A DNA stretch of 64,000 nucleotides from contig CAIMFV010000061.1 in assembly GCA_903840435.1 (NCBI GenBank), positions 62,001 to 126,000 of the forward strand. Direction: 5' to 3'. The notes under the pieces are model-generated. The model was not told where the DNA came from, did no database searches, and worked only from the letters and a program-made list of their open reading frames with translations. Below are positions 1-64,000 of the stretch, piece by piece (the stretch's first letter is position 1; every line of letters starts with the position of its first letter). This DNA is from an uncultured Caulobacterales bacterium (GTDB lineage: Bacteria; Pseudomonadota; Alphaproteobacteria; Caulobacterales; Caulobacteraceae). The position numbers and the translations under genes were made by a program.

Positions 1-272
1 TAGGCCGGATAGATATAGTCAGCGAACTGAATCTCCACCACCGGACGAAGCCCATAGGCGCCCATGCCGATGGCCGTGCCGACAAGGCCATTTTCCGAGA
101 TCGGCGCGTCAAAACAGCGGGTTCGGCCATATTTGGATTGCAAACCGTCGGTGACGCGAAACACGCCACCGAAATAGCCGACATCCTGGCCAAAGATCAG
201 CACCTTCGGATCGCGCGCCAGCATCACGTCAAGGGCGGAGTTGAGCGCCTGGATCATGTTCATGGCGGGCAT
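1..272 (-). CDS. 2-oxoisovalerate dehydrogenase E1 beta subunit (partial, N-terminal part)
   Basis: This is the beta subunit of the thiamine-diphosphate E1 component of the branched-chain 2-oxo acid dehydrogenase complex, which decarboxylates the keto acids of valine, leucine and isoleucine. Only the first 90 residues are in the window; the gene runs off the left edge. The reading frame starts [21 protein letters not shown] and continues with the family segments [37 protein letters not shown] and a [11 protein letters not shown] stretch. The ATG at 270-272 lies 3 bases past the stop of the alpha-subunit gene, so the two are translated as neighbours in one operon. An E2 gene would be expected just outside the window. 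Confidence 0.9.
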
Positions 273-275
273 GGT

Positions 276-1900
<1,625 letters not shown>

Positions 1901-2359
1901 ATGTTAGCCCATCAGGATGTGGTGCTGTCGAGCGACCACGCCGCCACCAAGCTTCGTCGGCTCATCTATGACCACATCGCCGCGCAAGGCTGGCGCGCGG
2001 TTGACATGGGTCCAGCCTCCGAGGAGCGCTGTGATTATCCCGAGCAAGGCGCAGCCGCTGCACGTCTCGTCGCGGCAAATCAGTTCCGGTTCGGCATCGT
2101 GCTCTGTGGCACAGGCCAAGGCATTATGATGGCGGCAAATAAAATTACCGGCATCCGCTGCGGGGTCTGCTCTGATCCCTATTCGGCGCGGTTGATCCGC
2201 CAACATAATGACGCCAACATGCTGGCTCTGGGCGCGCGGGTGATCGGCGAGGGACTGGCGCTTGAAATTGTCGATGCTTTTTTGAGCGCTACATTCGAAG
2301 GCGGACGCCATGAGCCACGCGTCCGCATGTTGGACGCGTTGGACCTGTCACGACAGTAA
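1901..2359 (+). CDS. rpiB: Ribose-5-phosphate isomerase B
   Basis: RpiB/LacAB-family sugar phosphate isomerase (152 aa, typical length), interconverting ribose 5-phosphate and ribulose 5-phosphate in the non-oxidative pentose phosphate pathway. Visible signatures are SSDHAA near residues 10-15 (active-site Asp/His pair), the catalytic CGTGQG loop (Cys69), and NDANMLALGARVIG towards the C terminus. The ATG at 1901 is preceded by GGAG at about 1888-1891, a reasonable ribosome binding site. The gene stands alone, divergent from bkd. Family members can also be galactose-6-phosphate or allose-6-phosphate isomerases; nothing here suggests that. Confidence 0.93.
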   Translation: MLAHQDVVLSSDHAATKLRRLIYDHIAAQGWRAVDMGPASEERCDYPEQGAAAARLVAANQFRFGIVLCGTGQGIMMAANKITGIRCGVCSDPYSARLIRQHNDANMLALGARVIGEGLALEIVDAFLSATFEGGRHEPRVRMLDALDLSRQ

Positions 2360-2427
2360 AGGCGGTAAACGCCTCCCTCAACCACAGGCCTCCTAAAAAA
2401 CCATGGAAATGAAGGCGGCGCGGTTAA

Positions 2428-2504
2428 TGGTGGTTGGGGGCGGGATCGAACCGCCGACCTGTGGGTTATGAATCCACCGCTCTAACCATCTGAGCTACCC
2501 AACC
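2428..2504 (-). tRNA. tRNA-Met (CAT anticodon, elongator type likely)
   Basis: A full 77-base cloverleaf can be drawn on the minus strand. Acceptor stem GGTTGGG pairs perfectly with CCCAACC, then discriminator A and an encoded CCA. The D arm is GCTC-AGATGGTTA-GAGC, the anticodon arm GTGGA-TTCATAA-CCCAC with anticodon CAT, and the T arm GGCGG-TTCGATC-CCGCC. The first acceptor pair is G-C, and the anticodon stem lacks the three consecutive G-C pairs of initiator tRNA, so an elongator is favoured. A lysidine-modified tRNA-Ile2 also carries CAT and cannot be excluded by eye. Confidence 0.9.
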
Positions 2505-2559
2505 GCGCGAGCGGGCGGGTATAGCGAGAAACGGGCGGCACCTCAAGCCTCGCGCGCGC

Positions 2560-3507
2560 TTATCCGATATGTCCTGCGGCGCGGCGCAAACGATCATTGA
2601 TCGCTTCGCCCAGTCCCGTTGTCGGAATTGGCGCCACAGCAATGGCGATCGGGTTCAACCGGTCCGCCGCGCGCAAGGCCGCAAAGAGCCGTTGCGCCGC
2701 TTCCACCACATCTCCCGCCTCGCTCAAGCTAAACCGCAGCGGCTCGGTTTCTGGGCCCTCGCCGAAGGAAAGAAAGGCCTCGCCGGGACGAGGCGCCCGT
2801 GCATCAAGCCTGACCGGCGCATTGGGGGCGTAGTGCAAGGCGAGGCGCCCGGGGGTGCGCTTGGCATCGGCCCCCGCCTCCTGCAAGGGGCCGATCAGGG
2901 CCTCGATCTCCGCCCGTGGCAAGCCGCCCGCCCTCAGCCAAAGTGCTGCGTCCAACAGGCCGACAACACTCGATTCGACACCGATGGTGCAGGCGCCGCC
3001 CTCAAGCGCTGCTCCGGCGAAGTCGCCTGTCTCCTCAATTGCGTCGGCAAGGGTCGTCGGGCTTGGTCGTCCAGACCGATTGGCCGACGGAGCGACCAGG
3101 ACCCCGCCAAAGGCGTGCAACAGGCGTTGGGCCACCGGATGGGCGGGTGCACGCACCGCCACCGTCTCGAGGCCCGCGCGGGCCAGGTCACAAACCGCAA
3201 ACCGATCCAAAACCGGCGCGACCAAGGTCAGGGGGCCCGGCCAAAACCGCTGCGCGAGCTGTTCGGCCCGGTGGTCAAATCTGGCGAGCTTACGGGCAGT
3301 GGCAAGATCGGCCACATGGGCGATCAGCGGGTTAAAGCTTGGCCTGCCCTTTGCTGCATAAAGAGCGGCAACAGCTTTCGGATTACGGGCATCGGCGGCC
3401 AGACCATAGACGGTTTCGGTGGGCATGAGGACGAGACCCCCTCCGCGCAAAACCTCAACGGCGGCGGCGATGTCGCGCGCATCGGATGCAGCGGTTTCGC
3501 GGGCCAT
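2560..3507 (-). CDS. tsaC: L-threonylcarbamoyladenylate synthase (Sua5/YrdC/TsaC family)
   Basis: Makes L-threonylcarbamoyl-AMP from threonine, bicarbonate and ATP, the first step of the t6A modification of ANN-decoding tRNAs; cytoplasmic. The YrdC domain shows PTETVYGLAADA (about residues 29-40), KGRPSFNPLIAHV with the KxR dyad (K53, R55) and VAPSANRSGRPSPTT. The protein is 315 aa, so it has the extra C-terminal Sua5 domain absent in short TsaC. The frame can be extended upstream to a TTG at 3522, but the ATG at 3507 (MARETAASD) is preferred. It sits just downstream of the tRNA gene on the same strand. Confidence 0.93.
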   Translation of the reverse strand: MARETAASDARDIAAAVEVLRGGGLVLMPTETVYGLAADARNPKAVAALYAAKGRPSFNPLIAHVADLATARKLARFDHRAEQLAQRFWPGPLTLVAPVLDRFAVCDLARAGLETVAVRAPAHPVAQRLLHAFGGVLVAPSANRSGRPSPTTLADAIEETGDFAGAALEGGACTIGVESSVVGLLDAALWLRAGGLPRAEIEALIGPLQEAGADAKRTPGRLALHYAPNAPVRLDARAPRPGEAFLSFGEGPETEPLRFSLSEAGDVVEAAQRLFAALRAADRLNPIAIAVAPIPTTGLGEAINDRLRRAAGHIG

Positions 3508-3662
3508 GCGAGGTCTCGACAAGAATGCGACTAAGGAATGTGGCGCAAGGTTCGCCCCCCTCCCTCGTTAGGCGTTTCGCGGGCTTGGCGAAAGCCCCTC
3601 GGGTCTTTAGGGTCCCTCCCAGCCGGGGGCCCGGCATGATTTCCTGACAAAGACCCCTGAAC

Positions 3663-5414
3663 ATGACGTTTTCTCCGCCGCAAAGCGACATCCTCTTCGC
3701 CCTCACTGCCCAGGCAGGATTTGACCGACTGATCGCCTGCGGCGCCTTTCCAGACTGCGACCTTGACCTTGTCCGTGCCGTGCTGGCGGCGGCAGGCGAC
3801 TTTGCGCAAGATGTATTGGCGCCTTTGAACCGCCCTGGAGATGTGGCGGGTGCGCGTCTTGAGAATGGCGAGGTTCGCGCCGCGCCCGGCTTTGCCGAGG
3901 CCCTCCAATCTTACGGCCAAGGCGGTTGGAGCGGCCTTGCCGCTTCGCCCGAGCACGGGGGGCAGGGCTTGCCACGGGCGGTGGAGCAAGCCGCCAATGA
4001 AATGATGCACGCGGCCAATATGGCCTTTGGCCTCTGCCCCATGCTCACCCTTGGCGCAATTGAAGCCATCGCTGCCCATGCCAGCCCAGACTTACAAGCC
4101 ATCTACCTGCCGCCCATGGTCGCCGGAGCCTGGACCGGTGCGATGAACTTGACCGAGTCCGCCGCCGGGTCGGATTTGGCCGCAGTTCGCACCACCGCCA
4201 CCCCGACGCCTGACGGTGCTTACCGTCTGAACGGCCAGAAAATCTTCATCACCTGGGGCGACCATGATGCGGCGGAAAACATCGTCCACTTGGTGCTTGC
4301 GCGCATCCCTGGCGCTCCCGAGGGTGTGAAGGGCATCTCTCTGTTTCTCGCGCCCAAATTCATCCCGACGCCACAGGGCGGTATCGGCGAACGCAATGGC
4401 GTGCGGGTTGCAGGGCTTGAGCACAAGCTCGGTATTCACGCCTCGCCCACCTGCGTCATGGCGTTTGAAGATGCGCTGGCCTGGCGGGTCGGCGAAGAAA
4501 ACCGTGGGCTGGCTCACATGTTCACCATGATGAATGCAGCGCGATTGGGCGTTGGCGTCCAAGGCGTGGCCATTGCCGAACGGGCCTACCAGCAGGCCTT
4601 CAGCTTTGCCCAAGAGCGGCGCCAGGGGCGGCCCGTGCTGGCAGCACAGGGCGATGGCCCCATCGCGGACCATCCGGACGTGCGGGTCAACCTGCTGGTG
4701 ATGAAGGCCAAGATCGAGGCGGCTCGAGCGCTGTGCCTTTTAACCGCCGTGGAAGGCGATCTCGCCCATGCGGCACCGAACGCAGCGGACCGCGAAACCG
4801 CCAGGCTGCGCCAAGACTTCCTCGTGCCCATCGCCAAGGCCTGGTCGACCGATCGAGGCGTTGAGATCGCGTCGCTTGCCCTGCAAATCCACGGCGGCAT
4901 GGGCTTTATTGAAGAAACCGGTGCGGCCCAGCATTATCGCGACGCCCGCATTGCGCCCATCTATGAAGGCACAAACGGTATTCAGGCCATTGACCTCATT
5001 GGCCGCAAACTCGGACAGGCCAATGGCGAAGCCGCCAAGAGCCTCCTGGCTGAGGCGGGCGACATCGCTAAGGCGCTTGCCAGCCACCCCGATCCGCGCC
5101 TGCAAGCTGCGGCGCCCTTCCTGACCTCGGCGCTCTCTTCAGCCGTTCAGGCAACGCACTGGATTGAGGCGGCCAAGCTGCGCTCACTTCCCGACGCCCT
5201 TACCGGCGCCACGGCCTATCTCACCTTGATGGGTGAAACGCTTGGCGGCGCCCTCATCGCCAAGGGCGCGCTTGCTGTCCTGGCCTCCGAGACCGATCCG
5301 GCCCAGCGAGACGCGCGCATCCGCAGCCTGACCGTCTATGCCGCCCATGTCCTGGCAAAGACCCCAGGTCTGCGCGCCGCCATAGAACTGGGTGCCCTGG
5401 CCTTAGGGGCTTAA
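3663..5414 (+). CDS. Acyl-CoA dehydrogenase (long FadE/DmdC-like type)
   Basis: FAD-dependent acyl-CoA dehydrogenase (583 aa), longer than the 380-residue classical enzymes and of the type with a C-terminal extension found in FadE-like and 3-methylmercaptopropionyl-CoA dehydrogenase (DmdC) proteins. Visible family motifs are MNLTESAAGSDLAAVRT (substrate/FAD binding), GQKIFITWGDHD, and IYEGTNGIQAIDLIGRKL, in which Glu435 is the expected catalytic base. It oxidises an acyl-CoA to the trans-2-enoyl-CoA; the actual acyl chain cannot be told from sequence. It stands alone with no beta-oxidation neighbours. A hairpin overlaps the stop codon. Confidence 0.88.
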   Translation: MTFSPPQSDILFALTAQAGFDRLIACGAFPDCDLDLVRAVLAAAGDFAQDVLAPLNRPGDVAGARLENGEVRAAPGFAEALQSYGQGGWSGLAASPEHGGQGLPRAVEQAANEMMHAANMAFGLCPMLTLGAIEAIAAHASPDLQAIYLPPMVAGAWTGAMNLTESAAGSDLAAVRTTATPTPDGAYRLNGQKIFITWGDHDAAENIVHLVLARIPGAPEGVKGISLFLAPKFIPTPQGGIGERNGVRVAGLEHKLGIHASPTCVMAFEDALAWRVGEENRGLAHMFTMMNAARLGVGVQGVAIAERAYQQAFSFAQERRQGRPVLAAQGDGPIADHPDVRVNLLVMKAKIEAARALCLLTAVEGDLAHAAPNAADRETARLRQDFLVPIAKAWSTDRGVEIASLALQIHGGMGFIEETGAAQHYRDARIAPIYEGTNGIQAIDLIGRKLGQANGEAAKSLLAEAGDIAKALASHPDPRLQAAAPFLTSALSSAVQATHWIEAAKLRSLPDALTGATAYLTLMGETLGGALIAKGALAVLASETDPAQRDARIRSLTVYAAHVLAKTPGLRAAIELGALALGA

Positions 5415-5424
5415 TCAAGCCCCT
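5405..5424 (+). terminator. Hairpin at the end of the acyl-CoA dehydrogenase gene
   Basis: AGGGGCTT and AAGCCCCT form a perfect 8-bp stem with a 4-base AATC loop; the TAA stop codon lies inside it. No T-tract follows, so it would be an atypical terminator or a 3' stabiliser of the mRNA. Confidence 0.35.
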
Positions 5425-5475
5425 TCGGAAGCGCTCCGGGTGGCCGGGTGGCGTTCGGCTGCGGCATAGTGTCCA

Positions 5476-6987
5476 GTGACCATTTTCACGCGTGATGTTC
5501 GCGGGCTTTCCACGCTAGACCGGGCCCCCATTAAATGGTCTGGAACAACACGCAGCGTGAAACCCTATAATCTGCTCGTCAGTTTGGAAGGCGCGCGCCT
5601 CGGCCATTGCGGAATTGCATCCGACATCCGGCGGATTTTCACCGCTCTGGCGCTGGAACCAAAAATTGAGCTCGGAGGCCTGATATTTCCCAGTGGTCCG
5701 GCAGGCATAAATCGGCAACGGCGCATCAAAACCTTGGAAGCCTCGGCAATCTTGCACGAACTCCAATCGGAACCCGAACCTCGCCGTCGGATTGGCCGGA
5801 TCATTCGACGGATGCGCTCGGGCCTCGAGTCTTATGGCAACTCTGTCAGGCAACATAAGCTCACGTCCTTTGAAAGTGATGTTTTCGAAGACGTAATTTG
5901 GCGGCTATTCTTTGCCGGTCATGCGCCTCAAAAGGTTCGCTCAGCGATCATGAAGGCGTCATTTCACTACGCCCGTTCCCTTCCAAGACCCCACCTCCAA
6001 GGTCGGTCGCCCTGGCCTTTCGCAGCCCCCCCGAAACTCGATATCGGGCAGTATACGGCCATCCTGTTTCAAGAAATGCGTCCCGTACGGCTTCCTCGCC
6101 ACGTGGTGAAATTTGTCCGCTATCATGATGCTATCCCGGTCACCGACCCTGATCTTGTCAGTGATCGCCACGCGGCGCGCATGCACATGGTCACGCTGAC
6201 CCAATGCGCCCGCGACAGTCATTTTGTTTGCAATTCAAGGGCGACCCGAAACGCGCTCCTGCGCCTTCGACCCGATCTTGAACCCTACGCGCATGTCATT
6301 CCCGCCATTGTCGAGGCGCCGCGCGCAGTTCCGAAATTGGACCTTCAGACTCTAATAGACGCAAGGGCTTTGAATGGAGGCGAAAAACGCAGCACCCCAT
6401 TTTCACCCGCGCGGCGGAACGGCGGCCTGCACGCTTTTGTCTTAGCGGTGGCGCCGCTTGAACCGAAAAAAAACGTCCCCGTAATTGTCGAGGGCTGGGC
6501 GAGAAGCTTATCGCGCAGACAAGGCGTCAAACTCCTCATCGTTGGCGGCGCAGGATGGAAATCCGCAGAGTCGGAGCGCGCCATAGCCCCCTATCTGCAA
6601 TCGGGAGAAATTGTCAGGCTTGCGGGCCTGTCAGACGACGAATTGGGGATGCTGTATCGCCGAGCTGCGGTTTTAGTTTTTCCATCCCTGGTCGAGGGCT
6701 TTGGCTTACCTCCCGTCGAGGCGCTACACGCGGGCACTCCTGTTATCGCGTCGGATATCCCAGCTTTTCGCGAAGTCCTCGAGGACGCCGCACTTTACGT
6801 CGATCCCTACGATCCGGAAGACCTGGCCACCAAGCTCGACAGTTTGGTGATCGAGGAAGGCGCGGCACAAAAGCATGCGCGGCTAAAGGAGCGCTCCGTT
6901 TCGGTGCTGCAAAAATATCAATCAAGGGCGGTTTCAGAGCAATGGCTTCGTCTTTTGGAAACCGCCCAACCCAGACGACAGGATTGA
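5476..6987 (+). CDS. GT4-family glycosyltransferase (glycosyl transferases group 1)
   Basis: A retaining GT-B glycosyltransferase of 503 aa. The C-terminal donor-binding half is clear: LAVAPLEPKKNVPVIVEGW, LIVGGAGWKSAE, and PSLVEGFGLPPVEALHAGTPV carrying the E-x7-E nucleotide-sugar motif (Glu407 and Glu415), then ASDIPAFREVLEDAALYVDP. It resembles mannosyltransferases acting on polysaccharide or glycolipid. The frame starts at a GTG (5476). The gene is followed after 3 bases by a methyltransferase gene, so they form a two-gene operon. Base composition is visibly less GC-rich than the neighbours, with runs such as AAAAAAAA near 6467, hinting at acquisition by transfer. Acceptor unknown. Confidence 0.8.
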   Translation: MTIFTRDVRGLSTLDRAPIKWSGTTRSVKPYNLLVSLEGARLGHCGIASDIRRIFTALALEPKIELGGLIFPSGPAGINRQRRIKTLEASAILHELQSEPEPRRRIGRIIRRMRSGLESYGNSVRQHKLTSFESDVFEDVIWRLFFAGHAPQKVRSAIMKASFHYARSLPRPHLQGRSPWPFAAPPKLDIGQYTAILFQEMRPVRLPRHVVKFVRYHDAIPVTDPDLVSDRHAARMHMVTLTQCARDSHFVCNSRATRNALLRLRPDLEPYAHVIPAIVEAPRAVPKLDLQTLIDARALNGGEKRSTPFSPARRNGGLHAFVLAVAPLEPKKNVPVIVEGWARSLSRRQGVKLLIVGGAGWKSAESERAIAPYLQSGEIVRLAGLSDDELGMLYRRAAVLVFPSLVEGFGLPPVEALHAGTPVIASDIPAFREVLEDAALYVDPYDPEDLATKLDSLVIEEGAAQKHARLKERSVSVLQKYQSRAVSEQWLRLLETAQPRRQD

Positions 6988-6990
6988 GAA

Positions 6991-7767
6991 ATGCTGGTTT
7001 CCCGCCCCTGCCGGGCTGATGATTTTGAAAGTGCTTGGTACAAAGACTGGTGCGCCCAATTTCGGGAGACCCCGAGGCTTCACAGAAAGCAGTGGGAATT
7101 TTGTTATATCCTGCAAGCGCTGGCGGAGCGCGGTCTCCTTTGTGAAGGTGCCACGGGCTTGGGCTTTGGCGTGGGTCGGGAGCCTCTCGCGGCGGTTGTC
7201 GCCAAACTCGGCTGCTCGGTCATCGCAACGGACCAAGAGACTTCAAGCGCCATTGCAAAGGGTTGGGCGGAGACGAATCAACACGCCGCGTCTTTATCCG
7301 GCCTCAACGACCGCGGAATTTGCCCGCCGGATGCGTTCGAGCGTCGGGTGGTTTTCGAAACGGCTGATATGAATGATAAGGCCTTGTCCTATCGAGACTT
7401 TGACTTTGTTTGGTCGTCCTGTGTCATTGAACATCTGGGCTCGATCAGAAACGGCTTGGATTTCCTGGAGCGGTCGTTGGGCTTTTTGAGGTCCGGTGGA
7501 GTTTCAATTCACACCACCGAATTCAACTGCGTCTCGGATCATCAGACTTTGGAGACGGAAAACTGTGTCATTTTTCGTAAGCGCGACTTCTTAGCGCTCC
7601 AATCCCATTTGGCGGGGCGTGCGACGCTGCATTTTGACTGGGAACTCGGCAAGCGGGTTGAAGACGCGCATATTGATTTGCCGCCTTACACATCGGACTT
7701 GCACTTAAAGTTGCAACTTGAAAACCACGTCACAACATCGTTTGGACTCATTCTCACCAAGGCGTAG
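6991..7767 (+). CDS. Class I SAM-dependent methyltransferase
   Basis: A 258-residue Rossmann-fold methyltransferase. Motif I is TGLGFGVGREPLAAVVAKLG at about residues 54-73, the acidic end of strand beta2 is VIATDQE, and the post-motif FDFVWSSCVIEHLGS is the usual methyltransferase segment preceding a loop such as LGFLRSGGVSIHTTEFN. Its start lies 3 bases after the glycosyltransferase stop, so joint action on a glycan or glycolipid is likely (O-methylation of a sugar is one possibility, not shown). Codon use is as AT-rich as in the preceding gene. Confidence 0.75.
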   Translation: MLVSRPCRADDFESAWYKDWCAQFRETPRLHRKQWEFCYILQALAERGLLCEGATGLGFGVGREPLAAVVAKLGCSVIATDQETSSAIAKGWAETNQHAASLSGLNDRGICPPDAFERRVVFETADMNDKALSYRDFDFVWSSCVIEHLGSIRNGLDFLERSLGFLRSGGVSIHTTEFNCVSDHQTLETENCVIFRKRDFLALQSHLAGRATLHFDWELGKRVEDAHIDLPPYTSDLHLKLQLENHVTTSFGLILTKA

Positions 7768-7770
7768 AAA

Positions 7771-7797
7771 GCGGTGACGCGTGAGGCGCGCCACCGC
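7771..7797. terminator. Hairpin between convergent methyltransferase and peroxiredoxin genes
   Basis: GCGGTG at 7771-7776 pairs with CACCGC at 7792-7797, with a GCG/CGC pair further inside. It lies between two convergent stop codons and could terminate both transcripts. There is no clear T-tract. Confidence 0.35.
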
Positions 7798-7805
7798 CGC
7801 ACATG

Positions 7806-8288
7806 CTAGATCTGTTCCAAGAGGTAATCGGCCGCAGAAACGCGGAACTCGCCGCCCTCTTCGACATTGAGCTTGTCGACTACGCCATCCTTGACGACCA
7901 TCGAATAGCGCTGCGAGCGCAGGCCCATGCCGAATTTCGATCCGTCGAAATCAAGGCCAATGGCGCGGGTAAAGTCGCCATTGCCGTCCGCCAGCAAGGT
8001 CACTTCGTCGGAAATGCCTTGATCCTTCGCCCAAGCCCCCATGACAAAGACGTCATTGACGCTAATGCAGACGATTTGATCGACGCCCTTGGCCTTAAAG
8101 GCCTCGGCTTGCTCCTTATAGCCGGGCAGGTGGCGGGCGGAACAGGTGGGCGTAAAGGCGCCCGGCAGGGCCAGCACCGCAACCGTCTTCCCCTTGAAGA
8201 TGTCGTCGACCGAGATCGGCCGCGGCCCCTCCGAGGTCATGGTCATAAAGGTGGCGTTGGGAAGGCTGTCGCCGATCTTGATGGTCAT
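7806..8288 (-). CDS. Peroxiredoxin, Prx5/glutaredoxin-dependent type
   Basis: Thiol peroxidase of the atypical Prx5 class (160 aa), reducing hydrogen peroxide and alkyl hydroperoxides. The active-site signature PGAFTPTCSARHLPGY holds the peroxidatic Cys49. A second cysteine lies at position 74 (IVCISVNDVFVMGAW), as in the single-domain proteins that use glutaredoxin or thioredoxin as reductant. The longer frame reaching 8369 is arginine/proline-rich and non-conserved; the ATG at 8288 (MTIKIGDSLP) is the start. It is divergent from yqgE, leaving about 160 bases for promoters. Regulator sites are not obvious. Confidence 0.92.
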   Translation of the reverse strand: MTIKIGDSLPNATFMTMTSEGPRPISVDDIFKGKTVAVLALPGAFTPTCSARHLPGYKEQAEAFKAKGVDQIVCISVNDVFVMGAWAKDQGISDEVTLLADGNGDFTRAIGLDFDGSKFGMGLRSQRYSMVVKDGVVDKLNVEEGGEFRVSAADYLLEQI

Positions 8289-8452
8289 GGGCTTTGGTCT
8301 CCTGGACGGGCGCGGCCGGATGCGGCGGCGATTGTTTGCCAAATAGGGCTGGGACCTTGGCTGCCGCAAGGGCTAGGCGCCACGACCCCGCGAATTTTCG
8401 CCACGGCGCGCGCCCTCTTGCCAGACAGCTGAGGGAGTACGATCTTGGCCCG

Positions 8453-9067
8453 ATGACTGAGACGCAAACGCCTGGGCCAAATCCGCCGCACTCAACCCCT
8501 TGGCTTGGCGAGAGCCTGACCGGGCGCGTGCTCATCGCCATGCCTGGCATTGGGGATCCGCGCTTCGAGCGTGCCGTGATCTTGATGTGCATCCACAGCA
8601 AGGATCAAACCATGGGCCTGTCGCTCAATCGCCCGGTTGATGGCTTGCGGTTGCGCGAAGTGATTTCAAGCCTTGGCATCCCCGACGCCGATCAGGCCCC
8701 GGACCATGCGGTCCTGGAAGGCGGGCCAGTGCAGAAGGAGCGCGGCTTCGTCCTGCATACCGATGACTTTTCCGCCGGAGATGCGAGCCTGCCCATCGCC
8801 AATGGGGTCTCGCTGACCACCACCCGCGACGCCTTGAGCGCGCTCACCGATCCGGCCAGTCGCCCAAGCTGTGCGCTCCTGGCCTTGGGATATGCCGGAT
8901 GGTCGCCGGGGCAGTTGGAAGAGGAATTGGCGGCCAATGTTTGGCTGGCGGCGGATGCCGACCTAAGCCTCGTTTTCGATACCGATTACGAGGAAAAATG
9001 GTCCCGCGCGCTGGCCAAGCTCGGCGTGACGCCGGACCGCCTTTCGGCCACCGGGGGGCGGGCGTGA
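8453..9067 (+). CDS. yqgE: YqgE/AlgH family protein
   Basis: A 204-residue UPF0301 protein. Recognisable family segments are GRVLIAMPGIGDPRFERAVI, MGLSLNRPVDGL, VLEGGPVQKERGFVLHT and GYAGWSPGQLEEELA. Members are cytoplasmic; the biochemical function is not settled, although the family was once named for alginate regulation. The frame is open further upstream, but the ATG at 8453 follows GAGGGAG (8431-8437) and matches the start of the conserved region. Divergent from the peroxiredoxin gene. Confidence 0.9.
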   Translation: MTETQTPGPNPPHSTPWLGESLTGRVLIAMPGIGDPRFERAVILMCIHSKDQTMGLSLNRPVDGLRLREVISSLGIPDADQAPDHAVLEGGPVQKERGFVLHTDDFSAGDASLPIANGVSLTTTRDALSALTDPASRPSCALLALGYAGWSPGQLEEELAANVWLAADADLSLVFDTDYEEKWSRALAKLGVTPDRLSATGGRA

Positions 9068-9086
9068 AAAGTCTTCGAGGCTGCGC

Positions 9087-9479
9087 CTAATAGGTCGCCT
9101 CGAGGCTGATCAGTCGACCATCATAACTGCACACCGACACCCGTCCAACGCGACCCCGCCGCTTCCAATCATCCCAAGGATAGCGTGGCCGGCGCATGAA
9201 AATAATACTCGTGACCCAGGTGTCACCTTGGCGCACCACGTCAAAGGCGTATTTGCGTTTGTCGAACATATCGCGCTGAGCCGTGGCGAGGCTGAAATAA
9301 GACTTGGCCAGCACCACCGCATCCTCTGTTGATTTGACCAGCGGCGATTTCAACTGGGCAGAGGTGGCGTCGCTCGCCGCACATGTGCTCTCGGCCGCGT
9401 GGCTCGGCACGACCTGAACCGTGAGCGACACGGCAAGGCCCACCGCCGCTAGCATCGTCCATCTCAGGCGAGCGCCCAT
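9087..9479 (-). CDS. Small secreted protein of unknown function
   Basis: A 130-residue protein with a convincing Sec signal: MGARLRW, a hydrophobic stretch TMLAAVGLAVSLTVQVV and a cleavage site after PSHA. The mature part has an N-terminal Cys (STCAAS), a region AVVLAKSYFSLATAQ, and ends in RVSVCSYDGRLISLEATY; two cysteines could form a disulfide in the periplasm. The fold pattern (helix with Tyr, then paired strands ending in a D-G-R turn) reminds me of the NTF2-like immunity-protein family, but I cannot confirm it. The ATG at 9479 is preferred over the frame start at 9542 because it begins the signal peptide. Convergent with yqgE. Confidence 0.65.
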   Translation of the reverse strand: MGARLRWTMLAAVGLAVSLTVQVVPSHAAESTCAASDATSAQLKSPLVKSTEDAVVLAKSYFSLATAQRDMFDKRKYAFDVVRQGDTWVTSIIFMRRPRYPWDDWKRRGRVGRVSVCSYDGRLISLEATY

Positions 9480-9711
9480 CCTATCCCTATCCGTGGTCTC
9501 AAGGCCCCCCGGCCTCGTCGCTGGCCTCATGAAGACCGGCAACGCTCATCACTCAGCACCTGTCAGTCCGCCCGGTCAGGGTCAAGGGCGCGAATGAAAT
9601 AGTTCGCAGACGTCGAAACGGCGCCACAGGCCATGTCGGATAGGCCCTTAAAGAAAGACGCATCAATGCAAGTTGACAGGTCTGCGGTTCTCGCTCAAGA
9701 GGAGGCGATCC

Positions 9712-9911
9712 CTGCGGGAGAGTCCAAGCGAGTCGCGCATGTGCGTGGGTCGTTCGGCGCCGAAGGCGCAACCGCCCCGGAAACGCTCAGGCCCACGGAC
9801 CGCAGAGGATACTGGAACGCTGGAAAGTAGGACGGGCGCGCCCGTCCTCGCCGAAGGAGCAAGGCCGCGCTCTAAAGAGCGGGTCGGAATCTCTCAGGTT
9901 CATGGACAGCG
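9712..9911 (+). promoter_or_regulatory. Tandem glycine riboswitch upstream of gcvT
   Basis: Two glycine aptamers in series. Aptamer 1 is closed by P1 CTGCGG (9712-9717) and CCGCAG (9800-9805) and contains GGGAGAGT, GCGCCGAAGGCGCAA and GCTCAGGCCCACGGAC. Aptamer 2 is closed by CGCTG (9818-9822) and CAGCG (9907-9911) and contains CGCCGAAGGAGCAA and CTCTCAGGTTCATGGAC. A short linker with GGAA joins them, as in known tandem switches. Glycine binding normally turns gcv expression on. A TTGACA box lies at 9673-9678 upstream, with no good -10 sequence. The region 9912-10001 is the candidate expression platform. Confidence 0.93.
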
Positions 9912-10001
9912 GGGGCGTGATGTTCGGAGCGAGGTCTCGAAGAGCGAGGTCTTTTTCTGAAGTCGCGTCGTCGATGTGTCGTGAAGAGGTTCCTAGCCCC
10001 G

Positions 10002-11153
10002 ATGGACGCCTTAAAAACCACCGCGCTGAACGCCCGCCATCAGGCGTTGGGTGCCAAGATGACCGCCTTCTCTGGCTACGTCATGCCGCTCAACTATGGC
10101 GAAGGGGTGTTGGCAGAACATCGCTGGACCCGCGACCACGCCAGCCTGTTCGACGTTAGCCATATGGGCCCGGCCACCGTCGAGCTGCTCGCTCCCGGAC
10201 CGGACGCAGCCGCCAACCATGCCCAGATTTCCAGCCTGCTTGAGCCCTTGCTGACGGCAGACCTTCAGGGCCTCGCCCCTGGACAGATGCGTTACACCCT
10301 GCTGCTCAACGCGGACGGGGGCATTGATGATGACCTGATGGTGGCGCGCCCGAGGGACCTCGAGCGCCAGGGGTCACTCGACCTTGTGGTCAATGCGGGC
10401 GGCAAAGCGGCTGATTTTGCGCGAATTTCCGCCCAGCTTGGCGACGCGGCGCGACTGGTGCGACGCGACGCAGGCGTGTTGATCGCCCTTCAAGGTCCGG
10501 CGGCGGAAGCGGCATTGTCGGCACACCTGCCCCACAGTGCTGCCCTCGGCTTTATGCAGGCCTCTGAATGGGTTTGGAGGGGTGGGTCCATCCTGGTGTC
10601 ACGTTGTGGCTATACCGGAGAGGATGGCTTTGAAATTCTCTGTGATCCCACCATTGGCGCCGAGCTTTGGGATGCTTTGTTGGCGTCCGAAAGGGTCAAA
10701 CCTGCGGGCTTGGCGGCGCGCGACAGTTTGCGCCTAGAGGCGGGTTTGCCGCTCTATGGACACGACCTCGATCCGACCGTCTCCCCTCTGGAAGCGGGCC
10801 TTGGGTTTGCCGTCTCCAAACGGCGGCTGGCGCGCGGCGATCTTCTGGGCGCGGATCGGTTCGCTCAGGAATTGGCGCACGGACCAAAGCGCGTGCGCGT
10901 TGGTCTACGCCTCGAAGCTGGGCCGCCAGCCCGAGAGGGGGCTGAGGTGCTGGACGCAAAGGCCAATCTGATCGGTCGTGTCACCTCCGGCGGCCCCTCC
11001 CCCAGCCTCGGCGGCGGCGTGGCGCTCGCTTTTGTCCCACCCCACCTCGCCGCCATCGGAACCGGACTTTTCGTCAAGGTGCGGGATCGCAGTGTCGCCG
11101 CCAAGGTGGTGGCCCTGCCCTTTGTTCCCCATCGCTACAAACGCTCTGTTTGA
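10002..11153 (+). CDS. gcvT: Glycine cleavage system T protein (aminomethyltransferase)
   Basis: Transfers the methylene group from aminomethyl-lipoyl-GcvH to tetrahydrofolate, releasing ammonia (383 aa). Visible motifs are FSGYVMPLNYGEGVLAEH, DVSHMGP, QMRYTLLLNADGGIDDDL, YTGEDGFEI and ARDSLRLEAGLPLYGHDL, all typical of bacterial GcvT, and a C-terminal GRVTSGGPSPSLGGGVALA barrel. The frame is open back to a GTG at 9981; the ATG at 10002 starts the conserved N terminus (MDALKTTALNARH). It is first in gcvT-gcvH-gcvPA-gcvPB and is under the upstream glycine riboswitch. Confidence 0.95.
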   Translation: MDALKTTALNARHQALGAKMTAFSGYVMPLNYGEGVLAEHRWTRDHASLFDVSHMGPATVELLAPGPDAAANHAQISSLLEPLLTADLQGLAPGQMRYTLLLNADGGIDDDLMVARPRDLERQGSLDLVVNAGGKAADFARISAQLGDAARLVRRDAGVLIALQGPAAEAALSAHLPHSAALGFMQASEWVWRGGSILVSRCGYTGEDGFEILCDPTIGAELWDALLASERVKPAGLAARDSLRLEAGLPLYGHDLDPTVSPLEAGLGFAVSKRRLARGDLLGADRFAQELAHGPKRVRVGLRLEAGPPAREGAEVLDAKANLIGRVTSGGPSPSLGGGVALAFVPPHLAAIGTGLFVKVRDRSVAAKVVALPFVPHRYKRSV

Positions 11154-11183
11154 ACCCCACCACCGCACCTGAAAGGACCCAGC

Positions 11184-11561
11184 ATGCGTTTCACCAAGGA
11201 CCACGAATGGCTAAGCCTCGACGGCGACATCGTCACGCTCGGCGTCACCGCCTATGCGGCGCAACAGCTGGGCGATGTGGTGTTTGTTGAGCTGCCGGAA
11301 ATTGGCAAAAAGCTCAATCCCGGCGATCCCTTGGCCGTGGTCGAAAGCGTCAAGGCGGCGTCAGACGTCTATTGTCCAATCGCAGGCGAAGTCGTTGAAA
11401 TAAATCAAAATCTGGTCTCGTCACCCGACTTCGTCAACGCCTCGCCAGAGGCGGCGGGATGGTTTGCCAAACTGAAACTTGCAAAAGCCGGATCCGAGGC
11501 AGATCTCGATCCAGGGTTGATGGACCGCGCCGCCTACGAAACCTTTCTCAACGGACTGTGA
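11184..11561 (+). CDS. gcvH: Glycine cleavage system H protein
   Basis: Lipoyl carrier protein of the glycine cleavage system (125 aa, usual length), shuttling the aminomethyl intermediate between P, T and L proteins. The lipoylation site is Lys57 in [14 protein letters not shown]. The N terminus [10 protein letters not shown] and the [22 protein letters not shown] segment are canonical. It begins 30 bases after gcvT with GAAAGGA just upstream and is followed after 7 bases by gcvPA. Confidence 0.96.
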
Positions 11562-11568
11562 GGCGTCG

Positions 11569-12909
11569 ATGCGTTACCTGCCCTTAAGCAACGCCGACCG
11601 CAGCGCCATGTTGGGCGTCATCGGAGCGGCCAATATCGATGCGCTCTTTTGTGACGTGCCGCAAAGTGCGCGTCAGGCTGAGCTGTTCGACCTGCCCTTA
11701 GGCCAAGGCGAGATGGCGGTGGAGGCCGAGCTTGCCCGCCTTGCCCGGCAAAACCGCGCTGCGGGCGAGGGCCCGTTCTTTTGCGGCGCGGGCGCCTATC
11801 GCCACCATATTCCGGCGAGCGTCGACCATTTGATCCAGCGCTCAGAGTTTCTAACCTCCTACACGCCCTATCAGCCGGAAATCGCTCAAGGCACCTTGCA
11901 AGTCCTGTTCGAGTTTCAGACCCAGGTCGCGCGCCTGACCGGCATGGAGCTTGCCAACGCCTCGCTCTATGACGGCTCGACGGCTACAGCTGAGGCGGTG
12001 CTGATGGCCGCCCGCATCACCCGCAGGTCCAAGGTGGTGTTGTCGGGCGGGCTGCACCCCCACTATGCCGAGACGGTCCAGACCTTGGCCACCGCGGCCG
12101 GATTGCAGGTCATCCGTCGCCCGCTTGCGGTGGATGATGAGGCGGCAGTTCTTTCTGATCTCGATGCGGACTGCGCCTGTGTGGTTGTTCAGACCCCAAA
12201 CCTTTTTGGTACGGCCAGCGATATTTCCGCCATTGGCGCAGCCGCCCGCGAAGTGGGGGCTTTGATGGTGGCGACGGTCACAGAAGTCGTCTCGCTCGGC
12301 CTCTTGCAATCGCCGGGCGCCATGGGGGCCGACATTGTCGCAGCCGAAGGTCAATCGATCGGCAATGGTCTCAATTTCGGCGGTCCCTATGTCGGGCTAT
12401 TCGCGTTTCACGCGCGCCACCTGCGCCAGTCACCCGGTCGGCTGTGCGGCGAGACTGTGGATGCGGAGGGCAGACGTGGCTTTGTGCTGACGCTCTCCAC
12501 GCGCGAACAACATATTCGCCGCGACAAGGCCACCTCCAACATCTGCACCAATTCTGGCCTGTGTGCCCTCGCCTTCTCCATTCACATGACCTTGCTCGGC
12601 GAAACCGGATTGCGCAGGCTCGCCGCGCTCAATCACAGCCGGGCGCGGGCCTTGCGCAGCGCTTTAGGCGAGGTGAACGGCGTCAGCGTCCTCACACCGC
12701 GCTTTTTCAACGAAATCGCCGTGCGGCTTCCGGGCCCTGCGGCCCAATGGGTGGAAGGCTTGGCGGAGCGAGGCGTGATAGCGGGTGTCCCGGTTTCCCG
12801 GCTCGCCCCCGTTGCGGGCTTTGATGACGTGCTTTTGCTCTGCGCCACCGAATTGACCACCGATGCCGACATCACCGCGCTGGTTGCAGCGCTGAAGAAG
12901 GGGCTTTGA
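11569..12909 (+). CDS. gcvPA: Glycine dehydrogenase (decarboxylating) subunit 1
   Basis: N-terminal half of the P protein, encoded separately as in many Gram-positives and some alphaproteobacteria (446 aa). Starts [19 protein letters not shown]; family segments include [54 protein letters not shown] and [19 protein letters not shown]. It lacks the PLP lysine, which is on subunit 2, with which it forms the glycine decarboxylase. The stop codon lies two bases before the gcvPB start. Confidence 0.95.
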
Positions 12910-12911
12910 CC

Positions 12912-14480
12912 ATGAACACCCTCATGCTTGGCCGACCCACCCGCCCTGAAAGCCAACCGAGCCCAACGACCGAAAACGCATCCAGCCTTACAGGCGGCAA
13001 GGGGCTGTTGCAGGCGGAGCCGTTGATTTTCGAGCGCGACGATTATGCCGGAACCGGGGTTGATCTGCCGGAACCGGAATCGGCCATCGGCGAGGACTTA
13101 GCGGGCTTGCTGCGAACCGCGCCCATCGGTCTTCCAGGACTGTCAGAGCCGGAAACGGTGCGTCATTATGTGCGGCTTAGCCAGGCCAACCACGCCATCG
13201 ACCTTGCCATCTACCCGCTCGGCTCGTGCACCATGAAGCATAATCCGCGCTTGAACGAGAAGATGGCGCGCCTTCCAGGCTTTGCCGATCTCCACCCCTT
13301 ACAGCCGACCTCCACCACCCAAGGCGCGCTCGCGCTTATCGACCGCTTGGCCCATTGGTTGAAGACACTGACGGGTTTGCCTGCGGTGGCCATGACCCCC
13401 AAGGCGGGCGCCCACGGCGAGTTATGTGGCATATTGACCATCCGCGCCGCCCACCAAGCCCGCGGCGACGTAAGCCGCGATACGGTGCTCGTGCCCAGCT
13501 CCGCCCATGGCACCAATCCCGCCACCGCCGCCTTTGTCGGCTACAAGGTGGTCGAGATCGCCCAGACGGTAGACGGGCGGGTCGATCTGGCGGACCTCGC
13601 CGCGAAACTGGGCCCGCACGTGGCCGCCATCATGGTGACCAATCCCAATACCTGCGGACTGTTCGAGCGCGACATTTTGGAGATCGCCCGCCTGACCCAT
13701 GCTGCGGGCGCCTTCTTCTATTGTGACGGTGCGAATTTCAACGCCATTGTTGGCAAGGTGCGGCCGGGCGATCTGGGCGTCGACGCCATGCATATCAATC
13801 TGCACAAGACCTTTTCGACGCCCCATGGCGGCGGCGGACCCGGTGCTGGGCCCGTGGTCTTGAGTGCAGCGCTGGCCCCCTTTGCGCCCATCCCTTACGT
13901 CACCCATGGCGAGACCGGCTTTCAGGTGGTCGAAGCCGCCGAACAGGCCTTTGGCCGGATGAGCGCCTTTCACGGCCAGATGGGCATGTTCGTGCGGGCC
14001 TATGCCTATATGCTCAGCCATGGCGCTGACGGTCTGCGTCAGGTCGCCGAAGACGCGGTCTTGAACGCCAACTATGTCAAGGCGCGGTTGGCGGGCGCGC
14101 TGACCCAGCCCTTCCCCGAGGGGCCCTGCATGCACGAAGCGCTGTTCGATGACCGATGGCTTGAGGGCTCGGGTCTCTCAACCCTCGATATCGCCAAGGC
14201 GATGATCGACGAAGGCTTCCACCCGATGACCATGTACTTCCCGTTAGTGGTCCATGGCGCCATGTTGATTGAACCGACCGAAACCGAAAGTCGCGCTGAG
14301 ATCGACCGCTTTTGCGACATGACCCTCGCCTTGGCAGAGGCGGTAAAACGAGGCGAGACCGAGCGCTTCCAAGCCGCGCCGCAACTTGCCCCGCGCAAGC
14401 GCTTGGACGAGACCCGCGCTGCGCGTAGCCCAAAACTCGTCTTTCCCGTCGAAGATGCGCAGAGGCGGGGTGCCACCTAA
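12912..14480 (+). CDS. gcvPB: Glycine dehydrogenase (decarboxylating) subunit 2
   Basis: PLP-carrying half of the P protein (522 aa). The PLP lysine is Lys299 in INLHKTFSTPHGGGGPGAGP; LGSCTMKHNPRLNEKMARLPGF-type sequence and SSAHGTNPATAAFVGYKVVE are also clear. The frame can be read from a TTG at 12906, but the ATG at 12912 is directly behind the gcvPA stop and is taken as start. About 30 extra N-terminal residues, rich in Pro/Thr/Ser, precede the conserved start. Last gene of the gcv operon; the L protein is not encoded here. Confidence 0.95.
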   Translation: MNTLMLGRPTRPESQPSPTTENASSLTGGKGLLQAEPLIFERDDYAGTGVDLPEPESAIGEDLAGLLRTAPIGLPGLSEPETVRHYVRLSQANHAIDLAIYPLGSCTMKHNPRLNEKMARLPGFADLHPLQPTSTTQGALALIDRLAHWLKTLTGLPAVAMTPKAGAHGELCGILTIRAAHQARGDVSRDTVLVPSSAHGTNPATAAFVGYKVVEIAQTVDGRVDLADLAAKLGPHVAAIMVTNPNTCGLFERDILEIARLTHAAGAFFYCDGANFNAIVGKVRPGDLGVDAMHINLHKTFSTPHGGGGPGAGPVVLSAALAPFAPIPYVTHGETGFQVVEAAEQAFGRMSAFHGQMGMFVRAYAYMLSHGADGLRQVAEDAVLNANYVKARLAGALTQPFPEGPCMHEALFDDRWLEGSGLSTLDIAKAMIDEGFHPMTMYFPLVVHGAMLIEPTETESRAEIDRFCDMTLALAEAVKRGETERFQAAPQLAPRKRLDETRAARSPKLVFPVEDAQRRGAT

Positions 14481-14574
14481 CGGATAATTCATCTCGGTCT
14501 GACCTTTTACCCCGTTCCCTCCACGCCTATGTCTGGGGGTACGGAAGGGACCTAGACTTCGCTAAGCCGCGAGG

Positions 14575-14943
14575 ATGTCCCCAAAAGGAGACTTTGGCTT
14601 GAAGGCGCGCCTTCTTCTCAGCTTGCGGCCCCTGTGGACGTTTTTTGGGCTTGCCCTGATTACGCTGGGAATCCCCACGGCCCTGCTGCCGACCCATATC
14701 GGGGCTGTGCTCTTGATGGTCGGGCTGATCGTCGTCTTGCGCAATTCCATCGCCTGGCGCCGACGCTTTATCGTGCTGCAACGGCGCTACCCGCGCTTCG
14801 TCTATCCCCTGCGCCGCCTGCTGCGCTGGGAGGTTTGGCCGGTGATCTGGCACGAAACCCTGCGCATGGAACGCTTCTGGCTGCCCCATAGCTGGCGCCG
14901 ACTGCGCCGCTGGCGTCGCGGGTTCGGGAAGAAACGGGGTTAG
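14575..14943 (+). CDS. Small inner-membrane protein of unknown function
   Basis: A 122-residue protein with two closely spaced membrane segments (about residues 18-34, LWTFFGLALITLGIPTALLP, and 41-57, GAVLLMVGLIVVL), followed by a strongly basic, arginine-rich cytoplasmic tail (RRRFIVLQRRYPRF, WRRLRRWRRGFGKKRG). The layout resembles small DUF454- or PGPGW-like membrane proteins, but I do not recognise it firmly. It lies 95 bases after gcvPB on the same strand and converges on asnB. Confidence 0.6.
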   Translation: MSPKGDFGLKARLLLSLRPLWTFFGLALITLGIPTALLPTHIGAVLLMVGLIVVLRNSIAWRRRFIVLQRRYPRFVYPLRRLLRWEVWPVIWHETLRMERFWLPHSWRRLRRWRRGFGKKRG

Positions 14944-14970
14944 GACGCCCCCCTCCCCCTCCGGCATCAT

Positions 14971-16692
14971 CTAGCGTCCGACTACCGCCGCGCGCGCGTC
15001 ATCGACGCTCATGCCGCCGAAGTGAATATTCCACCATAGGGCGGTGAAGATCAGCGGCCAGCGGGCGGAGGCGTGGGCGTCGTCGCTGAACACAGCTTCG
15101 CGGTCGGCGGGTGTGATCAGGCCGTCCAGGCCTTGGCAGGCCTTTAGCCGCGCGCCAATGTCGCGGGCGCGGGGGGCGATCCAGGTCTCGACCGGCACGG
15201 TAAAGCCTTGTTTGCGGGCGAAGGGATCGGCCACGGGGCAATGTTTGGCGAGCCAGAGCCGCAAGAGCCACTTGCCCATCCGCCCCTTGACCTTCAGGCT
15301 ATCGGGCAGGCTGTAGGCAAACTGCGCCACCTCACGGTCGAGAAAGGGCGTCCTGCCCTCCAGCCCCTCAGCCATCAGCATCCGGTCAAGTTTGAGCAAT
15401 AGGTCGTTCGGCAGCCAGGTAGCGATGTCGGCGGCTTGGGCGCGGCCAAGCCGCGAGCCCTGATCGGACCGGCCCGCTTTTCGCCAGCGGTCGAGGGCGG
15501 CGGCGCCCTTGTCGGGCAGATAGGTCGCCTTGATCTGGGGTTCGGCTGCGCGACCGCCTAGCCAGGCCGGGCGCAGGGCGCGGCGATAGCGACCATAGCC
15601 GGCAAAAAGCTCGTCGCCGCCTTCCCCCGACAAGACCACAGTCAGGGTTCCCTTGGCGGCTTCGGCAAGCTTTAGCGTCGGCAGGCAGGCGAAGTCGGTT
15701 GTTGGATCATCGAGCCGCAGCGCCGCGACGGGCGCAAGCCGCCAAAAGTCTTCCTCGTCAAACACCACTTCGCGCCAATCAAGACCCAGATGATCAGCCA
15801 CCCGCGCCGCCCGCGCCCGCTCATCGGTAGCGCCGGGCGCATCGAAGCCGCAGGTAAAGGCCGTCACCGGTCGGGAGTTTAGACGGGCCATCATGGCGGC
15901 GATAATCGACGAATCGACCCCGCCCGAGAGGAAGAGGCCATAGGGCACGTCTGAGCGTTGATGGACGGTGATACTCTCCTGCAAAACCGCGTCGAGGGCG
16001 TTCAGCGCCTCAGCCTCGGTTTGTGGCGCAGGTCGGGCGGTTGAGCGCTTTGGCAATCGCGACTGGGAGCGGATCAGGGCGCCATCTCGCCACTCGACAA
16101 CCTCGCCGGGGGCCAAGGCTTGGACGCCAAAGGGGGGAGCGCCCAATCGATAGCCAAGTGCGAGGAGGTCTTGGCGGAGGGCTAGGCTTGGTTCGACAAA
16201 GGGGGGCTGCGCCAACACCTTGGGCTCGGAGGCAAAGGCAAGGCCGTTATCGGTCTCAACACAATAGAGCGGTTTGATGCCAAAGGGGTCGCGAGCCAGG
16301 AAAACGCGGCCATCGCCGCCGATCAAACACAGCCCAAACATGCCACGCAGGAAACCCAGCGCGTCAGGGCCTTTTTCCCGATAGAGATGCAAGAGCGGCT
16401 CAAAGTCCGATCCGGTCGCAAGCCGATCACTGAGGCCAAAGGACTTGGTCAGCTCGACATAATTATAGATCTCGCCATTGCCGATCACGGTCGAGCCCGC
16501 CGCACTGAGCGGCTGCCAACCGCCTTCGAGATCGATGATTGACAGTCTGGCATGGGCCAAGACATGCGCCCCATGTCGCGCGATCCGCACCCCGTCAGGA
16601 CCGCGATGGGTGAGGCCAGCAATCATGCGTCTGACTTCGGCCTCGGCGGCGTCGAGGTCATGGGCGCCAAGGAGGCCCGCTATGCCGCACAT
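14971..16692 (-). CDS. asnB: Asparagine synthase (glutamine-hydrolysing)
   Basis: Class II glutamine amidotransferase plus ATP-dependent synthetase (573 aa) making asparagine from aspartate. The N-terminal nucleophile is Cys2 of MCGIAGLLGA, with NGEIYNYVEL at about residues 72-81 and FLARDPFGIKPLY at 131-143. The synthetase PP-loop is SGGVDSS at 256-262, then LSGEGGDELFAGYGRYRR. The open frame reaches back to 16839 but only the ATG at 16692 puts cysteine at position 2. It is the last of a long minus-strand gene run ending the kynurenine cluster; why asparagine synthesis sits with tryptophan catabolism is not evident. Some homologues modify exopolysaccharide or peptides instead. Confidence 0.88.
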   Translation of the reverse strand: MCGIAGLLGAHDLDAAEAEVRRMIAGLTHRGPDGVRIARHGAHVLAHARLSIIDLEGGWQPLSAAGSTVIGNGEIYNYVELTKSFGLSDRLATGSDFEPLLHLYREKGPDALGFLRGMFGLCLIGGDGRVFLARDPFGIKPLYCVETDNGLAFASEPKVLAQPPFVEPSLALRQDLLALGYRLGAPPFGVQALAPGEVVEWRDGALIRSQSRLPKRSTARPAPQTEAEALNALDAVLQESITVHQRSDVPYGLFLSGGVDSSIIAAMMARLNSRPVTAFTCGFDAPGATDERARAARVADHLGLDWREVVFDEEDFWRLAPVAALRLDDPTTDFACLPTLKLAEAAKGTLTVVLSGEGGDELFAGYGRYRRALRPAWLGGRAAEPQIKATYLPDKGAAALDRWRKAGRSDQGSRLGRAQAADIATWLPNDLLLKLDRMLMAEGLEGRTPFLDREVAQFAYSLPDSLKVKGRMGKWLLRLWLAKHCPVADPFARKQGFTVPVETWIAPRARDIGARLKACQGLDGLITPADREAVFSDDAHASARWPLIFTALWWNIHFGGMSVDDARAAVVGR

Positions 16693-16717
16693 GACGGCCT
16701 CTTCCCTTGGCGGCGCC

Positions 16718-16996
16718 TCACCGGCGCGGCTCCTCCAGACGAACGCCATCCTTCGCGCCGAACAGGCGGAAGGCGAGGATGGTGTGGGTGTCGCGGATGC
16801 CCGCCACCTTTTGCACCTTGCGGGTGACAAACTCGCCAATGCTCAGGCCTTCGCCGACATAGAACTTGGCCAGGAGGTCATAGTCGCCGCTGGTGGAATA
16901 GACTTCAGAGGTTTCTTCAATCGTGTCGATCAAAAGGTCCGCCACCTCATAGGCGCGGCCGAGTTCGCATTTGATCTGCACATAGAGCGGCTGCAT
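16718..16996 (-). CDS. Stand-alone Lrp/AsnC ligand-binding (RAM) domain protein
   Basis: A 92-residue protein made only of the alpha/beta effector-binding domain of Lrp/AsnC regulators: MQPLYVQIKCELGRAYEVAD, TSGDYDLLAKFYV and THTILAFRLF follow the domain from start to end. There is no DNA-binding helix-turn-helix, and the upstream gene ends 7 bases away so none can have been missed. Such proteins can bind amino acids and may hetero-oligomerise with full-length Lrp regulators. Its place between kynB and asnB suggests sensing of an amino acid such as tryptophan or asparagine, which is inference. Confidence 0.85.
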   Translation of the reverse strand: MQPLYVQIKCELGRAYEVADLLIDTIEETSEVYSTSGDYDLLAKFYVGEGLSIGEFVTRKVQKVAGIRDTHTILAFRLFGAKDGVRLEEPRR

Positions 16997-17003
16997 GTTT
17001 GGC

Positions 17004-17654
17004 TCACTTCTGCTCGGTTAGAGGCCTTAAGACCGCCCGCACCGGTGCGGCGTCGGCACCCTCGATCTTTAGCGGCAATGCGATCAGTTCGTATAGGCCA
17101 GGCGGTGCCGCGTCGAGGACCAGTCCTTCCAAAATCGCCATGCCCTGCGCCTTTACCGCATGATGGGCGGGAAGGTTCTTCGAGGATTCGGGATCTAAGG
17201 ATGGGGCATCGACGCCGATCAAAACCACACCGCGCTGCGCCAGTTCGACAATCAAGGACGGGTCGGGCGTGGCAAAGTCCGACACCCACTGGTGATGCGG
17301 AAACTGGACATAGGTCTTGAGGAGCACCCGCTTAACCCCCGACGCCAGGTCGCCGCCCAGATCTTCAAACCGTATCCGGCGCGGCCCGCAACCGCTGACA
17401 TCGAAGAGTTGAGCCAGGCCCACATAGGGGAAAAGCGAGACTGAGGCGATATCAGCGCCATTCGGCGCATAGTGGCAGGGCGCGTCGGCATGGGCGCCGG
17501 AATGGGTGGAGAGCGTCAGGCGGCTCACCGCCACCGGGCAGCTGGGCGTGATCTCGGAGACGCGCTCCAGGTTAACGTGTGTATCGCCCGGCCAGACCGG
17601 CAGGCCAGGACGCAGCGCTTGGCTAATGTCGATCAGGGCTCGCTCTTCCGTCAT
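17004..17654 (-). CDS. kynB: Kynurenine formamidase (arylformamidase)
   Basis: Metal-dependent cyclase-family hydrolase (216 aa) converting N-formylkynurenine to kynurenine and formate. The metal-binding motif HSGAHADAPCHY sits at about residues 51-62 and the N terminus has DISQALRPGLPVWPGDT, characteristic of bacterial KynB. LIGVDAPSLDPESSKNLPAHH supplies another conserved segment. Its start overlaps the kynA stop by 4 bases (ATGA), so the two are translationally coupled. Second enzyme of the tryptophan to anthranilate branch encoded here. Confidence 0.95.
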   Translation of the reverse strand: MTEERALIDISQALRPGLPVWPGDTHVNLERVSEITPSCPVAVSRLTLSTHSGAHADAPCHYAPNGADIASVSLFPYVGLAQLFDVSGCGPRRIRFEDLGGDLASGVKRVLLKTYVQFPHHQWVSDFATPDPSLIVELAQRGVVLIGVDAPSLDPESSKNLPAHHAVKAQGMAILEGLVLDAAPPGLYELIALPLKIEGADAAPVRAVLRPLTEQK

Positions 17655-18469
17655 ACCCCGCTCCGCACCGCAATCAGGTCAGGGAAAAAGCGATGGTCGA
17701 GCGCACGGGCCAAATAGGCGACCCCGCTGGTGCCGCCGGTTCCGGGCTTGTGGCCGATGATCCGCTCCACCGTCTTCAAATGGCCAAAGCGCCATTGCTG
17801 AAAGCGATATTCAAGATCGACGAGCTTTTCAGCCAAATCATAAAGGTCCCAATAGGTTTCGGTGTTGCGATAGACCTGGAGCCAGGCCGCCTCGACAGCT
17901 GCATGGGGGCCGAGGGGTTGGGCGAAATCGCGCTCTGTCACGTCAGCGGGTAGAGCAAAACCCCGTCGCGCCAGAAGGCGTAAGGCTTCATCATAAAGAC
18001 TCGGCGCTCCAAGGCGGTCGCGCAACATCGCGTGGACCGCGACGTCTTTGGCATGGACGGCCAGGAGGGCGGGGTTCTTCGCCCCCATGACAAATTCGAG
18101 CGCCCGATACTGATAGGACTGAAAGCCTGAGCTCGCACCCAGGGCATCGCGAAAGCGGCTATAGTCAGCGGGCGTCATGGTCGACAAGACATCCCAGGAC
18201 TGAATGAGCTGGGCTTGGATGCGACTGACCCGGGCGATCATTTTCAGTGCCGCGCCAAGATCATCTTGGGCGATGTGGTTGCAGGCGGCGGTCAGTTCAT
18301 GCAGGCAAAGCTTCAACCACAGTTCAGAAGCTTGATGGATGACGATAAACACCATCTCATCATGCTCGCCCGACCTTGGATTTTGCGCCGCCAGCAGCTG
18401 ATCAAGGCCCAGATACTGGCCATAGCTCATCTCGGGCGGGCGGCTGGCGGCGGCGAGGTCGGCGTCCAT
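17651..18469 (-). CDS. kynA: Tryptophan 2,3-dioxygenase
   Basis: Haem-dependent dioxygenase (272 aa) opening the indole ring of tryptophan to N-formylkynurenine. Distal His45 is in IVIHQASELWLKL and the proximal haem ligand is His230 in QQWRFGHLKTVERIIG, followed by the substrate-binding GTGGTSG loop. The N-terminal GLDQLLAAQNPRSGEHDEMVF is typical of bacterial KynA. It lies 25 bases after kynU and overlaps kynB by 4 bases. Confidence 0.96.
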   Translation of the reverse strand: MDADLAAASRPPEMSYGQYLGLDQLLAAQNPRSGEHDEMVFIVIHQASELWLKLCLHELTAACNHIAQDDLGAALKMIARVSRIQAQLIQSWDVLSTMTPADYSRFRDALGASSGFQSYQYRALEFVMGAKNPALLAVHAKDVAVHAMLRDRLGAPSLYDEALRLLARRGFALPADVTERDFAQPLGPHAAVEAAWLQVYRNTETYWDLYDLAEKLVDLEYRFQQWRFGHLKTVERIIGHKPGTGGTSGVAYLARALDHRFFPDLIAVRSGV

Positions 18470-18494
18470 GGTCGGGCTCCCTCTAGATCAGGAC

Positions 18495-19733
18495 TTAGGT
18501 GACAGCGGCGCGGGTGGCGAATTGTGGCGCACGCCAACTCTCAGCTTGCATAATGGCGCTTAAGTGCTCCGTGGCGTCATAGACGTCTTGAAAGCGCAGA
18601 TAGAGCGGGGTGAAGCCAAAGCGCAAATGGTCTGGCGCGCGAAAATCGCCAATCACGCCCTGGGCAATCAAATTGGCCATGATTTCATAGCCATGCGGAT
18701 GGGTAAGGCTGACCTGTGAACCCCGATGGGCGGGGTTGCGCGGGCTTGCCATGCCAAAGACGCCGGGCAATTTCGTTTCGACCAGGGCGATGAAGGTTTC
18801 AGAGAGCAAGACGGACTTTTCCCGCAGGGCTTTGAGCGTTTGGCCGTCAAAGGTCGCAAGCCCCGCCTCTAGGGCCGCAAGCCCAAGAATAGCCGGCGTG
18901 CCGCTTAGGAACTGCGCCATGCCGGTTGCCGGGGCATAGTCATCGACAAAGTCAAACGGGCGCGCATGGCCCATCCAGCCACTCAAGGGTTGGCGCATCT
19001 GCGCATGGTGACGCCGTGCCGCAAAGATAAAGGCCGGGGCGCCGGGACCGCCATTTAGGTATTTGTAGCCGCAGCCAATGGCGAAATCGACCTCCGCTCC
19101 GTTCAGGTCGACCTCGACAGCGCCTGCCGAATGGGAAAGGTCAAAGAGGACGAGCGCGCCTTTGGCGTGAGCGGCAGCGGCGAGGCGCGCCATATCGAAC
19201 ATCTCGCCGGACTTGTAATGCACATGGGTGAGGCAGAGCACAGCGACCGCCTCATCCAAAGCCGCTTCGATCTGGTCGCGCGCCACAATGCGAATGTCGA
19301 GATCGGGGCGCAGCGATTTTAGCCCTTGCAGCATATAGAGGTCAGTGGGGAAGTTGCCCGGCTCGGTCACGATCACCCGCCGGTCCGGGCGCAAGGCGAG
19401 CGCGGCGCTGATCCCCTTAAAGAGATTGATCGAGGTGGAGTCGGCGACAATCACCTCGTCGGCGTCCGCCCCGATCAGCTGGGCGATCATGGCCCCGACC
19501 CGCTGGGGCGCTGTTATCCAGTTGGCGCTATTCCAGGAGCGGATCAGGCCTTGGCCCCAGGCGTTCTGGACAAGCTCGGCCACACGCTGCGCCGTCGCGC
19601 GCGGCAAGGCGCCGAGCGAATTGCCATCGAGATAGATGACGCCCTCAGGCAGGTCAAAACGGCTGCGCGCGAAGGCGAGCGGATCGGCGGCGTCTTTAGC
19701 GACACAGGCCTCGCGGCTTAAGGGCAAGCTCAC
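18495..19733 (-). CDS. kynU: Kynureninase
   Basis: PLP-dependent hydrolase (412 aa) splitting kynurenine into anthranilate and alanine. The PLP lysine is Lys224 in IGCGYKYLNGGPGAPAF, preceded by the aspartate in LFDLSHSAGAVEVDL. YLDGNSLGALPRAT near the N terminus and SLTHPHGYEIMANLIAQG near the C terminus are family hallmarks. No kynurenine 3-monooxygenase is present, so the set here (kynU, kynA, kynB) gives the anthranilate branch. Its ATG overlaps the upstream DUF2891 gene by 4 bases. Confidence 0.95.
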   Translation of the reverse strand: MSLPLSREACVAKDAADPLAFARSRFDLPEGVIYLDGNSLGALPRATAQRVAELVQNAWGQGLIRSWNSANWITAPQRVGAMIAQLIGADADEVIVADSTSINLFKGISAALALRPDRRVIVTEPGNFPTDLYMLQGLKSLRPDLDIRIVARDQIEAALDEAVAVLCLTHVHYKSGEMFDMARLAAAAHAKGALVLFDLSHSAGAVEVDLNGAEVDFAIGCGYKYLNGGPGAPAFIFAARRHHAQMRQPLSGWMGHARPFDFVDDYAPATGMAQFLSGTPAILGLAALEAGLATFDGQTLKALREKSVLLSETFIALVETKLPGVFGMASPRNPAHRGSQVSLTHPHGYEIMANLIAQGVIGDFRAPDHLRFGFTPLYLRFQDVYDATEHLSAIMQAESWRAPQFATRAAVT

Positions 19734-20743
19734 GCAACATCTCCCAGATCAAGGGCCAGCAAAGCAAAACTCGCCAGCCAATGCTCCCCCATGAAATCTC
19801 CCGCAACGGTCGCCAAGGAGGCGGCGAGATGGTCGTGCCGCGCTTGCCGCGCAACGGCTTGCAAACCTGCTTCCGATGGCAGGGCCTTGGCAAGCACGCC
19901 AAAGGCGTAGGCGCGGTAGAGGTTCAGACCATCGAGATGGGCGTTCTTACCATCCGTCGGATCGCTGACCACGGCGGGCGTGAGTAGTGTTTTGGGCTCG
20001 CCCTGCGACAGGCGGGGCAGGAAGTCGGCAAACCAGGCCTGGAAAGCGACCCGCTGCATCACCTTCGCCATGAGGACGGCAACACTGAGGGCGGGCGAGA
20101 GAAAGGCGTCGCCGTCTGGCTCCCAGGCTTGGCAGTCGCGGTCATCCAAATGCCACGCCAAGGCCTTGGCGCAGATGAGGTTTTCGAGATCGCGATCCTG
20201 ACAAACCCGCGCATAGTCGAGCGCAAGCGAGAGCGCGAAGGCGGTGTTGGAATGGACACCTGCCCGCACCGGATAGGTCGCCTTGGGCAGATAGGTGTGG
20301 AAGCGCTGGGCGAAGGCCTTCGCCAAGGGACTAAACACCTGTGCGAGCTGCCGGTCACCGGCTTGCAACTCCGCAGCGAGTTTCAACGCCCAGGCCCAGC
20401 CATAGGGCCGCTCAAAGCCGCCGGTAAAGGGTCGCGTCAGATAGGCAAGCTCGGCGGAAACGGTCTCGGTTTGGATGGCGCAATTCAGCTGGTCGGTGAC
20501 GGCGCGACATATCGGCAAATCTGGGAATTGCTGGCGAATTCGGGCCAGGAGCCAATAGCTATGGACGCAGGAGTGCCAGTCAAAACTGCCATAAAAGATC
20601 GGGTGTAAAACCTGCGGCGGCGCTAGGTCTTCTGGACCTGAAAGCACCTGATCGAGCTTGTGGGGATAGGCGCGACCGACATGGCCAAGCGCTATTGTCG
20701 CGAAACGCGTCGCCAGTTCGGGCGTTAGGCGGGTCTCGATCAT
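19730..20743 (-). CDS. DUF2891 family protein
   Basis: A 337-residue soluble protein that I recognise as DUF2891: LHPIFYGSFDWHSCVHSYWLLARI, AELAYLTRPFTGGFERPYGWAW, ALDYARVCQDR and AFLSPALSVAVLMAKVM. The helical, Trp/Tyr/His-rich sequence suggests an alpha/alpha-barrel like those of some glycosidases and epimerases, but no function is established to my knowledge. Overlaps of 4 bases with DUF979 upstream and kynU downstream place it in the same transcript. Its position next to 5-oxoprolinase and the DUF969/DUF979 membrane pair argues for a part in uptake or use of a pyroglutamyl or related substrate. Confidence 0.85.
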   Translation of the reverse strand: MIETRLTPELATRFATIALGHVGRAYPHKLDQVLSGPEDLAPPQVLHPIFYGSFDWHSCVHSYWLLARIRQQFPDLPICRAVTDQLNCAIQTETVSAELAYLTRPFTGGFERPYGWAWALKLAAELQAGDRQLAQVFSPLAKAFAQRFHTYLPKATYPVRAGVHSNTAFALSLALDYARVCQDRDLENLICAKALAWHLDDRDCQAWEPDGDAFLSPALSVAVLMAKVMQRVAFQAWFADFLPRLSQGEPKTLLTPAVVSDPTDGKNAHLDGLNLYRAYAFGVLAKALPSEAGLQAVARQARHDHLAASLATVAGDFMGEHWLASFALLALDLGDVA

Positions 20744-21699
20744 GGGTTGGGAAAGGCGAGCAGATTCATCAGAGCGATATTCCCTATAAGGACCAACACT
20801 GCCGTCGGCGCCTGCGCGCGGATCACGCCGTTACGATCCTTCAACGCCAAAAGTGCGGCGGGCGCTAGATTGAAATTGGCCGCCATGGGGGTGACGAGGG
20901 TGCCGCAAAAACCGCTCAACATGCCAATGGCGCCAATGGCGGCGGGATCGCCGTGGAACCGACCGATCAAGAGCGGCAGACCAAGCCCCGAGGTCAGGAC
21001 CGGAAAGGCGGCAAAGGCATTGCCCATCACAGCGGTAAACGCCGCCATGCCCAGACAATAGACGACCACGGCAGCCAAACGATTTCCGGTGGGCAGCACC
21101 GACAGCGCGATTTCGCTGATCGCCCCGCCAACTCCGGCAAAGGCAAAGACCACCCCGAGGGCTGCGAGCATTTGCGGCAAGAGCGCCATCCAGCCAAGCG
21201 CTTGCAACAGTCCGCGCCCCCCGGCCACGGGCTCGCTGGCCCGCATGGGAAAACACAGAGGACACAGGCAAAGCGCCACCATGGCGCCGAGGGTTAAGCC
21301 GACCAAACTTGGCAAGGACTTGACCCCTGCCACCAAGAGCGGGGCCTTGCCCAGGTGGACGCCGGGAAGCCAAAGCGCCGCACCGAAGGCAAAAAGGGGA
21401 ATGGCAAGGGCAGGCAAGAAGAGGCGCATGCGCGAGATGGGCGGCTGCGGCTCTGGGCGTGGATCAGGGCCTTTAAAGGCGCCCAGCGCGCCACCCAGAA
21501 CAAGACCAATGAGGGCTAGCGCCAAGACGCCATTGCCCAGATCGCCAAGCTGATCTCCGAAGGCGAAGCTCATCCCTAACAGGCCATAGAAGAGGCTGGC
21601 CCGAAATCGGCGCGGCTCGGCCCTATCGGCGCCAATGGCGATGGCGACGGCGAAAAAAACCAGCCCTGCAATCGCATAGACCTGGGCAAGGCCGATCAT
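20740..21699 (-). CDS. DUF979 family membrane protein (probable transporter subunit)
   Basis: An integral membrane protein of 319 aa with about nine hydrophobic segments, for example VYAIAGLVFFAVAIAIGA, GVLALALIGLVLGGALGAF and VLVLIGNIALMNLLAF. The N terminus MIGLAQVYAIAGLVFF and GFCGTLVTPMAANFNLAPAALL are as I remember for DUF979. It always occurs with DUF969, and the pair is thought to form a permease, often near pyroglutamate genes. The ATG at 21699 overlaps the DUF969 stop by 4 bases; the frame's longer reading to 21726 is within DUF969 and is not used. Confidence 0.85.
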   Translation of the reverse strand: MIGLAQVYAIAGLVFFAVAIAIGADRAEPRRFRASLFYGLLGMSFAFGDQLGDLGNGVLALALIGLVLGGALGAFKGPDPRPEPQPPISRMRLFLPALAIPLFAFGAALWLPGVHLGKAPLLVAGVKSLPSLVGLTLGAMVALCLCPLCFPMRASEPVAGGRGLLQALGWMALLPQMLAALGVVFAFAGVGGAISEIALSVLPTGNRLAAVVVYCLGMAAFTAVMGNAFAAFPVLTSGLGLPLLIGRFHGDPAAIGAIGMLSGFCGTLVTPMAANFNLAPAALLALKDRNGVIRAQAPTAVLVLIGNIALMNLLAFPNP

Positions 21700-22355
21700 G
21701 TCCACCACCTGCGATCGCGCTGCCACAGGCGGATGGCGTGGACGATGAAGGCTAAGACGGCGGTGGGAATGGCAAAGCGGGCGATCTGGCCGGGGGCGAC
21801 GTCAAAGCCCTGTGCGGCCAAGACACCGTGGATCAATAGGACAGAACCGAAAGCGATAAAAATATCTTCGCCAAAAAAGACGCCAATATTGTCCACGGCC
21901 GCCGCATGGGCCTTGATCTCTTGCCGTGTTTGATCCGTGACAGCGCCACCGTTACCCAGGTCAGCGGCCGCCTCCGCCATAGGGGCCAAGACCGGGCGAA
22001 CCATCTGCACTTGCCCGCCCAACGCTGTAAGGCCAAGGGCGGCTGTCACTTGCCGCAAGCCCAAATAGCCGATCAGCAACCGGCCCGGCGTCAGTCCGCG
22101 GGCCCGCGCGACCAACCCTTGGGCGGCGCGGCGCAATCCCGCGCGCTCAAGCACACCAATCACCGGCGCGGTCAGCCAGATGAGACTGACGTATCGCGCC
22201 TCATTAAATGCCTTGCCAAATACGGCCAGGGTCGCTGGGACCGAATGACCAGAGGCCAAACCCGAAGCTAGTCCAGCCGCCGCGACGACGCCTAAAGGAT
22301 TAGCGCGCAGGCCAAAGCCAACCACCAGCACGCCGACGCCGATCAGCGGGGTCAT
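21696..22355 (-). CDS. DUF969 family membrane protein (probable transporter subunit)
   Basis: Integral membrane protein (219 aa) with about five or six membrane segments: MTPLIGVGVLVVGFGLRANPLGVVAAAGLASGLA at the N terminus, LIWLTAPVIGVLERAGL, and IFIAFGSVLLIHGVLAA. Matches DUF969, the partner of DUF979. The predicted role as half of a 5-oxoproline (pyroglutamate) or related permease rests on the adjoining 5-oxoprolinase gene, with which it overlaps by 4 bases, and on similar neighbourhoods elsewhere recalled from the literature. Confidence 0.85.
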   Translation of the reverse strand: MTPLIGVGVLVVGFGLRANPLGVVAAAGLASGLASGHSVPATLAVFGKAFNEARYVSLIWLTAPVIGVLERAGLRRAAQGLVARARGLTPGRLLIGYLGLRQVTAALGLTALGGQVQMVRPVLAPMAEAAADLGNGGAVTDQTRQEIKAHAAAVDNIGVFFGEDIFIAFGSVLLIHGVLAAQGFDVAPGQIARFAIPTAVLAFIVHAIRLWQRDRRWWT

Positions 22356-25300
22356 AGGCCTGCGTCCTCAACGACGCCAAATCCACCGCCGCCAGGTGTT
22401 GAAATGCGGATACGGTCGCCAGGCACAAGGTCTGTAACCTGTGCATAGCTGAGACTTTCGATCGTCCCATCCGCGCGCACGACTTCGGTAAGTCCTGGCA
22501 TCGCATCGCCACCGCCGTTCAGGCCAAAGGGAGCATTGCGCCTGCGGTTGGCCAAAATCGCGGCCGTCATGGGTGCCTGGAAGCTGATCTCGCGCACCAC
22601 GCCGTCGCCGCCCCGCCATCGCCCAGGCCCACCAGAACCGTGGCGCACCTCAAAGCGCTCGACCCGCACGGGATAGCGCATCTCTAAGACTTCCGGGTCG
22701 GTCAGGCGCGAATTGGTCATGTGGGTCTGAACGGCGGAGGCCCCGTCAAACCCCTCGCCCGCGCCCGCCCCGCCGCACAGGGTCTCGTAATACTGATGGG
22801 TGAGGTCGCCGAAGGTGAAGTTGTTCATGGTCCCTTGCGACGCCGCCAGCACACCAAAGGCCCCGAACAGGGCATCACAAATGGCTTGGCTCGTCTCGAC
22901 ATTGCCCGCCACCACTGCGGCTTCCGGCGACGGGTTGAGCATCGCGCCTTCCGGAACAATCAACCGCACGGGCATCATGCACCCGTCATTCAAGGGGATA
23001 TCGTCGTCGATCAGGGTTCGCAGCACATAGAGGGTGGCGGCGCGGCAGACCGAAAGCGGCGCATTATAGTTCGTGGCACGCTGCGGACTGGTGCCGGTGA
23101 AATCCACCTCAAGTGTGCCAGCCAGCGGATCGGGCCGCACCGAGACCGCGATGATCGCGCCCTCGTCCATCAGCACGGAAAACTCGCCCGGTCGCATGCG
23201 CCCGATCACCGCACGCACGGCATCGGCGGCATTGGCCTGGACGTGACCCATATAGGCGAAAACCTCCGTCTCGCCACAGGTGGCGATCAGCTGCTCGAGG
23301 CTCGCCACCCCTGCGCGGCAGCTGGCGACCTGGGCCTTAAGATCGGCAATGTTTTGATCGGGACTGCGGGCGGGATAGGGTCCGCTGGTTAAGGCCGCTC
23401 GAATCTCAGCCTCCAAAAACCGACCCGCGTTAACCAGTAGGCGAGGCTCGAAAATCACGCCCTCTTCCTCGAGGGAGCGGCTCATCGGGGGCATGGAGCC
23501 CGGCGTCACACCACCAATATCGCTGTGGTGCCCGCGCGCGGCGACGAAGGCCCGTGGCTGATCCCCGCCGCAGAAAACCGGTTGCACCACCGTGATGTCG
23601 GGCAGGTGAGCGCCGCCGCAATAGGGCGCGTTGAGCAAATAGACCTGGCCGGGCGCGAGCGGCCGCCCCGCCGTCTGACTGGCCGCAACCACGGCGCGCA
23701 CGCTTTCCCCCATCGAGCCAAGGTGAACAGGCATGTGCGGCGCATTGGCAACGAGGGCGCCGTCCGCATCAAAGAGGGCACAGGAAAAATCGAGCCTCTC
23801 CTTGATATTGACCGAGTGGGCGGTGTTTTGCAGCGCTTGTCCCATCTCTTCGGCGATGGCCATGAAGCGGTTATTATAGAGCTCCAAGCGGATCGGGTCG
23901 CGCCCGCCATCGCGGACGGGTTTCAGTGAGGACGGGCCAGCCCGGGTCTGGCGCAAAACAAGATCGCCATTGGCGGTGACCTGCGCCCGCCAACCCAGAT
24001 CGACGGTATTGGCGCCCGTGGCCTCTAAGATCAAAGCCGGTCCCTCAATCGATTGACCCGGCAAAAGCGCATCGCGTCGAAAGATCGCGGTCGGTCGGCG
24101 TTCGCCGTGCAGATGCACCTCACGAACGGCGAAGGGGATGGGAGGGGCCGCGGCCAGATCGCTATCAGCGCGCCCAACGGGGGTGGGCGAAAGGCGGGCT
24201 GTCACCCGCAGCGACTGCAATATCAGGTGCGCGTCCGGTTCGGAGAAACCGAACCTTTGCTGATGGGCTGCGGCAAAGGCGGCGCGCATCTCGGCCTCTG
24301 GAAGGAGATCAAGGGTTAGGGCTGTGTCCGACCCCTGCCGTCGCACCGCGACCTCGGCGGTGACACGGCTGACACCTTGAGAGACTGCCTGGGGGGCGAT
24401 CTCTTGATGGGCTTGATCGCCAAGCTCGCGGGCCAGCGTTTGGGCGGCCAGGACAGAGGCCTCGGTCAAGGCGACCTCAAGCGCCTTTTCGCGATAGGCG
24501 CTGACCTCGGCTAGGGCGATGCCGTGCGCCGACAATACGCCCGCCAAGGGGTGGATCAGCACCGAGGCGACGCCAAGCGTCTCTGCCACCAGACTTGCAT
24601 GTTGCCCGCCCGCGCCGCCGAAGGCCACCAAGCAATAGTCGGCCAAATCATGGCCCCGCGCCTGGGAGATGGCGCGAATGGCGCGCGCCATGCTCTCCAC
24701 CGCAATGGCCAAAAAGCCTTCCGCGAGCGCTTCGCACGACCTGACCTCGCCGGTCGCAATGCGGACCTGATCGGCGATCTCTTCAAGGCGGGCGCGCGCA
24801 GCGTCAGGATCAAGGGTTTGATCACTTGCGGAGCCAAAGACGGCGGGAAAGAGATCGGGTTGCAGCTTGCCAAGCACGAGATTGCAGTCGGTCAAGGTCA
24901 AAGGCCCGCCGCGACGATAGGCGGCTGGACCTGGGGAGGCGCCCGCCGAGTCTGGGCCAACTCTCAGGCGTAAGCCGTCAAAGCGGCAGATCGAGCCGCC
25001 ACCTGCGGCGATGGTGTGGACGCTGAGCATGGGGGTGCGCAACCTCACCCCGGCAATCTCGGTCTCCTCGGACCGCTCGAACGCGCCCGCATAGTGGGAC
25101 ACATCGGTCGAGGTGCCGCCCATATCAAAGCCAATGACCTTATCAAAGCCCGCTGCCCGGGCGACGGCAACCATGCCGACCACACCCCCGGCCGGGCCTG
25201 ACAAGACCGCATCCTTGCCACGAAATCCCAAGGCATCGGTCAAACCGCCGTTGGACTGCATGAAATAGAGCGGCGCATCCGCCTTCATCGCGGTCTGCAC

Positions 25301-25966
25301 CTGGCCGACATAGGCGCGGGTGACCGGTGACAAATAGGCGTCGGCCACGGTCGTGTCGCCGCGCGGCGCAATCCTGACCAAGGGATTGACCTCATGGCTG
25401 ACCGAAACCTGACTAAACCCAAGGCGGATGGCCAAGCTCTGCAAAGCCAATTCATGGGCGGGGAAGCGCCACGCATGCATCAAGACGATCGCAATGGCGT
25501 CAAAGCCTTGCTGACGCAGTTGGGTGAATTGGCGCTCTGCGGCGTCGAGGTCCAAAGCCCGTAGGACACGCCCCTCAACATCAAGCCGCTCGTCAATCTC
25601 AACCTGCGCCGCATAGAGGGGCGCTGGCCTTCGAATGTCGAGATCGAACAGGCGGGGTCGCGCCTGATGGCCGATGCGCAAAACATCGGCGAGGCCCTTG
25701 GTGATGGCGAGCACCGTCGGCGCGCCTTTGCGCTCGAGGAGGGCATTGGTGGCAACCGTTGTGCCGATCCGGACCTGGCGAACCGAAGCACCGGGCCCCG
25801 CCTCGTTCAGAATCCGCCGAACCCCTTCAGCAGCGGCGTCGTCATAGGCCTCTGGGTTTTCCGACAGCAGCTTCTTAACGATCCGGCGTCCGTCGCTACC
25901 TTCGCCAATAATGTCGGTAAAGGTGCCGCCACGGTCGACGGAAAAAGACCAGCCGACGCCGCCCAT
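22352..25966 (-). CDS. oplA: 5-Oxoprolinase (ATP-hydrolysing), fused HyuA-HyuB type
   Basis: A 1204-residue enzyme joining hydantoinase A and B domains, which hydrolyses 5-oxo-L-proline to L-glutamate with ATP. The HyuA half begins with DRGGTFTDIIG (Asp11 on) and holds GFDMGGTSTDVSHYAG, a phosphate-binding signature. The HyuB half starts near residue 690 (DPIRLELYNNRFMAIAEEMGQAL) and contains PYCGGAHLPDITVVQPVF and RGHHSDIGGVTPGSMPP. Full length matches eukaryotic and bacterial OPLAH. The frame starts at a TTG at 25984; the ATG at 25966 is the likely start, 7 bases after the preceding gene. Hydantoinase activity is the alternative; the transporter neighbours favour 5-oxoproline. Confidence 0.9.
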   Translation of the reverse strand: MGGVGWSFSVDRGGTFTDIIGEGSDGRRIVKKLLSENPEAYDDAAAEGVRRILNEAGPGASVRQVRIGTTVATNALLERKGAPTVLAITKGLADVLRIGHQARPRLFDLDIRRPAPLYAAQVEIDERLDVEGRVLRALDLDAAERQFTQLRQQGFDAIAIVLMHAWRFPAHELALQSLAIRLGFSQVSVSHEVNPLVRIAPRGDTTVADAYLSPVTRAYVGQVQTAMKADAPLYFMQSNGGLTDALGFRGKDAVLSGPAGGVVGMVAVARAAGFDKVIGFDMGGTSTDVSHYAGAFERSEETEIAGVRLRTPMLSVHTIAAGGGSICRFDGLRLRVGPDSAGASPGPAAYRRGGPLTLTDCNLVLGKLQPDLFPAVFGSASDQTLDPDAARARLEEIADQVRIATGEVRSCEALAEGFLAIAVESMARAIRAISQARGHDLADYCLVAFGGAGGQHASLVAETLGVASVLIHPLAGVLSAHGIALAEVSAYREKALEVALTEASVLAAQTLARELGDQAHQEIAPQAVSQGVSRVTAEVAVRRQGSDTALTLDLLPEAEMRAAFAAAHQQRFGFSEPDAHLILQSLRVTARLSPTPVGRADSDLAAAPPIPFAVREVHLHGERRPTAIFRRDALLPGQSIEGPALILEATGANTVDLGWRAQVTANGDLVLRQTRAGPSSLKPVRDGGRDPIRLELYNNRFMAIAEEMGQALQNTAHSVNIKERLDFSCALFDADGALVANAPHMPVHLGSMGESVRAVVAASQTAGRPLAPGQVYLLNAPYCGGAHLPDITVVQPVFCGGDQPRAFVAARGHHSDIGGVTPGSMPPMSRSLEEEGVIFEPRLLVNAGRFLEAEIRAALTSGPYPARSPDQNIADLKAQVASCRAGVASLEQLIATCGETEVFAYMGHVQANAADAVRAVIGRMRPGEFSVLMDEGAIIAVSVRPDPLAGTLEVDFTGTSPQRATNYNAPLSVCRAATLYVLRTLIDDDIPLNDGCMMPVRLIVPEGAMLNPSPEAAVVAGNVETSQAICDALFGAFGVLAASQGTMNNFTFGDLTHQYYETLCGGAGAGEGFDGASAVQTHMTNSRLTDPEVLEMRYPVRVERFEVRHGSGGPGRWRGGDGVVREISFQAPMTAAILANRRRNAPFGLNGGGDAMPGLTEVVRADGTIESLSYAQVTDLVPGDRIRISTPGGGGFGVVEDAGL

Positions 25967-25973
25967 GCCCGGA

Positions 25974-26651
25974 CTAGAGCTCAAGCAGGGGGTCGTGGTG
26001 GTGAGTAGACGTCTCGGTTGCGGGAAAATGGGCTTTCAGCGCCGCTCCGCAAATTTCGACCGCCCTGACCAAACCCTCAGCGGTCTGGCCCGCCTTGACG
26101 CCGTTTCGCACTTCCGCGACGGCCGCCTGAAAGACCGCCTCACCGACCGCCTTGTGCAAGGCTTGGTCGCCCAAGACCTCGACCATATGTTCAGCCTCGC
26201 TGACAAAGATGACCACGCCGGGCGTCTCGTCCGTGTGCAGACCCGCAGCAGCGAATTGGGCCAAGGCCGCGCGATGCACACGCTGGCGTTTCAGCGCCTT
26301 TGGGGTCAGCAGCGACCGAACCGGGGGAAGATCGGCGATGAGGGCGGACACGATGAACAGGATGGCTTGAAAAAGCGCGTAAAGGCTAAGACTAGAAGCC
26401 AGATCGCCATCGCCGGCTTGACGGCTGGCGAACCAGGTCTGCTCCGCCGAACCCAGCCAAGGCTCGGGGTCGAAACCCGCCGCCAAAATGATCGGCGGCA
26501 GGGCGAGCGCGATAATGACGCCAACCGCCAACGGCGTTTCGCGATAGTGCGACACCTGACGCGTGACGACGCAGACCACCTCCCCACGGGTTTCCGCTTC
26601 CGCCGCCGCCACGGCCTCGACCACACGCCGATGATCGGTTGGGCTCAACAT
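25974..26651 (-). CDS. TPM-domain membrane protein
   Basis: A 225-residue protein with a TPM (YgcG/TPM-phosphatase) domain interrupted by membrane segments. The N-terminal VVEAVAAAEAETRGEVVCVV and the C-terminal GVVIFVSEAEHMVEVLGDQALHKAVGE carry the TPM pattern, with hydrophobic stretches TPLAVGVIIALALPPIILA and LYALFQAILFIVSALIA between. It ends with a His-rich tail (TSTHHHDP). The preceding gene also encodes a TPM protein and ends 2 bases before this ATG; LemA precedes both, the usual trio. The role is unknown; such sets are linked to envelope or photosystem quality control elsewhere. Confidence 0.8.
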   Translation of the reverse strand: MLSPTDHRRVVEAVAAAEAETRGEVVCVVTRQVSHYRETPLAVGVIIALALPPIILAAGFDPEPWLGSAEQTWFASRQAGDGDLASSLSLYALFQAILFIVSALIADLPPVRSLLTPKALKRQRVHRAALAQFAAAGLHTDETPGVVIFVSEAEHMVEVLGDQALHKAVGEAVFQAAVAEVRNGVKAGQTAEGLVRAVEICGAALKAHFPATETSTHHHDPLLEL

Positions 26652-26653
26652 GG

Positions 26654-27466
26654 TCACCAATCTCCTGAGGCGCCACCGCCGCCAAACGAACCGCCTCCGC
26701 CGGAAAAGCCGCCGCCGCCGCCGCCGCCGCCGAAATCGTCGTCCCGTCGCCCCATCAGGGACGAGACAATCATCATCGGTAGGAAGACGCCGCCGCGCCC
26801 GCGAAAAATCGACTGAATGACGAAAAAGATGACGATGAGCGCCAAAAGGCCGCCCAAGGGGTTCGACCGACCCCGGACGTGGATTTGACGCTGGGCCTGT
26901 TCCGCTTCAGCCACCCGCGCATGGGCGGTCTGATCATCAAGGCCCAATTGTTCGACGAGCGCATCGGTCCCATCGACAATGCCTTGGCCAAAGTCGCCCG
27001 CCTTAAACTGTGGCAGCACCTTTTGGTGCAGAATGACGCTGGTCAGAGCATCGGTCAAAATCGGTTCGAGACCGTAGCCGACCTCAATCCGAACCTTGTG
27101 CTCGGTCGGCGCGATCAGGAAGACAACGCCGTTATTCTGGCCCTTTTGTCCAATGCCCCAAGCCCGGCCAAGCTGGTAGCCAAAATCGTCAATTGGCTGA
27201 CCTTGCAGGCTTGGCACCGTCGCGATGACCAATTGCCGACCGGTCTTTTCTTCCAAGGCCTGGGACTTGGCCGTTATATCTTGCACCTGCGCTGGGCTGA
27301 GGAGGTGGGCGTCATCCACCACCCGACCGGTCAGGGCAGGAAATTTCAGCGGGTCGGCGCTCACCGCCGAGACCGCGCCGAGCGAGGCCAGCCCGAGCAC
27401 GATCACGGTGATGAGGCGCGCCGCCCACCGAAATCTAGTGGAGCGCAGGACGCGAATGTTTGTCAT
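26654..27466 (-). CDS. TPM-domain protein, YgcG family
   Basis: A 270-residue exported protein: basic start, signal segment LITVIVLGLASLGAVSAVSA, then a periplasmic TPM domain at about residues 45-165 (VVDDAHLLSPAQVQDIT, GRQLVIATVPSLQGQPIDDFGYQLGRAW, VRIEVGYGLEPILTD). A second membrane segment (LGGLLALIVIFFVIQSIF, about 203-220) leads to a glycine-rich tail with FSGGGGSFGGGGASGDW. This is the complete YgcG pattern. The start lies 8 bases after lemA, and the stop 2 bases before the second TPM gene. Confidence 0.9.
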   Translation of the reverse strand: MTNIRVLRSTRFRWAARLITVIVLGLASLGAVSAVSADPLKFPALTGRVVDDAHLLSPAQVQDITAKSQALEEKTGRQLVIATVPSLQGQPIDDFGYQLGRAWGIGQKGQNNGVVFLIAPTEHKVRIEVGYGLEPILTDALTSVILHQKVLPQFKAGDFGQGIVDGTDALVEQLGLDDQTAHARVAEAEQAQRQIHVRGRSNPLGGLLALIVIFFVIQSIFRGRGGVFLPMMIVSSLMGRRDDDFGGGGGGGGFSGGGGSFGGGGASGDW

Positions 27467-27474
27467 GGCGCCCT

Positions 27475-28134
27475 TCAGGGCTTGGACGGCGGGGCTGAAC
27501 CGGGTGCAGACCCAGGGGCGGCCGCTGGGCTTGCGTCAAAATTGACCGTCGGCGCCGACTGGGCTTGTTCAGTTGCGGTGAACAATTGCATCGGCTGTTC
27601 GGCACTATAGAGGGTCTTGGCCCACAAGACGCCGGGGAAGGTGTGCAGGCTCAAATTATAGCTCGCCGCCGCGTCATTATAGTCGCGCCGAGCAATATTG
27701 ATCCGGTTTTCTGTCCCTTCCAATTGCGATTGCAAGGCCATGAAGTTTTGATCTGACTTGAGCTCTGGATAGCGCTCTTGAATGACCATCAACCGCCCCA
27801 GCACGCCAGACAGGTTATTTTGGGCCTGTTGGAACTTTTGGAATTCAGCCGGATTGGAAAGGGCCGCGGCATCTACATGCACTGCGGTTGCCTTGGCGCG
27901 GGCCTCGGTCACCTCGACGAGGACAGACTTTTCCTGAGCCGCATAACCCTTCACGGTCGAGACGAGGTTGGGGATCAGGTCAGCGCGCCGTTGATAGGCC
28001 GCCTGGACATCAGCCCAAGACTTTTTGGCGAATTCTTCTTTGGTCGGGATTGTATTGACGCCGCAGCCAGAAAGGCTGGCCGCCGCCATGACGGCGATCA
28101 GGCTAAGACCAAGCCGCCGAGAAAAATAGGACAC
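27475..28134 (-). CDS. lemA: LemA family lipoprotein
   Basis: LemA protein (219 aa). The N-terminal signal ends in a lipobox, SLSGC (Cys24), so the protein should be lipid-anchored. The LemA core follows: WADVQAAYQRRADLIPNLVSTVKGYAAQEKSVLVEVTEARAKA and, further on, NFMALQSQLEGTENRINIARRDYNDA. A Pro/Ala-rich tail ends it. LemA is commonly encoded with TPM proteins, as here. It is the first gene of the twelve-gene minus-strand run that reaches asnB; the 121 bases upstream separate it from astB and must contain the promoter if the run is one transcript. Confidence 0.93.
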   Translation of the reverse strand: MSYFSRRLGLSLIAVMAAASLSGCGVNTIPTKEEFAKKSWADVQAAYQRRADLIPNLVSTVKGYAAQEKSVLVEVTEARAKATAVHVDAAALSNPAEFQKFQQAQNNLSGVLGRLMVIQERYPELKSDQNFMALQSQLEGTENRINIARRDYNDAAASYNLSLHTFPGVLWAKTLYSAEQPMQLFTATEQAQSAPTVNFDASPAAAPGSAPGSAPPSKP

Positions 28135-28255
28135 AGGCGTTCACCTTTGTTCGTGCTTGCGAAGCCGCTCTCGGCTCCACATTCCTGTGCAGAGCTTAGC
28201 AGACTGGTCGACAGGGGTTAAGTGAAACCGGCGTAACCTGAATTTCGCCGAGCGA

Positions 28256-29593
28256 TTACGCGCGTTGGAACGGATAGAAGTCCGATCCCAAGGCCAAAAG
28301 CCCGGTGAGCTCATCAAGCGCCCGGCGGACCTCGTCCAACAGGCTTGGGTCGGCAAGGTCGGTTTCGCCTAGTTGGTCGCGGTAGTGACGGTCGGCCCAG
28401 GCGGAAAGCTCGGCAATCTTGGCGTCCGTTATTCTCTGGGCCGGATTGACAGCCGCAAGCTCGGCTTCGGTGAGAACAACGCGCAAGCGCAGGCAGGCTG
28501 GCCCGCCGCCATTGCGCATGGATTGTCGGACATCCACCGTGATCATGTCTCCAATCGGGCTGTTCGACGCGATGAGCTTGTCAACAACCCGTTTCGCGGT
28601 TGGCGTTTCGGCAACCTCGACAGGCGCGATCAATACCAGCCGGTCCCGTCCGGGCGGGCTGATCAGCATGGAATTGAACAGATAGCTTTTCACCGCATCA
28701 GCGAAAGGCAGGTCCGCCTCTGCAACCTCGACAAATTGCGGTTCAAAATAAGGGGCGGCAGCCTGTGTTACGTCGCGGCGCATTTGGTCGGTATCTTCAA
28801 AGGCCCGCGCGTGGAAAAACAAGCAGCTCTTGGCACCGACACAGACCACATCATTGTGGAAGGCTCCCGCCGCAATGGCTGCGCGGGACTGGCGCGGAAA
28901 AACTGCCCGGGCGGCGCCGTGACGGCGGGCAATGGCTTGTGAAGCCTCCAAGGTTTGCCGCGCCGGATATTCCCCGGTCCAGGCCTCATAGGCGCCGCGT
29001 CCATAGACCAAGAGGTTGACCCCTGGCGCGCCATGATCGGCACAGAGTCGGACATGGTTGGCTGCACCCTCATCGGCAAAGTGCGGCTGGCTTGGCAGGG
29101 CCGAATGGACGGCGAAATGGCGCTCATCGGGGAAGAGCCGCTGCAAGGCTCTCTCAACGCCTTTATGTTCCAGACTGCGGTGGAGGTTGGTGACGAGGTT
29201 GGCGGGGGTGAAATGCACCCGGCCATCCAAGGTGTCGGCGGACGGCGTGACAGTTGCCGCATTGGCGGCCCACATGGAGGAGGCTGAGGCGGCAGCAGCG
29301 GCGATATGGGGCGCTTCACGCCAAGCGCGCGCTAAAACCTCGCCATCGGAGCCCGAAAAGCCAATTTGGCGCAAAAACCTAAGATCGGGGCGGGCCACAG
29401 GTGGCAGCACAAATTGCGGCAGTCCAAGGTCAGCCAGGAGCTTCATCTTGACCAAGCCCTCCTTCACCGCCGCGCGCGGATTGGAGGCAAGCCCCTTGCT
29501 AGCTGAACTGGCGAGGTTACCCGGCGACAGTCCAGCAAAACTGTGCGTCGGTCCCACCAGTCCATCGGCATTGGCTTCGACCGCTACCGTCAT
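28256..29593 (-). CDS. astB: N-succinylarginine dihydrolase
   Basis: Second enzyme of the arginine succinyltransferase (AST) pathway (445 aa), hydrolysing N-succinylarginine to N-succinylornithine, carbon dioxide and two ammonia. Starts with EANADGLVGPTHSFAGLSPGNLAS, the AstB N terminus; ARAVFPRQSRAAIAAGAFHNDVVCVGA and the late MRNGGGPACLRLRVVL segment, holding the expected catalytic Cys, are also conserved. It overlaps astD by 4 bases. astC and astE do not follow; the next gene is lemA. Confidence 0.95.
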   Translation of the reverse strand: MTVAVEANADGLVGPTHSFAGLSPGNLASSASKGLASNPRAAVKEGLVKMKLLADLGLPQFVLPPVARPDLRFLRQIGFSGSDGEVLARAWREAPHIAAAAASASSMWAANAATVTPSADTLDGRVHFTPANLVTNLHRSLEHKGVERALQRLFPDERHFAVHSALPSQPHFADEGAANHVRLCADHGAPGVNLLVYGRGAYEAWTGEYPARQTLEASQAIARRHGAARAVFPRQSRAAIAAGAFHNDVVCVGAKSCLFFHARAFEDTDQMRRDVTQAAAPYFEPQFVEVAEADLPFADAVKSYLFNSMLISPPGRDRLVLIAPVEVAETPTAKRVVDKLIASNSPIGDMITVDVRQSMRNGGGPACLRLRVVLTEAELAAVNPAQRITDAKIAELSAWADRHYRDQLGETDLADPSLLDEVRRALDELTGLLALGSDFYPFQRA

Positions 29594-31053
29594 GGCCGGA
29601 CGCCCTTCATTTCGCCGGTCAGGGCCACGGGCGTGGCCGCTTCAAAACTCGCCATCGGATAGGCGCAATAGTCAGCCGCGTAATAGGCGCTTGGCCTGTG
29701 GTTCCCGGACCGACCCAGCCCGCCAAACGGCATGTCGCCTGCCGCCCCGGTGGTGGGACGGTTCCAGTTGACGACGCCCGCGCGAATTTTCTTTTGGAAC
29801 CACGTCCACAGTCCAGGGTCGGAGCTGATCAGCCCGGCTGACAGGCCGTAGCGGGTAGCGTTGGCCCGGCGCAGGGCGAGGTCGAAATCCTTGACCCGAT
29901 AGATTTGTAAGATCGGCGCGAAAATCTCTTCATCCTCACCCTCGCCCCAGGTGGCGACGTCCATTTCGATCAAGCCGGGTGAGACGAAGGCGCGCGGGCG
30001 GTCCGCCACGTCGCCCAAAGGCCTGATGACCTTGCCCCGGAGTGCAGAAAAGCGCTGGCGCGCCGCCTCCGCCGCCCGGTCTGAAATGAGGGGGCCCATA
30101 TAGGGCTCTATCGGGTCATACGGCGCCCCGATCACTAAACGGCCTGCCAAGGCCTCGACAGCGGCGATGATGTCAGAGCCCGCCTTGCCTTCCGGCAGGA
30201 TCAACCGTCTAGCGCAGGAACACCTTTGGCCCGTTGTCACAAAGCCGGACTGAACAATGTGTTGCGCCGCGATCTCCGGATCCGCGTCCCAGACGACAAG
30301 GGGATTATTGCCGCCCAGTTCCAGCGCCAAAATGACCTCTGGCCGGTCAATAAAGGCGCGACGAAAATAGTCCCCCGCCGCCGCTGAACCGGTAAATAAA
30401 AGGCCGTCAATCTCCTGCGCGATCAAGGCTTGCCCGGTGGCGCGCCCGCCCTGGACAAGGTTGAAAACCCCGTCCGGTACACCGGCGGCTTGCAAAGCTT
30501 CCGCCATCAAGCGCCCGACACTTGGCGTCTCTTCCGAAGGCTTGAACACCACCGTATCGCCTGCAAGGAGGGCGGGCACAATGTGGCCATTGGGCAGGTG
30601 GCCCGGGAAGTTGAACGGTCCCAAAACGGCCATGACGCCATGCGGGCGATGCCGCAACACCGCCCGGCCAAAGGCAGTGGCGGTCTCGCGCTCGCCAGCC
30701 CGTTCGCTCACGGCACGGATCGAGATCTCGACCTTGCCCATCATCGAACCAACCTCGGCACGACATTCCCACATGGGCTTGCCGGTTTCATCGGCTATGG
30801 CGCGGGCGATCTCATCGGCACGACGCTCCAATTCCTGCCGATAGGCGCGCAAAATGGCGATGCGGGTGGCAAGATCGACATCAGCCCAGCTCTCCAAAGC
30901 TTTGCGGGCGATGGCGACGGCCTCGGCAACCTCGTCGGGCGCAGCACTTTCAGCCTCAAACACCGGAGCGCAAGTCACTGGATTGTGGGAGACGAACCGT
31001 TCACCGGTTCCCGTCCGCCATTTTCCGCCAATCAGGATTTGTGCGGCGCTCAT
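29590..31053 (-). CDS. astD: N-succinylglutamate 5-semialdehyde dehydrogenase
   Basis: NAD-dependent aldehyde dehydrogenase of the AST pathway (487 aa), oxidising succinylglutamic semialdehyde to succinylglutamate. The catalytic cysteine is in FVTTGQRCSCARRL and the general-base glutamate in ILALELGGNNPLVVW. The N-terminal QILIGGKWRTGTG and the flanking astA and astB genes settle the identity. The ATG at 31053 overlaps the astA stop by 4 bases; the longer frame to 31071 is inside astA. Confidence 0.93.
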   Translation of the reverse strand: MSAAQILIGGKWRTGTGERFVSHNPVTCAPVFEAESAAPDEVAEAVAIARKALESWADVDLATRIAILRAYRQELERRADEIARAIADETGKPMWECRAEVGSMMGKVEISIRAVSERAGERETATAFGRAVLRHRPHGVMAVLGPFNFPGHLPNGHIVPALLAGDTVVFKPSEETPSVGRLMAEALQAAGVPDGVFNLVQGGRATGQALIAQEIDGLLFTGSAAAGDYFRRAFIDRPEVILALELGGNNPLVVWDADPEIAAQHIVQSGFVTTGQRCSCARRLILPEGKAGSDIIAAVEALAGRLVIGAPYDPIEPYMGPLISDRAAEAARQRFSALRGKVIRPLGDVADRPRAFVSPGLIEMDVATWGEGEDEEIFAPILQIYRVKDFDLALRRANATRYGLSAGLISSDPGLWTWFQKKIRAGVVNWNRPTTGAAGDMPFGGLGRSGNHRPSAYYAADYCAYPMASFEAATPVALTGEMKGVRP

Positions 31054-32054
31054 AGCTTTATCCTCACCCAATCCCCCGTCTCAATCCGCAAGGCCTTGGC
31101 GGCTGCGGGCGGCAGCACCACCTCATCGCCGCGCATCTCAAGCGGGCAGCGCACAGCGCGAAATCTTGCCAGGTCGGCGGTCGACACCAGGCCTAGGGTC
31201 TCGCAGCCCGGATCGCCGACCTTAACAGACGCGGTGCGCGAATCGCGTACCGTGCGAATGTCGTCGCGCGGACATGACACGGTGGGACCGGCGTCAAAAA
31301 TATCGACCAAGCCCGAGAAGCGAAATCCTTCAGCTTCCAACATGGCCCTGGCAGCCTCACCCTCGCGGTGGACCTTGCCAATCGTCTCGCGGACATGATC
31401 GGGGAGGAGCTCCAAATAGATGGGATGACGCGGGGCAAGATCGAGAATGAATTGGCCGTCGGTCGACGAACTCATCAGGTCAGCCTCGTCGAACGGTAAG
31501 CGGAAGAAACGCGCGCCGACCGTCTCCCAAAACGGACAGGTTCCGTCCTCGTCAAACCAGCCGCGCAGTTCGGCCAGCACCGTATCGGCGAACTTAGCGG
31601 GCTCGCTGGCGATCAGGAGATAGCGCGATTGGGCCAAGAGCCTACCCGCCCCGCCCGCACGCCGCTCTGGTTTGAGGAACAGCGAGCCGACCTCCGACCA
31701 GCCGGAACATTCATTGACGAGCACCAGGGCGTGGTGATCGAACCGAAGCCCAAGAGTTGGCGAGGACTGGGCAACGGTCATGGTGCGGAAAGAAAAATGC
31801 GGCCGCTTCAGCCCGACGCCTGCCTTAACACCAGCCACCCCCGCAATGGCGCCTGTGGCGTCATCTTCCAGCATCAGGGTGTACCAGGCCTCGAGCGGCG
31901 CAATCCGACCCTGAAAGCTCGCCTCTGACACGTCGAGACGATGGCGCAGCACCGCCGCGTCTTCCGGCAGGCTGGTAAAGCCACGCCCCGAAAGCACGGC
32001 CATTTCCATCAGGGAGGCGAAGTCCCCGGGACCGGCAGGTCGAACAACAAGCAT
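31050..32054 (-). CDS. astA: Arginine N-succinyltransferase
   Basis: First enzyme of the AST pathway (334 aa, usual length), transferring succinyl from succinyl-CoA to arginine. It has the GNAT-like AstA fold with LVVRPAGPGDFASLMEMA at the start, GFTSLPEDAAVLRHRLD, and FVDEADLM/RHPIYLELLPDHVRETIGKVH-type segments in the middle. The C terminus ends GDWVRIKL. First gene of astA-astD-astB; the promoter must lie in the AT-rich 180 bases upstream. Confidence 0.93.
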   Translation of the reverse strand: MLVVRPAGPGDFASLMEMAVLSGRGFTSLPEDAAVLRHRLDVSEASFQGRIAPLEAWYTLMLEDDATGAIAGVAGVKAGVGLKRPHFSFRTMTVAQSSPTLGLRFDHHALVLVNECSGWSEVGSLFLKPERRAGGAGRLLAQSRYLLIASEPAKFADTVLAELRGWFDEDGTCPFWETVGARFFRLPFDEADLMSSSTDGQFILDLAPRHPIYLELLPDHVRETIGKVHREGEAARAMLEAEGFRFSGLVDIFDAGPTVSCPRDDIRTVRDSRTASVKVGDPGCETLGLVSTADLARFRAVRCPLEMRGDEVVLPPAAAKALRIETGDWVRIKL

Positions 32055-32131
32055 CCTCCATCTCTAGCCGAGACGTCGCTGCAAAGCCAGATGGGCTATG
32101 AAAGATTTATGCGCTGATGTCAGAATATGCG

Positions 32132-32147
32132 TTCAAATTTCATTGAA
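32132..32147. promoter_or_regulatory. Inverted repeat in the AT-rich region upstream of astA
   Basis: TTCAA and TTGAA flank a 6-base spacer (ATTTCA), about 80 bases upstream of the astA start. The surrounding 32100-32220 is much more AT-rich than the genes and includes TAATAAT-like sequence on the minus strand, so promoter and operator elements are expected here. The cognate regulator is unknown; ArgR- or Lrp-type control would be usual for ast genes. Confidence 0.35.
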
Positions 32148-32235
32148 ATCGCTGAAATTGTGCGAATTTTCCCAATATACCTGGAATTATTAGTTATTTT
32201 TACCGCGTAAAATAAACGCCAAGGCGAAATGATTT

Positions 32236-33822
32236 TCAAAAGCCGTGGGCTGAGGCGATGCGCCAAGCCTCCCGATAAAAGGCGTCGGAAGCCTCGCCGT
32301 GGATCAGCTCGCCGGGCCGGGCGCGCCAGTGTAGGTCGGCAAAGGTGCGAAGGGCGCCGTCCTGTGTCCGGCGCATCAAATGCTGTGCCGTCAATTGACT
32401 GGGGTGATCAAGGCCCGCTGCCGCGACCAACTCACTCAAGGCCTTCAGCGTATTGTGGTGAAAGTGGAAGACCCGCTCTGCCTTATTCGAGACGACCAAG
32501 GCCTTTTGACGAAGGGGATCTTGCGTGGCGACCCCTGTCGGGCACGCATTGGTATTGCAAGCTAGCGACTGGACGCAGCCGAGGGCGAACATGAAGCCGC
32601 GCGCCGCATTGGTCCAATCTGCGCCAAGGGCGAGCAGGTTTGCCATGTCGAAGGCGCTGACCACCTTCCCCGCCGCCGCAAGGCGAATTTGCGCCCGCAG
32701 CCCAGCGCCGACCAGCACATTATTGGCGAAGATCAAGCCCTCGCGCATCGGCCATCCCACATGATCGGCGAATTCAGCTGGCGCCGCGCCTGTCCCCCCT
32801 TCGGAGCCGTCAATCACGATGAAGTCTGGCCGAACGCCGGTGCGCAACATCGCCTTGACCATGCCCATGAACTGCTCGGGCTGGCCAATGCAGAGTTTAA
32901 AACCGACCGGCTTTCCGCCGGACAGTCGTCGCAGCTCAGCGATAAAATCCATCAGCTCAAGCGGTGTGGAAAAGGCGGAATGGCGGGCAGGTGAAATACA
33001 GTCCTGCCCCAACGGCACGCCGCGGGTGGCGGCGATTTCTGGTGTGACCTTTGCGGCCGGCAAGACGCCGCCATGGCCCGGCTTGGCACCTTGACTCAGC
33101 TTAATTTCGATCATCTTGACCTGAGCTTCGCCCGCATGGTCGGCGAAGCGCGCTGGATCAAAGCGACCCTCAGCCGTGCGACAGCCAAAATAGCCGCTCG
33201 CGACCTCCCAAACAATGTCACCACCGCCTTCGCGGTGATAGGGGCTGATCGCTCCTTCTCCGGTGTCGTGATAAAAATCGCCCATGCGCGCGCCGCGATT
33301 GAGCGCCCGGATGGCATTGGCGCTTAGCGACCCGAAACTCATAGCCGAAATATTGAGGAGCGAGGTCGAATAGGGCGCAGCGCATTGATCGGACCCAACC
33401 AAGACTCGAAAGGTTGAGATGGGTGCAGCCGGGTGGGGCGCAGCGGAGTGGGAAAGGAAGGCATAGCCCGACCGATAGGCGTCAATCTCAGCCCCAAAGG
33501 CCCGTTCGGCGGGAATGTTTTTGGCCCGTTGATAGACGAGCGACCTTTGGTTGCGGCTAAAGGGTGCCTCTTCCTCGTCCGACTCAATCAGATATTGCCG
33601 TATCTCTGGCCGCACCAGTTCGGCCAGCCAGCGGACGCGACCGATAAGGGGGTAGTTGCGCCGGATGGCGTGCTCACTCTGCCCAAGGTCGACCAGGCCT
33701 ATGAGGCTCAACCCTGAAAAAATAACCGCGGGCAGAATCGCGTGCGGCCAAAACGGCGACATGAGGATGGCGCTGACCGCCAGGATCACGGCCAGAGCCA
33801 GGAATGCGTAGCGACTTGGCAT
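32236..33822 (-). CDS. FMN-binding glutamate synthase family protein, membrane-anchored
   Basis: A 528-residue protein consisting of the FMN-binding synthase domain of GltB without the amidotransferase domain. Two hydrophobic segments at the N terminus (FLALAVILAVSAILM and ILPAVIFSGLSLIGLV) should anchor it in the inner membrane. The synthase domain shows LLNISAMSFGSLSANAIRALN, KPGHGGVLPAAKVTPEIA, VIDGSEGGTGAAPAEFADHVG and CNTNACPTGVATQDP. The last resembles the iron-sulfur region of GltB (CxxNxCPxGVATQ). The ATG at 33822 (MPSRYAFLAL) follows a GAGGA box and is chosen over a GTG at 33849. Its electron donor and ammonia source are unknown. Confidence 0.88.
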   Translation of the reverse strand: MPSRYAFLALAVILAVSAILMSPFWPHAILPAVIFSGLSLIGLVDLGQSEHAIRRNYPLIGRVRWLAELVRPEIRQYLIESDEEEAPFSRNQRSLVYQRAKNIPAERAFGAEIDAYRSGYAFLSHSAAPHPAAPISTFRVLVGSDQCAAPYSTSLLNISAMSFGSLSANAIRALNRGARMGDFYHDTGEGAISPYHREGGGDIVWEVASGYFGCRTAEGRFDPARFADHAGEAQVKMIEIKLSQGAKPGHGGVLPAAKVTPEIAATRGVPLGQDCISPARHSAFSTPLELMDFIAELRRLSGGKPVGFKLCIGQPEQFMGMVKAMLRTGVRPDFIVIDGSEGGTGAAPAEFADHVGWPMREGLIFANNVLVGAGLRAQIRLAAAGKVVSAFDMANLLALGADWTNAARGFMFALGCVQSLACNTNACPTGVATQDPLRQKALVVSNKAERVFHFHHNTLKALSELVAAAGLDHPSQLTAQHLMRRTQDGALRTFADLHWRARPGELIHGEASDAFYREAWRIASAHGF

Positions 33823-34071
33823 AGACGTCCTCAGCGAGTGACCTTGCACCTTCTAGCCCAGGCCACGCTGCGCAGGCGAGCGCAAATCAGGCAAAGCGGG
33901 CTTGGCGCGTCAAGCGGGCGCCCAATCGACAGGCGCCGGTGCGCGTGAGCCTGGCTGAGCGGCAAGACATTTTGTTTGTTTGTCATAAGCTTGTGGTCTT
34001 ACAAGCAGGGCGCGTCCAGACGTTCGTCAACCCCTCCCAGCGGCCAGGGCCGCGCAAGCTTAGAAATCTCG

Positions 34072-34344
34072 ATGGAAGACAAACCGCGCCGCGCCATTCT
34101 CAGTTTGAAGGCCGCACCCAAATTCAAGCTGCAGCCGTCCTTGAAAGCTCTGGCGATCAAGGACTTTGAATGGCGATGCAAGCCCTGCGGGGCGCTGGTC
34201 AAGATCGACCCGGAATGGGCGGATGGCGACTTTGTCCGCTGCCCGTCCTGTACCGCCAAGCTTGGCCGGGCCTCCGATTTCCGCGTCGCCACCCCGGAGG
34301 AAGCCAAGGTTCGCGCCCGCCTGGTCAAGGCGGGAAAAGCCTGA
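34072..34344 (+). CDS. Small zinc-ribbon protein
   Basis: A 90-residue protein with a CxxC...CxxC zinc ribbon: WRCKPCGALVKIDPEWAD followed 10-15 residues later by VRCPSCTAKLG. The N-terminal half is basic (EDKPRRAILSLKAAPKFKLQP). The ATG at 34072 starts a sensible soluble protein, while the longer open frame back to 33976 has no sign of conservation. It stands between the glutamate-synthase-like gene (divergent) and the transporter operon. Function unknown; nucleic acid or protein binding would be usual for such ribbons. Confidence 0.7.
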   Translation: MEDKPRRAILSLKAAPKFKLQPSLKALAIKDFEWRCKPCGALVKIDPEWADGDFVRCPSCTAKLGRASDFRVATPEEAKVRARLVKAGKA

Positions 34345-34401
34345 GCGGTCATTTCCACACGCCCCAACCGCAAGGCGGCTTGCTAATTGGCGCAGCTTTG
34401 G

Positions 34402-34419
34402 GCTGAATGGCCGTTTAAC
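34402..34419. promoter_or_regulatory. Degenerate BetI-like box before the ABC transporter operon
   Basis: GCTGAATGGCCGTTTAAC matches 11 of the 16 fixed positions of the perfect palindrome ATTGAATG-nn-CATTCAAT found before the betI-betB gene, and it ends 31 bases before the transporter start codon. It is only a partial palindrome (5 of 8 arm pairs), so this is a weak call made mainly on position. Confidence 0.35.
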
Positions 34420-34450
34420 GGGCGAAGCGACCGCCCTTCGAGGTTTGGCG

Positions 34451-36295
34451 ATGTGGCAATGGACGCGCAGTCTGCAACAGCTGAGGTCGGGCACGGTCCG
34501 CCTGGGACTAAGCCTTGCCCTATCGCTTTCGGGGTTCGGCGTTGCGGGCCAGAGCGCCGATGCGGCGGATACGGCCAATTCCGCCTGCGCCCTGGTGCGC
34601 TTTTCCGATATTGGCTGGACTGACGTCACCGCCACCACGGCGCTGACCAGCGTCGTGCTGCAAAGGCTGGGCTATCAGACCAAGGCGACTGTGCTTTCGG
34701 TCCCGGTGACCTATGCGGCGATGAAGAACAAGGACGTCGATGTCTTTCTCGGCAACTGGATGCCCTCCATGGCCGCCGACCGGGCTCCATTTGAAAAGGA
34801 CGGCTCGATCGACGTCATTCGCGCCAATTTGGAAGGGGCCAAATATACGCTGGCCACGCCCGACTACGCCTATGCGGCGGGCTTGCACGACTTTAACGAC
34901 ATTCAGAAATTCGCGCCGCAACTCAACCATGCCATCTATGGCTTGGAGCCCGGCAATGACGGTAATCGTCAGGTCTTAGGCCTGATCAAATCGAACCAAA
35001 ACAATCTCGGCGATTTCAAACTGATCGAGTCCAGCGAACAGGGGATGCTGGCGGAGGTCGAGCGGGCCGTGCGGGCCAAGCGCCCCATCGTCTTCCTCGG
35101 TTGGGAACCCCACCCGATGAATACGCGCTTTCCGATGCGCTATCTGACCGGCGGCGATTCAACCTTTGGTCCCAATTATGGCGGCGCGCGCATCTTCACC
35201 AATACGCGCGCAGGCTATGCCCGTCAGTGTCCAAATATCGGACGGCTGTTACAAAATCTTGTCTTCACCCTGCCGATGGAAGATGCCTTGATGGGAGACA
35301 TTTTGGATCGCCACCAAGACCCGCAAGCCGCAGCGAGCGCCTGGCTCGACGCGCATCCAGAGGTTCTGAAAACCTGGCTCGTTGGCGTCACCACCGCTGA
35401 TGGACACCCTGCCCTGTCGCGCTTGGCGACGACGTCACGTTCGGCGAGCGGGATCGAAGCCTGGATCACCGGTCATAAGCTGCCGGTGGGTCCGGCCATG
35501 GCGGCGTTGGTGGACGGTGTGAAGTCGAACGGTATGGGCTTTTTCGATGCCGTCTCGACCACGGTCCACACAGCCGTTGATGGCTTAACGAGCCTCCTAC
35601 GCGCGGTCCCGCCCCTTATTCTAGTCTTGGCCGCCGCCGGGGCCGCGTTTGGCCTGCAAAGATCGTGGAAGCTTGCCCTGTTTGTCGCGGGCGCCCTCTT
35701 ATTGATTATGAACCAGGGCTATTGGGACGCCATGCTCGAGACCTTGTCGCTGGTGATTTTTTCGGCGCTGATTTCGACCCTGATCGGCGTGCCCTTGGGC
35801 GTTGCCGCGGCTCACCGCCCTTGGCTTTATAACGCTATCCATCCAGTCCTTGATCTGATGCAGACCCTGCCGACCTTTGTCTATCTGATCCCGACCCTGG
35901 TCCTGTTCGGCCTTGGCGTGGTGCCGGGATTGATCTCGACGGTGATCTTCGCCCTGCCTGCGCCGGTGCGGCTGACCTATCTTGGGGTGGTTTCGACGCC
36001 AAAGCCCCTGATCGAAGCGGGCGAAGCCTTTGGCGCCACGGCCTCGCAACTCTTGTTCAAGATCGAGCTTCCCTATGCAGCCCCGACCATTGTGGCCGGA
36101 ATCACCCAGTGCATCATGCTGTCCCTCTCCATGGTGGTGATCGCAGCCTTGGTTGGCGCGGGCGGTCTGGGCGTGCCCGTGGTGCGCGCGCTGAATACCG
36201 TCCAGGTCGGCATGGGCTTTGAGGCGGGCTTTGCCATTGTGCTCCTTGCCATCATTCTCGACCGTGTCACCCGCCCGCCGAAGGCCGCAGCATGA
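34451..36295 (+). CDS. Choline/betaine-type ABC transporter, fused substrate-binding and permease protein
   Basis: One polypeptide (614 aa) carries both the periplasmic binding protein and the permease of a ProU/OpuA-type importer. Residues 1-39 are a signal sequence (LGLSLALSLSGFGV...SADAAD). Residues 45-310 are an OpuAC/ProX-type domain (VRFSDIGWTDVTATTALTSVVL, DVFLGNWMPSM, FLGWEPHPMN), closest in style to choline-binding ChoX. From about 380 onward is a permease of five or six membrane segments with the EAA-like loop EAGEAFGATASQLLFKIELP. In the best-known fusions the binding domain is C-terminal; here it is N-terminal. The ATPase is encoded two genes downstream. Choline, betaine or proline betaine are the likely substrates. 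Confidence 0.88.
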   Translation: MWQWTRSLQQLRSGTVRLGLSLALSLSGFGVAGQSADAADTANSACALVRFSDIGWTDVTATTALTSVVLQRLGYQTKATVLSVPVTYAAMKNKDVDVFLGNWMPSMAADRAPFEKDGSIDVIRANLEGAKYTLATPDYAYAAGLHDFNDIQKFAPQLNHAIYGLEPGNDGNRQVLGLIKSNQNNLGDFKLIESSEQGMLAEVERAVRAKRPIVFLGWEPHPMNTRFPMRYLTGGDSTFGPNYGGARIFTNTRAGYARQCPNIGRLLQNLVFTLPMEDALMGDILDRHQDPQAAASAWLDAHPEVLKTWLVGVTTADGHPALSRLATTSRSASGIEAWITGHKLPVGPAMAALVDGVKSNGMGFFDAVSTTVHTAVDGLTSLLRAVPPLILVLAAAGAAFGLQRSWKLALFVAGALLLIMNQGYWDAMLETLSLVIFSALISTLIGVPLGVAAAHRPWLYNAIHPVLDLMQTLPTFVYLIPTLVLFGLGVVPGLISTVIFALPAPVRLTYLGVVSTPKPLIEAGEAFGATASQLLFKIELPYAAPTIVAGITQCIMLSLSMVVIAALVGAGGLGVPVVRALNTVQVGMGFEAGFAIVLLAIILDRVTRPPKAAA

Positions 36296-36459
36296 GCCAA
36301 ACCGCCTGCAAAGACAGCGCTCAGCCGGGGCAAGTCGCAACTGTCCTTGGGTCAAGGCGTTTCCGTTCTCTCGACACAGCCCCTCGCCGCCCTATCGTTT
36401 CCCACAAATCCCCAGCCGCGTGACCTATCGCTCCCGCGCCCGCCTTCCAGGAAATCTTC

Positions 36460-38970
36460 ATGCAGTCACAAGCACGTGTCGTCGTCATCGGCGGAGGAGT
36501 GGTCGGCGTCAGCGTCCTTTACCACTTGGCCAAGCTCGGCTGGTCAGATGTCACTCTGATCGAGCGGAAAGAACTGACCTCGGGCTCAACCTGGCACGCC
36601 GCGGGCCTCTTGCCGCTGTTCAATTTGAGCTATTCGGTGGGTCAACTGCACAAATATTCGGTTGGCTTTTACCCCAGTCTGGAGGCCGAGACCGAACTGA
36701 GTGTTGGCTTTAAAAAAGTCAGCAATATTCGGCTTGCGCTGACTCAAGACCGCATGGACGAGTATCGCTACTATGCAGGCGTGGCGCGCACCATCGGTGT
36801 CAATGTCAATTTTCTCACCCCCGAAGAGGTCAAAGCCATCTGGCCCTTGGCGAAGACCGACGATCTGATCGGCGCCATCCAGCATCCCGACGATGGCTAT
36901 ATCCAGCCTGCAGACCTGACCCAGGCTCTGGCTCGCGGGGCCCGTAACCTCGGCGCCACCATTCACCGTTACACCACGGTCGAAGCCATTCATCAAAAAG
37001 CCGATGGCCAATGGGTCGTGCGGACGGATAAGGGCGAAATTACCTGCGAGCATGTGGTCTCGGCCACCGGCAACTTCGCCCGCCGCACAGGGGCCATGGT
37101 TGGGCTCGACGTGCCGGTCATTCCCGTCGAACACCAATATATCGTCACCGAAGCCCACCCCGAGATCCAAGCTCGGCGCGCGGCGGGCCTGCCGGAAATG
37201 GGCGTGCTGCGCGAAAGCGACGCCTCCTACTATATGCGCGAAGAGGCAGGCGGCCTGTTGCTTGGCCCCTATGAGGTCGGCGCGCCGGTTTGCTATGTCG
37301 ATGGACCCGACCCGCAGAGTGAATATGAGCTCTTCCAAGAAGACCTCGACCGATTAGCGCCGCATATCGAAGCGGCCATTGCCCGGGTTCCGGCCTTTGC
37401 CGAGGTTGGCGTGAAAAAGGTCTATAATGGGGCCATCGCCTATACGCCGGATGGCAGCCCCATTGTCGGTCCAGCCCCGGGGTTGAAGAATTTCTGGCTG
37501 AATGAAGGCCACTCTTTCGGCGTCACCGCAGCAGGTGGCGCAGGCTGGCAACTGGCCCACTGGATCGTTCATGGCGAGCCCAGTGTCGATATGATGGGCG
37601 TCGATCCCCGCCGGTTTGGCGACTATGCGGGACGCGGTTATCTGAAGCAGAAAAACGAAGAAGCCTATGCCAAGGTCTTCACCGTTCACTATCCGGATGA
37701 AGAACGCACAGCGGCCCGGCCCTTGCGGCGCACCCCCTGCTATGACCGGATGAAGGCCTTGGGCGCCGTGTTCGGCTCGGTGTTTGGCTGGGAGCGGCCC
37801 AATTGGTTTGCCCCTCCAGGCTACGCCCTCAGCGCCGCCGACCTCGCCAAGACCGATGTCCTGTTGAACGAGAACCACCCGGAAGCGGCGCCCGGCGAGG
37901 CCATTCGGGAAAAGTGGAGCTTCCGCCGCACCAACTGGTTTGAGATTGTCGGCGCCGAATGTCGCCATGTGCACGAAAAGGTTGGTCTGCTCGACATGAC
38001 CGCCTTTGCCAAGTTTGAGGTTTCCGGCCCCGGCGCCGAAGCCTGGTTGGATGGGCTGTTGACCAATCGCCTTCCTGCCCTTGGCCGGGTCAGCCTGACC
38101 TATCTCCTGACAGCGGCTGGCGGGGTTCGCGCCGAGTTCACCGTCTATCGCGAGGCGCCACAAAAATTCTACCTCGTCTCAGCAGGTGCGCTGGAGCGGC
38201 ACGACTATGACTATCTGATCAAGGCCTTGCCCGTCGACGGATCGGTCCGTCTGGAAAAGATCACCACAGCAAACGGCGTCTTGGTTTTGGCCGGTCCGCG
38301 CTCGCGCGACCTGCTGCAAAGGCTGACCGATGCCGACCTCTCCAATGCCGCCTTCCCGTGGCTAACCGGTCAAACCGTCGATATTGGCGCGGCGCGGGTC
38401 AAGCTGTTGCGGGTCAATTTTGTCGGCGAACTTGGCTATGAAATCCATCACCCGATTGAAATGCAAAACTATATTTTCGATCAGCTGATGGCGGCGGGCG
38501 CAGATTTCGAGCTGAAGCCCTTCGGCATTCGGGCGATGGACAGCCTCAGATTAGAGAAGAGCTACAAACTGATCCCGCGCGAATTGTCGATTGAATATTG
38601 CGCCTATGAGTCCGGCCTTTCGCGCTTTATTTCGCTGAAGAAGCCTGGCTTTGTCGGCAAGGACGCGTTGCTGGCGTGGAAGGACAAGGGCCTGGCCAAC
38701 GCCTCTGTGACCTTGGAAGTGTCCGGTGTCACCGATGCCGACGCGCGCGGCTCTGAGCCCCTCTATGTCGGCGAAACCCTTGTCGGGCGCGCCACCTCCG
38801 GCGGCTATGGCTGGCGGGTTGGCAAGTCCTTGGCACTCGCCATGGTCCGTCCAGATCTCGCAGCCTTGGGCACAGAGCTTGACATCGTCATCCTAGGCCA
38901 AAGGCACAAGGCGCGGGTGATTGCAGACTCTCCCTTTGATCCAGAGAACCTGGCCTTGAAAGGCAGCTGA
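36460..38970 (+). CDS. Dimethylglycine dehydrogenase-like flavoprotein (FAD oxidase + GcvT domains)
   Basis: An 836-residue enzyme with an N-terminal FAD-dependent DAO domain (VVVIGGGVVGVSVLYHLAKLG) and a C-terminal folate-binding GcvT-type domain (from about residue 420; GVLVLAGPRSRDLLQRLTDAD, FVGELGYEIHHPIEMQNYIFD). The TSGSTWHAAGLLPLF segment includes the histidine (about residue 46) which in mammalian dimethylglycine and sarcosine dehydrogenases carries covalent FAD. It would demethylate dimethylglycine or sarcosine and pass the one-carbon unit to tetrahydrofolate. It sits between the permease and ATPase genes of the transporter, and its TGATG junction with the next gene indicates coupling. 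Substrate (dimethylglycine or sarcosine) is inferred. Confidence 0.88.
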   Translation: MQSQARVVVIGGGVVGVSVLYHLAKLGWSDVTLIERKELTSGSTWHAAGLLPLFNLSYSVGQLHKYSVGFYPSLEAETELSVGFKKVSNIRLALTQDRMDEYRYYAGVARTIGVNVNFLTPEEVKAIWPLAKTDDLIGAIQHPDDGYIQPADLTQALARGARNLGATIHRYTTVEAIHQKADGQWVVRTDKGEITCEHVVSATGNFARRTGAMVGLDVPVIPVEHQYIVTEAHPEIQARRAAGLPEMGVLRESDASYYMREEAGGLLLGPYEVGAPVCYVDGPDPQSEYELFQEDLDRLAPHIEAAIARVPAFAEVGVKKVYNGAIAYTPDGSPIVGPAPGLKNFWLNEGHSFGVTAAGGAGWQLAHWIVHGEPSVDMMGVDPRRFGDYAGRGYLKQKNEEAYAKVFTVHYPDEERTAARPLRRTPCYDRMKALGAVFGSVFGWERPNWFAPPGYALSAADLAKTDVLLNENHPEAAPGEAIREKWSFRRTNWFEIVGAECRHVHEKVGLLDMTAFAKFEVSGPGAEAWLDGLLTNRLPALGRVSLTYLLTAAGGVRAEFTVYREAPQKFYLVSAGALERHDYDYLIKALPVDGSVRLEKITTANGVLVLAGPRSRDLLQRLTDADLSNAAFPWLTGQTVDIGAARVKLLRVNFVGELGYEIHHPIEMQNYIFDQLMAAGADFELKPFGIRAMDSLRLEKSYKLIPRELSIEYCAYESGLSRFISLKKPGFVGKDALLAWKDKGLANASVTLEVSGVTDADARGSEPLYVGETLVGRATSGGYGWRVGKSLALAMVRPDLAALGTELDIVILGQRHKARVIADSPFDPENLALKGS

Positions 38971-40154
38971 TGGACGCCGCCGCTCCGCCCCCAGCCATTG
39001 CGTTTCGCGACGTGGACATCTTGTTCGCCAAGTCGGGCTCGCGCCGTGATCCCGCCTTGGCCAAGGCCTTGGCGAGATTGGCGGACGGGGCGGATCGCAG
39101 CGCCATTGCAGCTGAAACGGGCGTCGTCCTTGGCGTGGCAGGGGCCAATCTCGATGTGCGCCCCGGCGAAATCTCTGTCCTGATGGGTCTATCCGGGTCG
39201 GGCAAATCGACGCTCCTGCGCGCCGCCAATGGGCTGAACAAGGTGACGCGAGGTCAGGTTTTGGTGCGCCATCAAGGCGGCGTGGTCGATGTTGCCAGCT
39301 GCGACGCAACCACCCTGCGCGAGGTGCGACGCAAAAGTGTCGCCATGGTCTTTCAGCAGTTTGGCCTGCTTCCCTGGCGAACTGTGCGCGAAAATGTTGG
39401 ACTGGGTCTTGAGTTTCAAGGTGTCGAGCGGACGGCGCGCAATCGCGTCATCGATGAAAAGCTCGACATGGTCGGTCTCTCCGAGTGGGCGGATCGCAAG
39501 GTGGCGGAACTCTCCGGCGGCATGCAACAGCGTGTCGGTCTGGCAAGGGCCTTTGCGACAGATGCCGATATCCTGCTGATGGACGAACCGTTTTCCGCCC
39601 TCGACCCCTTGATCCGCAGCCGCTTGCAAGACGAGCTGATCAGTCTGCAGAACACGGTTCACAAGACCATTGTTTTTGTCAGCCATGACCTGGACGAAGC
39701 CCTCAAGCTTGGCGACGCCATCACCATTATGCAAAATGGCCGGATCATCCAATCCGGCGCGGCTGAAGACATCGTCCTGCGCCCCGCCACCGAATATGTG
39801 GCTGAATTTGTCCGCCATATGAACCCGCTCTCAGTCTTGACCGGCGAGACGATTATGCGCCGCTTGAACGAGCTTCCCTCGCAGGACGGACTGTTCAGCC
39901 TCGACAGCGACAACCGCATTCGCCTGGGTCTGAATGCCGATGACGGCATCGCGTCCTTCCAAATTGACGGTAAGTCCTGCGATCCGACCACGGTCGCGGC
40001 GGAAACGCCGCTCAGCCAAATCATTCGTCTGTGCCAAACAGGACCAAGGCCGCTTTTGGTGACCGCGGGGGGGCGTGTGGTCGGCGTGGCGGCAGAGGCG
40101 GAAATCCTCAAAGCGCTGGCCGCACAGAGCGGCAGTCCTCCCGTGCCCAATTGA
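38970..40154 (+). CDS. Glycine betaine/choline ABC transporter ATP-binding subunit
   Basis: ProV/ChoV-type ATPase (394 aa). Walker A is GLSGSGKST, the signature LSGGMQQRVGLARA, Walker B ILLMDEPFSALDP, with VFVSHDLDEALKLGD following. The C-terminal 110 residues after VLTGETIMRRLNELP form a regulatory tail, reminiscent of CBS-type domains of OpuA, which sense ionic strength. The ATG shares one base with the stop of the preceding dehydrogenase gene (TGATG), so the transporter ATPase is translated after an enzyme gene. Its membrane partner is the fused protein at 34451-36295. Confidence 0.92.
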   Translation: MDAAAPPPAIAFRDVDILFAKSGSRRDPALAKALARLADGADRSAIAAETGVVLGVAGANLDVRPGEISVLMGLSGSGKSTLLRAANGLNKVTRGQVLVRHQGGVVDVASCDATTLREVRRKSVAMVFQQFGLLPWRTVRENVGLGLEFQGVERTARNRVIDEKLDMVGLSEWADRKVAELSGGMQQRVGLARAFATDADILLMDEPFSALDPLIRSRLQDELISLQNTVHKTIVFVSHDLDEALKLGDAITIMQNGRIIQSGAAEDIVLRPATEYVAEFVRHMNPLSVLTGETIMRRLNELPSQDGLFSLDSDNRIRLGLNADDGIASFQIDGKSCDPTTVAAETPLSQIIRLCQTGPRPLLVTAGGRVVGVAAEAEILKALAAQSGSPPVPN

Positions 40155-40263
40155 CTGGAAGCGACACCCATGTCGCTCCGATACAATCCTTGCGGCGCGT
40201 CGCCTATGGCTGAATGGTGCGCGACCGCGCATGGTCCAGCTGAAACCTCCCCTTAGGACAGGC

Positions 40264-41517
40264 ATGCAGAAATTTTCCGGATTTGAGCTGATCCGCCAAG
40301 GCCTCATGGGTCAGAGCGGTTGGAAGCCTCAATGGCGCTCGCCGGAGCCCAAGGCGAGCTATGACGCCGTGATTATCGGCGGCGGCGGCCATGGGCTGGG
40401 CGCGGCCTATTACCTCGCCAGTCAACATGGACTGAAGAATATTGCCGTCCTCGAAAAGGGCTGGATTGGCGGCGGCAATACGGGCCGCAACACCACCATC
40501 ATCCGGTCGAACTATCTCTTTAATGAAAGCGCCGCGCTTTACGATCACGCCTTAAAACTGTGGGAGGGACTCTCCCAGGCGCTGAACTACAATGTGATGT
40601 TCTCGCAGCGCGGTGTGATGATGGTCGCGCACACCGTGCATGACGTGCAGGTGTTTCAACGCCACGTCCACGCCAATCGCGCCAATGGCGTCGATAATGA
40701 ATGGCTGACGCCCGAGGCGGCCAAGGCCTATTGTCCGCCCCTCAATATTGAACGGAATCTTCGATTTCCGGTGCTCGGCGCCGCCTTGCAAAGGCGGGGC
40801 GGCACGGCGCGCCACGATGCTGTGGCCTGGGGCTATGCGCGGGCGGCGGATGATCTCGGCGTCGATATTTTGGAAAACTGCGAAGTTACTGCCATCCGCC
40901 GCAACGCCCAAGGTGCGGTTGAAGCTGTGGAAACCACCCGAGGCCTGATCAAAACCCCAAAGATCGGGGTCTCGGCGGCCGGCCATACAAGTGTGGTGCT
41001 CGGCATGGCCGGTGTGCGCGCTCCGCTCGAAAGCTTCCCCCTCCAGGCCCTGGTTTCAGAACCTATCAAGCCGATCTTTCCCTGTGTAGTGATGAGCAAC
41101 ACCATCCACGCCTATATGAGCCAGTCGGACAAGGGCGAGCTCGTTATTGGCGCGGGCACCGACATCTACCCCTCCTATACCCAAAGGGGTGGATTGCAGA
41201 TCAGCCAACACACGCTCGAAGCCATTTGTGAGCTCTTTCCGCAGTTTCGCCGGATGCGGATGTTGCGCAACTGGGGCGGCATTGTCGACGTCACACCAGA
41301 CCGCTCCCCCATTATCGCCAAGACCCCGGTGCCAGGCCTTTACGTCAATTGCGGCTGGGGCACAGGCGGCTTTAAAGCCACTCCCGGCGCCGCCCACACC
41401 CTGGCTTGGACCATCGCCAAGGACGAGCCGCACCCGATCAATGCCCCCTTCACGCTCGAGCGGTTCCGCGACGGCTTTCTGATTGACGAGGCCGCTGCGG
41501 CCGCCGTGGCCCATTGA
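40264..41517 (+). CDS. soxB: Sarcosine oxidase beta subunit
   Basis: Catalytic subunit of the heterotetrameric sarcosine oxidase (417 aa), oxidising sarcosine to glycine. FAD is bound via VIIGGGGHGLGAAYYLA (about 36-52). RRGGTARHDAVAWGYARAA contains His184, matching the histidine that carries covalent FMN in characterised tetrameric enzymes. NCGWGTGGFKATPGAAHTLAW near the C terminus is conserved. The ATG at 40264 follows GGACAGGC; the frame open back to 40075 overlaps the transporter ATPase. A palindrome TGCGCG-ac-CGCGCA lies at 40218-40231 just upstream. Confidence 0.95.
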   Translation: MQKFSGFELIRQGLMGQSGWKPQWRSPEPKASYDAVIIGGGGHGLGAAYYLASQHGLKNIAVLEKGWIGGGNTGRNTTIIRSNYLFNESAALYDHALKLWEGLSQALNYNVMFSQRGVMMVAHTVHDVQVFQRHVHANRANGVDNEWLTPEAAKAYCPPLNIERNLRFPVLGAALQRRGGTARHDAVAWGYARAADDLGVDILENCEVTAIRRNAQGAVEAVETTRGLIKTPKIGVSAAGHTSVVLGMAGVRAPLESFPLQALVSEPIKPIFPCVVMSNTIHAYMSQSDKGELVIGAGTDIYPSYTQRGGLQISQHTLEAICELFPQFRRMRMLRNWGGIVDVTPDRSPIIAKTPVPGLYVNCGWGTGGFKATPGAAHTLAWTIAKDEPHPINAPFTLERFRDGFLIDEAAAAAVAH

Positions 41518-41524
41518 GACGACC

Positions 41525-41815
41525 ATGCTGATCATTACCTGCCCCTATTGCGGTCCGCGCCCAGAAATCGAATTCAGCCACGGCGGGGAGGCCCATATCG
41601 CCCGCCCGCTCAACCCCGCCGCTTTGAACGCCGATCAGTGGACGGACTTTCTCTACCTGAGGACCAATACGAAAGGCGTGCATGCGGAGCGCTGGCGCCA
41701 TCTGCACGGCTGCGCGCGCTTCTTCAACGCCTTGCGCGACACGACGACCGATAAGATCCTGACCACCTACCGTACAGGCGCGCCTCGCCCTGACCTGGAA
41801 GGGCTCACGCCATGA
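41525..41815 (+). CDS. soxD: Sarcosine oxidase delta subunit
   Basis: Small zinc-binding subunit (96 aa) of the tetrameric sarcosine oxidase. Zinc ligands C6, C9, H59 and C63 are all present (MLIITCPYCG... and RHLHGCARFFNALRDT). The ATG at 41525 lies 7 bases after the soxB stop; the stop overlaps the soxA start by 4 bases (ATGA). Confidence 0.95.
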   Translation: MLIITCPYCGPRPEIEFSHGGEAHIARPLNPAALNADQWTDFLYLRTNTKGVHAERWRHLHGCARFFNALRDTTTDKILTTYRTGAPRPDLEGLTP

Positions 41816-44796
41816 CGGGCGCATTTCGCACCAAAACGGGCGGCAGGATTGACCGGCAAAAGTCGGTCTCCTTCCAGTTCGACGGTAAGACCTATCAAGG
41901 CTATGAAGGCGACACCTTGGCCTCTGCCCTGCTCGCCAATGGCGTCCACCTCATGGGCCGTTCGTTCAAATACCACCGGCCGCGCGGCGTGCTCTCCGCT
42001 GGATCGGAGGAGCCGAATGCGCTAGTAACCGTGCGCCGGGATGGGCGCCGCGTGACGCCCAATCTGCGCGCTACCGAAGTGGCGCTGTATCAGGGGCTAG
42101 AGGCCCACAGTCAAAACCGCTGGCCGTCGCTCAATTTTGACGTCGGCGCGATCAATTCCTTGATGGCGCGGTTCATTCCGTCAGGCTTCTACTACAAGAC
42201 CTTTATGTGGCCGCGAAAAGCCTGGGACGCGCTTTATGAGCCGATCATTCGCCAGGCCGCAGGGCTTGGCGACGCGCCGACCGAGCCCGATCCCGACGTC
42301 TATCTCAACACCTATGCCCATTGCGAGATCTTGGTGGTGGGCGGAGGCCCGGCGGGCCTTGCCGCCGCCCTCAGCGCCTCCCAAGGCGAGGGCCGGGTCA
42401 TCCTGGTGGAGGATGGGGCAGAGCTTGGCGGCTCGCTCCTGATCGAGCGCGACGCCCTAATCGACGGGCAGCCCGCCTTGGACTGGCTTGCCAGCGCGCG
42501 CCAACAGCTAGCGGCGCGTCCAAACGTGACGATCCTCACCCGCGCGACGGCCTTTGCCTATAATGCCCATAACATGGTGTGCGTCACCGAGCGGTTGAGT
42601 GACCATCGCGCCGATGCCCAACCCGGCGAGGCGCGCGAACGGCTGTGGCAAATTCGTGCTGCAGACGTAATCCTGGCCCAGGGCGCGGTTGAACGCCCAC
42701 TGGTCTTTCCCGACAATGACCGCCCCGGCGTTCTGTTGGCCGAGGCGGCGCGCACCTATTTAAATCGCTATGGCGTGACCCCCGGTCGCCGGGTGGTCGT
42801 GGCGACGGGCCATGACAGCGCCTATCGGGTCGCCATCGAATTGCAGGCGGCAGGCGTGGAGATTGCAGCCCTGGCAGACCTGCGTCCGACGCCGTCTGGC
42901 CCTTGGGTGGAGCGGGCGCAAGGCCTTGGGATCAAGGTGCTGAAAGGCACAGCCATCACCGGCACGTCTGGCGGACGACGCGTCACCGGCGCAAGGCTGT
43001 CGCCGCTGATCGGAATGGCTCAGGTCGGCAAGCCCGATTGGATTGCCTGTGACGCGGTTTTGATGTCCGGCGGCTGTACACCAAGCGTGCATCTGTGGTC
43101 GCAATCGCGCGGCAAGGTGAAGTGGGATGAAGCGCTCGACGCATTCTTGCCCTCCGAGGCCGCCGAGCGCGCCATCTGTGTTGGGGCCGGGGCGGGACGG
43201 TTTGATCTGGCTGAGGTATTGGCTGATGGCGCCCAAACCGGCGCGAGACTGGCGGGCCTCAAGACGCCTCCGGCCTTTCACGTGGAGGCAACACCCTTAG
43301 CACCGCGCGGCGTGGTCGGCGCTGTTCCCCATGATCGCGGCCCCAATGCGCTTGCCTTCGTCGATTGGCAAAATGACGTCACAGCCAAGGACCTCAAACT
43401 GGCCGTGCGCGAAGGGTTTCAGTCGATTGAACATTTAAAGCGCTACACCACCACAGGCATGGCCACCGACCAGGGCAAGACCTCAAACCTCAATGCGCTG
43501 GCCATTGCCTCCGATCTGCTCGACCGCCCCATCCCTGCCATTGGCCTCACCACCTTCCGCATGCCCTTCACGCCAGTGACCTTTGGAACGCTGGCAGGCT
43601 TGGCGCGCGGTGACCTCTTCGATCCTGTTCGTTGCACCCCGATGCATGGCTGGGCCGAAGCCAAGGGTGCGGTATTTGAAGACGTCTCCTTGTGGAAACG
43701 TGCCCGCTATTTCCCGCAAGGCGGCGAGGACATGCATGCGGCTGTGGCCCGCGAGTGTTTGGCCGTCCGCTCCCGGGCTGGAATATTTGACGCCTCGACG
43801 CTTGGAAAAATCGAAATCGTCGGTCCTGACGCGGCGGAGTTTCTCAATCGCTTCTATATCAATGCCTGGACCAAGCTGGGCGTCGGACGCTGCCGCTATG
43901 GCGTCTTATTGCGCGAAGACGGCTTTGTCATGGATGACGGCGTGGTGGGGCGGCTTGCAGCGGACCGCTTCCATCTAACCACCACCACCGGCGGCGCCGC
44001 GCGGGTGCTGGCAATGATGGAAGACTATCTGCAAACCGAGTGGCCCGATCTTAGGGTCGCCTGCACCTCGACCACCGAGCAGTGGGCCGTTATCGCCGTC
44101 CAGGGTCCAAAAGCCCGCGACATTGTCAGCCGCTTAACCAGCCTCGACCTCTCCTCTGAGCGCCTGCCCCATATGAGCCTTGTTGAGGGTGAGGTGGCGG
44201 GCGCGCCCGCGCGGCTCTTCCGGGTCAGCTTCACCGGCGAGCTCGGCTACGAGATCAATGTGCCTTCTGACCGGGGTTTGGAGGTTTGGGAAAAGGTGGT
44301 TGCGGCTGGCGCCGAATTTGGCCTCACACCCTATGGCACAGAAACCATGCACGTGCTGCGGGCCGAGAAGGGCTTTATCATTGTCGGCCAGGAGACCGAT
44401 GGCACAGCCACACCCGATGATGTCGGTCTGGGCTGGGCGATTGGGAAGGCTAAGCCTGATTTTGTTGGCAAACGGTCCCTCGCCCGCCCCTCAATGTCCG
44501 ACCCGGACCGGAAACAACTGGTCGGCTTGCTGACGGAGCGACCCGAAACTGTGCTGGAAGAAGGGGCCCAAATCGTTGCCTCTCCCGGAGGAACGCCGCC
44601 GCTGGCGCTCATTGGTCATGTGACCTCGTCCTATGCCTCGGCCACCCTGGGACGCAGCATCGCGCTCGCCATGATCCAAGGTGGACGGGCGCGAATGGGG
44701 CAAAAGCTCTATTCCCCATCGCCCCAGGGCGACATTGCGGTGACGGTCTGTGCACCGGTCTTTTATGATCCGGAAGGGGAGCGGGTGAATGGCTGA
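41812..44796 (+). CDS. soxA: Sarcosine oxidase alpha subunit
   Basis: Large subunit (994 aa) of tetrameric sarcosine oxidase. The N-terminal domain has DGKTYQGYEGDTLASALLANG and FKYHRPRGVLSAGSEEP, the ferredoxin-like fold that in these proteins lacks a cluster. An NAD-binding fold follows (ILVVGGGPAGLAAALSA at about 167-183, VVVATGHDSAYRVA). The C-terminal third, from around residue 610, is a GcvT-like tetrahydrofolate-binding region with FRVSFTGELGYEINVPSD. It yields methylene-tetrahydrofolate from the sarcosine methyl group. Start overlaps soxD by 4 bases. Confidence 0.95.
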   Translation: MTGAFRTKTGGRIDRQKSVSFQFDGKTYQGYEGDTLASALLANGVHLMGRSFKYHRPRGVLSAGSEEPNALVTVRRDGRRVTPNLRATEVALYQGLEAHSQNRWPSLNFDVGAINSLMARFIPSGFYYKTFMWPRKAWDALYEPIIRQAAGLGDAPTEPDPDVYLNTYAHCEILVVGGGPAGLAAALSASQGEGRVILVEDGAELGGSLLIERDALIDGQPALDWLASARQQLAARPNVTILTRATAFAYNAHNMVCVTERLSDHRADAQPGEARERLWQIRAADVILAQGAVERPLVFPDNDRPGVLLAEAARTYLNRYGVTPGRRVVVATGHDSAYRVAIELQAAGVEIAALADLRPTPSGPWVERAQGLGIKVLKGTAITGTSGGRRVTGARLSPLIGMAQVGKPDWIACDAVLMSGGCTPSVHLWSQSRGKVKWDEALDAFLPSEAAERAICVGAGAGRFDLAEVLADGAQTGARLAGLKTPPAFHVEATPLAPRGVVGAVPHDRGPNALAFVDWQNDVTAKDLKLAVREGFQSIEHLKRYTTTGMATDQGKTSNLNALAIASDLLDRPIPAIGLTTFRMPFTPVTFGTLAGLARGDLFDPVRCTPMHGWAEAKGAVFEDVSLWKRARYFPQGGEDMHAAVARECLAVRSRAGIFDASTLGKIEIVGPDAAEFLNRFYINAWTKLGVGRCRYGVLLREDGFVMDDGVVGRLAADRFHLTTTTGGAARVLAMMEDYLQTEWPDLRVACTSTTEQWAVIAVQGPKARDIVSRLTSLDLSSERLPHMSLVEGEVAGAPARLFRVSFTGELGYEINVPSDRGLEVWEKVVAAGAEFGLTPYGTETMHVLRAEKGFIIVGQETDGTATPDDVGLGWAIGKAKPDFVGKRSLARPSMSDPDRKQLVGLLTERPETVLEEGAQIVASPGGTPPLALIGHVTSSYASATLGRSIALAMIQGGRARMGQKLYSPSPQGDIAVTVCAPVFYDPEGERVNG

Positions 44797-45307
44797 ACCG
44801 TTGACCATGGCTATGCCAGACCTGCAGCTGGGCCTGAGCCCAGCCCAACCCTTGGTGCGCTTTAATCTACGTTGCCGGGAGGCCGATGTGGCGGCCTGCT
44901 CGGAGGCCTTAAGGCTGGACCTTCCTACGCGCCCCTGCACCTCCGCCGAGAACGGCGGGCGCAGCGCGCTCTGGCTCGGTCCCGACGAATGGTTGATCCT
45001 GACGTCTGACCAAGACGACCCAAGCTCACACCTGACAGCGACCATGGGGGATCGGTTTTTCTCCTGGGTCGATATTCGCGCCCGCCAGGTCGGGCTTGTG
45101 CTGACCGGACCGGAGAGCGCGCGCCGCCTCAATACGGGCTGTCCACTGGACCTCGATCTGAAAGCCTTCCCCATCGGCATGTGCACCCGAACCGTGTTTG
45201 CCAAGGCCGAGATTGTGCTGTGGCGGCGCGAGGTGCAAAGCTTTCACATTGAGGTCTGGCGCTCGTTCGCGCCCTATCTGAAAGGCATGCTTGCAGCGGC
45301 GGGTTGA
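44789..45307 (+). CDS. soxG: Sarcosine oxidase gamma subunit
   Basis: Fourth subunit (172 aa) of the sarcosine oxidase complex. The central region LWLGPDEWLILTSDQ, RFFSWVDIRARQVGLVLTGPESARRL and C-terminal VLWRREVQSFHIEVWRSFAPYL match SoxG. Its ATG overlaps the soxA end by 8 bases, with AAGGGGAGCGGG just upstream as ribosome binding site. End of the soxBDAG block. Confidence 0.93.
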   Translation: MAEPLTMAMPDLQLGLSPAQPLVRFNLRCREADVAACSEALRLDLPTRPCTSAENGGRSALWLGPDEWLILTSDQDDPSSHLTATMGDRFFSWVDIRARQVGLVLTGPESARRLNTGCPLDLDLKAFPIGMCTRTVFAKAEIVLWRREVQSFHIEVWRSFAPYLKGMLAAAG

Positions 45308-45463
45308 ACAGGTGTTCAGCCTCAAAACCGCACGGTGCTCCCTCCACTTCGCGATGGCTCTGACGCCGCAGACGAAACTGTCAGCTCCATAACGAATGCG
45401 ACGCCGGGTGTCGAAAACATCAGGTCATACGTCGATTTCAAAATAGCACTTGCCTTCGAAAAA

Positions 45464-45481
45464 ATTGAACGCTCATTTAAT
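45464..45481. promoter_or_regulatory. BetI-like box immediately before the GbdR/SouR-like regulator
   Basis: ATTGAACG-CT-CATTTAAT is an imperfect palindrome (6 of 8 arm pairs). It ends 3 bases before the ATG of the regulator gene and overlaps the candidate -10/leader region. It agrees at 13 of 18 bases with the box at 50916-50939 and shares the half site ATTGAA(C/T)G with the box at 54823-54840. A second half site, ATTGAATG, follows at once (45480-45487). Confidence 0.55.
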
Positions 45482-45484
45482 TGA

Positions 45485-46528
45485 ATGAGCCAGACCTCCG
45501 CCTCCGAGCCCAAGTCCGCAACCCGCGCGCCCCTCAGGGTCGGCATTATCTTGGCCGAGCACTATACCCTGTCGGCCTTCGCCCTCTTTGTCGATCACCT
45601 GCGGCTAGCAGCGGATGAAGGCGACCGCAGCCGCCCCTTAAAGGTGCAGTGGTCGGTGATGGCAAGCAGGCCTGACCCCTTAAAGGCGAGCTGCGGCGTC
45701 CTGACCTCGCCTACCTCCAACTTCCTCGACCCGAAAGAGTTTGACTATGTGGTCGTAGTCGGCGGGCTCTTGCATGCAGGCCGTCAGATCAATGAAGCCA
45801 CAGAGCGCTATCTTCGCGCCGCCGCCGAGGCGGGCGTGAAGCTGGTCGGCCTTTGTACAGGCAGCTTTATCCTCACCCGCGCCGGATTGATGAAGGGCAG
45901 GACGGCTTGCGTCAGCTGGTACCACTACCAAGACTTTATCGACGAGTTTCCAGATCAGGCCGTGGTGGCGGATCGCCTGTTCATGGCTGATGGCGACCGC
46001 ATCACCTGCGCCGGCGGCGCCGGCACAGCCGATCTCGCCAGTCACCTGATCGAGCGTCATATCGGCTGGTCCGTGGCTCAAAAGGCCAGCCAAGTGCTGT
46101 TGTTTGATCGCACCCGTGGCGGCGGCGAGGCCCAACCCCACCCGCCGATGTCTGACAAGGTTTCCGACCCTCGGGTGCGTAGGGCCTTGTTGTTGATGGA
46201 ACAGAACTTGGCAGGCCCCCTCCCCATTGCCCAGGTGGCGGATAAGCTTGGCCTGTCCACTCGACAGTTTGAACGGCTCTGCCATTCCGCATTAGGCATG
46301 AGCCCGGCAACCGCCTATCGGCGCTTAAGACTGCGCTACGCCCATTGGCTGATTGGCAATACGGATCGCTCGGTGACCGAGATCGCCCATGCGGCGGGCT
46401 TTGCCGATTGCGCCCACTTTTCCCGCCAATTTAAAGAAACCTATGGCTCCTCACCCTCCGGCCAGCGGCGGCGGTCAGAGCCGCAGGATGAAGGGCAAAA
46501 CATCGCCTCGCTGCGGGTCTTTGGCTAG
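45485..46528 (+). CDS. GlxA/GbdR/SouR-like AraC-family regulator with DJ-1/PfpI domain
   Basis: A 347-residue transcription factor. Residues 18-195 form a DJ-1/PfpI glutamine-amidotransferase-like ligand-binding domain (VGIILAEHYTLSAFALFVDHLRLA, YVVVVGGLLHAG, LVGLCTGSFILTRAGLMKGRTACVSWYHY). Residues 230-330 are an AraC DNA-binding domain with two helix-turn-helices (PLPIAQVADKLGLSTRQFERLCHS, SVTEIAHAAGFADCAHFSRQFKETYG). This is the architecture of GbdR and SouR, activators responding to betaine, dimethylglycine or sarcosine, and it lies at the end of the sox block on the same strand. Role inferred. A BetI-like box abuts its start. Confidence 0.9.
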   Translation: MSQTSASEPKSATRAPLRVGIILAEHYTLSAFALFVDHLRLAADEGDRSRPLKVQWSVMASRPDPLKASCGVLTSPTSNFLDPKEFDYVVVVGGLLHAGRQINEATERYLRAAAEAGVKLVGLCTGSFILTRAGLMKGRTACVSWYHYQDFIDEFPDQAVVADRLFMADGDRITCAGGAGTADLASHLIERHIGWSVAQKASQVLLFDRTRGGGEAQPHPPMSDKVSDPRVRRALLLMEQNLAGPLPIAQVADKLGLSTRQFERLCHSALGMSPATAYRRLRLRYAHWLIGNTDRSVTEIAHAAGFADCAHFSRQFKETYGSSPSGQRRRSEPQDEGQNIASLRVFG

Positions 46529-46573
46529 GCTTCCAAGTCGCGACGCGGTGGGATTCCCTTTTTCGCCGGCACA

Positions 46574-48388
46574 TCAAGCGTCCGGACAAAAGCGTGCCAG
46601 GACCAGACCCCTCAGACTGTTACCCACAAACACCTCGACCTCGCCGTTGAGATCCTCAAGTCGGAGGGGATGCTCGCGTGCGCGGCCTTCCGCCAGCAGG
46701 GCTTGGCGCAAAATGCCCGGCAAGAGGCCCATGGCTAAGGGAGGCGTAAGCAAAAGGTCATTTTGGCGGACGAACACATTAAAACGGGACGCCTCGGTGA
46801 TCCAACCTTGGCGATTAAGACTGATCGCATCATCGAGCCCGCGCGCCTTGGACCAGGACAGTGCGGCGTCCCAGTGATGGCGTTGCGACGTCTTGTGTCG
46901 CAAGAAGGGGTCGGCACGATCCACCGCGACTGGATAAAGTCCAAAGGTCAAGGGGTGCGGCGGCAGGGGGGCGAGGGGTTCTAGAGTCCAGGTCACGCGG
47001 CCCGTGCGGTCAAGCTCAAAGCGCGCCCTTTGGTCAGAGGAAACGGCTGAAAGGTGCGACGCCATTTCAGCCAGTGCGACGTCGAAAGCGGCCTCGCGCC
47101 AATTAAAACCTAAGCATGCGGCAGAACTGCGCATCCGCTCCCGGTGCAGGTCGATGTTTTGCGCCCCGCTGTGCGGTGAAGCGCGGAAGGTTTCGATCAG
47201 CGTGAAATCAACCGTCAGCTGATCTAAGATTTTCGCCTTCAGCAAGCACTCCTGATATTCCGCCACGGGATCGGAATCGGCGACGACGCCGCTGCCGACC
47301 GAATAGATGCCCGAACCATCGGCTTGGATCACCGCTGTGCGAATGGCGACGTTGAGGTCCATGTCGCCACCCGGTCGCAAGACCCCTATTCCCCCGGTAT
47401 AGACCCCGCGCGGCTCACGCTCGAGTTCGTCAATAATCTCCATTGCCCTCATCTTTGGCGCGCCGGTCACCGATCCGCAGGGAAAGACCGCCTGCAAAAG
47501 CTGTGCGAGATCGACGCGGTCGCGCAGCTCAGAGACCACGGTCGAGGTCAGGGCGTGAAAGGTAGGGTAGGTCTCAACCTGATAAATATTCTGCACCCGC
47601 ACGCTGCCGACCTTACTGATCCGCGACAGGTCATTGCGCATCAGGTCGACAATCATCAGGTTTTCCGCCCTTTGCTTGGGGTCGGCCACAAGCTCGGCCA
47701 TCCTCTGGACGTCTTGGTCAGAAGTCGCGCCCCGTGCCAGGGTTCCCTTCATCGGCCGTGTGGTGGCTTGACCCTGTTGCACTTCGAGGTGGAGCTCGGG
47801 AGATACTGAGAGGACCGCTGCCCCCTCCAAGGCCATGACTGCGCCATGGGCGACCGGTTGCGCCGCGCGCAAGGCGGCGTAGAGCGCCATAGGGTCGCCA
47901 TCATACTGAAAGCGAAACGGGAAGGTAAAATTGACCTGATAGACGTCGCCGGCGGCGATATAGTCGAGGATGCGGTTTAACCGACCAACATAGTCTGGTT
48001 CAGAAAGGCGCGGCGCTAAGTCGCGCAAGGGCGGTGGTGGGCCCACGTGAGCAAACGCCGCATCTGCCTCCTCGGCGGAAAGCGTGTCTTCGGTTTCAAA
48101 CAGTCCAAATAGCAGCAGTGGCTGGGCCAGGGGCGGCCCAAGCCGCCGTCTTCGTCCCAAATCATAGGCAAAATAGCCGACGGCATGGCGGCCCTTGGCC
48201 AGCTCAACTTCAAGCTCCGCCAGGACCGCAGCGGTGCTGCCTTCGGTATCACAGCGGAGCGTTCGGACTGGATTGACGAACAGCCGGGCGCCCCTCCCGC
48301 CCGCCGTCCGATCCTCCAGCAGGGCGAAAGGAGGGCGTTCGCAACCTCGGCCCGGGTCTAATAGCTTTGCAAGGCCAGCCGAAGCCAT
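46574..48388 (-). CDS. pabB: Fused aminodeoxychorismate synthase component I and aminodeoxychorismate lyase
   Basis: A 604-residue PabB-PabC fusion for 4-aminobenzoate (folate) synthesis. Residues 1-395 form the chorismate-binding domain, with RPMKGT (Lys214), the lysine typical of PabB rather than TrpE, and FPCGSVTGAPKMRAMEIIDELE. Residues 395-604 form a class IV aminotransferase-type lyase with HKTSQRHHWDAA, in which Lys499 is the expected PLP lysine, and ISLNRQGWITEASRFNVF. One chain thus supplies two of the three steps; PabA is not here. This fusion is known in other proteobacteria. It converges on the GbdR-like regulator. Confidence 0.9.
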   Translation of the reverse strand: MASAGLAKLLDPGRGCERPPFALLEDRTAGGRGARLFVNPVRTLRCDTEGSTAAVLAELEVELAKGRHAVGYFAYDLGRRRRLGPPLAQPLLLFGLFETEDTLSAEEADAAFAHVGPPPPLRDLAPRLSEPDYVGRLNRILDYIAAGDVYQVNFTFPFRFQYDGDPMALYAALRAAQPVAHGAVMALEGAAVLSVSPELHLEVQQGQATTRPMKGTLARGATSDQDVQRMAELVADPKQRAENLMIVDLMRNDLSRISKVGSVRVQNIYQVETYPTFHALTSTVVSELRDRVDLAQLLQAVFPCGSVTGAPKMRAMEIIDELEREPRGVYTGGIGVLRPGGDMDLNVAIRTAVIQADGSGIYSVGSGVVADSDPVAEYQECLLKAKILDQLTVDFTLIETFRASPHSGAQNIDLHRERMRSSAACLGFNWREAAFDVALAEMASHLSAVSSDQRARFELDRTGRVTWTLEPLAPLPPHPLTFGLYPVAVDRADPFLRHKTSQRHHWDAALSWSKARGLDDAISLNRQGWITEASRFNVFVRQNDLLLTPPLAMGLLPGILRQALLAEGRAREHPLRLEDLNGEVEVFVGNSLRGLVLARFCPDA

Positions 48389-48436
48389 CTCACACCGTGT
48401 TTAAAGCAACGCGCGAAGATGACTCCGGATGCGACC

Positions 48437-50824
48437 TCAGAAGTGATAGGTCAGGGTCACGGCCCAGTTTTGCGGCTTGCCATAGACGCTGGGGATCTGG
48501 CCGCTGAACGGCGAAGCGTCATAGGTATAGACGCGGTAGATCTCGTTAAAGGCGTTGTTGAGGGCGAACGCTGCTTCCCACTGCTTTGAGGCCGGTTGAT
48601 AGCTGACACGAATGTTAGAGATCACGTGCGACGGCTCACGTTCGATAGGCGCGCAGAGGACCGAGAAACAGGTGGCGCCGGTATATTCTGTATCCCACTG
48701 GAGCGCGCCAAAGCCTGAGAGGATGGGATGCTCATAGCGCGCCAGTCCTTGGAACGCCTCTTTCGGCGCTTGGGGCAGGTGGCGGTTGACCAAGGGAATG
48801 CCGGGATCTGGAATGGGTAGGGCCACGCCGGTCACCTGATTATTCATGAAGGCGGCATTGCCCGACAAGGTCAGTCCGGGCAAGGGATGGGTGGCGAATT
48901 CCGCCTCAAAGCCTTGCTCCCAGGCCTGCTTGTTCACCACCACCTCGACCTGACCATAATAGGTAAAGGCCTGATAGTTTTGATAGTCGTAATAGAAGGC
49001 GGTGAGGTTGAGGGTTGAACGGAGCGGCAGGGTCGATTTCACCCCGATTTCATAGGCATTCAGCACTTCGGGCTTGTAGGGAATACCGTTCAAAAAGCTG
49101 GCTTCCGTCCCCGCTGTCGGCGTGGCGGTGGAAAGCGTAAAGCCGCCGCTTTTTGTCCCGCGATTGAAGCTCGCATAGGTGAGAATGTCTTTGGTCGGCT
49201 TGTAGTCGAGTTCGGCACGGAGCGAATAATCGCTGAAGGTCTTATCTGCGTCAGACGGCTTTACGGTAATGCCCTGGGTCACTTGTGCGCCGGTCGACCA
49301 ATTATAGGCATAGACCTGATGGGTGTTGAAAATCACCCCTTCGCCATAGGTGTCGAAGGCGTTGTAATTGACTTGTCGCTCATCGCTCCAATAGCGGGCG
49401 CCCAAGATCGCTTTGAAATTGTTCGGCAAGGTCCATTCGTCTTGGGCGAAGATGGCGTAGGACTTGGTCAATTGGCTGAAGGTAACATTGGGCACATAGT
49501 CCCCGTCAAAACCACTGGGCAGGGCGTAGGAGGCGGTGTAGTGGCCATCCACCGACATGGCAAAGGCGCCCATCACCAGTTCATGCTGGCCAAAATGACC
49601 CGAAGTCCGAAGCTCTTCTGAATATTGCCGGACATTGCCACCTTGGGCAAAGGTCACCCAACCGCTCGGCGAGGCGCTGGCGTCTTCGAGATAGTGTTTT
49701 GTATTGTCCTGAACATCGGTGATCGAGGTCACATGAAACGCGCCGACTTCGCTGTCGATCTTCAGGTTGGCGGCGAACAGGCTTCTATCGGTATAGGACG
49801 GACCCTGGGTGCCAACCAGGAACGGATTGCCGCCACGCTGATAGTCAATAGCGCTATTGTTGTAGCCGTAAAAGTCGGCACCAGGCGGAAGACCTGCGGG
49901 CGCGCTCACACCATTCGAGTTGGGATTGACCATATTGGCGGGCAAATAGACGCCTTGGTTGTTGCTGTTGGCATAGGCCGCTTCCCAGGAATACATGCCG
50001 GCCGAATGTTCGTGGGGATTGCGCGCAAACCGCACATTCAACTCGACCTTGGTCGTGTCATTGGGTTCCCAATCGGTGATGTCGCGTAGAGCCCAGTGGT
50101 TGGCCGCGCCGCGATTTGGAAAATTGCTATCGAGCTCCTTGATATAGCCGTCGCTATTGTCCTGCATGCCCGACAGGCGGGTTTGAATCTTGTCGGAGAT
50201 GGGTAGGTTGATCGCCGCCTCGATATTACGATCCTGCCAACTGCCGGTTCCGACCGTCACAAAACCATTGAAGTCGTGGCTGGGCTTGGCCGAAATGAAC
50301 TGGATCGCTCCGCCCGTGGCGTTACGACCAAACAAGGTGCCTTGGGGCCCGCGCAGCACTTCGACCCGCGCCAGATCGAACATCGGAAAGCCAGACGAGA
50401 TGAAGGACGAAGAATAGCTGTCGTCCTGATAGACCGCCACTGGCGGTTCTTGCTCGTCGCCAAAGTCGTTTTGCGACACGCCGCGAATATTGAACACCAC
50501 CGCCGAGGGCGTGTACTCGTTCATCTTCAGACCGGGGACATCTTTCGTCAGGTCGGTCGAGTCCTTCAAGCCGAGCGCTTTCAGCTGCCCACCGGTTATG
50601 GCGGTAACGGCGATGCCAACATCTTGCAGCTTCTGCTCACGCCGCTGGGCGGTGACGACGACGGTTTCAACCTGTTCTGTCGCCGGCGCAGCGCTGGTTA
50701 TTTCCGCGCGGCTGACGCCCACATCGATCATCGCGCCACACAGGACGCTAAGCGCGGCGCCCGCCATCAAACGGGTCGTCATCTTGGAGCGGGAATGGGC
50801 TCTCGCCGTCTTGGAGTGCTGCAT
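48437..50824 (-). CDS. TonB-dependent outer-membrane receptor
   Basis: A 795-residue outer-membrane receptor. It has a signal sequence after a basic start (MTTRLMAGAALSVLCGAMIDVG), a TonB-box-like VETVVVTAQRREQKLQDVGIAVTAI, and a plug domain (NEYTPSAVVFNIRGVSQNDFG, RVEVLRGPQGTLFGRNATGGAIQFI). The 22-strand barrel ends in TYHF with the C-terminal Phe needed for BamA recognition. The ATG at 50824 is taken because it begins the signal peptide; the frame is open 86 codons further. It lies behind betA on the same strand, with a BetI-like palindrome at 50916-50939. Ligand unknown; a choline- or betaine-containing compound is an inference from context. Confidence 0.9.
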   Translation of the reverse strand: MQHSKTARAHSRSKMTTRLMAGAALSVLCGAMIDVGVSRAEITSAAPATEQVETVVVTAQRREQKLQDVGIAVTAITGGQLKALGLKDSTDLTKDVPGLKMNEYTPSAVVFNIRGVSQNDFGDEQEPPVAVYQDDSYSSSFISSGFPMFDLARVEVLRGPQGTLFGRNATGGAIQFISAKPSHDFNGFVTVGTGSWQDRNIEAAINLPISDKIQTRLSGMQDNSDGYIKELDSNFPNRGAANHWALRDITDWEPNDTTKVELNVRFARNPHEHSAGMYSWEAAYANSNNQGVYLPANMVNPNSNGVSAPAGLPPGADFYGYNNSAIDYQRGGNPFLVGTQGPSYTDRSLFAANLKIDSEVGAFHVTSITDVQDNTKHYLEDASASPSGWVTFAQGGNVRQYSEELRTSGHFGQHELVMGAFAMSVDGHYTASYALPSGFDGDYVPNVTFSQLTKSYAIFAQDEWTLPNNFKAILGARYWSDERQVNYNAFDTYGEGVIFNTHQVYAYNWSTGAQVTQGITVKPSDADKTFSDYSLRAELDYKPTKDILTYASFNRGTKSGGFTLSTATPTAGTEASFLNGIPYKPEVLNAYEIGVKSTLPLRSTLNLTAFYYDYQNYQAFTYYGQVEVVVNKQAWEQGFEAEFATHPLPGLTLSGNAAFMNNQVTGVALPIPDPGIPLVNRHLPQAPKEAFQGLARYEHPILSGFGALQWDTEYTGATCFSVLCAPIEREPSHVISNIRVSYQPASKQWEAAFALNNAFNEIYRVYTYDASPFSGQIPSVYGKPQNWAVTLTYHF

Positions 50825-50915
50825 CGCCTTAGAACCCTTCCTTGTTTTGGCTTTCACGCCAGCCCATCCCGGCTTGGCTGAATACGCAATCAAATCCTGC
50901 AGTCCGATGAAGTCG

Positions 50916-50939
50916 ATCACTGAACGCGCATTCAGTGAT
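50916..50939. promoter_or_regulatory. Perfect palindrome upstream of the TonB receptor, BetI-box-like
   Basis: Arms ATCACTGAA (50916-50924) and TTCAGTGAT (50931-50939) around CGCGCA make a perfect 9-bp inverted repeat 92 bases before the receptor start codon. Its central 18 bases, ACTGAACGCGCATTCAGT, agree at 13 of 18 positions with the BetI-like palindrome before betI-betB and equally with the one before the GbdR-like gene. It is a probable repressor operator for the receptor gene. Confidence 0.65.
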
Positions 50940-51023
50940 GAGGTTACGAGGCCCAAAGATAAACACACTTGAACAAAAACGTCATCAACCTGTCGCCGCA
51001 CGCCATCACTGCCCGCCTCTCTG

Positions 51024-52694
51024 CTAACGTTGGGCGGTTTCCCAATTCGGCGCGACATAAAAGTCGGCATTTGATCGGGCAAGCAGCGGACGGCCTAAAA
51101 TGTGGTCGGAGGCCTTTTCTGCCATCATGATGGTCGGCGCGTTCAAATTGCCTGTGGTGATGGAGGGCATGATGGAGGCGTCGACGACACGCAACCCCGC
51201 AACGCCAATGACCCGCGTTTCAGGGTCCACCACCGCCATCGGATCTGTCTTAGCTCCCATCTTGCAGCTGCACGAGGGGTGATAGGCGGTTTCAACCTTC
51301 TCCGCGATGAAGGCGTCAATCTCGGCGTCGGAGGTCACATGGGCGCCGGGCTGCATTTCTTCGTCGCGATAGGGATCAAATGGCGCCTGGGCAAAGATCT
51401 CCCGCGTCAGCCGCACGCAAGCCCGCATTTCGGTCCAGTCATCGGGATGGCTCATATAGTTGAAGCGGATCTCCGGCGCGTCCGTCGCCTGGCTTGACTT
51501 GAGGCGCACCCAACCACGGCTCTTTGAACGCATCGGCCCGACATGGGCCTGAAAGCCGTGACGGTTCGACAAGGACTTGCCGTCATAGGTGACCGCCAGC
51601 GGCAGAAAATGGTATTGAATATCCGGATAGCGCACGCCTGCGCGGCTGCGAATAAAGCCACAGGATTCGAAGTGGTTGGTGGCGCCTAAGCCATCCTTGA
51701 ACATGAGCCAGCGGGCGCCGATCCAGGCCTTGGCCAGCGGGTTCATGGCCGAATAGAGCGTGACCGGCAGTTTTGAGGCCACTTGGAAATAGAATTCCAG
51801 ATGGTCTTGCAGGTTTTCGCCCACCCCAGGGCGGTCGGCAATAACTGGCAGTCCATGGGCGCGAAGTTCTTCGGCTGGACCGATGCCAGAGAGTTTTAAC
51901 AGTTGCGGCGAATTGATCGCGCCGCCAGCCAAAATGACCTCCCGCCGCGCCATCACCTGACGCGCGACGCCCCCATGGTGATATGCCACTCCGACTGCCT
52001 TGAGGCCGTCAAACATCACCTGGCTCACCAAACAGTGTGTGCGGACGGCGAGGTTTGGGCGGGACAGCGCCGGTTTCAAATAGGCGGTGGCGGCACTCCA
52101 GCGTCGGCCCTCGCCCACCGTCATATCCATTCGGCCAAAGCCTTCCTGTTGGAAGCCGTTGACATCTTCTGTTGGCGGATAGCCCGCCGCCTCGGCCGCT
52201 TGCAGCCATGCGGCGTGCAGCGGATTTCGCAGGTGGCCATACCGCGTTTTCAACGGACCGCCTGCCCCCCGATAGGCGTCGCCGCCTGTGTCACGATCCT
52301 CGGCGCGGCGGAAATAGGGCAGCACGTCACCAAAACCCCAGCCGCTGGCCCCCTCCTCGGTCCAACGCTCAAAATCGAGCGGATTGCCGCGAATATAGAC
52401 GAGCCCGTTGATCGAGGAGGATCCGCCTAAAACGCGGCCACGCGGGGTATGGAGCCTGCGCCCTTTAAGCGCCGGTTCCGGCTCGCTCTCATAGGCCCAG
52501 ATGTAACGCTGCCTATTCATTGGGATCGACAGGGCGCTCGGCATTTGAATGAAGATCGAGCCGTCGCCGCCGCCCGATTCCAAGACGAGAACCCGGTTGC
52601 GGCCATCTTCGCTCAAACGGTTGGCGAGTACACAGCCCGCCGAACCCGCCCCGACGATAATATAGTCAAATTGTTCGGCAGCAGGAGCGTTCAT
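51024..52694 (-). CDS. betA: Choline dehydrogenase (GMC oxidoreductase)
   Basis: FAD-dependent GMC-family enzyme (556 aa) oxidising choline to betaine aldehyde (and possibly on to betaine). FAD motif DYIIVGAGSAGCVLANRLSED at about 10-30, GMC signatures GGSSSINGLVYIRG and GGAINSPQLLKLSGIGPAEEL, and the C-terminal catalytic-His segment HPSCSCKMGAKTDPMAVVDP are all present. The ATG at 52694 follows the betI-betB stop after 7 bases, consistent with a bet operon. The frame open further upstream lies within the preceding gene. Confidence 0.92.
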   Translation of the reverse strand: MNAPAAEQFDYIIVGAGSAGCVLANRLSEDGRNRVLVLESGGGDGSIFIQMPSALSIPMNRQRYIWAYESEPEPALKGRRLHTPRGRVLGGSSSINGLVYIRGNPLDFERWTEEGASGWGFGDVLPYFRRAEDRDTGGDAYRGAGGPLKTRYGHLRNPLHAAWLQAAEAAGYPPTEDVNGFQQEGFGRMDMTVGEGRRWSAATAYLKPALSRPNLAVRTHCLVSQVMFDGLKAVGVAYHHGGVARQVMARREVILAGGAINSPQLLKLSGIGPAEELRAHGLPVIADRPGVGENLQDHLEFYFQVASKLPVTLYSAMNPLAKAWIGARWLMFKDGLGATNHFESCGFIRSRAGVRYPDIQYHFLPLAVTYDGKSLSNRHGFQAHVGPMRSKSRGWVRLKSSQATDAPEIRFNYMSHPDDWTEMRACVRLTREIFAQAPFDPYRDEEMQPGAHVTSDAEIDAFIAEKVETAYHPSCSCKMGAKTDPMAVVDPETRVIGVAGLRVVDASIMPSITTGNLNAPTIMMAEKASDHILGRPLLARSNADFYVAPNWETAQR

Positions 52695-52701
52695 CGCTGG
52701 C

Positions 52702-54810
52702 TCAATAGGGGCTGTCAATGGGCGCCATGGCCACATAGACGCTCTTTACCTGCGTGTAGTGCTCGAGCGCGGCCTTGCTGTTTTCCCGACCCAGTCCGGA
52801 CTGGCCATAGCCGCCAAACGGTAATTCAATCGGCGTGATATTGTAATGATTGATCCAGCAGGTTCCGGCCTGAAGCCGGGCAACCGTGCGATGAGCGCGG
52901 ACCAGGTCCTTGGTGAACACCCCTGCCGCTAGGCCAAATTCGGTCGCATTGGCGCGGGCGATGACCTCGTCTTCGTCCTCGAAGTCGAGCACGGTCATGA
53001 CGGGTCCGAAAATCTCCTCCCGCACGACAGCCATGTCGTCTGAGCAATCATAAAAGACGGTCGGCTGGACGAAATAGCCGCGCTCGGTTCCGGGTCCCGT
53101 GGCCCGTTCGCCGCCGGTCAGGAGTTTGGCGCCGCCGCTCTGGCCTGCCGCCATATAGCTCAGCACCTTTTCCATATGGCCCTGACTGATCAGACAGCCA
53201 ACTTGAGTTGCGGGGTTCATGGGGTCGCCGATCACCATGGCTTCGGTGCGGGCCTTTAACCGCGCCAGGAAAGCTGACTTCAAGCTGCGATGGACAAAGA
53301 CCCGGGTGCCGTTCGAGCACACCTCGCCCGCCGAGTAGAAATTGGCCAGCAGAGCCCCAGACACGGCATTATCTATATCGGCGTCTTCAAAGACGATCAG
53401 CGGCGACTTTCCGCCCAATTCCAGCGTCACATATTTCAAGGTCTCGGCAGCGTCGGCCATGACCTTGCGCCCGGTGCCCACTTCTCCAGTGAGGGAAATT
53501 TTGCGGATCTTACGATGTTTCGACAACAACCGTCCCGTATCGGCAAAGCCTTGCACCACATTGAAGACGCCGTCTGGCAGTCCCGCCTCGGTATAGATTT
53601 CTGCCAGCCGCAGCGCGGTCAGCGGGGTCAGTTCGGCGGGCTTGAAGATCATGGCATTGCCACAGGCCAGCGACGGCGCCGACTTCCAGCAGGCGATCTG
53701 CAGCGGATAGTTCCACGCCCCAATACCCGCCGTCAGGCCCAAGGGCTCGCGGCGCGTATAGCCATAGGCGCTCGGACCAAGATCAATATGCTCGCCCGCC
53801 AGACTAGGGGCGAGGCCAGCAAAATAGTCGAGACAATCCGCCCCCGACTGTACATCGACCACCAAGGTTTCTTGGATGGGCTTGCCGGTATCGCGCGTCT
53901 CCAATTCGGCCAGTTCCGCATTGGCAGCGCGTAACAGCTCGGCCGCGCGGCGCAGAACCTTGCTTCGTTCTGTGCCCGTCATCGCGGCCCAGATCTTCTG
54001 GCCCCGTTCGGCCGCCGCAACCGCGAGTTCGACCGTTTCAGGGCCCGACACCTCAATCTCGGCCAACAGCTCGCCTGTGGCGGGGTTGCGGGTCTCAAAG
54101 GTCGCGCCGCCGGACAGATGCGGACGTCCGCCAATATAGGCGCCAAGCCTTTGGCCTGATCCAGTCTTTGGCGTCGCAACGGCATTGGTGCGCGTCAAGG
54201 CGCTCAGTTCAGACAGGCGACTGTCGACAAAGGCGGTCAGGAGCGCCCGTGCCGATTCCGAGTCCGCCTCCTTCCAGGTGGAAAGCGCCGCCCGCAACCA
54301 AACCCCGTCGATCATTGCCGCGATCATCGCCGCCAGCCGCTCGGCCTCCATCGGCGGCGCCATCAGCTTCAGCGCATGGCGAAGGTTAGACAGCATGCGC
54401 TTTTGATAGACGGCTTGCACCCGGCGCAGTCGCTCGACATGCAAGACCTGACCCCAAAAGGCCAGCCAGGCCGAGCCGGTGCGGCGGTCAAATTCCTTGG
54501 GGTCGAGATTGGCGTCGATGATGGCCATGACCCGATCTCGCGGCGTCCGCGCCTGACGCAGACGCGCCGCCACCGCTTCGCCAAGCCGGGCCGTGAGCGT
54601 GCGAAATGCCGCATCCAAAAGGCCATCCTTGTCGCCGAAATAGTGGGCCACCAATCCCGGCGACACATTGGCGCGGCCAGCGATCTGAGCCAGCGTCGAG
54701 CCGACAAACCCGACCTCGGCCAGACTGTCCAAGGTGGTCTCGATCAATTGACGACGGCGGCCTTCTTCGCCTTCGCCACGTCCAGACACATCAGGGGAGT
54801 TTGAAGACAT
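52702..54810 (-). CDS. Fused BetI repressor and BetB betaine aldehyde dehydrogenase
   Basis: One uninterrupted 702-codon frame. Residues 1-205 are BetI, a TetR-family repressor: helix-turn-helix [28 protein letters not shown] at about 38-65, then a C-terminal ligand domain ending near [10 protein letters not shown] linker of about 20 residues ([14 protein letters not shown]) leads into BetB, from AYIGGRP onward: [30 protein letters not shown] (Glu464) and [13 protein letters not shown] (catalytic Cys498), ending [11 protein letters not shown]. No Met codon lies near the BetB domain start, so separate translation is unlikely. In other bacteria betI and betB are separate genes. The ATG at 54810 follows the palindrome at 54823-54840. 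A frameshift at the junction in this assembly is the main alternative. Confidence 0.9.
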
Positions 54811-54822
54811 GGCGTGCCGCTC

Positions 54823-54840
54823 ATTGAATGAACATTCAAT
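54823..54840. promoter_or_regulatory. Candidate BetI operator
   Basis: ATTGAATG-AA-CATTCAAT is a perfect 8-bp inverted repeat with a 2-base centre, 12 bases upstream of the betI-betB ATG. Symmetry, length and position fit autorepression by a TetR-family protein, and the half site resembles BetI boxes (TTGAA...TTCAA type) as I remember them from other proteobacteria. Confidence 0.75.
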
Positions 54841-54879
54841 CAAGCTGGTTTAAAGCCCGTTCGCCCCCTCAAGGTCAAG

Positions 54880-54958
54880 GCTAGTGGTCCGATTCCGACA
54901 TTTGCATCCCTGATATACCTGCCGCCGAGCAAAGGTCGGAATCCCAAGGACCACCAGC
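54880..54958. repeat. Long imperfect inverted repeat (about 26-bp arms)
   Basis: Arm one spans 54880-54905 and arm two 54929-54958. GCTAGTGGTCC pairs with GGACCACCAGC (10 of 11), GATTCCGAC with GTCGGAATC (9 of 9) and ATTTGC with GCAAAG (5 of 6); a CCAA bulge lies in arm two and the loop is 23 bases. It lies upstream of the betI-betB promoter and downstream of the penicillin-binding protein gene. There is no transposase and no T-tract, so it is either a miniature element remnant or an RNA structure. Confidence 0.7.
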
Positions 54959-54983
54959 AAAACTATTAATTCTATTGGGTTTT

Positions 54984-55035
54984 TTGAATTTGACATTCGA
55001 AGCTCCGCCAAGTGTCAAAGGGGAGTCAAATTCAA
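54984..55035. repeat. Nested inverted repeat downstream of the penicillin-binding protein gene
   Basis: TTGAATTTGAC (54984-54994) and GTCAAATTCAA (55025-55035) pair perfectly over 11 bases with a 30-base interval. Inside, TTTGACA (54989-54995) also pairs with TGTCAAA (55013-55019), so the left arm can choose between two partners. It ends 5 bases past the stop of the penicillin-binding protein gene. As a terminator it lacks a T-tract on the minus strand. Confidence 0.6.
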
Positions 55036-55039
55036 TCCC

Positions 55040-56914
55040 CTAGCGCGCTTTTGGCTCGATCAGATGCTCCGGCTGACGGTCGGGTTGCGGCGCGACGGGC
55101 GTCGGGCTGGGCGTCGGGTTAGGCGGCTGGCCGGATGCCGTGGCGGGCGAGGAGGCATCTGGGGTCGGAGTAACCACGGGCTGCGGCGGTAGAGCCGTGC
55201 CATTCGACAAGGGGGTAGCTGGAAGGCGTTGCATGGCGCTCTTCATCACGCCGCGCCAAATTTCGGTTGGAGCTGAACCGCCGGTTAGACGGATCATCGG
55301 CTTATTATCATCACGGCCGACCCAAACCACAGTGGCGAGATTGCCGGTAACGCCGCAAAACCACGCATCGCGATATTCTGACGCCGTACCCGTCTTGCCC
55401 GCCAGATCAGCGCCCGGAATGGCGGCGCGCGCGCCTGTGCCATAGGCGATGACGCTCCGCATCATTTGCAGCAATTCCGCCAAGGGCGGGCTGTTGATCA
55501 CCTCGGGGCGGGCATCTTGGCGATGCTGAAACACCACCTGCCCTCCGCTTGAACGAATACGCTCAATCCCATAGGCGTAGACCCGCCGCCCTCCCGTCGA
55601 AAAGGCGCCATAGGCTTCAGCCATCTCCAAGGGGGAGACGGTCGTGGTGCCGAGCGCCATGGCCGGATCGAGATTGATTTGCGAGCGTATCCCAAGCCGT
55701 TTGGCGGTTTCAGCGACCTTGGGCCGCCCCACCTCGTCGGCGAGCCTTGCCGCCACCGTGTTGACCGAAAGGGCAAGGGCGCGCTCTAAGGTGATCTGGC
55801 CCAAAAATTCCGGCTCAAAATTCGACGGCGACCATCCGTCTATGGTCACGGGCTCGTCGACAACGGCTGTGTCCGGCGTCCGTCCCGCCTCCAGCGCTGT
55901 CAGATAGACAAAGGGTTTCCAGGCGGACCCGGGTTGGCGGTGCGCGTCTACCGCCCGATCATAGGGGCTTTTACTATAGTCGATGCCGCCAAGCAGAGCG
56001 CGCACCCGACCGTCGCCATCGAGGGTAACGACGGCAGCTTGCTCGACCCTTTGCTTGGCGTAGCGCGTGGCGGTATCGCGCGCGACCTCGGCCGCCACCG
56101 TTTCCAAGGGCAGATCAAGCGTGGTGTCGACCACCAAATCCTTGGTCGGCGCGCCCACCAGGGCTCGGGTCTGGCCATCAATCCAATCGACAAAATATTG
56201 GGCAGGCGCGGTGGGCGCCTCGGCATAGACCTTGAACGACGATTTCAGCGCCTTGGCGCGCTCGGCCGATGTAATCGCGCCTGTCTCCACCATGGCGTCC
56301 AAAACCAAGGTTGCGCGTTCGTCAGACCGATCACGATGCTCAATCGGACTATAATTGGTCGGCGACTTCATCAGGGCGGCAAGGGCGGCGGCTTGCCGCA
56401 AGCTCAAGCGCGAGGCAGGGATATTGAAATAGCGCTGCGACGCGGCCTCGATGCCATAGGCGCCCGCGCCGAAATAGACCCGGCTGAGATAAAGGCCAAG
56501 AATCTCTGCCTTGGTATAGGTTTGCTCGAGTTCAACCGCATAGACCAACTCTTCGGCCTTGCGCTCCAAGGTGCGGTCCGAGCTGAGAAACAGGTTACGC
56601 GCCAATTGTTGGGTGATGGTCGAAGCGCCCTGGGCCGCGCGGCCCTTGGTCAGATCACGGACGACCGCCCGCGCAATCCCGACGGCATCAAATCCGGAAT
56701 GTTCGTAAAAGCGCCGGTCTTCGATGGCGACAAATGCAGCCGGAACATATTTCGGCAATCGGGCCAGATCGACGGGCGGAGCGAACTTGCCGCCGCGAAC
56801 GCCAATGACGGCGCCGGAACGGTCGAGATAGGTGATTTGTGGGTCGCGACGAATGGGCGGAAGTCGCGGAATTTCAGGGCCTTGCAGCATGGCGGCGAAG
56901 AGAAGGGCAATCAC
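55040..56914 (-). CDS. Class A penicillin-binding protein (transglycosylase/transpeptidase)
   Basis: Bifunctional peptidoglycan synthase (624 aa). The GT51 domain has AAFVAIEDRRFYEHSGFD with catalytic Glu65, and STITQQLARNLFLSSDRTLERKAEE. The transpeptidase domain has the SxxK motif GSAWKP (Ser330, Lys333), SVN at 383-385 and KTGT at 507. The C terminus is a proline/threonine-rich tail of about 60 residues. Unusually, the N terminus is only MIALLFAAMLQGPE before the conserved region, shorter than a normal membrane anchor; a TGA in frame directly upstream and a GGAG 8 bases before the GTG start (56914) argue that this is the real start. Confidence 0.9.
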   Translation of the reverse strand: MIALLFAAMLQGPEIPRLPPIRRDPQITYLDRSGAVIGVRGGKFAPPVDLARLPKYVPAAFVAIEDRRFYEHSGFDAVGIARAVVRDLTKGRAAQGASTITQQLARNLFLSSDRTLERKAEELVYAVELEQTYTKAEILGLYLSRVYFGAGAYGIEAASQRYFNIPASRLSLRQAAALAALMKSPTNYSPIEHRDRSDERATLVLDAMVETGAITSAERAKALKSSFKVYAEAPTAPAQYFVDWIDGQTRALVGAPTKDLVVDTTLDLPLETVAAEVARDTATRYAKQRVEQAAVVTLDGDGRVRALLGGIDYSKSPYDRAVDAHRQPGSAWKPFVYLTALEAGRTPDTAVVDEPVTIDGWSPSNFEPEFLGQITLERALALSVNTVAARLADEVGRPKVAETAKRLGIRSQINLDPAMALGTTTVSPLEMAEAYGAFSTGGRRVYAYGIERIRSSGGQVVFQHRQDARPEVINSPPLAELLQMMRSVIAYGTGARAAIPGADLAGKTGTASEYRDAWFCGVTGNLATVVWVGRDDNKPMIRLTGGSAPTEIWRGVMKSAMQRLPATPLSNGTALPPQPVVTPTPDASSPATASGQPPNPTPSPTPVAPQPDRQPEHLIEPKAR

Positions 56915-57017
56915 TCACGTCGCTCCAATATCGACTTACGCCCAAAGGCTAGCTTAGACCTTCAAGCCGGGAGCGGAAGCCCAAACACCCGCTCTGTCAC
57001 CTGATAACACCCTTAAA

Positions 57018-57055
57018 CAAAAAAGCGTCTGCGTCCAAGTCGGGCGCAGACGCTT
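57018..57055 (-). terminator. Rho-independent terminator after the YidB-like gene
   Basis: On the minus strand AAGCGTCTGCG pairs with CGCAGACGCTT, an 11-bp stem with a 11-base loop, followed by TTTTTTG. Placed 15 bases past the stop of the gene at 57070-57423 and before the penicillin-binding protein start, it separates the two transcripts. Confidence 0.9.
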
Positions 57056-57069
57056 AAGCTTTTCAAAGC

Positions 57070-57423
57070 CTAGCTTTGCGCATCGCCAGCCTGGGCCGCT
57101 GCGGCGGCGGGCAAATGGTCGGCGAGGTGTTGCAAGAAATCGCCAACCGGCAGGCCGGACGCCTCGGCCATTTGCTTCACCTGGTCGCTGCCGAGCGCTT
57201 CCTTGATTTGGTCGGTGGAGACAGGCAGGTTTTGGCCATTGCCAACCCACGACGCCACATGGTCAGCCAGCCCATTGGCCGCCATTTGCTCCAAAACACC
57301 CGACAAACCCGCCTGACCACCGCCGCCCGTGGCAGCGCCCAATAGGGAGCCAATCAGGTTGCTGGAATCCGCACCGCCCGCGCCGCCAGCCAGACCGCCG
57401 ATCAAGCCATCCAAAAGTCCCAT
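57070..57423 (-). CDS. YidB family (DUF937-like) protein
   Basis: A 117-residue glycine- and alanine-rich protein: MGLLDGLIGGLAGGAGG, LIGSLLGAATGGGG, then a helical core SGVLEQMAANGLADHVASWVGNGQNLPVSTDQIKEALGSDQVKQMA, which is the YidB/DUF937 signature. Function of the family is not established. It is a single-gene transcript ended by a clear terminator, and is divergent from the LssY-like gene. Confidence 0.85.
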   Translation of the reverse strand: MGLLDGLIGGLAGGAGGADSSNLIGSLLGAATGGGGQAGLSGVLEQMAANGLADHVASWVGNGQNLPVSTDQIKEALGSDQVKQMAEASGLPVGDFLQHLADHLPAAAAAQAGDAQS

Positions 57424-57571
57424 CCGCTACTCTCCAAATTCACTCTGGGGCGCTGTGGCCCTGTTCAGTAAGCCTAGACTGTCGCAAAGTCGTAAGGCTA
57501 CGGTCAAGCGACCGTGAGTGAATAGATTGTAACAGGCGCCAAAGCACGCCTGATTTTCCGCCGTAGGACCC

Positions 57572-58414
57572 ATGAGCGACACGCCAAACTCGCCCTTTTC
57601 CCCGAAACGACGTCGAACCACCCTCATCGTCGCCGTTCTAGGCGGTCTCACCATCCTTTATGCCGCGATCCCGCTTGGCTGGCGCCATTTCGAGCGATTG
57701 CGGCGGCTCGACGGCCACGAGATGATTACCCGCACGGCCCAAGGCATTCCCGGAGACCCGATCAATGTCGGGTTCGAAGCCACCCCCGATGAATTGGCCT
57801 GCGCCTTTGAGGCCTCGGGCTGGCGTCCCGCCAATCCGGTCACGTGGAAATCGAGCTTAAAAATTGTTGGCAGCGTGCTGTTGAAGCATCCTTATCCCGA
57901 TGCGCCGGTCAGTCCGCTCTACTTCGACCAGCGCATCGAGGATCTCGCCTTCGAATTGCCGATCGGCCAAAGCGCGGCCCAACGCCACCATGTCCGTTTA
58001 TGGAAGGTGGAGGATCGGGGCGAAGACGGCCAACCGGTTTGGCTGGGTTCGGCCAGCCTGGATCGCAGTGTTGGCATCAGCCATTATACCTTGCGCGTCA
58101 CCCACCATATTGATGGCGACCTTGATCAGGAGCGAAACTTCTTGATTGACCTCGTCGCCAGCGGCGGCCGGGCCAAATCGGTTTTTGAGATTACGGGAAG
58201 CGGGCCGACGGTCGCGGGCCACAATGGCGGCGGCGACCGCTATTTTACCGATGGGGAAATCAAGGTGGCAGAGCTTACGCCCGCCTGCGCGGCCCCGCCG
58301 GCGCTTGCCGCCCTGCCCGCACCCAAAACCTCACGCCCCCCCTTGCTTGTCAGACTGAAAAACAAGCTTTTCAAAGCTTTGCGGCCCTGGCTGCGCACAC
58401 TACCGGTTTCATAG
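57572..58414 (+). CDS. LssY C-terminal domain protein, membrane-anchored
   Basis: A 280-residue protein with one membrane segment near the N terminus (TLIVAVLGGLTILYAAIPLGW) and then an LssY-C-like domain: GDPINVGFEATPDELACAFEASGWRPANPVTWKSS, PVSPLYFDQRIEDLAFELP, QRHHVRLWK and LGSASLDRSVGIS. A basic tail ends it. The family is named for a Legionella type I secretion-associated protein (LssY), but there is no secretion system here and the role is unknown. Its stop is 8 bases from that of the convergent flavoenzyme gene. Confidence 0.8.
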   Translation: MSDTPNSPFSPKRRRTTLIVAVLGGLTILYAAIPLGWRHFERLRRLDGHEMITRTAQGIPGDPINVGFEATPDELACAFEASGWRPANPVTWKSSLKIVGSVLLKHPYPDAPVSPLYFDQRIEDLAFELPIGQSAAQRHHVRLWKVEDRGEDGQPVWLGSASLDRSVGISHYTLRVTHHIDGDLDQERNFLIDLVASGGRAKSVFEITGSGPTVAGHNGGGDRYFTDGEIKVAELTPACAAPPALAALPAPKTSRPPLLVRLKNKLFKALRPWLRTLPVS

Positions 58415-58421
58415 GCTGAAA

Positions 58422-59555
58422 TTACGAGGCGAGAATTGACCGGTCGATTTCCGCGATACTGGCGACACCGGTGAGGGCCATAGCCACCTCCATCTCGCGC
58501 TTAAGGAGAGTGAGCAGTTTATGCACCCCTGCCTCCCCCTCGGCGGCAAGGGCATAGGCGTAAGGCCTGCCGATCAAAACGCCTTTAGCGCCCAGGGCCA
58601 GCATGCGCACCACATCCAAGCCTGTGCGGACGCCCGAATCTGCCAATAGGGTCAGCTTGTCGCCAACTGCATCCGCAATGGCGGGCAAGGCGCGGGCGGT
58701 GGAGAGGGCCCCGTCCAACTGCCGGCCGCCGTGGTTTGACACCACCAGTCCGTCGACGCCAAGGCCTTGGGCCGAGCGCGCATCATCGACATCCAAGACG
58801 CCCTTGACCACCATGGGTCCGGCCCAAAAATCGCGGATCCATTCGAGATCCTTCCAGGTGATGGAGGCGTCAAAATTCTGGGCAATCCAGCCCAAAAATC
58901 CAACCGGGCCCGCCTTTCGGTTCAAGACCTTGGCGACATTGCCCAAGGTGTGCGGTCGACCCATCAGGCCCACATCATAGGCCCAGGCGGGATGGGTCGC
59001 GGCCTGCCAAAGCCTTCTCTGGGCGGAAAAAGGACCGCTCATGCCGGAGCGGGCGTCGCGATAGCGCGCCCCTGGCGTGACAAGATCGACCGTGAAGACC
59101 AATACGGACGCGCCCTCTTGCTTGGCCCAGGTCAGCATGTCACGCATGAAGCCGCGATCTTTCAGCACATAGAGCTGGAACCAGATCGGACGGGTCGCCG
59201 CCCGCGCCACTTCGTCAATCGGGCAAACCGAGACGGTGGATAGGCAGGTTGGAATATTGAAAGCAGAAGCCGCGCGCGCTGCCTGGGCCTCGCCGCGGCG
59301 TGCATACATCCCCGTCAGACCGACAGGCGCCAAAGCAATCGGCATGCCCATCGGCTCGCCAAACAGCGTGGTCGACACATCAAGCTTGGAGACGTCGCGC
59401 AGAACCCGTTGCTTCAGCGCCAGCCCTGAAAGGTCTGCGACATTGGCCGCCAAAGTCCGCTCGTCATAGGAACCCCCATCGATATAGTCGAACAGGAATT
59501 TGGGTAACTTGCGCCGCGCGGCCTCGCGAAAATCATTTGTCGACGCGATGATCAT
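58422..59555 (-). CDS. lldD: FMN-dependent alpha-hydroxy acid dehydrogenase (LldD-like)
   Basis: TIM-barrel flavoenzyme (377 aa) of the L-lactate dehydrogenase/glycolate oxidase family. N-terminal [65 protein letters not shown], and [14 protein letters not shown] with the catalytic His and substrate Arg are present. The membrane-associated loop region (about 185-225) suggests a respiratory-chain-linked enzyme such as LldD rather than a soluble oxidase. Two ATGs are possible; the one at 59555 has GGGA at the right distance. Exact substrate not shown. Divergent from the TPR/ATP-grasp gene. Confidence 0.85.
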
Positions 59556-59614
59556 GCCCATTCCCGGTGTTCGATTATGTGTGCGAGTGTGAGAGCGTTC
59601 GTGAAGGGGGCAAG

Positions 59615-61093
59615 GTGACGGCTAGCGGTCCTGATGACAAGGCTGACCTTCGCCTTCTCTTGAGCCAAATCGCGCGCGAGATGGATCGTATTGGTCCGAC
59701 AGCCGAAACCTTGACGGCCAAGGCAGATCTCTTGGTGCAATTAGGCGAACCCGACGCGGCACGGTTGGCCTATCTGGCCGCACTGCAGATCGATGAGACC
59801 CACCTTTTCGCCTTGAATAATTTTGGCGCCTTGGCGGAAGCGGGCGGTTTTATATCCGCCGCGACAACACTCTATGCGCAAGCCGCCAACGCCCACCCGA
59901 AGGATGCTGCCTCGAAGGTCAATTTGGCTTCCGCCCTCCTCCGTCTGGGGCAATTAGACGCAGCAGAGGCGACGCTCGATCAGGCGCTGGCGGCAGATCC
60001 CCACTTCGCGCCCGCCCATCGTGCCCGGGCCCGGCTTTTGTCGCGTCAAGGCGAGGCGCGCCTCGCGCGCGAGAGCCTCAAATGCGGCTTTGCAGATCAG
60101 GCGGTCTTTCCGCCAACCGATGGCCGTCCGCCGTCCGGGCGCCCTCGAGTGTTGAAATTGATTTCCGGACTTGAGGCCGACACCCCGCTTGACCCGATCC
60201 TCGACCCCGACCGCTTCCAAGTCACCGCCCTTGCAGCGGAATTTTTTGACCTCAACTCCCCGCCCCCGCCTCATGACGTGATTTGGAACGCCATTGCAGA
60301 AGCTGACCTCTGTGCGGAAGGCCTCAGCGCAGCACAAACCTGTTTGGAGGCGTGGGGCGCGGTGGCGATCAATCCGCCAGAAAAAGTGCGCCTCACCGGG
60401 AGGTGCGAGACGGCGCAAAGGCTCGGTGCGTTGGTCGGTGTTGTGACCGCGCCCATCCTCGCCCTAACGAAGCCCGACCTGCTCGCTGGACCGGCCAACC
60501 CTTGCCTGCTCAAGCTCGGGGAAACTGGCAGCCGCCTGTCCTTTCCCTTAGCCATCCGCACGCGCGGACTCCATTTCGGTCAGGCCTTTGAGCGCGTCGA
60601 AACCGCCGATGAGCTTATCCAGACGGTTGCGCGCCTCCCCGGTGACGACCTTTTTGTCATGGCCTTCCTAGACACCCGAGGGGAAGACGGCCTTTACCGG
60701 AAATACCGCATGATGAGCGTCGCCGGGCAGCTCTTGCCAGTGCATTTGGCCAGGTCCCGGCACTGGAAGGTGCACCTCGCCAATGCCGAGGAAAGCGCCG
60801 GCGAGGCTCATGCACGAGAAGAGGAGCGGTTTTTGACCGACCCCGCCGCCGCCCTCGGTCAACCGGCCTTCGAGGCGTTGCGGCGCATTCAAGCGGCGGT
60901 CAGTTTGGACTATTTCGGCATGGATTTCGCTTTAACCCCCTCGGGCCAGGTGGTGCTGTTTGAGGCCAATGCCGCCATGGCAGTCCCGCTGACCGGAAAT
61001 GCGCCGAGAGACGAAGCCGCGCGCCTCATTCAGGCTGCTGCTCGCCAGATGATCCACGGGCGGCGGCAATCCGACCTAAGGCCATCGCGGTAA
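59615..61093 (+). CDS. TPR-repeat protein with ATP-grasp-like C-terminal domain (copy 1)
   Basis: A 492-residue cytoplasmic-type protein. Residues about 25-150 hold three to four tetratricopeptide-like repeats ([58 protein letters not shown]). The C-terminal 270 residues have an ATP-grasp-like end: [47 protein letters not shown], the pattern of acidic and asparagine metal-binding residues. I chose the GTG at 59615 because GAAGGGGG precedes it; the frame starts earlier at 59567. The convergent gene at 61026-62762 is a paralogue, and the last 68 bases of both overlap. Function unknown; an amide-forming ligase is the likely class. Confidence 0.75.
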
Positions 61094-62762
61094 AAGCAGC
61101 GCGGATTTTTGGTGTCGCGACGTGCTTGTAAGCGAAGAGGTCGGCAGGTTCGTCGAGGTGCAGCAGGAAGGAGGCATTCGCTTCGAACAGCACCACCTCG
61201 CCGTTGGCCAAAAGCGCGCAGTCGACGCCGCCATAGTCGAGGTCAAGACGGCGGGCGACCTGTTCAATCGCCTGGGAGGCCAAAGGTCCGAAGACGCCGC
61301 GCCAGTCGGCCAGAAAGCGCGCCTCCTCTTGCCGCTTCCAGTCATGGCGCGCAGGTTCTGAGCGCCAATAATGGGCGATCCAATGATCACAAATGGCGAG
61401 GTGGTAAGGGAACACCTGTCGGTCGACGAAGATCAGCCGATATTTGCGCCAATATCCGTCTGGAGACTGGAAATTGACGAACTCAGTCACCACGGCCGTC
61501 TCAGTTTCCAATTCCGAGAGCGCGTGGACGCATTCCTCGTCGGTATTTACGAGCGTCAGATGGTCGCCGCCATGATCGCCGGCCGGGCGCACGAGGCGTG
61601 CGCCGCTCATCGGAACATCGCCACATTCAGCCCGATCAGAAGCCGCACGACACACCCGCGCCACCGCCGGAACCTTCAGACCTTCAATGTCGCCAAACAG
61701 GGTTTGGGCCAGATCGCGGCGGGAGGGAAAAAGCGCCTCCGACGGATTGAGCACGGGCCGCGCCAACCTTTGGCAAAGCGCGCTGCAGGCCTCGATCTGC
61801 CCCCCGGCAAGATCAACCTCTGAGAGCGTCGGAAAGACCAAATCCGCCTGCGCCAAATCGGCCAGATCCACACCGCCCAGGGGGGCATCGGGTTGGTCAG
61901 GAGAGACCATGTCGAGCGACCAGATGTCGAACTGCGTGGGGTCGACAAGGTAGCGCGTTTGCAAACGCGCCGCGCCGACGCCGCCGATTAACAAGATGAC
62001 GGGCTTCTCCTTGCTGGACTTAGCGACCACCCGCGACAGCCCCTTTTCCCGCGCCAGGTGGTTTTGCAGGTGTTGGGAATCTTCGATGCGGCCAAGGGCG
62101 AGCAAGAGGCCCGCCGCTTCTTCGATCACGTCCCGGGTCGGAGTTTGACAGGCGCGCACTTCGGCTAAGGCCGCTTCGATCCGCGCGCGCGCCTTGGTCT
62201 TGATCGCCGCCTGAGCCAGCCAGACCAAGCTGCGAATTCGATCCTCAAGGGCGTCAGAGGGCAGACGCGCCAAAGCCGCAAGTTGGGCTTCCGCCGCCTC
62301 CGCATAGAGCCCAAGATCGGCGAGCACGACACCGCGATTGGCGTGGGCCGGACCGAAGCTAGGGTCAAGGGCAATGGCGGCGTTCAACCGGATCAAGGCG
62401 TCTTGCGAATTGCCCTGTCGGTGTAAGGCGACGCCCCAATCATTTTGCAGCGGCGCCAATTGCGGCAAGAGCGCTGCAGCCGCTTGAAACGCCGCAATGG
62501 CGGCTGCGACTTCGCCTCGCCCGGCGAGGATGCGCCCCAGGGCATGACGCGCACCACCATGGTCTGGCTTTTGGGCCAGCGCGCGGCGAAGCAGAGCTTC
62601 CGCCTCCTCGACCTCCGGTCCACCGGCCAGCAACAGGCCCAGCATGGCCAGGGTCTCAGCATGATCCGGCGCAAGGCCCAGATGCTGGCGATAGAGGGCC
62701 TCAGCGGCCTTCGCCTTGCCTAAAGCATGCTGCTGCAAGGCTTGGGAAAAGACGCTCCTCAA
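61026..62762 (-). CDS. TPR-repeat protein with ATP-grasp-like C-terminal domain (copy 2)
   Basis: A 578-residue paralogue of the convergent gene, with a longer repeat region: about six tetratricopeptide-like repeats in residues 1-225 (AAEALYRQHLGLAPDHAETLAMLGLLL, GARHALGRILAGRGEVAAAIAAFQAA). The C-terminal half shares YWRKYRLIFVDRQVFPYHLAICDHWIAHY and [25 protein letters not shown] with copy 1. It starts at a TTG (62760-62762) that overlaps the stop of the gamma-glutamyltransferase gene as TTGA, so it is translationally coupled to it. Its 3' end overlaps that of copy 1 by 68 bases. Confidence 0.78.
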   Translation of the reverse strand: MRSVFSQALQQHALGKAKAAEALYRQHLGLAPDHAETLAMLGLLLAGGPEVEEAEALLRRALAQKPDHGGARHALGRILAGRGEVAAAIAAFQAAAALLPQLAPLQNDWGVALHRQGNSQDALIRLNAAIALDPSFGPAHANRGVVLADLGLYAEAAEAQLAALARLPSDALEDRIRSLVWLAQAAIKTKARARIEAALAEVRACQTPTRDVIEEAAGLLLALGRIEDSQHLQNHLAREKGLSRVVAKSSKEKPVILLIGGVGAARLQTRYLVDPTQFDIWSLDMVSPDQPDAPLGGVDLADLAQADLVFPTLSEVDLAGGQIEACSALCQRLARPVLNPSEALFPSRRDLAQTLFGDIEGLKVPAVARVCRAASDRAECGDVPMSGARLVRPAGDHGGDHLTLVNTDEECVHALSELETETAVVTEFVNFQSPDGYWRKYRLIFVDRQVFPYHLAICDHWIAHYWRSEPARHDWKRQEEARFLADWRGVFGPLASQAIEQVARRLDLDYGGVDCALLANGEVVLFEANASFLLHLDEPADLFAYKHVATPKIRAAFTAMALGRIAAARGSSGEQQPE

Positions 62763-64000
62763 TGGGCCAGCACCGCCACCCCGCGCGCCCGGGGATCGGC
62801 AGCTGGAATGGGCCTGTTGTCGACCACCTGGATCGCTTCGATATCCCCGTTCCAGTCCTGGTCGGCGACAGTATAGCCGAGCGCCTTTAGCTCGGCGACG
62901 AGGCTGGCGGGGAAGCGCGCAAAGGGCTCTGAGAAGATGGTGTTTTCCGGCAAAAGTTGGTGGTGGAAGCGCAGGGTTTTTAAGGCTTGGTCGAGCGGCT
63001 GATGAAAGTCGTACACATTGACCAAGACCTGGAAGACCGAGGTAAAGATGCGCGATCCGCCCGGCGTGCCGATCACCATCACCACCTTGCCGTCCTTGGT
63101 GAGCAAGGTCGGCGTCATGGAAGACAAGGGGCGCTTGTTGGGCGCGATGGCATTGGCGTCGCCGCCGACCACGCCATACATATTGGGCGCACCCGGCTTG
63201 ACCGAGAAGTCGTCCATCTCGTCATTCAAAAGAAAGCCTGCGCCTTCGACGATGACGCCCGCACCAAACCAGCCATTCAGGGTATAGGTGTTCGAAACCG
63301 CATTCCCATCGCGGTCAATGATTGAGAAATGCGTCGTCTGCGGCTTCTCAAGTCCTGGCTGCACGGAGGCGGTGGCAGAGGGCCGATCTGGATTGATCTC
63401 GCGGGCGCGCCGCGCCACATAGGCCGGGTCGATCAAGGCCTCGACCGGAACCTTCACAAAATCAGGATCGCCGAGATATTGGGCGCGATCTGCAAAGACG
63501 CGCTTTTCGATCTCAGAGATCAGATGCATGTAGCGCGGAGAATTCAGCGGTGCGTCGGCGAACAGGGCGGCTGCGTCTGCCTTCATGTTCAGCATTTGCA
63601 ACAGCGCAATCCCACCAGAGCTTGGCGGCGGCGCGGTGACCACCTCATAGTCTTTCCACTGGCCCTGAATGGGCTTGCGCCATAAGGGGCGATAGGCGGC
63701 AAGGTCTTGGCGGGTAATCAGGCCTGGATGGTCGGCTCGGGCCATCTGGGCCACGATGAGATCAGCCACCGGTCCCTGGTAAAATCCCTTGGGGCCAAGG
63801 CGGGCAATTCGGGCCAAGGTCTTGGCGAGCTCCGGTTGACGGAACTGAACGCCCTTATTCATTCCGCCGAAATAGCGCTGAAAATTGGTGGTTTTGATGA
63901 AGGGGGACTCGCTGTCCGTCTTCATATCAAACAGCTGTTCGGTGACCTTAAAGCCATGCCGGGCATAGGAAATGGCGGGAGCCAGATCCTGAGCCCAGCT
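62759..64000 (-). CDS. ggt: Gamma-glutamyltransferase (partial, N terminus beyond the window)
   Basis: Ntn-hydrolase that cleaves gamma-glutamyl bonds (for example of glutathione) in the periplasm. The visible 413 residues include KTLARIARLGPKGFYQGPVADLIV, the pre-cleavage PPPSSGGIALLQML, and QTTHFSIIDRDGNAVSNTYTLN, in which the first Thr of TTHFSII is the autoproteolysis nucleophile. LNDEMDDFSVKPGAPN and SSMTPTLL are also conserved. The frame is open to the end of the window, so the signal peptide is not seen. Followed directly by the coupled TPR/ATP-grasp gene. Confidence 0.93.
   Translation of the reverse strand, partial: SWAQDLAPAISYARHGFKVTEQLFDMKTDSESPFIKTTNFQRYFGGMNKGVQFRQPELAKTLARIARLGPKGFYQGPVADLIVAQMARADHPGLITRQDLAAYRPLWRKPIQGQWKDYEVVTAPPPSSGGIALLQMLNMKADAAALFADAPLNSPRYMHLISEIEKRVFADRAQYLGDPDFVKVPVEALIDPAYVARRAREINPDRPSATASVQPGLEKPQTTHFSIIDRDGNAVSNTYTLNGWFGAGVIVEGAGFLLNDEMDDFSVKPGAPNMYGVVGGDANAIAPNKRPLSSMTPTLLTKDGKVVMVIGTPGGSRIFTSVFQVLVNVYDFHQPLDQALKTLRFHHQLLPENTIFSEPFARFPASLVAELKALGYTVADQDWNGDIEAIQVVDNRPIPAADPRARGVAVLAH

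Follow-up and report, generated by a model that had tools for sequence, protein, structure and literature searches.

Two convergent TPR–ATP-grasp genes at the end of the window

The window (the whole 64,000-nucleotide stretch of Caulobacterales DNA analyzed here) carries, close to its end, two genes, P0001 and P0002, that face each other and share their 3' ends. The features of the locus are as follows.

59615-61093, + strand: P0001, TPR–ATP-grasp protein (GTG start, 492 aa)
59630-60088, + strand: P0001 TPR region, residues 6-158, nine helices (Pfam TPR_8 and model)
60146-61072, + strand: predicted pre-ATP-grasp and ATP-grasp domain of P0001, residues 178-486 (VIA-align to RimK)
60698-60709, + strand: P0001 RKYR motif, R362-R365, of which R, K, and R are invariant across the family
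60959-60973, + strand: P0001 FEANA, with E450 and N452 of the predicted ATP-grasp metal site
61026-61093, no strand assigned: convergent overlap of P0001 and P0002, 68 bp, including the stop codons of both genes
61026-62762, - strand: P0002, TPR–ATP-grasp protein (TTG start, stop at 61026, 578 aa)
61050-62000, - strand: predicted pre-ATP-grasp and ATP-grasp domain of P0002, residues 255-571 (AlphaFold2, VIA-align)
61173-61187, - strand: P0002 FEANA, residues 526-530, predicted metal site
61437-61448, - strand: P0002 RKYR motif, residues 439-442
62250-62729, - strand: P0002 TPR region, about residues 12-171 (Pfam TPR_16)
62759-64000, - strand: ggt, gamma-glutamyltransferase, upstream of P0002 and continuing beyond the window end

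An earlier, sequence-only reading of this DNA had described convergent reading frames sharing these 68 bases, which we reproduced exactly. The frame of P0001 stays open upstream to a second GTG at 59567, from which the protein would be 508 aa long, and the TTG start of P0002 overlaps the stop codon of ggt (566 aa when complete, as in L052:6759-8459). In BLASTP, the C-terminal halves of P0001 and P0002 share 28% identity over 279 residues (E 2e-27); by this comparison the two are distantly related paralogues, in line with the proposal that they belong to one diverged family. The TPR-like repeats that had been noticed in each protein also score above the Pfam cut-offs, with 38.1 bits against a cut-off of 25.7 for TPR_8 in P0001 and 43.0 bits against 32.7 for TPR_16 in P0002, and TPR helical hairpins are visible in the full-length model of P0001. 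GC3 is well over GC2 in both genes, as expected of coding DNA. Gene decay, of which truncated orthologues would have been a sign, was rejected because the orthologues of both genes are full-length, without internal stops, and the catalytic residues are retained. We also rejected a phage or plasmid origin: there was no phage match, and just seven plasmid records carry the family.

The C-terminal domains are predicted to adopt an ATP-grasp fold

None of the Pfam or NCBIfam ATP-grasp models scores above its cut-off against P0001 or P0002, and therefore the assignment of both proteins to this superfamily from one motif (LFEANA, which is present in both) needed testing. The RimK model (NCBIfam/Pfam) gave no match to either protein at E up to 1. 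A model of the P0002 domain, for which the input was an alignment of the C-terminal domains of 20 family members, was predicted by AlphaFold2 with a pLDDT of 88.3 and a pTM of 0.89. Foldseek retrieved 553 PDB matches to this model at E <= 0.001, headed by D-Ala-D-Ala ligases (E 5e-11), and VIA-align superimposed it on RimK (5zct) with a Z of 19.2 and an rmsd of 4.2 over 268 residues, the other top scores being those of ArgX (18.4), LysX (17.9), and glutathione synthetase (17.8). In the full-length AlphaFold2 model of P0001 (pLDDT 89.6), the TPR arm is followed by an entire ATP-grasp domain, which aligns with RimK 5zct with a Z of 20.1 (rmsd 3.9, 263 residues). The predictions support an ATP-grasp fold in both proteins, with Z values of 19-20 to RimK, and an absence of the fold, against which the earlier call could have foundered, was not found. 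Further, a search with the family profile picks up LysX at E 0.0023.

RimK, LysX, and ArgX are ATP-grasp amino-acid ligases that act on protein C termini. In the VIA-align comparisons, they have the fold closest to that of the family (Z 18-20 over 254-272 residues, rmsd about 4) and the same order of pre-ATP-grasp, ATP-grasp, metal-site Asp, and Glu-x-Asn, but they share just 11-17% identity with the family, which has an N-terminal TPR arm, carries Arg in place of both nucleotide-binding lysines, and has the TARGG stretch of LysX replaced (the LysX/ArgX substrate stretch N-T-A-R-G-G is absent from the aligned part of the family). Profile matches to the R2K, YheC/D, and sugar-transfer ATP-grasp families of Pfam were weak and incomplete; most of them covered the metal-site end, and all scored under the Pfam cut-offs.

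Sixteen alignment columns are invariant among the 20 members, including the metal-site Asp and Glu; the invariant residues include R100, R143, R190, K191, R193, H205, W212, H215, E231, D265, and E278, and D437, E450, and N452 are invariant across the full-length set. P0001 and P0002 keep every residue that is invariant in the 20 members, and both have the Asp and Glu-x-Asn predicted to bind metal in ATP-grasp enzymes. The replacement of both lysines by Arg was seen in a profile alignment to LysX, in which carbamoyl-phosphate synthetase has Arg at the second lysine position too. Carbamoyl-phosphate synthetase, an accepted ATP-grasp member, also has Arg at the first position and is active; the two lysines are usual in ATP-grasp proteins and not universal.

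A widespread family of several diverged lineages

The source genome holds five diverged family members. In one scan of species genomes from GTDB, 279 loci were recovered, and the best 79 of these 279, which were kept, come mainly from Caulobacterales, Acetobacteraceae, and Burkholderiales; within the class of the source genome, 20 of 289 genomes sampled carry a member. The TPR–ATP-grasp family is widespread in Proteobacteria, and it is without a Pfam model of its own. Its distinguishing features are the TPR arm, a characteristic residue pattern, and a copy number of up to five per genome. The sequence-only reading knew of no characterized system like it, and we found no published TPR and ATP-grasp system or function in the literature, where the amidoligase survey of Iyer et al. 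2009 may still contain a mention.

In the tree, P0001, whose branch is long (1.24), groups within a small clade of strong support (SH 100), and P0002 falls in another clade, with members from Phenylobacterium and G024. The P0002-clade genes of Phenylobacterium sit in the nusA-infB / rbfA-truB-rpsO region (L060:3730-7000, L062:553-4016, and L065:1408-10924), a nusA-infB / rbfA placement not seen in the other lineages. The Rhizobium tumorigenes member (L206:7605-9317) has an additional C-terminal stretch of about 150 residues (DDCLICALAMFSGRTY...), which, by eye, is perhaps a cysteine-peptidase-like domain.

Neighboring genes and fusions hint at amide-bond formation

A group II PLP decarboxylase adjoins a family gene at nine loci (L055, L173, L174, L189, L191, L192, L194, L200, and L059); the linked decarboxylases are of the diaminobutyrate/PanP/MfnA kind. 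At L059, the family gene is a P0001-clade member; the nine loci include that of the G015 orthologue of P0001, the only P0001 orthologue with a linked decarboxylase. On a Rhizobium tumorigenes plasmid, the decarboxylase lies two genes downstream of the family gene, and at L170:7123-9777 a single 884-aa reading frame fuses a group II PLP decarboxylase (residues 7-471) to an ATP-grasp domain (565-878). By an approximate, scripted reading of the motif (P0001 was scored FEAL, its true motif being FEAN), a decarboxylase stands next door to 8 of the 18 members with EAD or a like motif, compared with 1 of the 103 EAN members. P0001 and P0002 have no decarboxylase neighbor.

A SerC-like aminotransferase adjoins a family gene at ten Burkholderiales loci and likewise on plasmid FT54, where the family gene is annotated by PGAP as 'RimK family alpha-L-glutamate ligase' and scores 23.6 bits against the NCBIfam RimK model, the cut-off being 143.4. 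A TauD-type oxygenase, TPRs, and an ATP-grasp domain form one reading frame at L181:7670-9973; the member at L187 is similar in length to this frame. A redoxin–2OG oxygenase and an FkbH protein are encoded with members at L053, L126, and L238. Of these loci, L238 holds a P0001-clade member and additionally encodes a luciferase-like monooxygenase and a second, canonical ATP-grasp protein. At L126:590-10421, two family genes, FkbH, and redoxin-2OG are inserted with flagellin on one side and flbT/flaF-like genes on the other, and at L173 a flagellin-like gene is two genes away from the family member. The decarboxylase–ATP-grasp and TauD–TPR–ATP-grasp fusions are direct hints of the chemistry, and the genomic context points to the making of amide bonds.

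We note that five loci (L206:9352-10896, L173:4033-5829, L199:5762-7504, L238:9841-11478, and L170:5477-7255) have in common a protein of about 500-600 aa encoded beside the TPR–ATP-grasp/decarboxylase genes; the three copies scanned had no Pfam match, and the one copy searched had no sequence match in the PDB. Small peptide genes, for which the sequence-only reading had proposed a search in relatives, did not emerge: among family neighbors of 50 aa or more, there was no recurrent small ORF that could stand for the precursor-peptide gene of an ATP-grasp RiPP cluster. A gamma-glutamyl pathway, considered from the ggt neighbor of P0002, is only a hint because ggt is not beside the P0002 orthologue in G024; GGT-like genes near the members at L081, L138, and L183 are scattered.

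P0001 and P0002 are probably amide-forming ligases

We consider P0001 and P0002 to be carboxylate-amine (amide-forming), ATP-dependent ligases with a RimK/LysX-type fold and a TPR arm that most likely docks the substrate or a partner enzyme, and we give this reading a probability of about 0.62. The peptide- or amide-ligase chemistry first suggested from the sequence is thereby supported as probable, from fold and context. We infer a reaction in which ATP and Mg2+ would activate a carboxylate to an acyl-phosphate, which an amine would then attack to yield the amide; in some sub-families, the amine may be supplied by the co-encoded PLP decarboxylase or aminotransferase. Several points weigh against the ligase assignment. 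First, it is almost exclusively the EAD-motif sub-family that is associated with decarboxylases (the 8 of 18 members and the fusion), and P0001 and P0002 themselves are not. Second, the Lys-to-Arg changes are unusual among RimK-type ligases, and some proteins of ATP-grasp fold are kinases or other non-ligases (PPIP5K2, ITPK, and synapsin). Third, the docking role proposed for the TPR arm is based on analogy.

ATP-grasp ligases make many peptide-like metabolites as well as protein modifications, and identifying the substrate of this family would uncover, in common soil and water Proteobacteria, a new protein modification or else a class of amide metabolites not seen before. One narrower reading, to which we give somewhat less than even odds, is that the ligases make amides of decarboxylated or transaminated amino acids, with the TPR arm only assembling pathway enzymes. 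This would fit the decarboxylase and SerC-like neighbors, the decarboxylase and TauD fusions, the enzymes gathered around the P0001-clade gene at L238, and the overlap of P0002 with ggt, whose product cleaves gamma-glutamyl amides; however, the ggt link is not kept in G024, and five diverged copies in one genome are many for one pathway. A precedent for a decarboxylase working with an ATP-grasp ligase is the MfnA/MfnD system, a tyrosine decarboxylase and a tyramine-glutamate ATP-grasp ligase (PMC8141765), in which a PLP decarboxylase feeds an amine to an ATP-grasp ligase as we envisage for the decarboxylase-linked branch. P0001 and P0002 differ from it in having no linked decarboxylase. We know of no TPR arm in MfnA or MfnD.

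It is possible, if doubtful, that the ligases instead modify proteins, with the TPR arm binding one specific protein, which in some lineages would be flagellin, for the ATP-grasp domain to add an amine or amino acid to it, much as FlmG adds a sugar. RimK modifies the C terminus of a protein, and family genes occur amid flagellin and flbT/flaF-like genes at L126 and near a flagellin-like gene at L173. FlmG of Caulobacter, whose TPR arm binds the protein substrate of its C-terminal enzyme domain (PMC7591256), has the same plan of an N-terminal TPR arm and a C-terminal modifying domain, although that domain is a GT-B glycosyltransferase and the family's is ATP-grasp. In Shewanella, full flagellin modification needs an ATP-grasp gene (PMC3765264). 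However, flagellin linkage was seen at only two loci, neither of them near P0001/P0002, and most loci have no recurrent protein partner. That the family performs a previously undescribed posttranslational modification, in which the TPR arm would pick the target protein (again, flagellin for some lineages) and an amine from a dedicated decarboxylase or aminotransferase would be coupled to it by the ATP-grasp domain, we think unlikely.

A non-ligase ATP-grasp enzyme such as a kinase, or a catalytically inactive scaffold, is improbable: PPIP5K2, ITPK, and synapsin are among the structural matches of the P0002 domain (VIA-align), both nucleotide lysines are replaced, and P0001 is on a long branch, but both genes retain the D, E, and N of the metal site along with every column that is invariant in the family, and active carbamoyl-phosphate synthetase has Arg at these places too.

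The overlap is incidental, and the adjacency of the two genes may be meaningful

The 68 bp encode residues 472-492 of P0001 and 557-578 of P0002, that is, part of the last helix and the tail of each protein, and each protein extends about 8-10 residues beyond the end point of its orthologues. Stop-to-stop frames in this stretch are 35-80 codons long, and therefore one lost stop easily yields such tails. In G024, the orthologues of P0001 and P0002 are about 2.4 Mb apart, and those of G363 are on two different contigs that each hold no other family gene, so that these closest orthologues do not share the overlap; the members found in five same-genus genomes are all from other clades. Among the genomes seen, the overlap therefore occurs in the source genome alone, and we rejected it as a conserved or functional feature because the orthologues stand apart and the tails that overlap are extensions. 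The meaning that had been read into the overlap is not supported; it is ordinary and incidental, with the last few codons of either gene reaching into the 3' end of its neighbor.

At about ten loci, two family genes are direct neighbors or have one or two genes between them; most of these pairs are co-directional, and in several the genes overlap by 4 nt (ATGA). At L068 the pair is joined by a divergent third copy. Another family member adjoins 4 of the 14 observed P0001-clade members, which were assigned to the clade by the tree (7) or by similarity (7). The chance that 2 of 5 family genes are adjacent is near 0.6% (about 10 pairs x 2/3400, assuming about one gene per kb). These observations would favor P0001 and P0002 being an obligate pair, as a heteromer or in consecutive steps, with the convergent overlap coupling or balancing their expression. 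We nevertheless hold such a pair to be quite unlikely: the orthologues are far apart in G024 and on separate contigs in G363, the other pairs are mostly co-directional with partners from differing clades, and the overlap lies mostly within tails missing from orthologues. Unlike the overlap, the fact that P0001 and P0002 are neighbors may carry meaning, because pairs recur at about ten loci and include 4 of the 14 P0001-clade members, and a functional partnership of the two is plausible.
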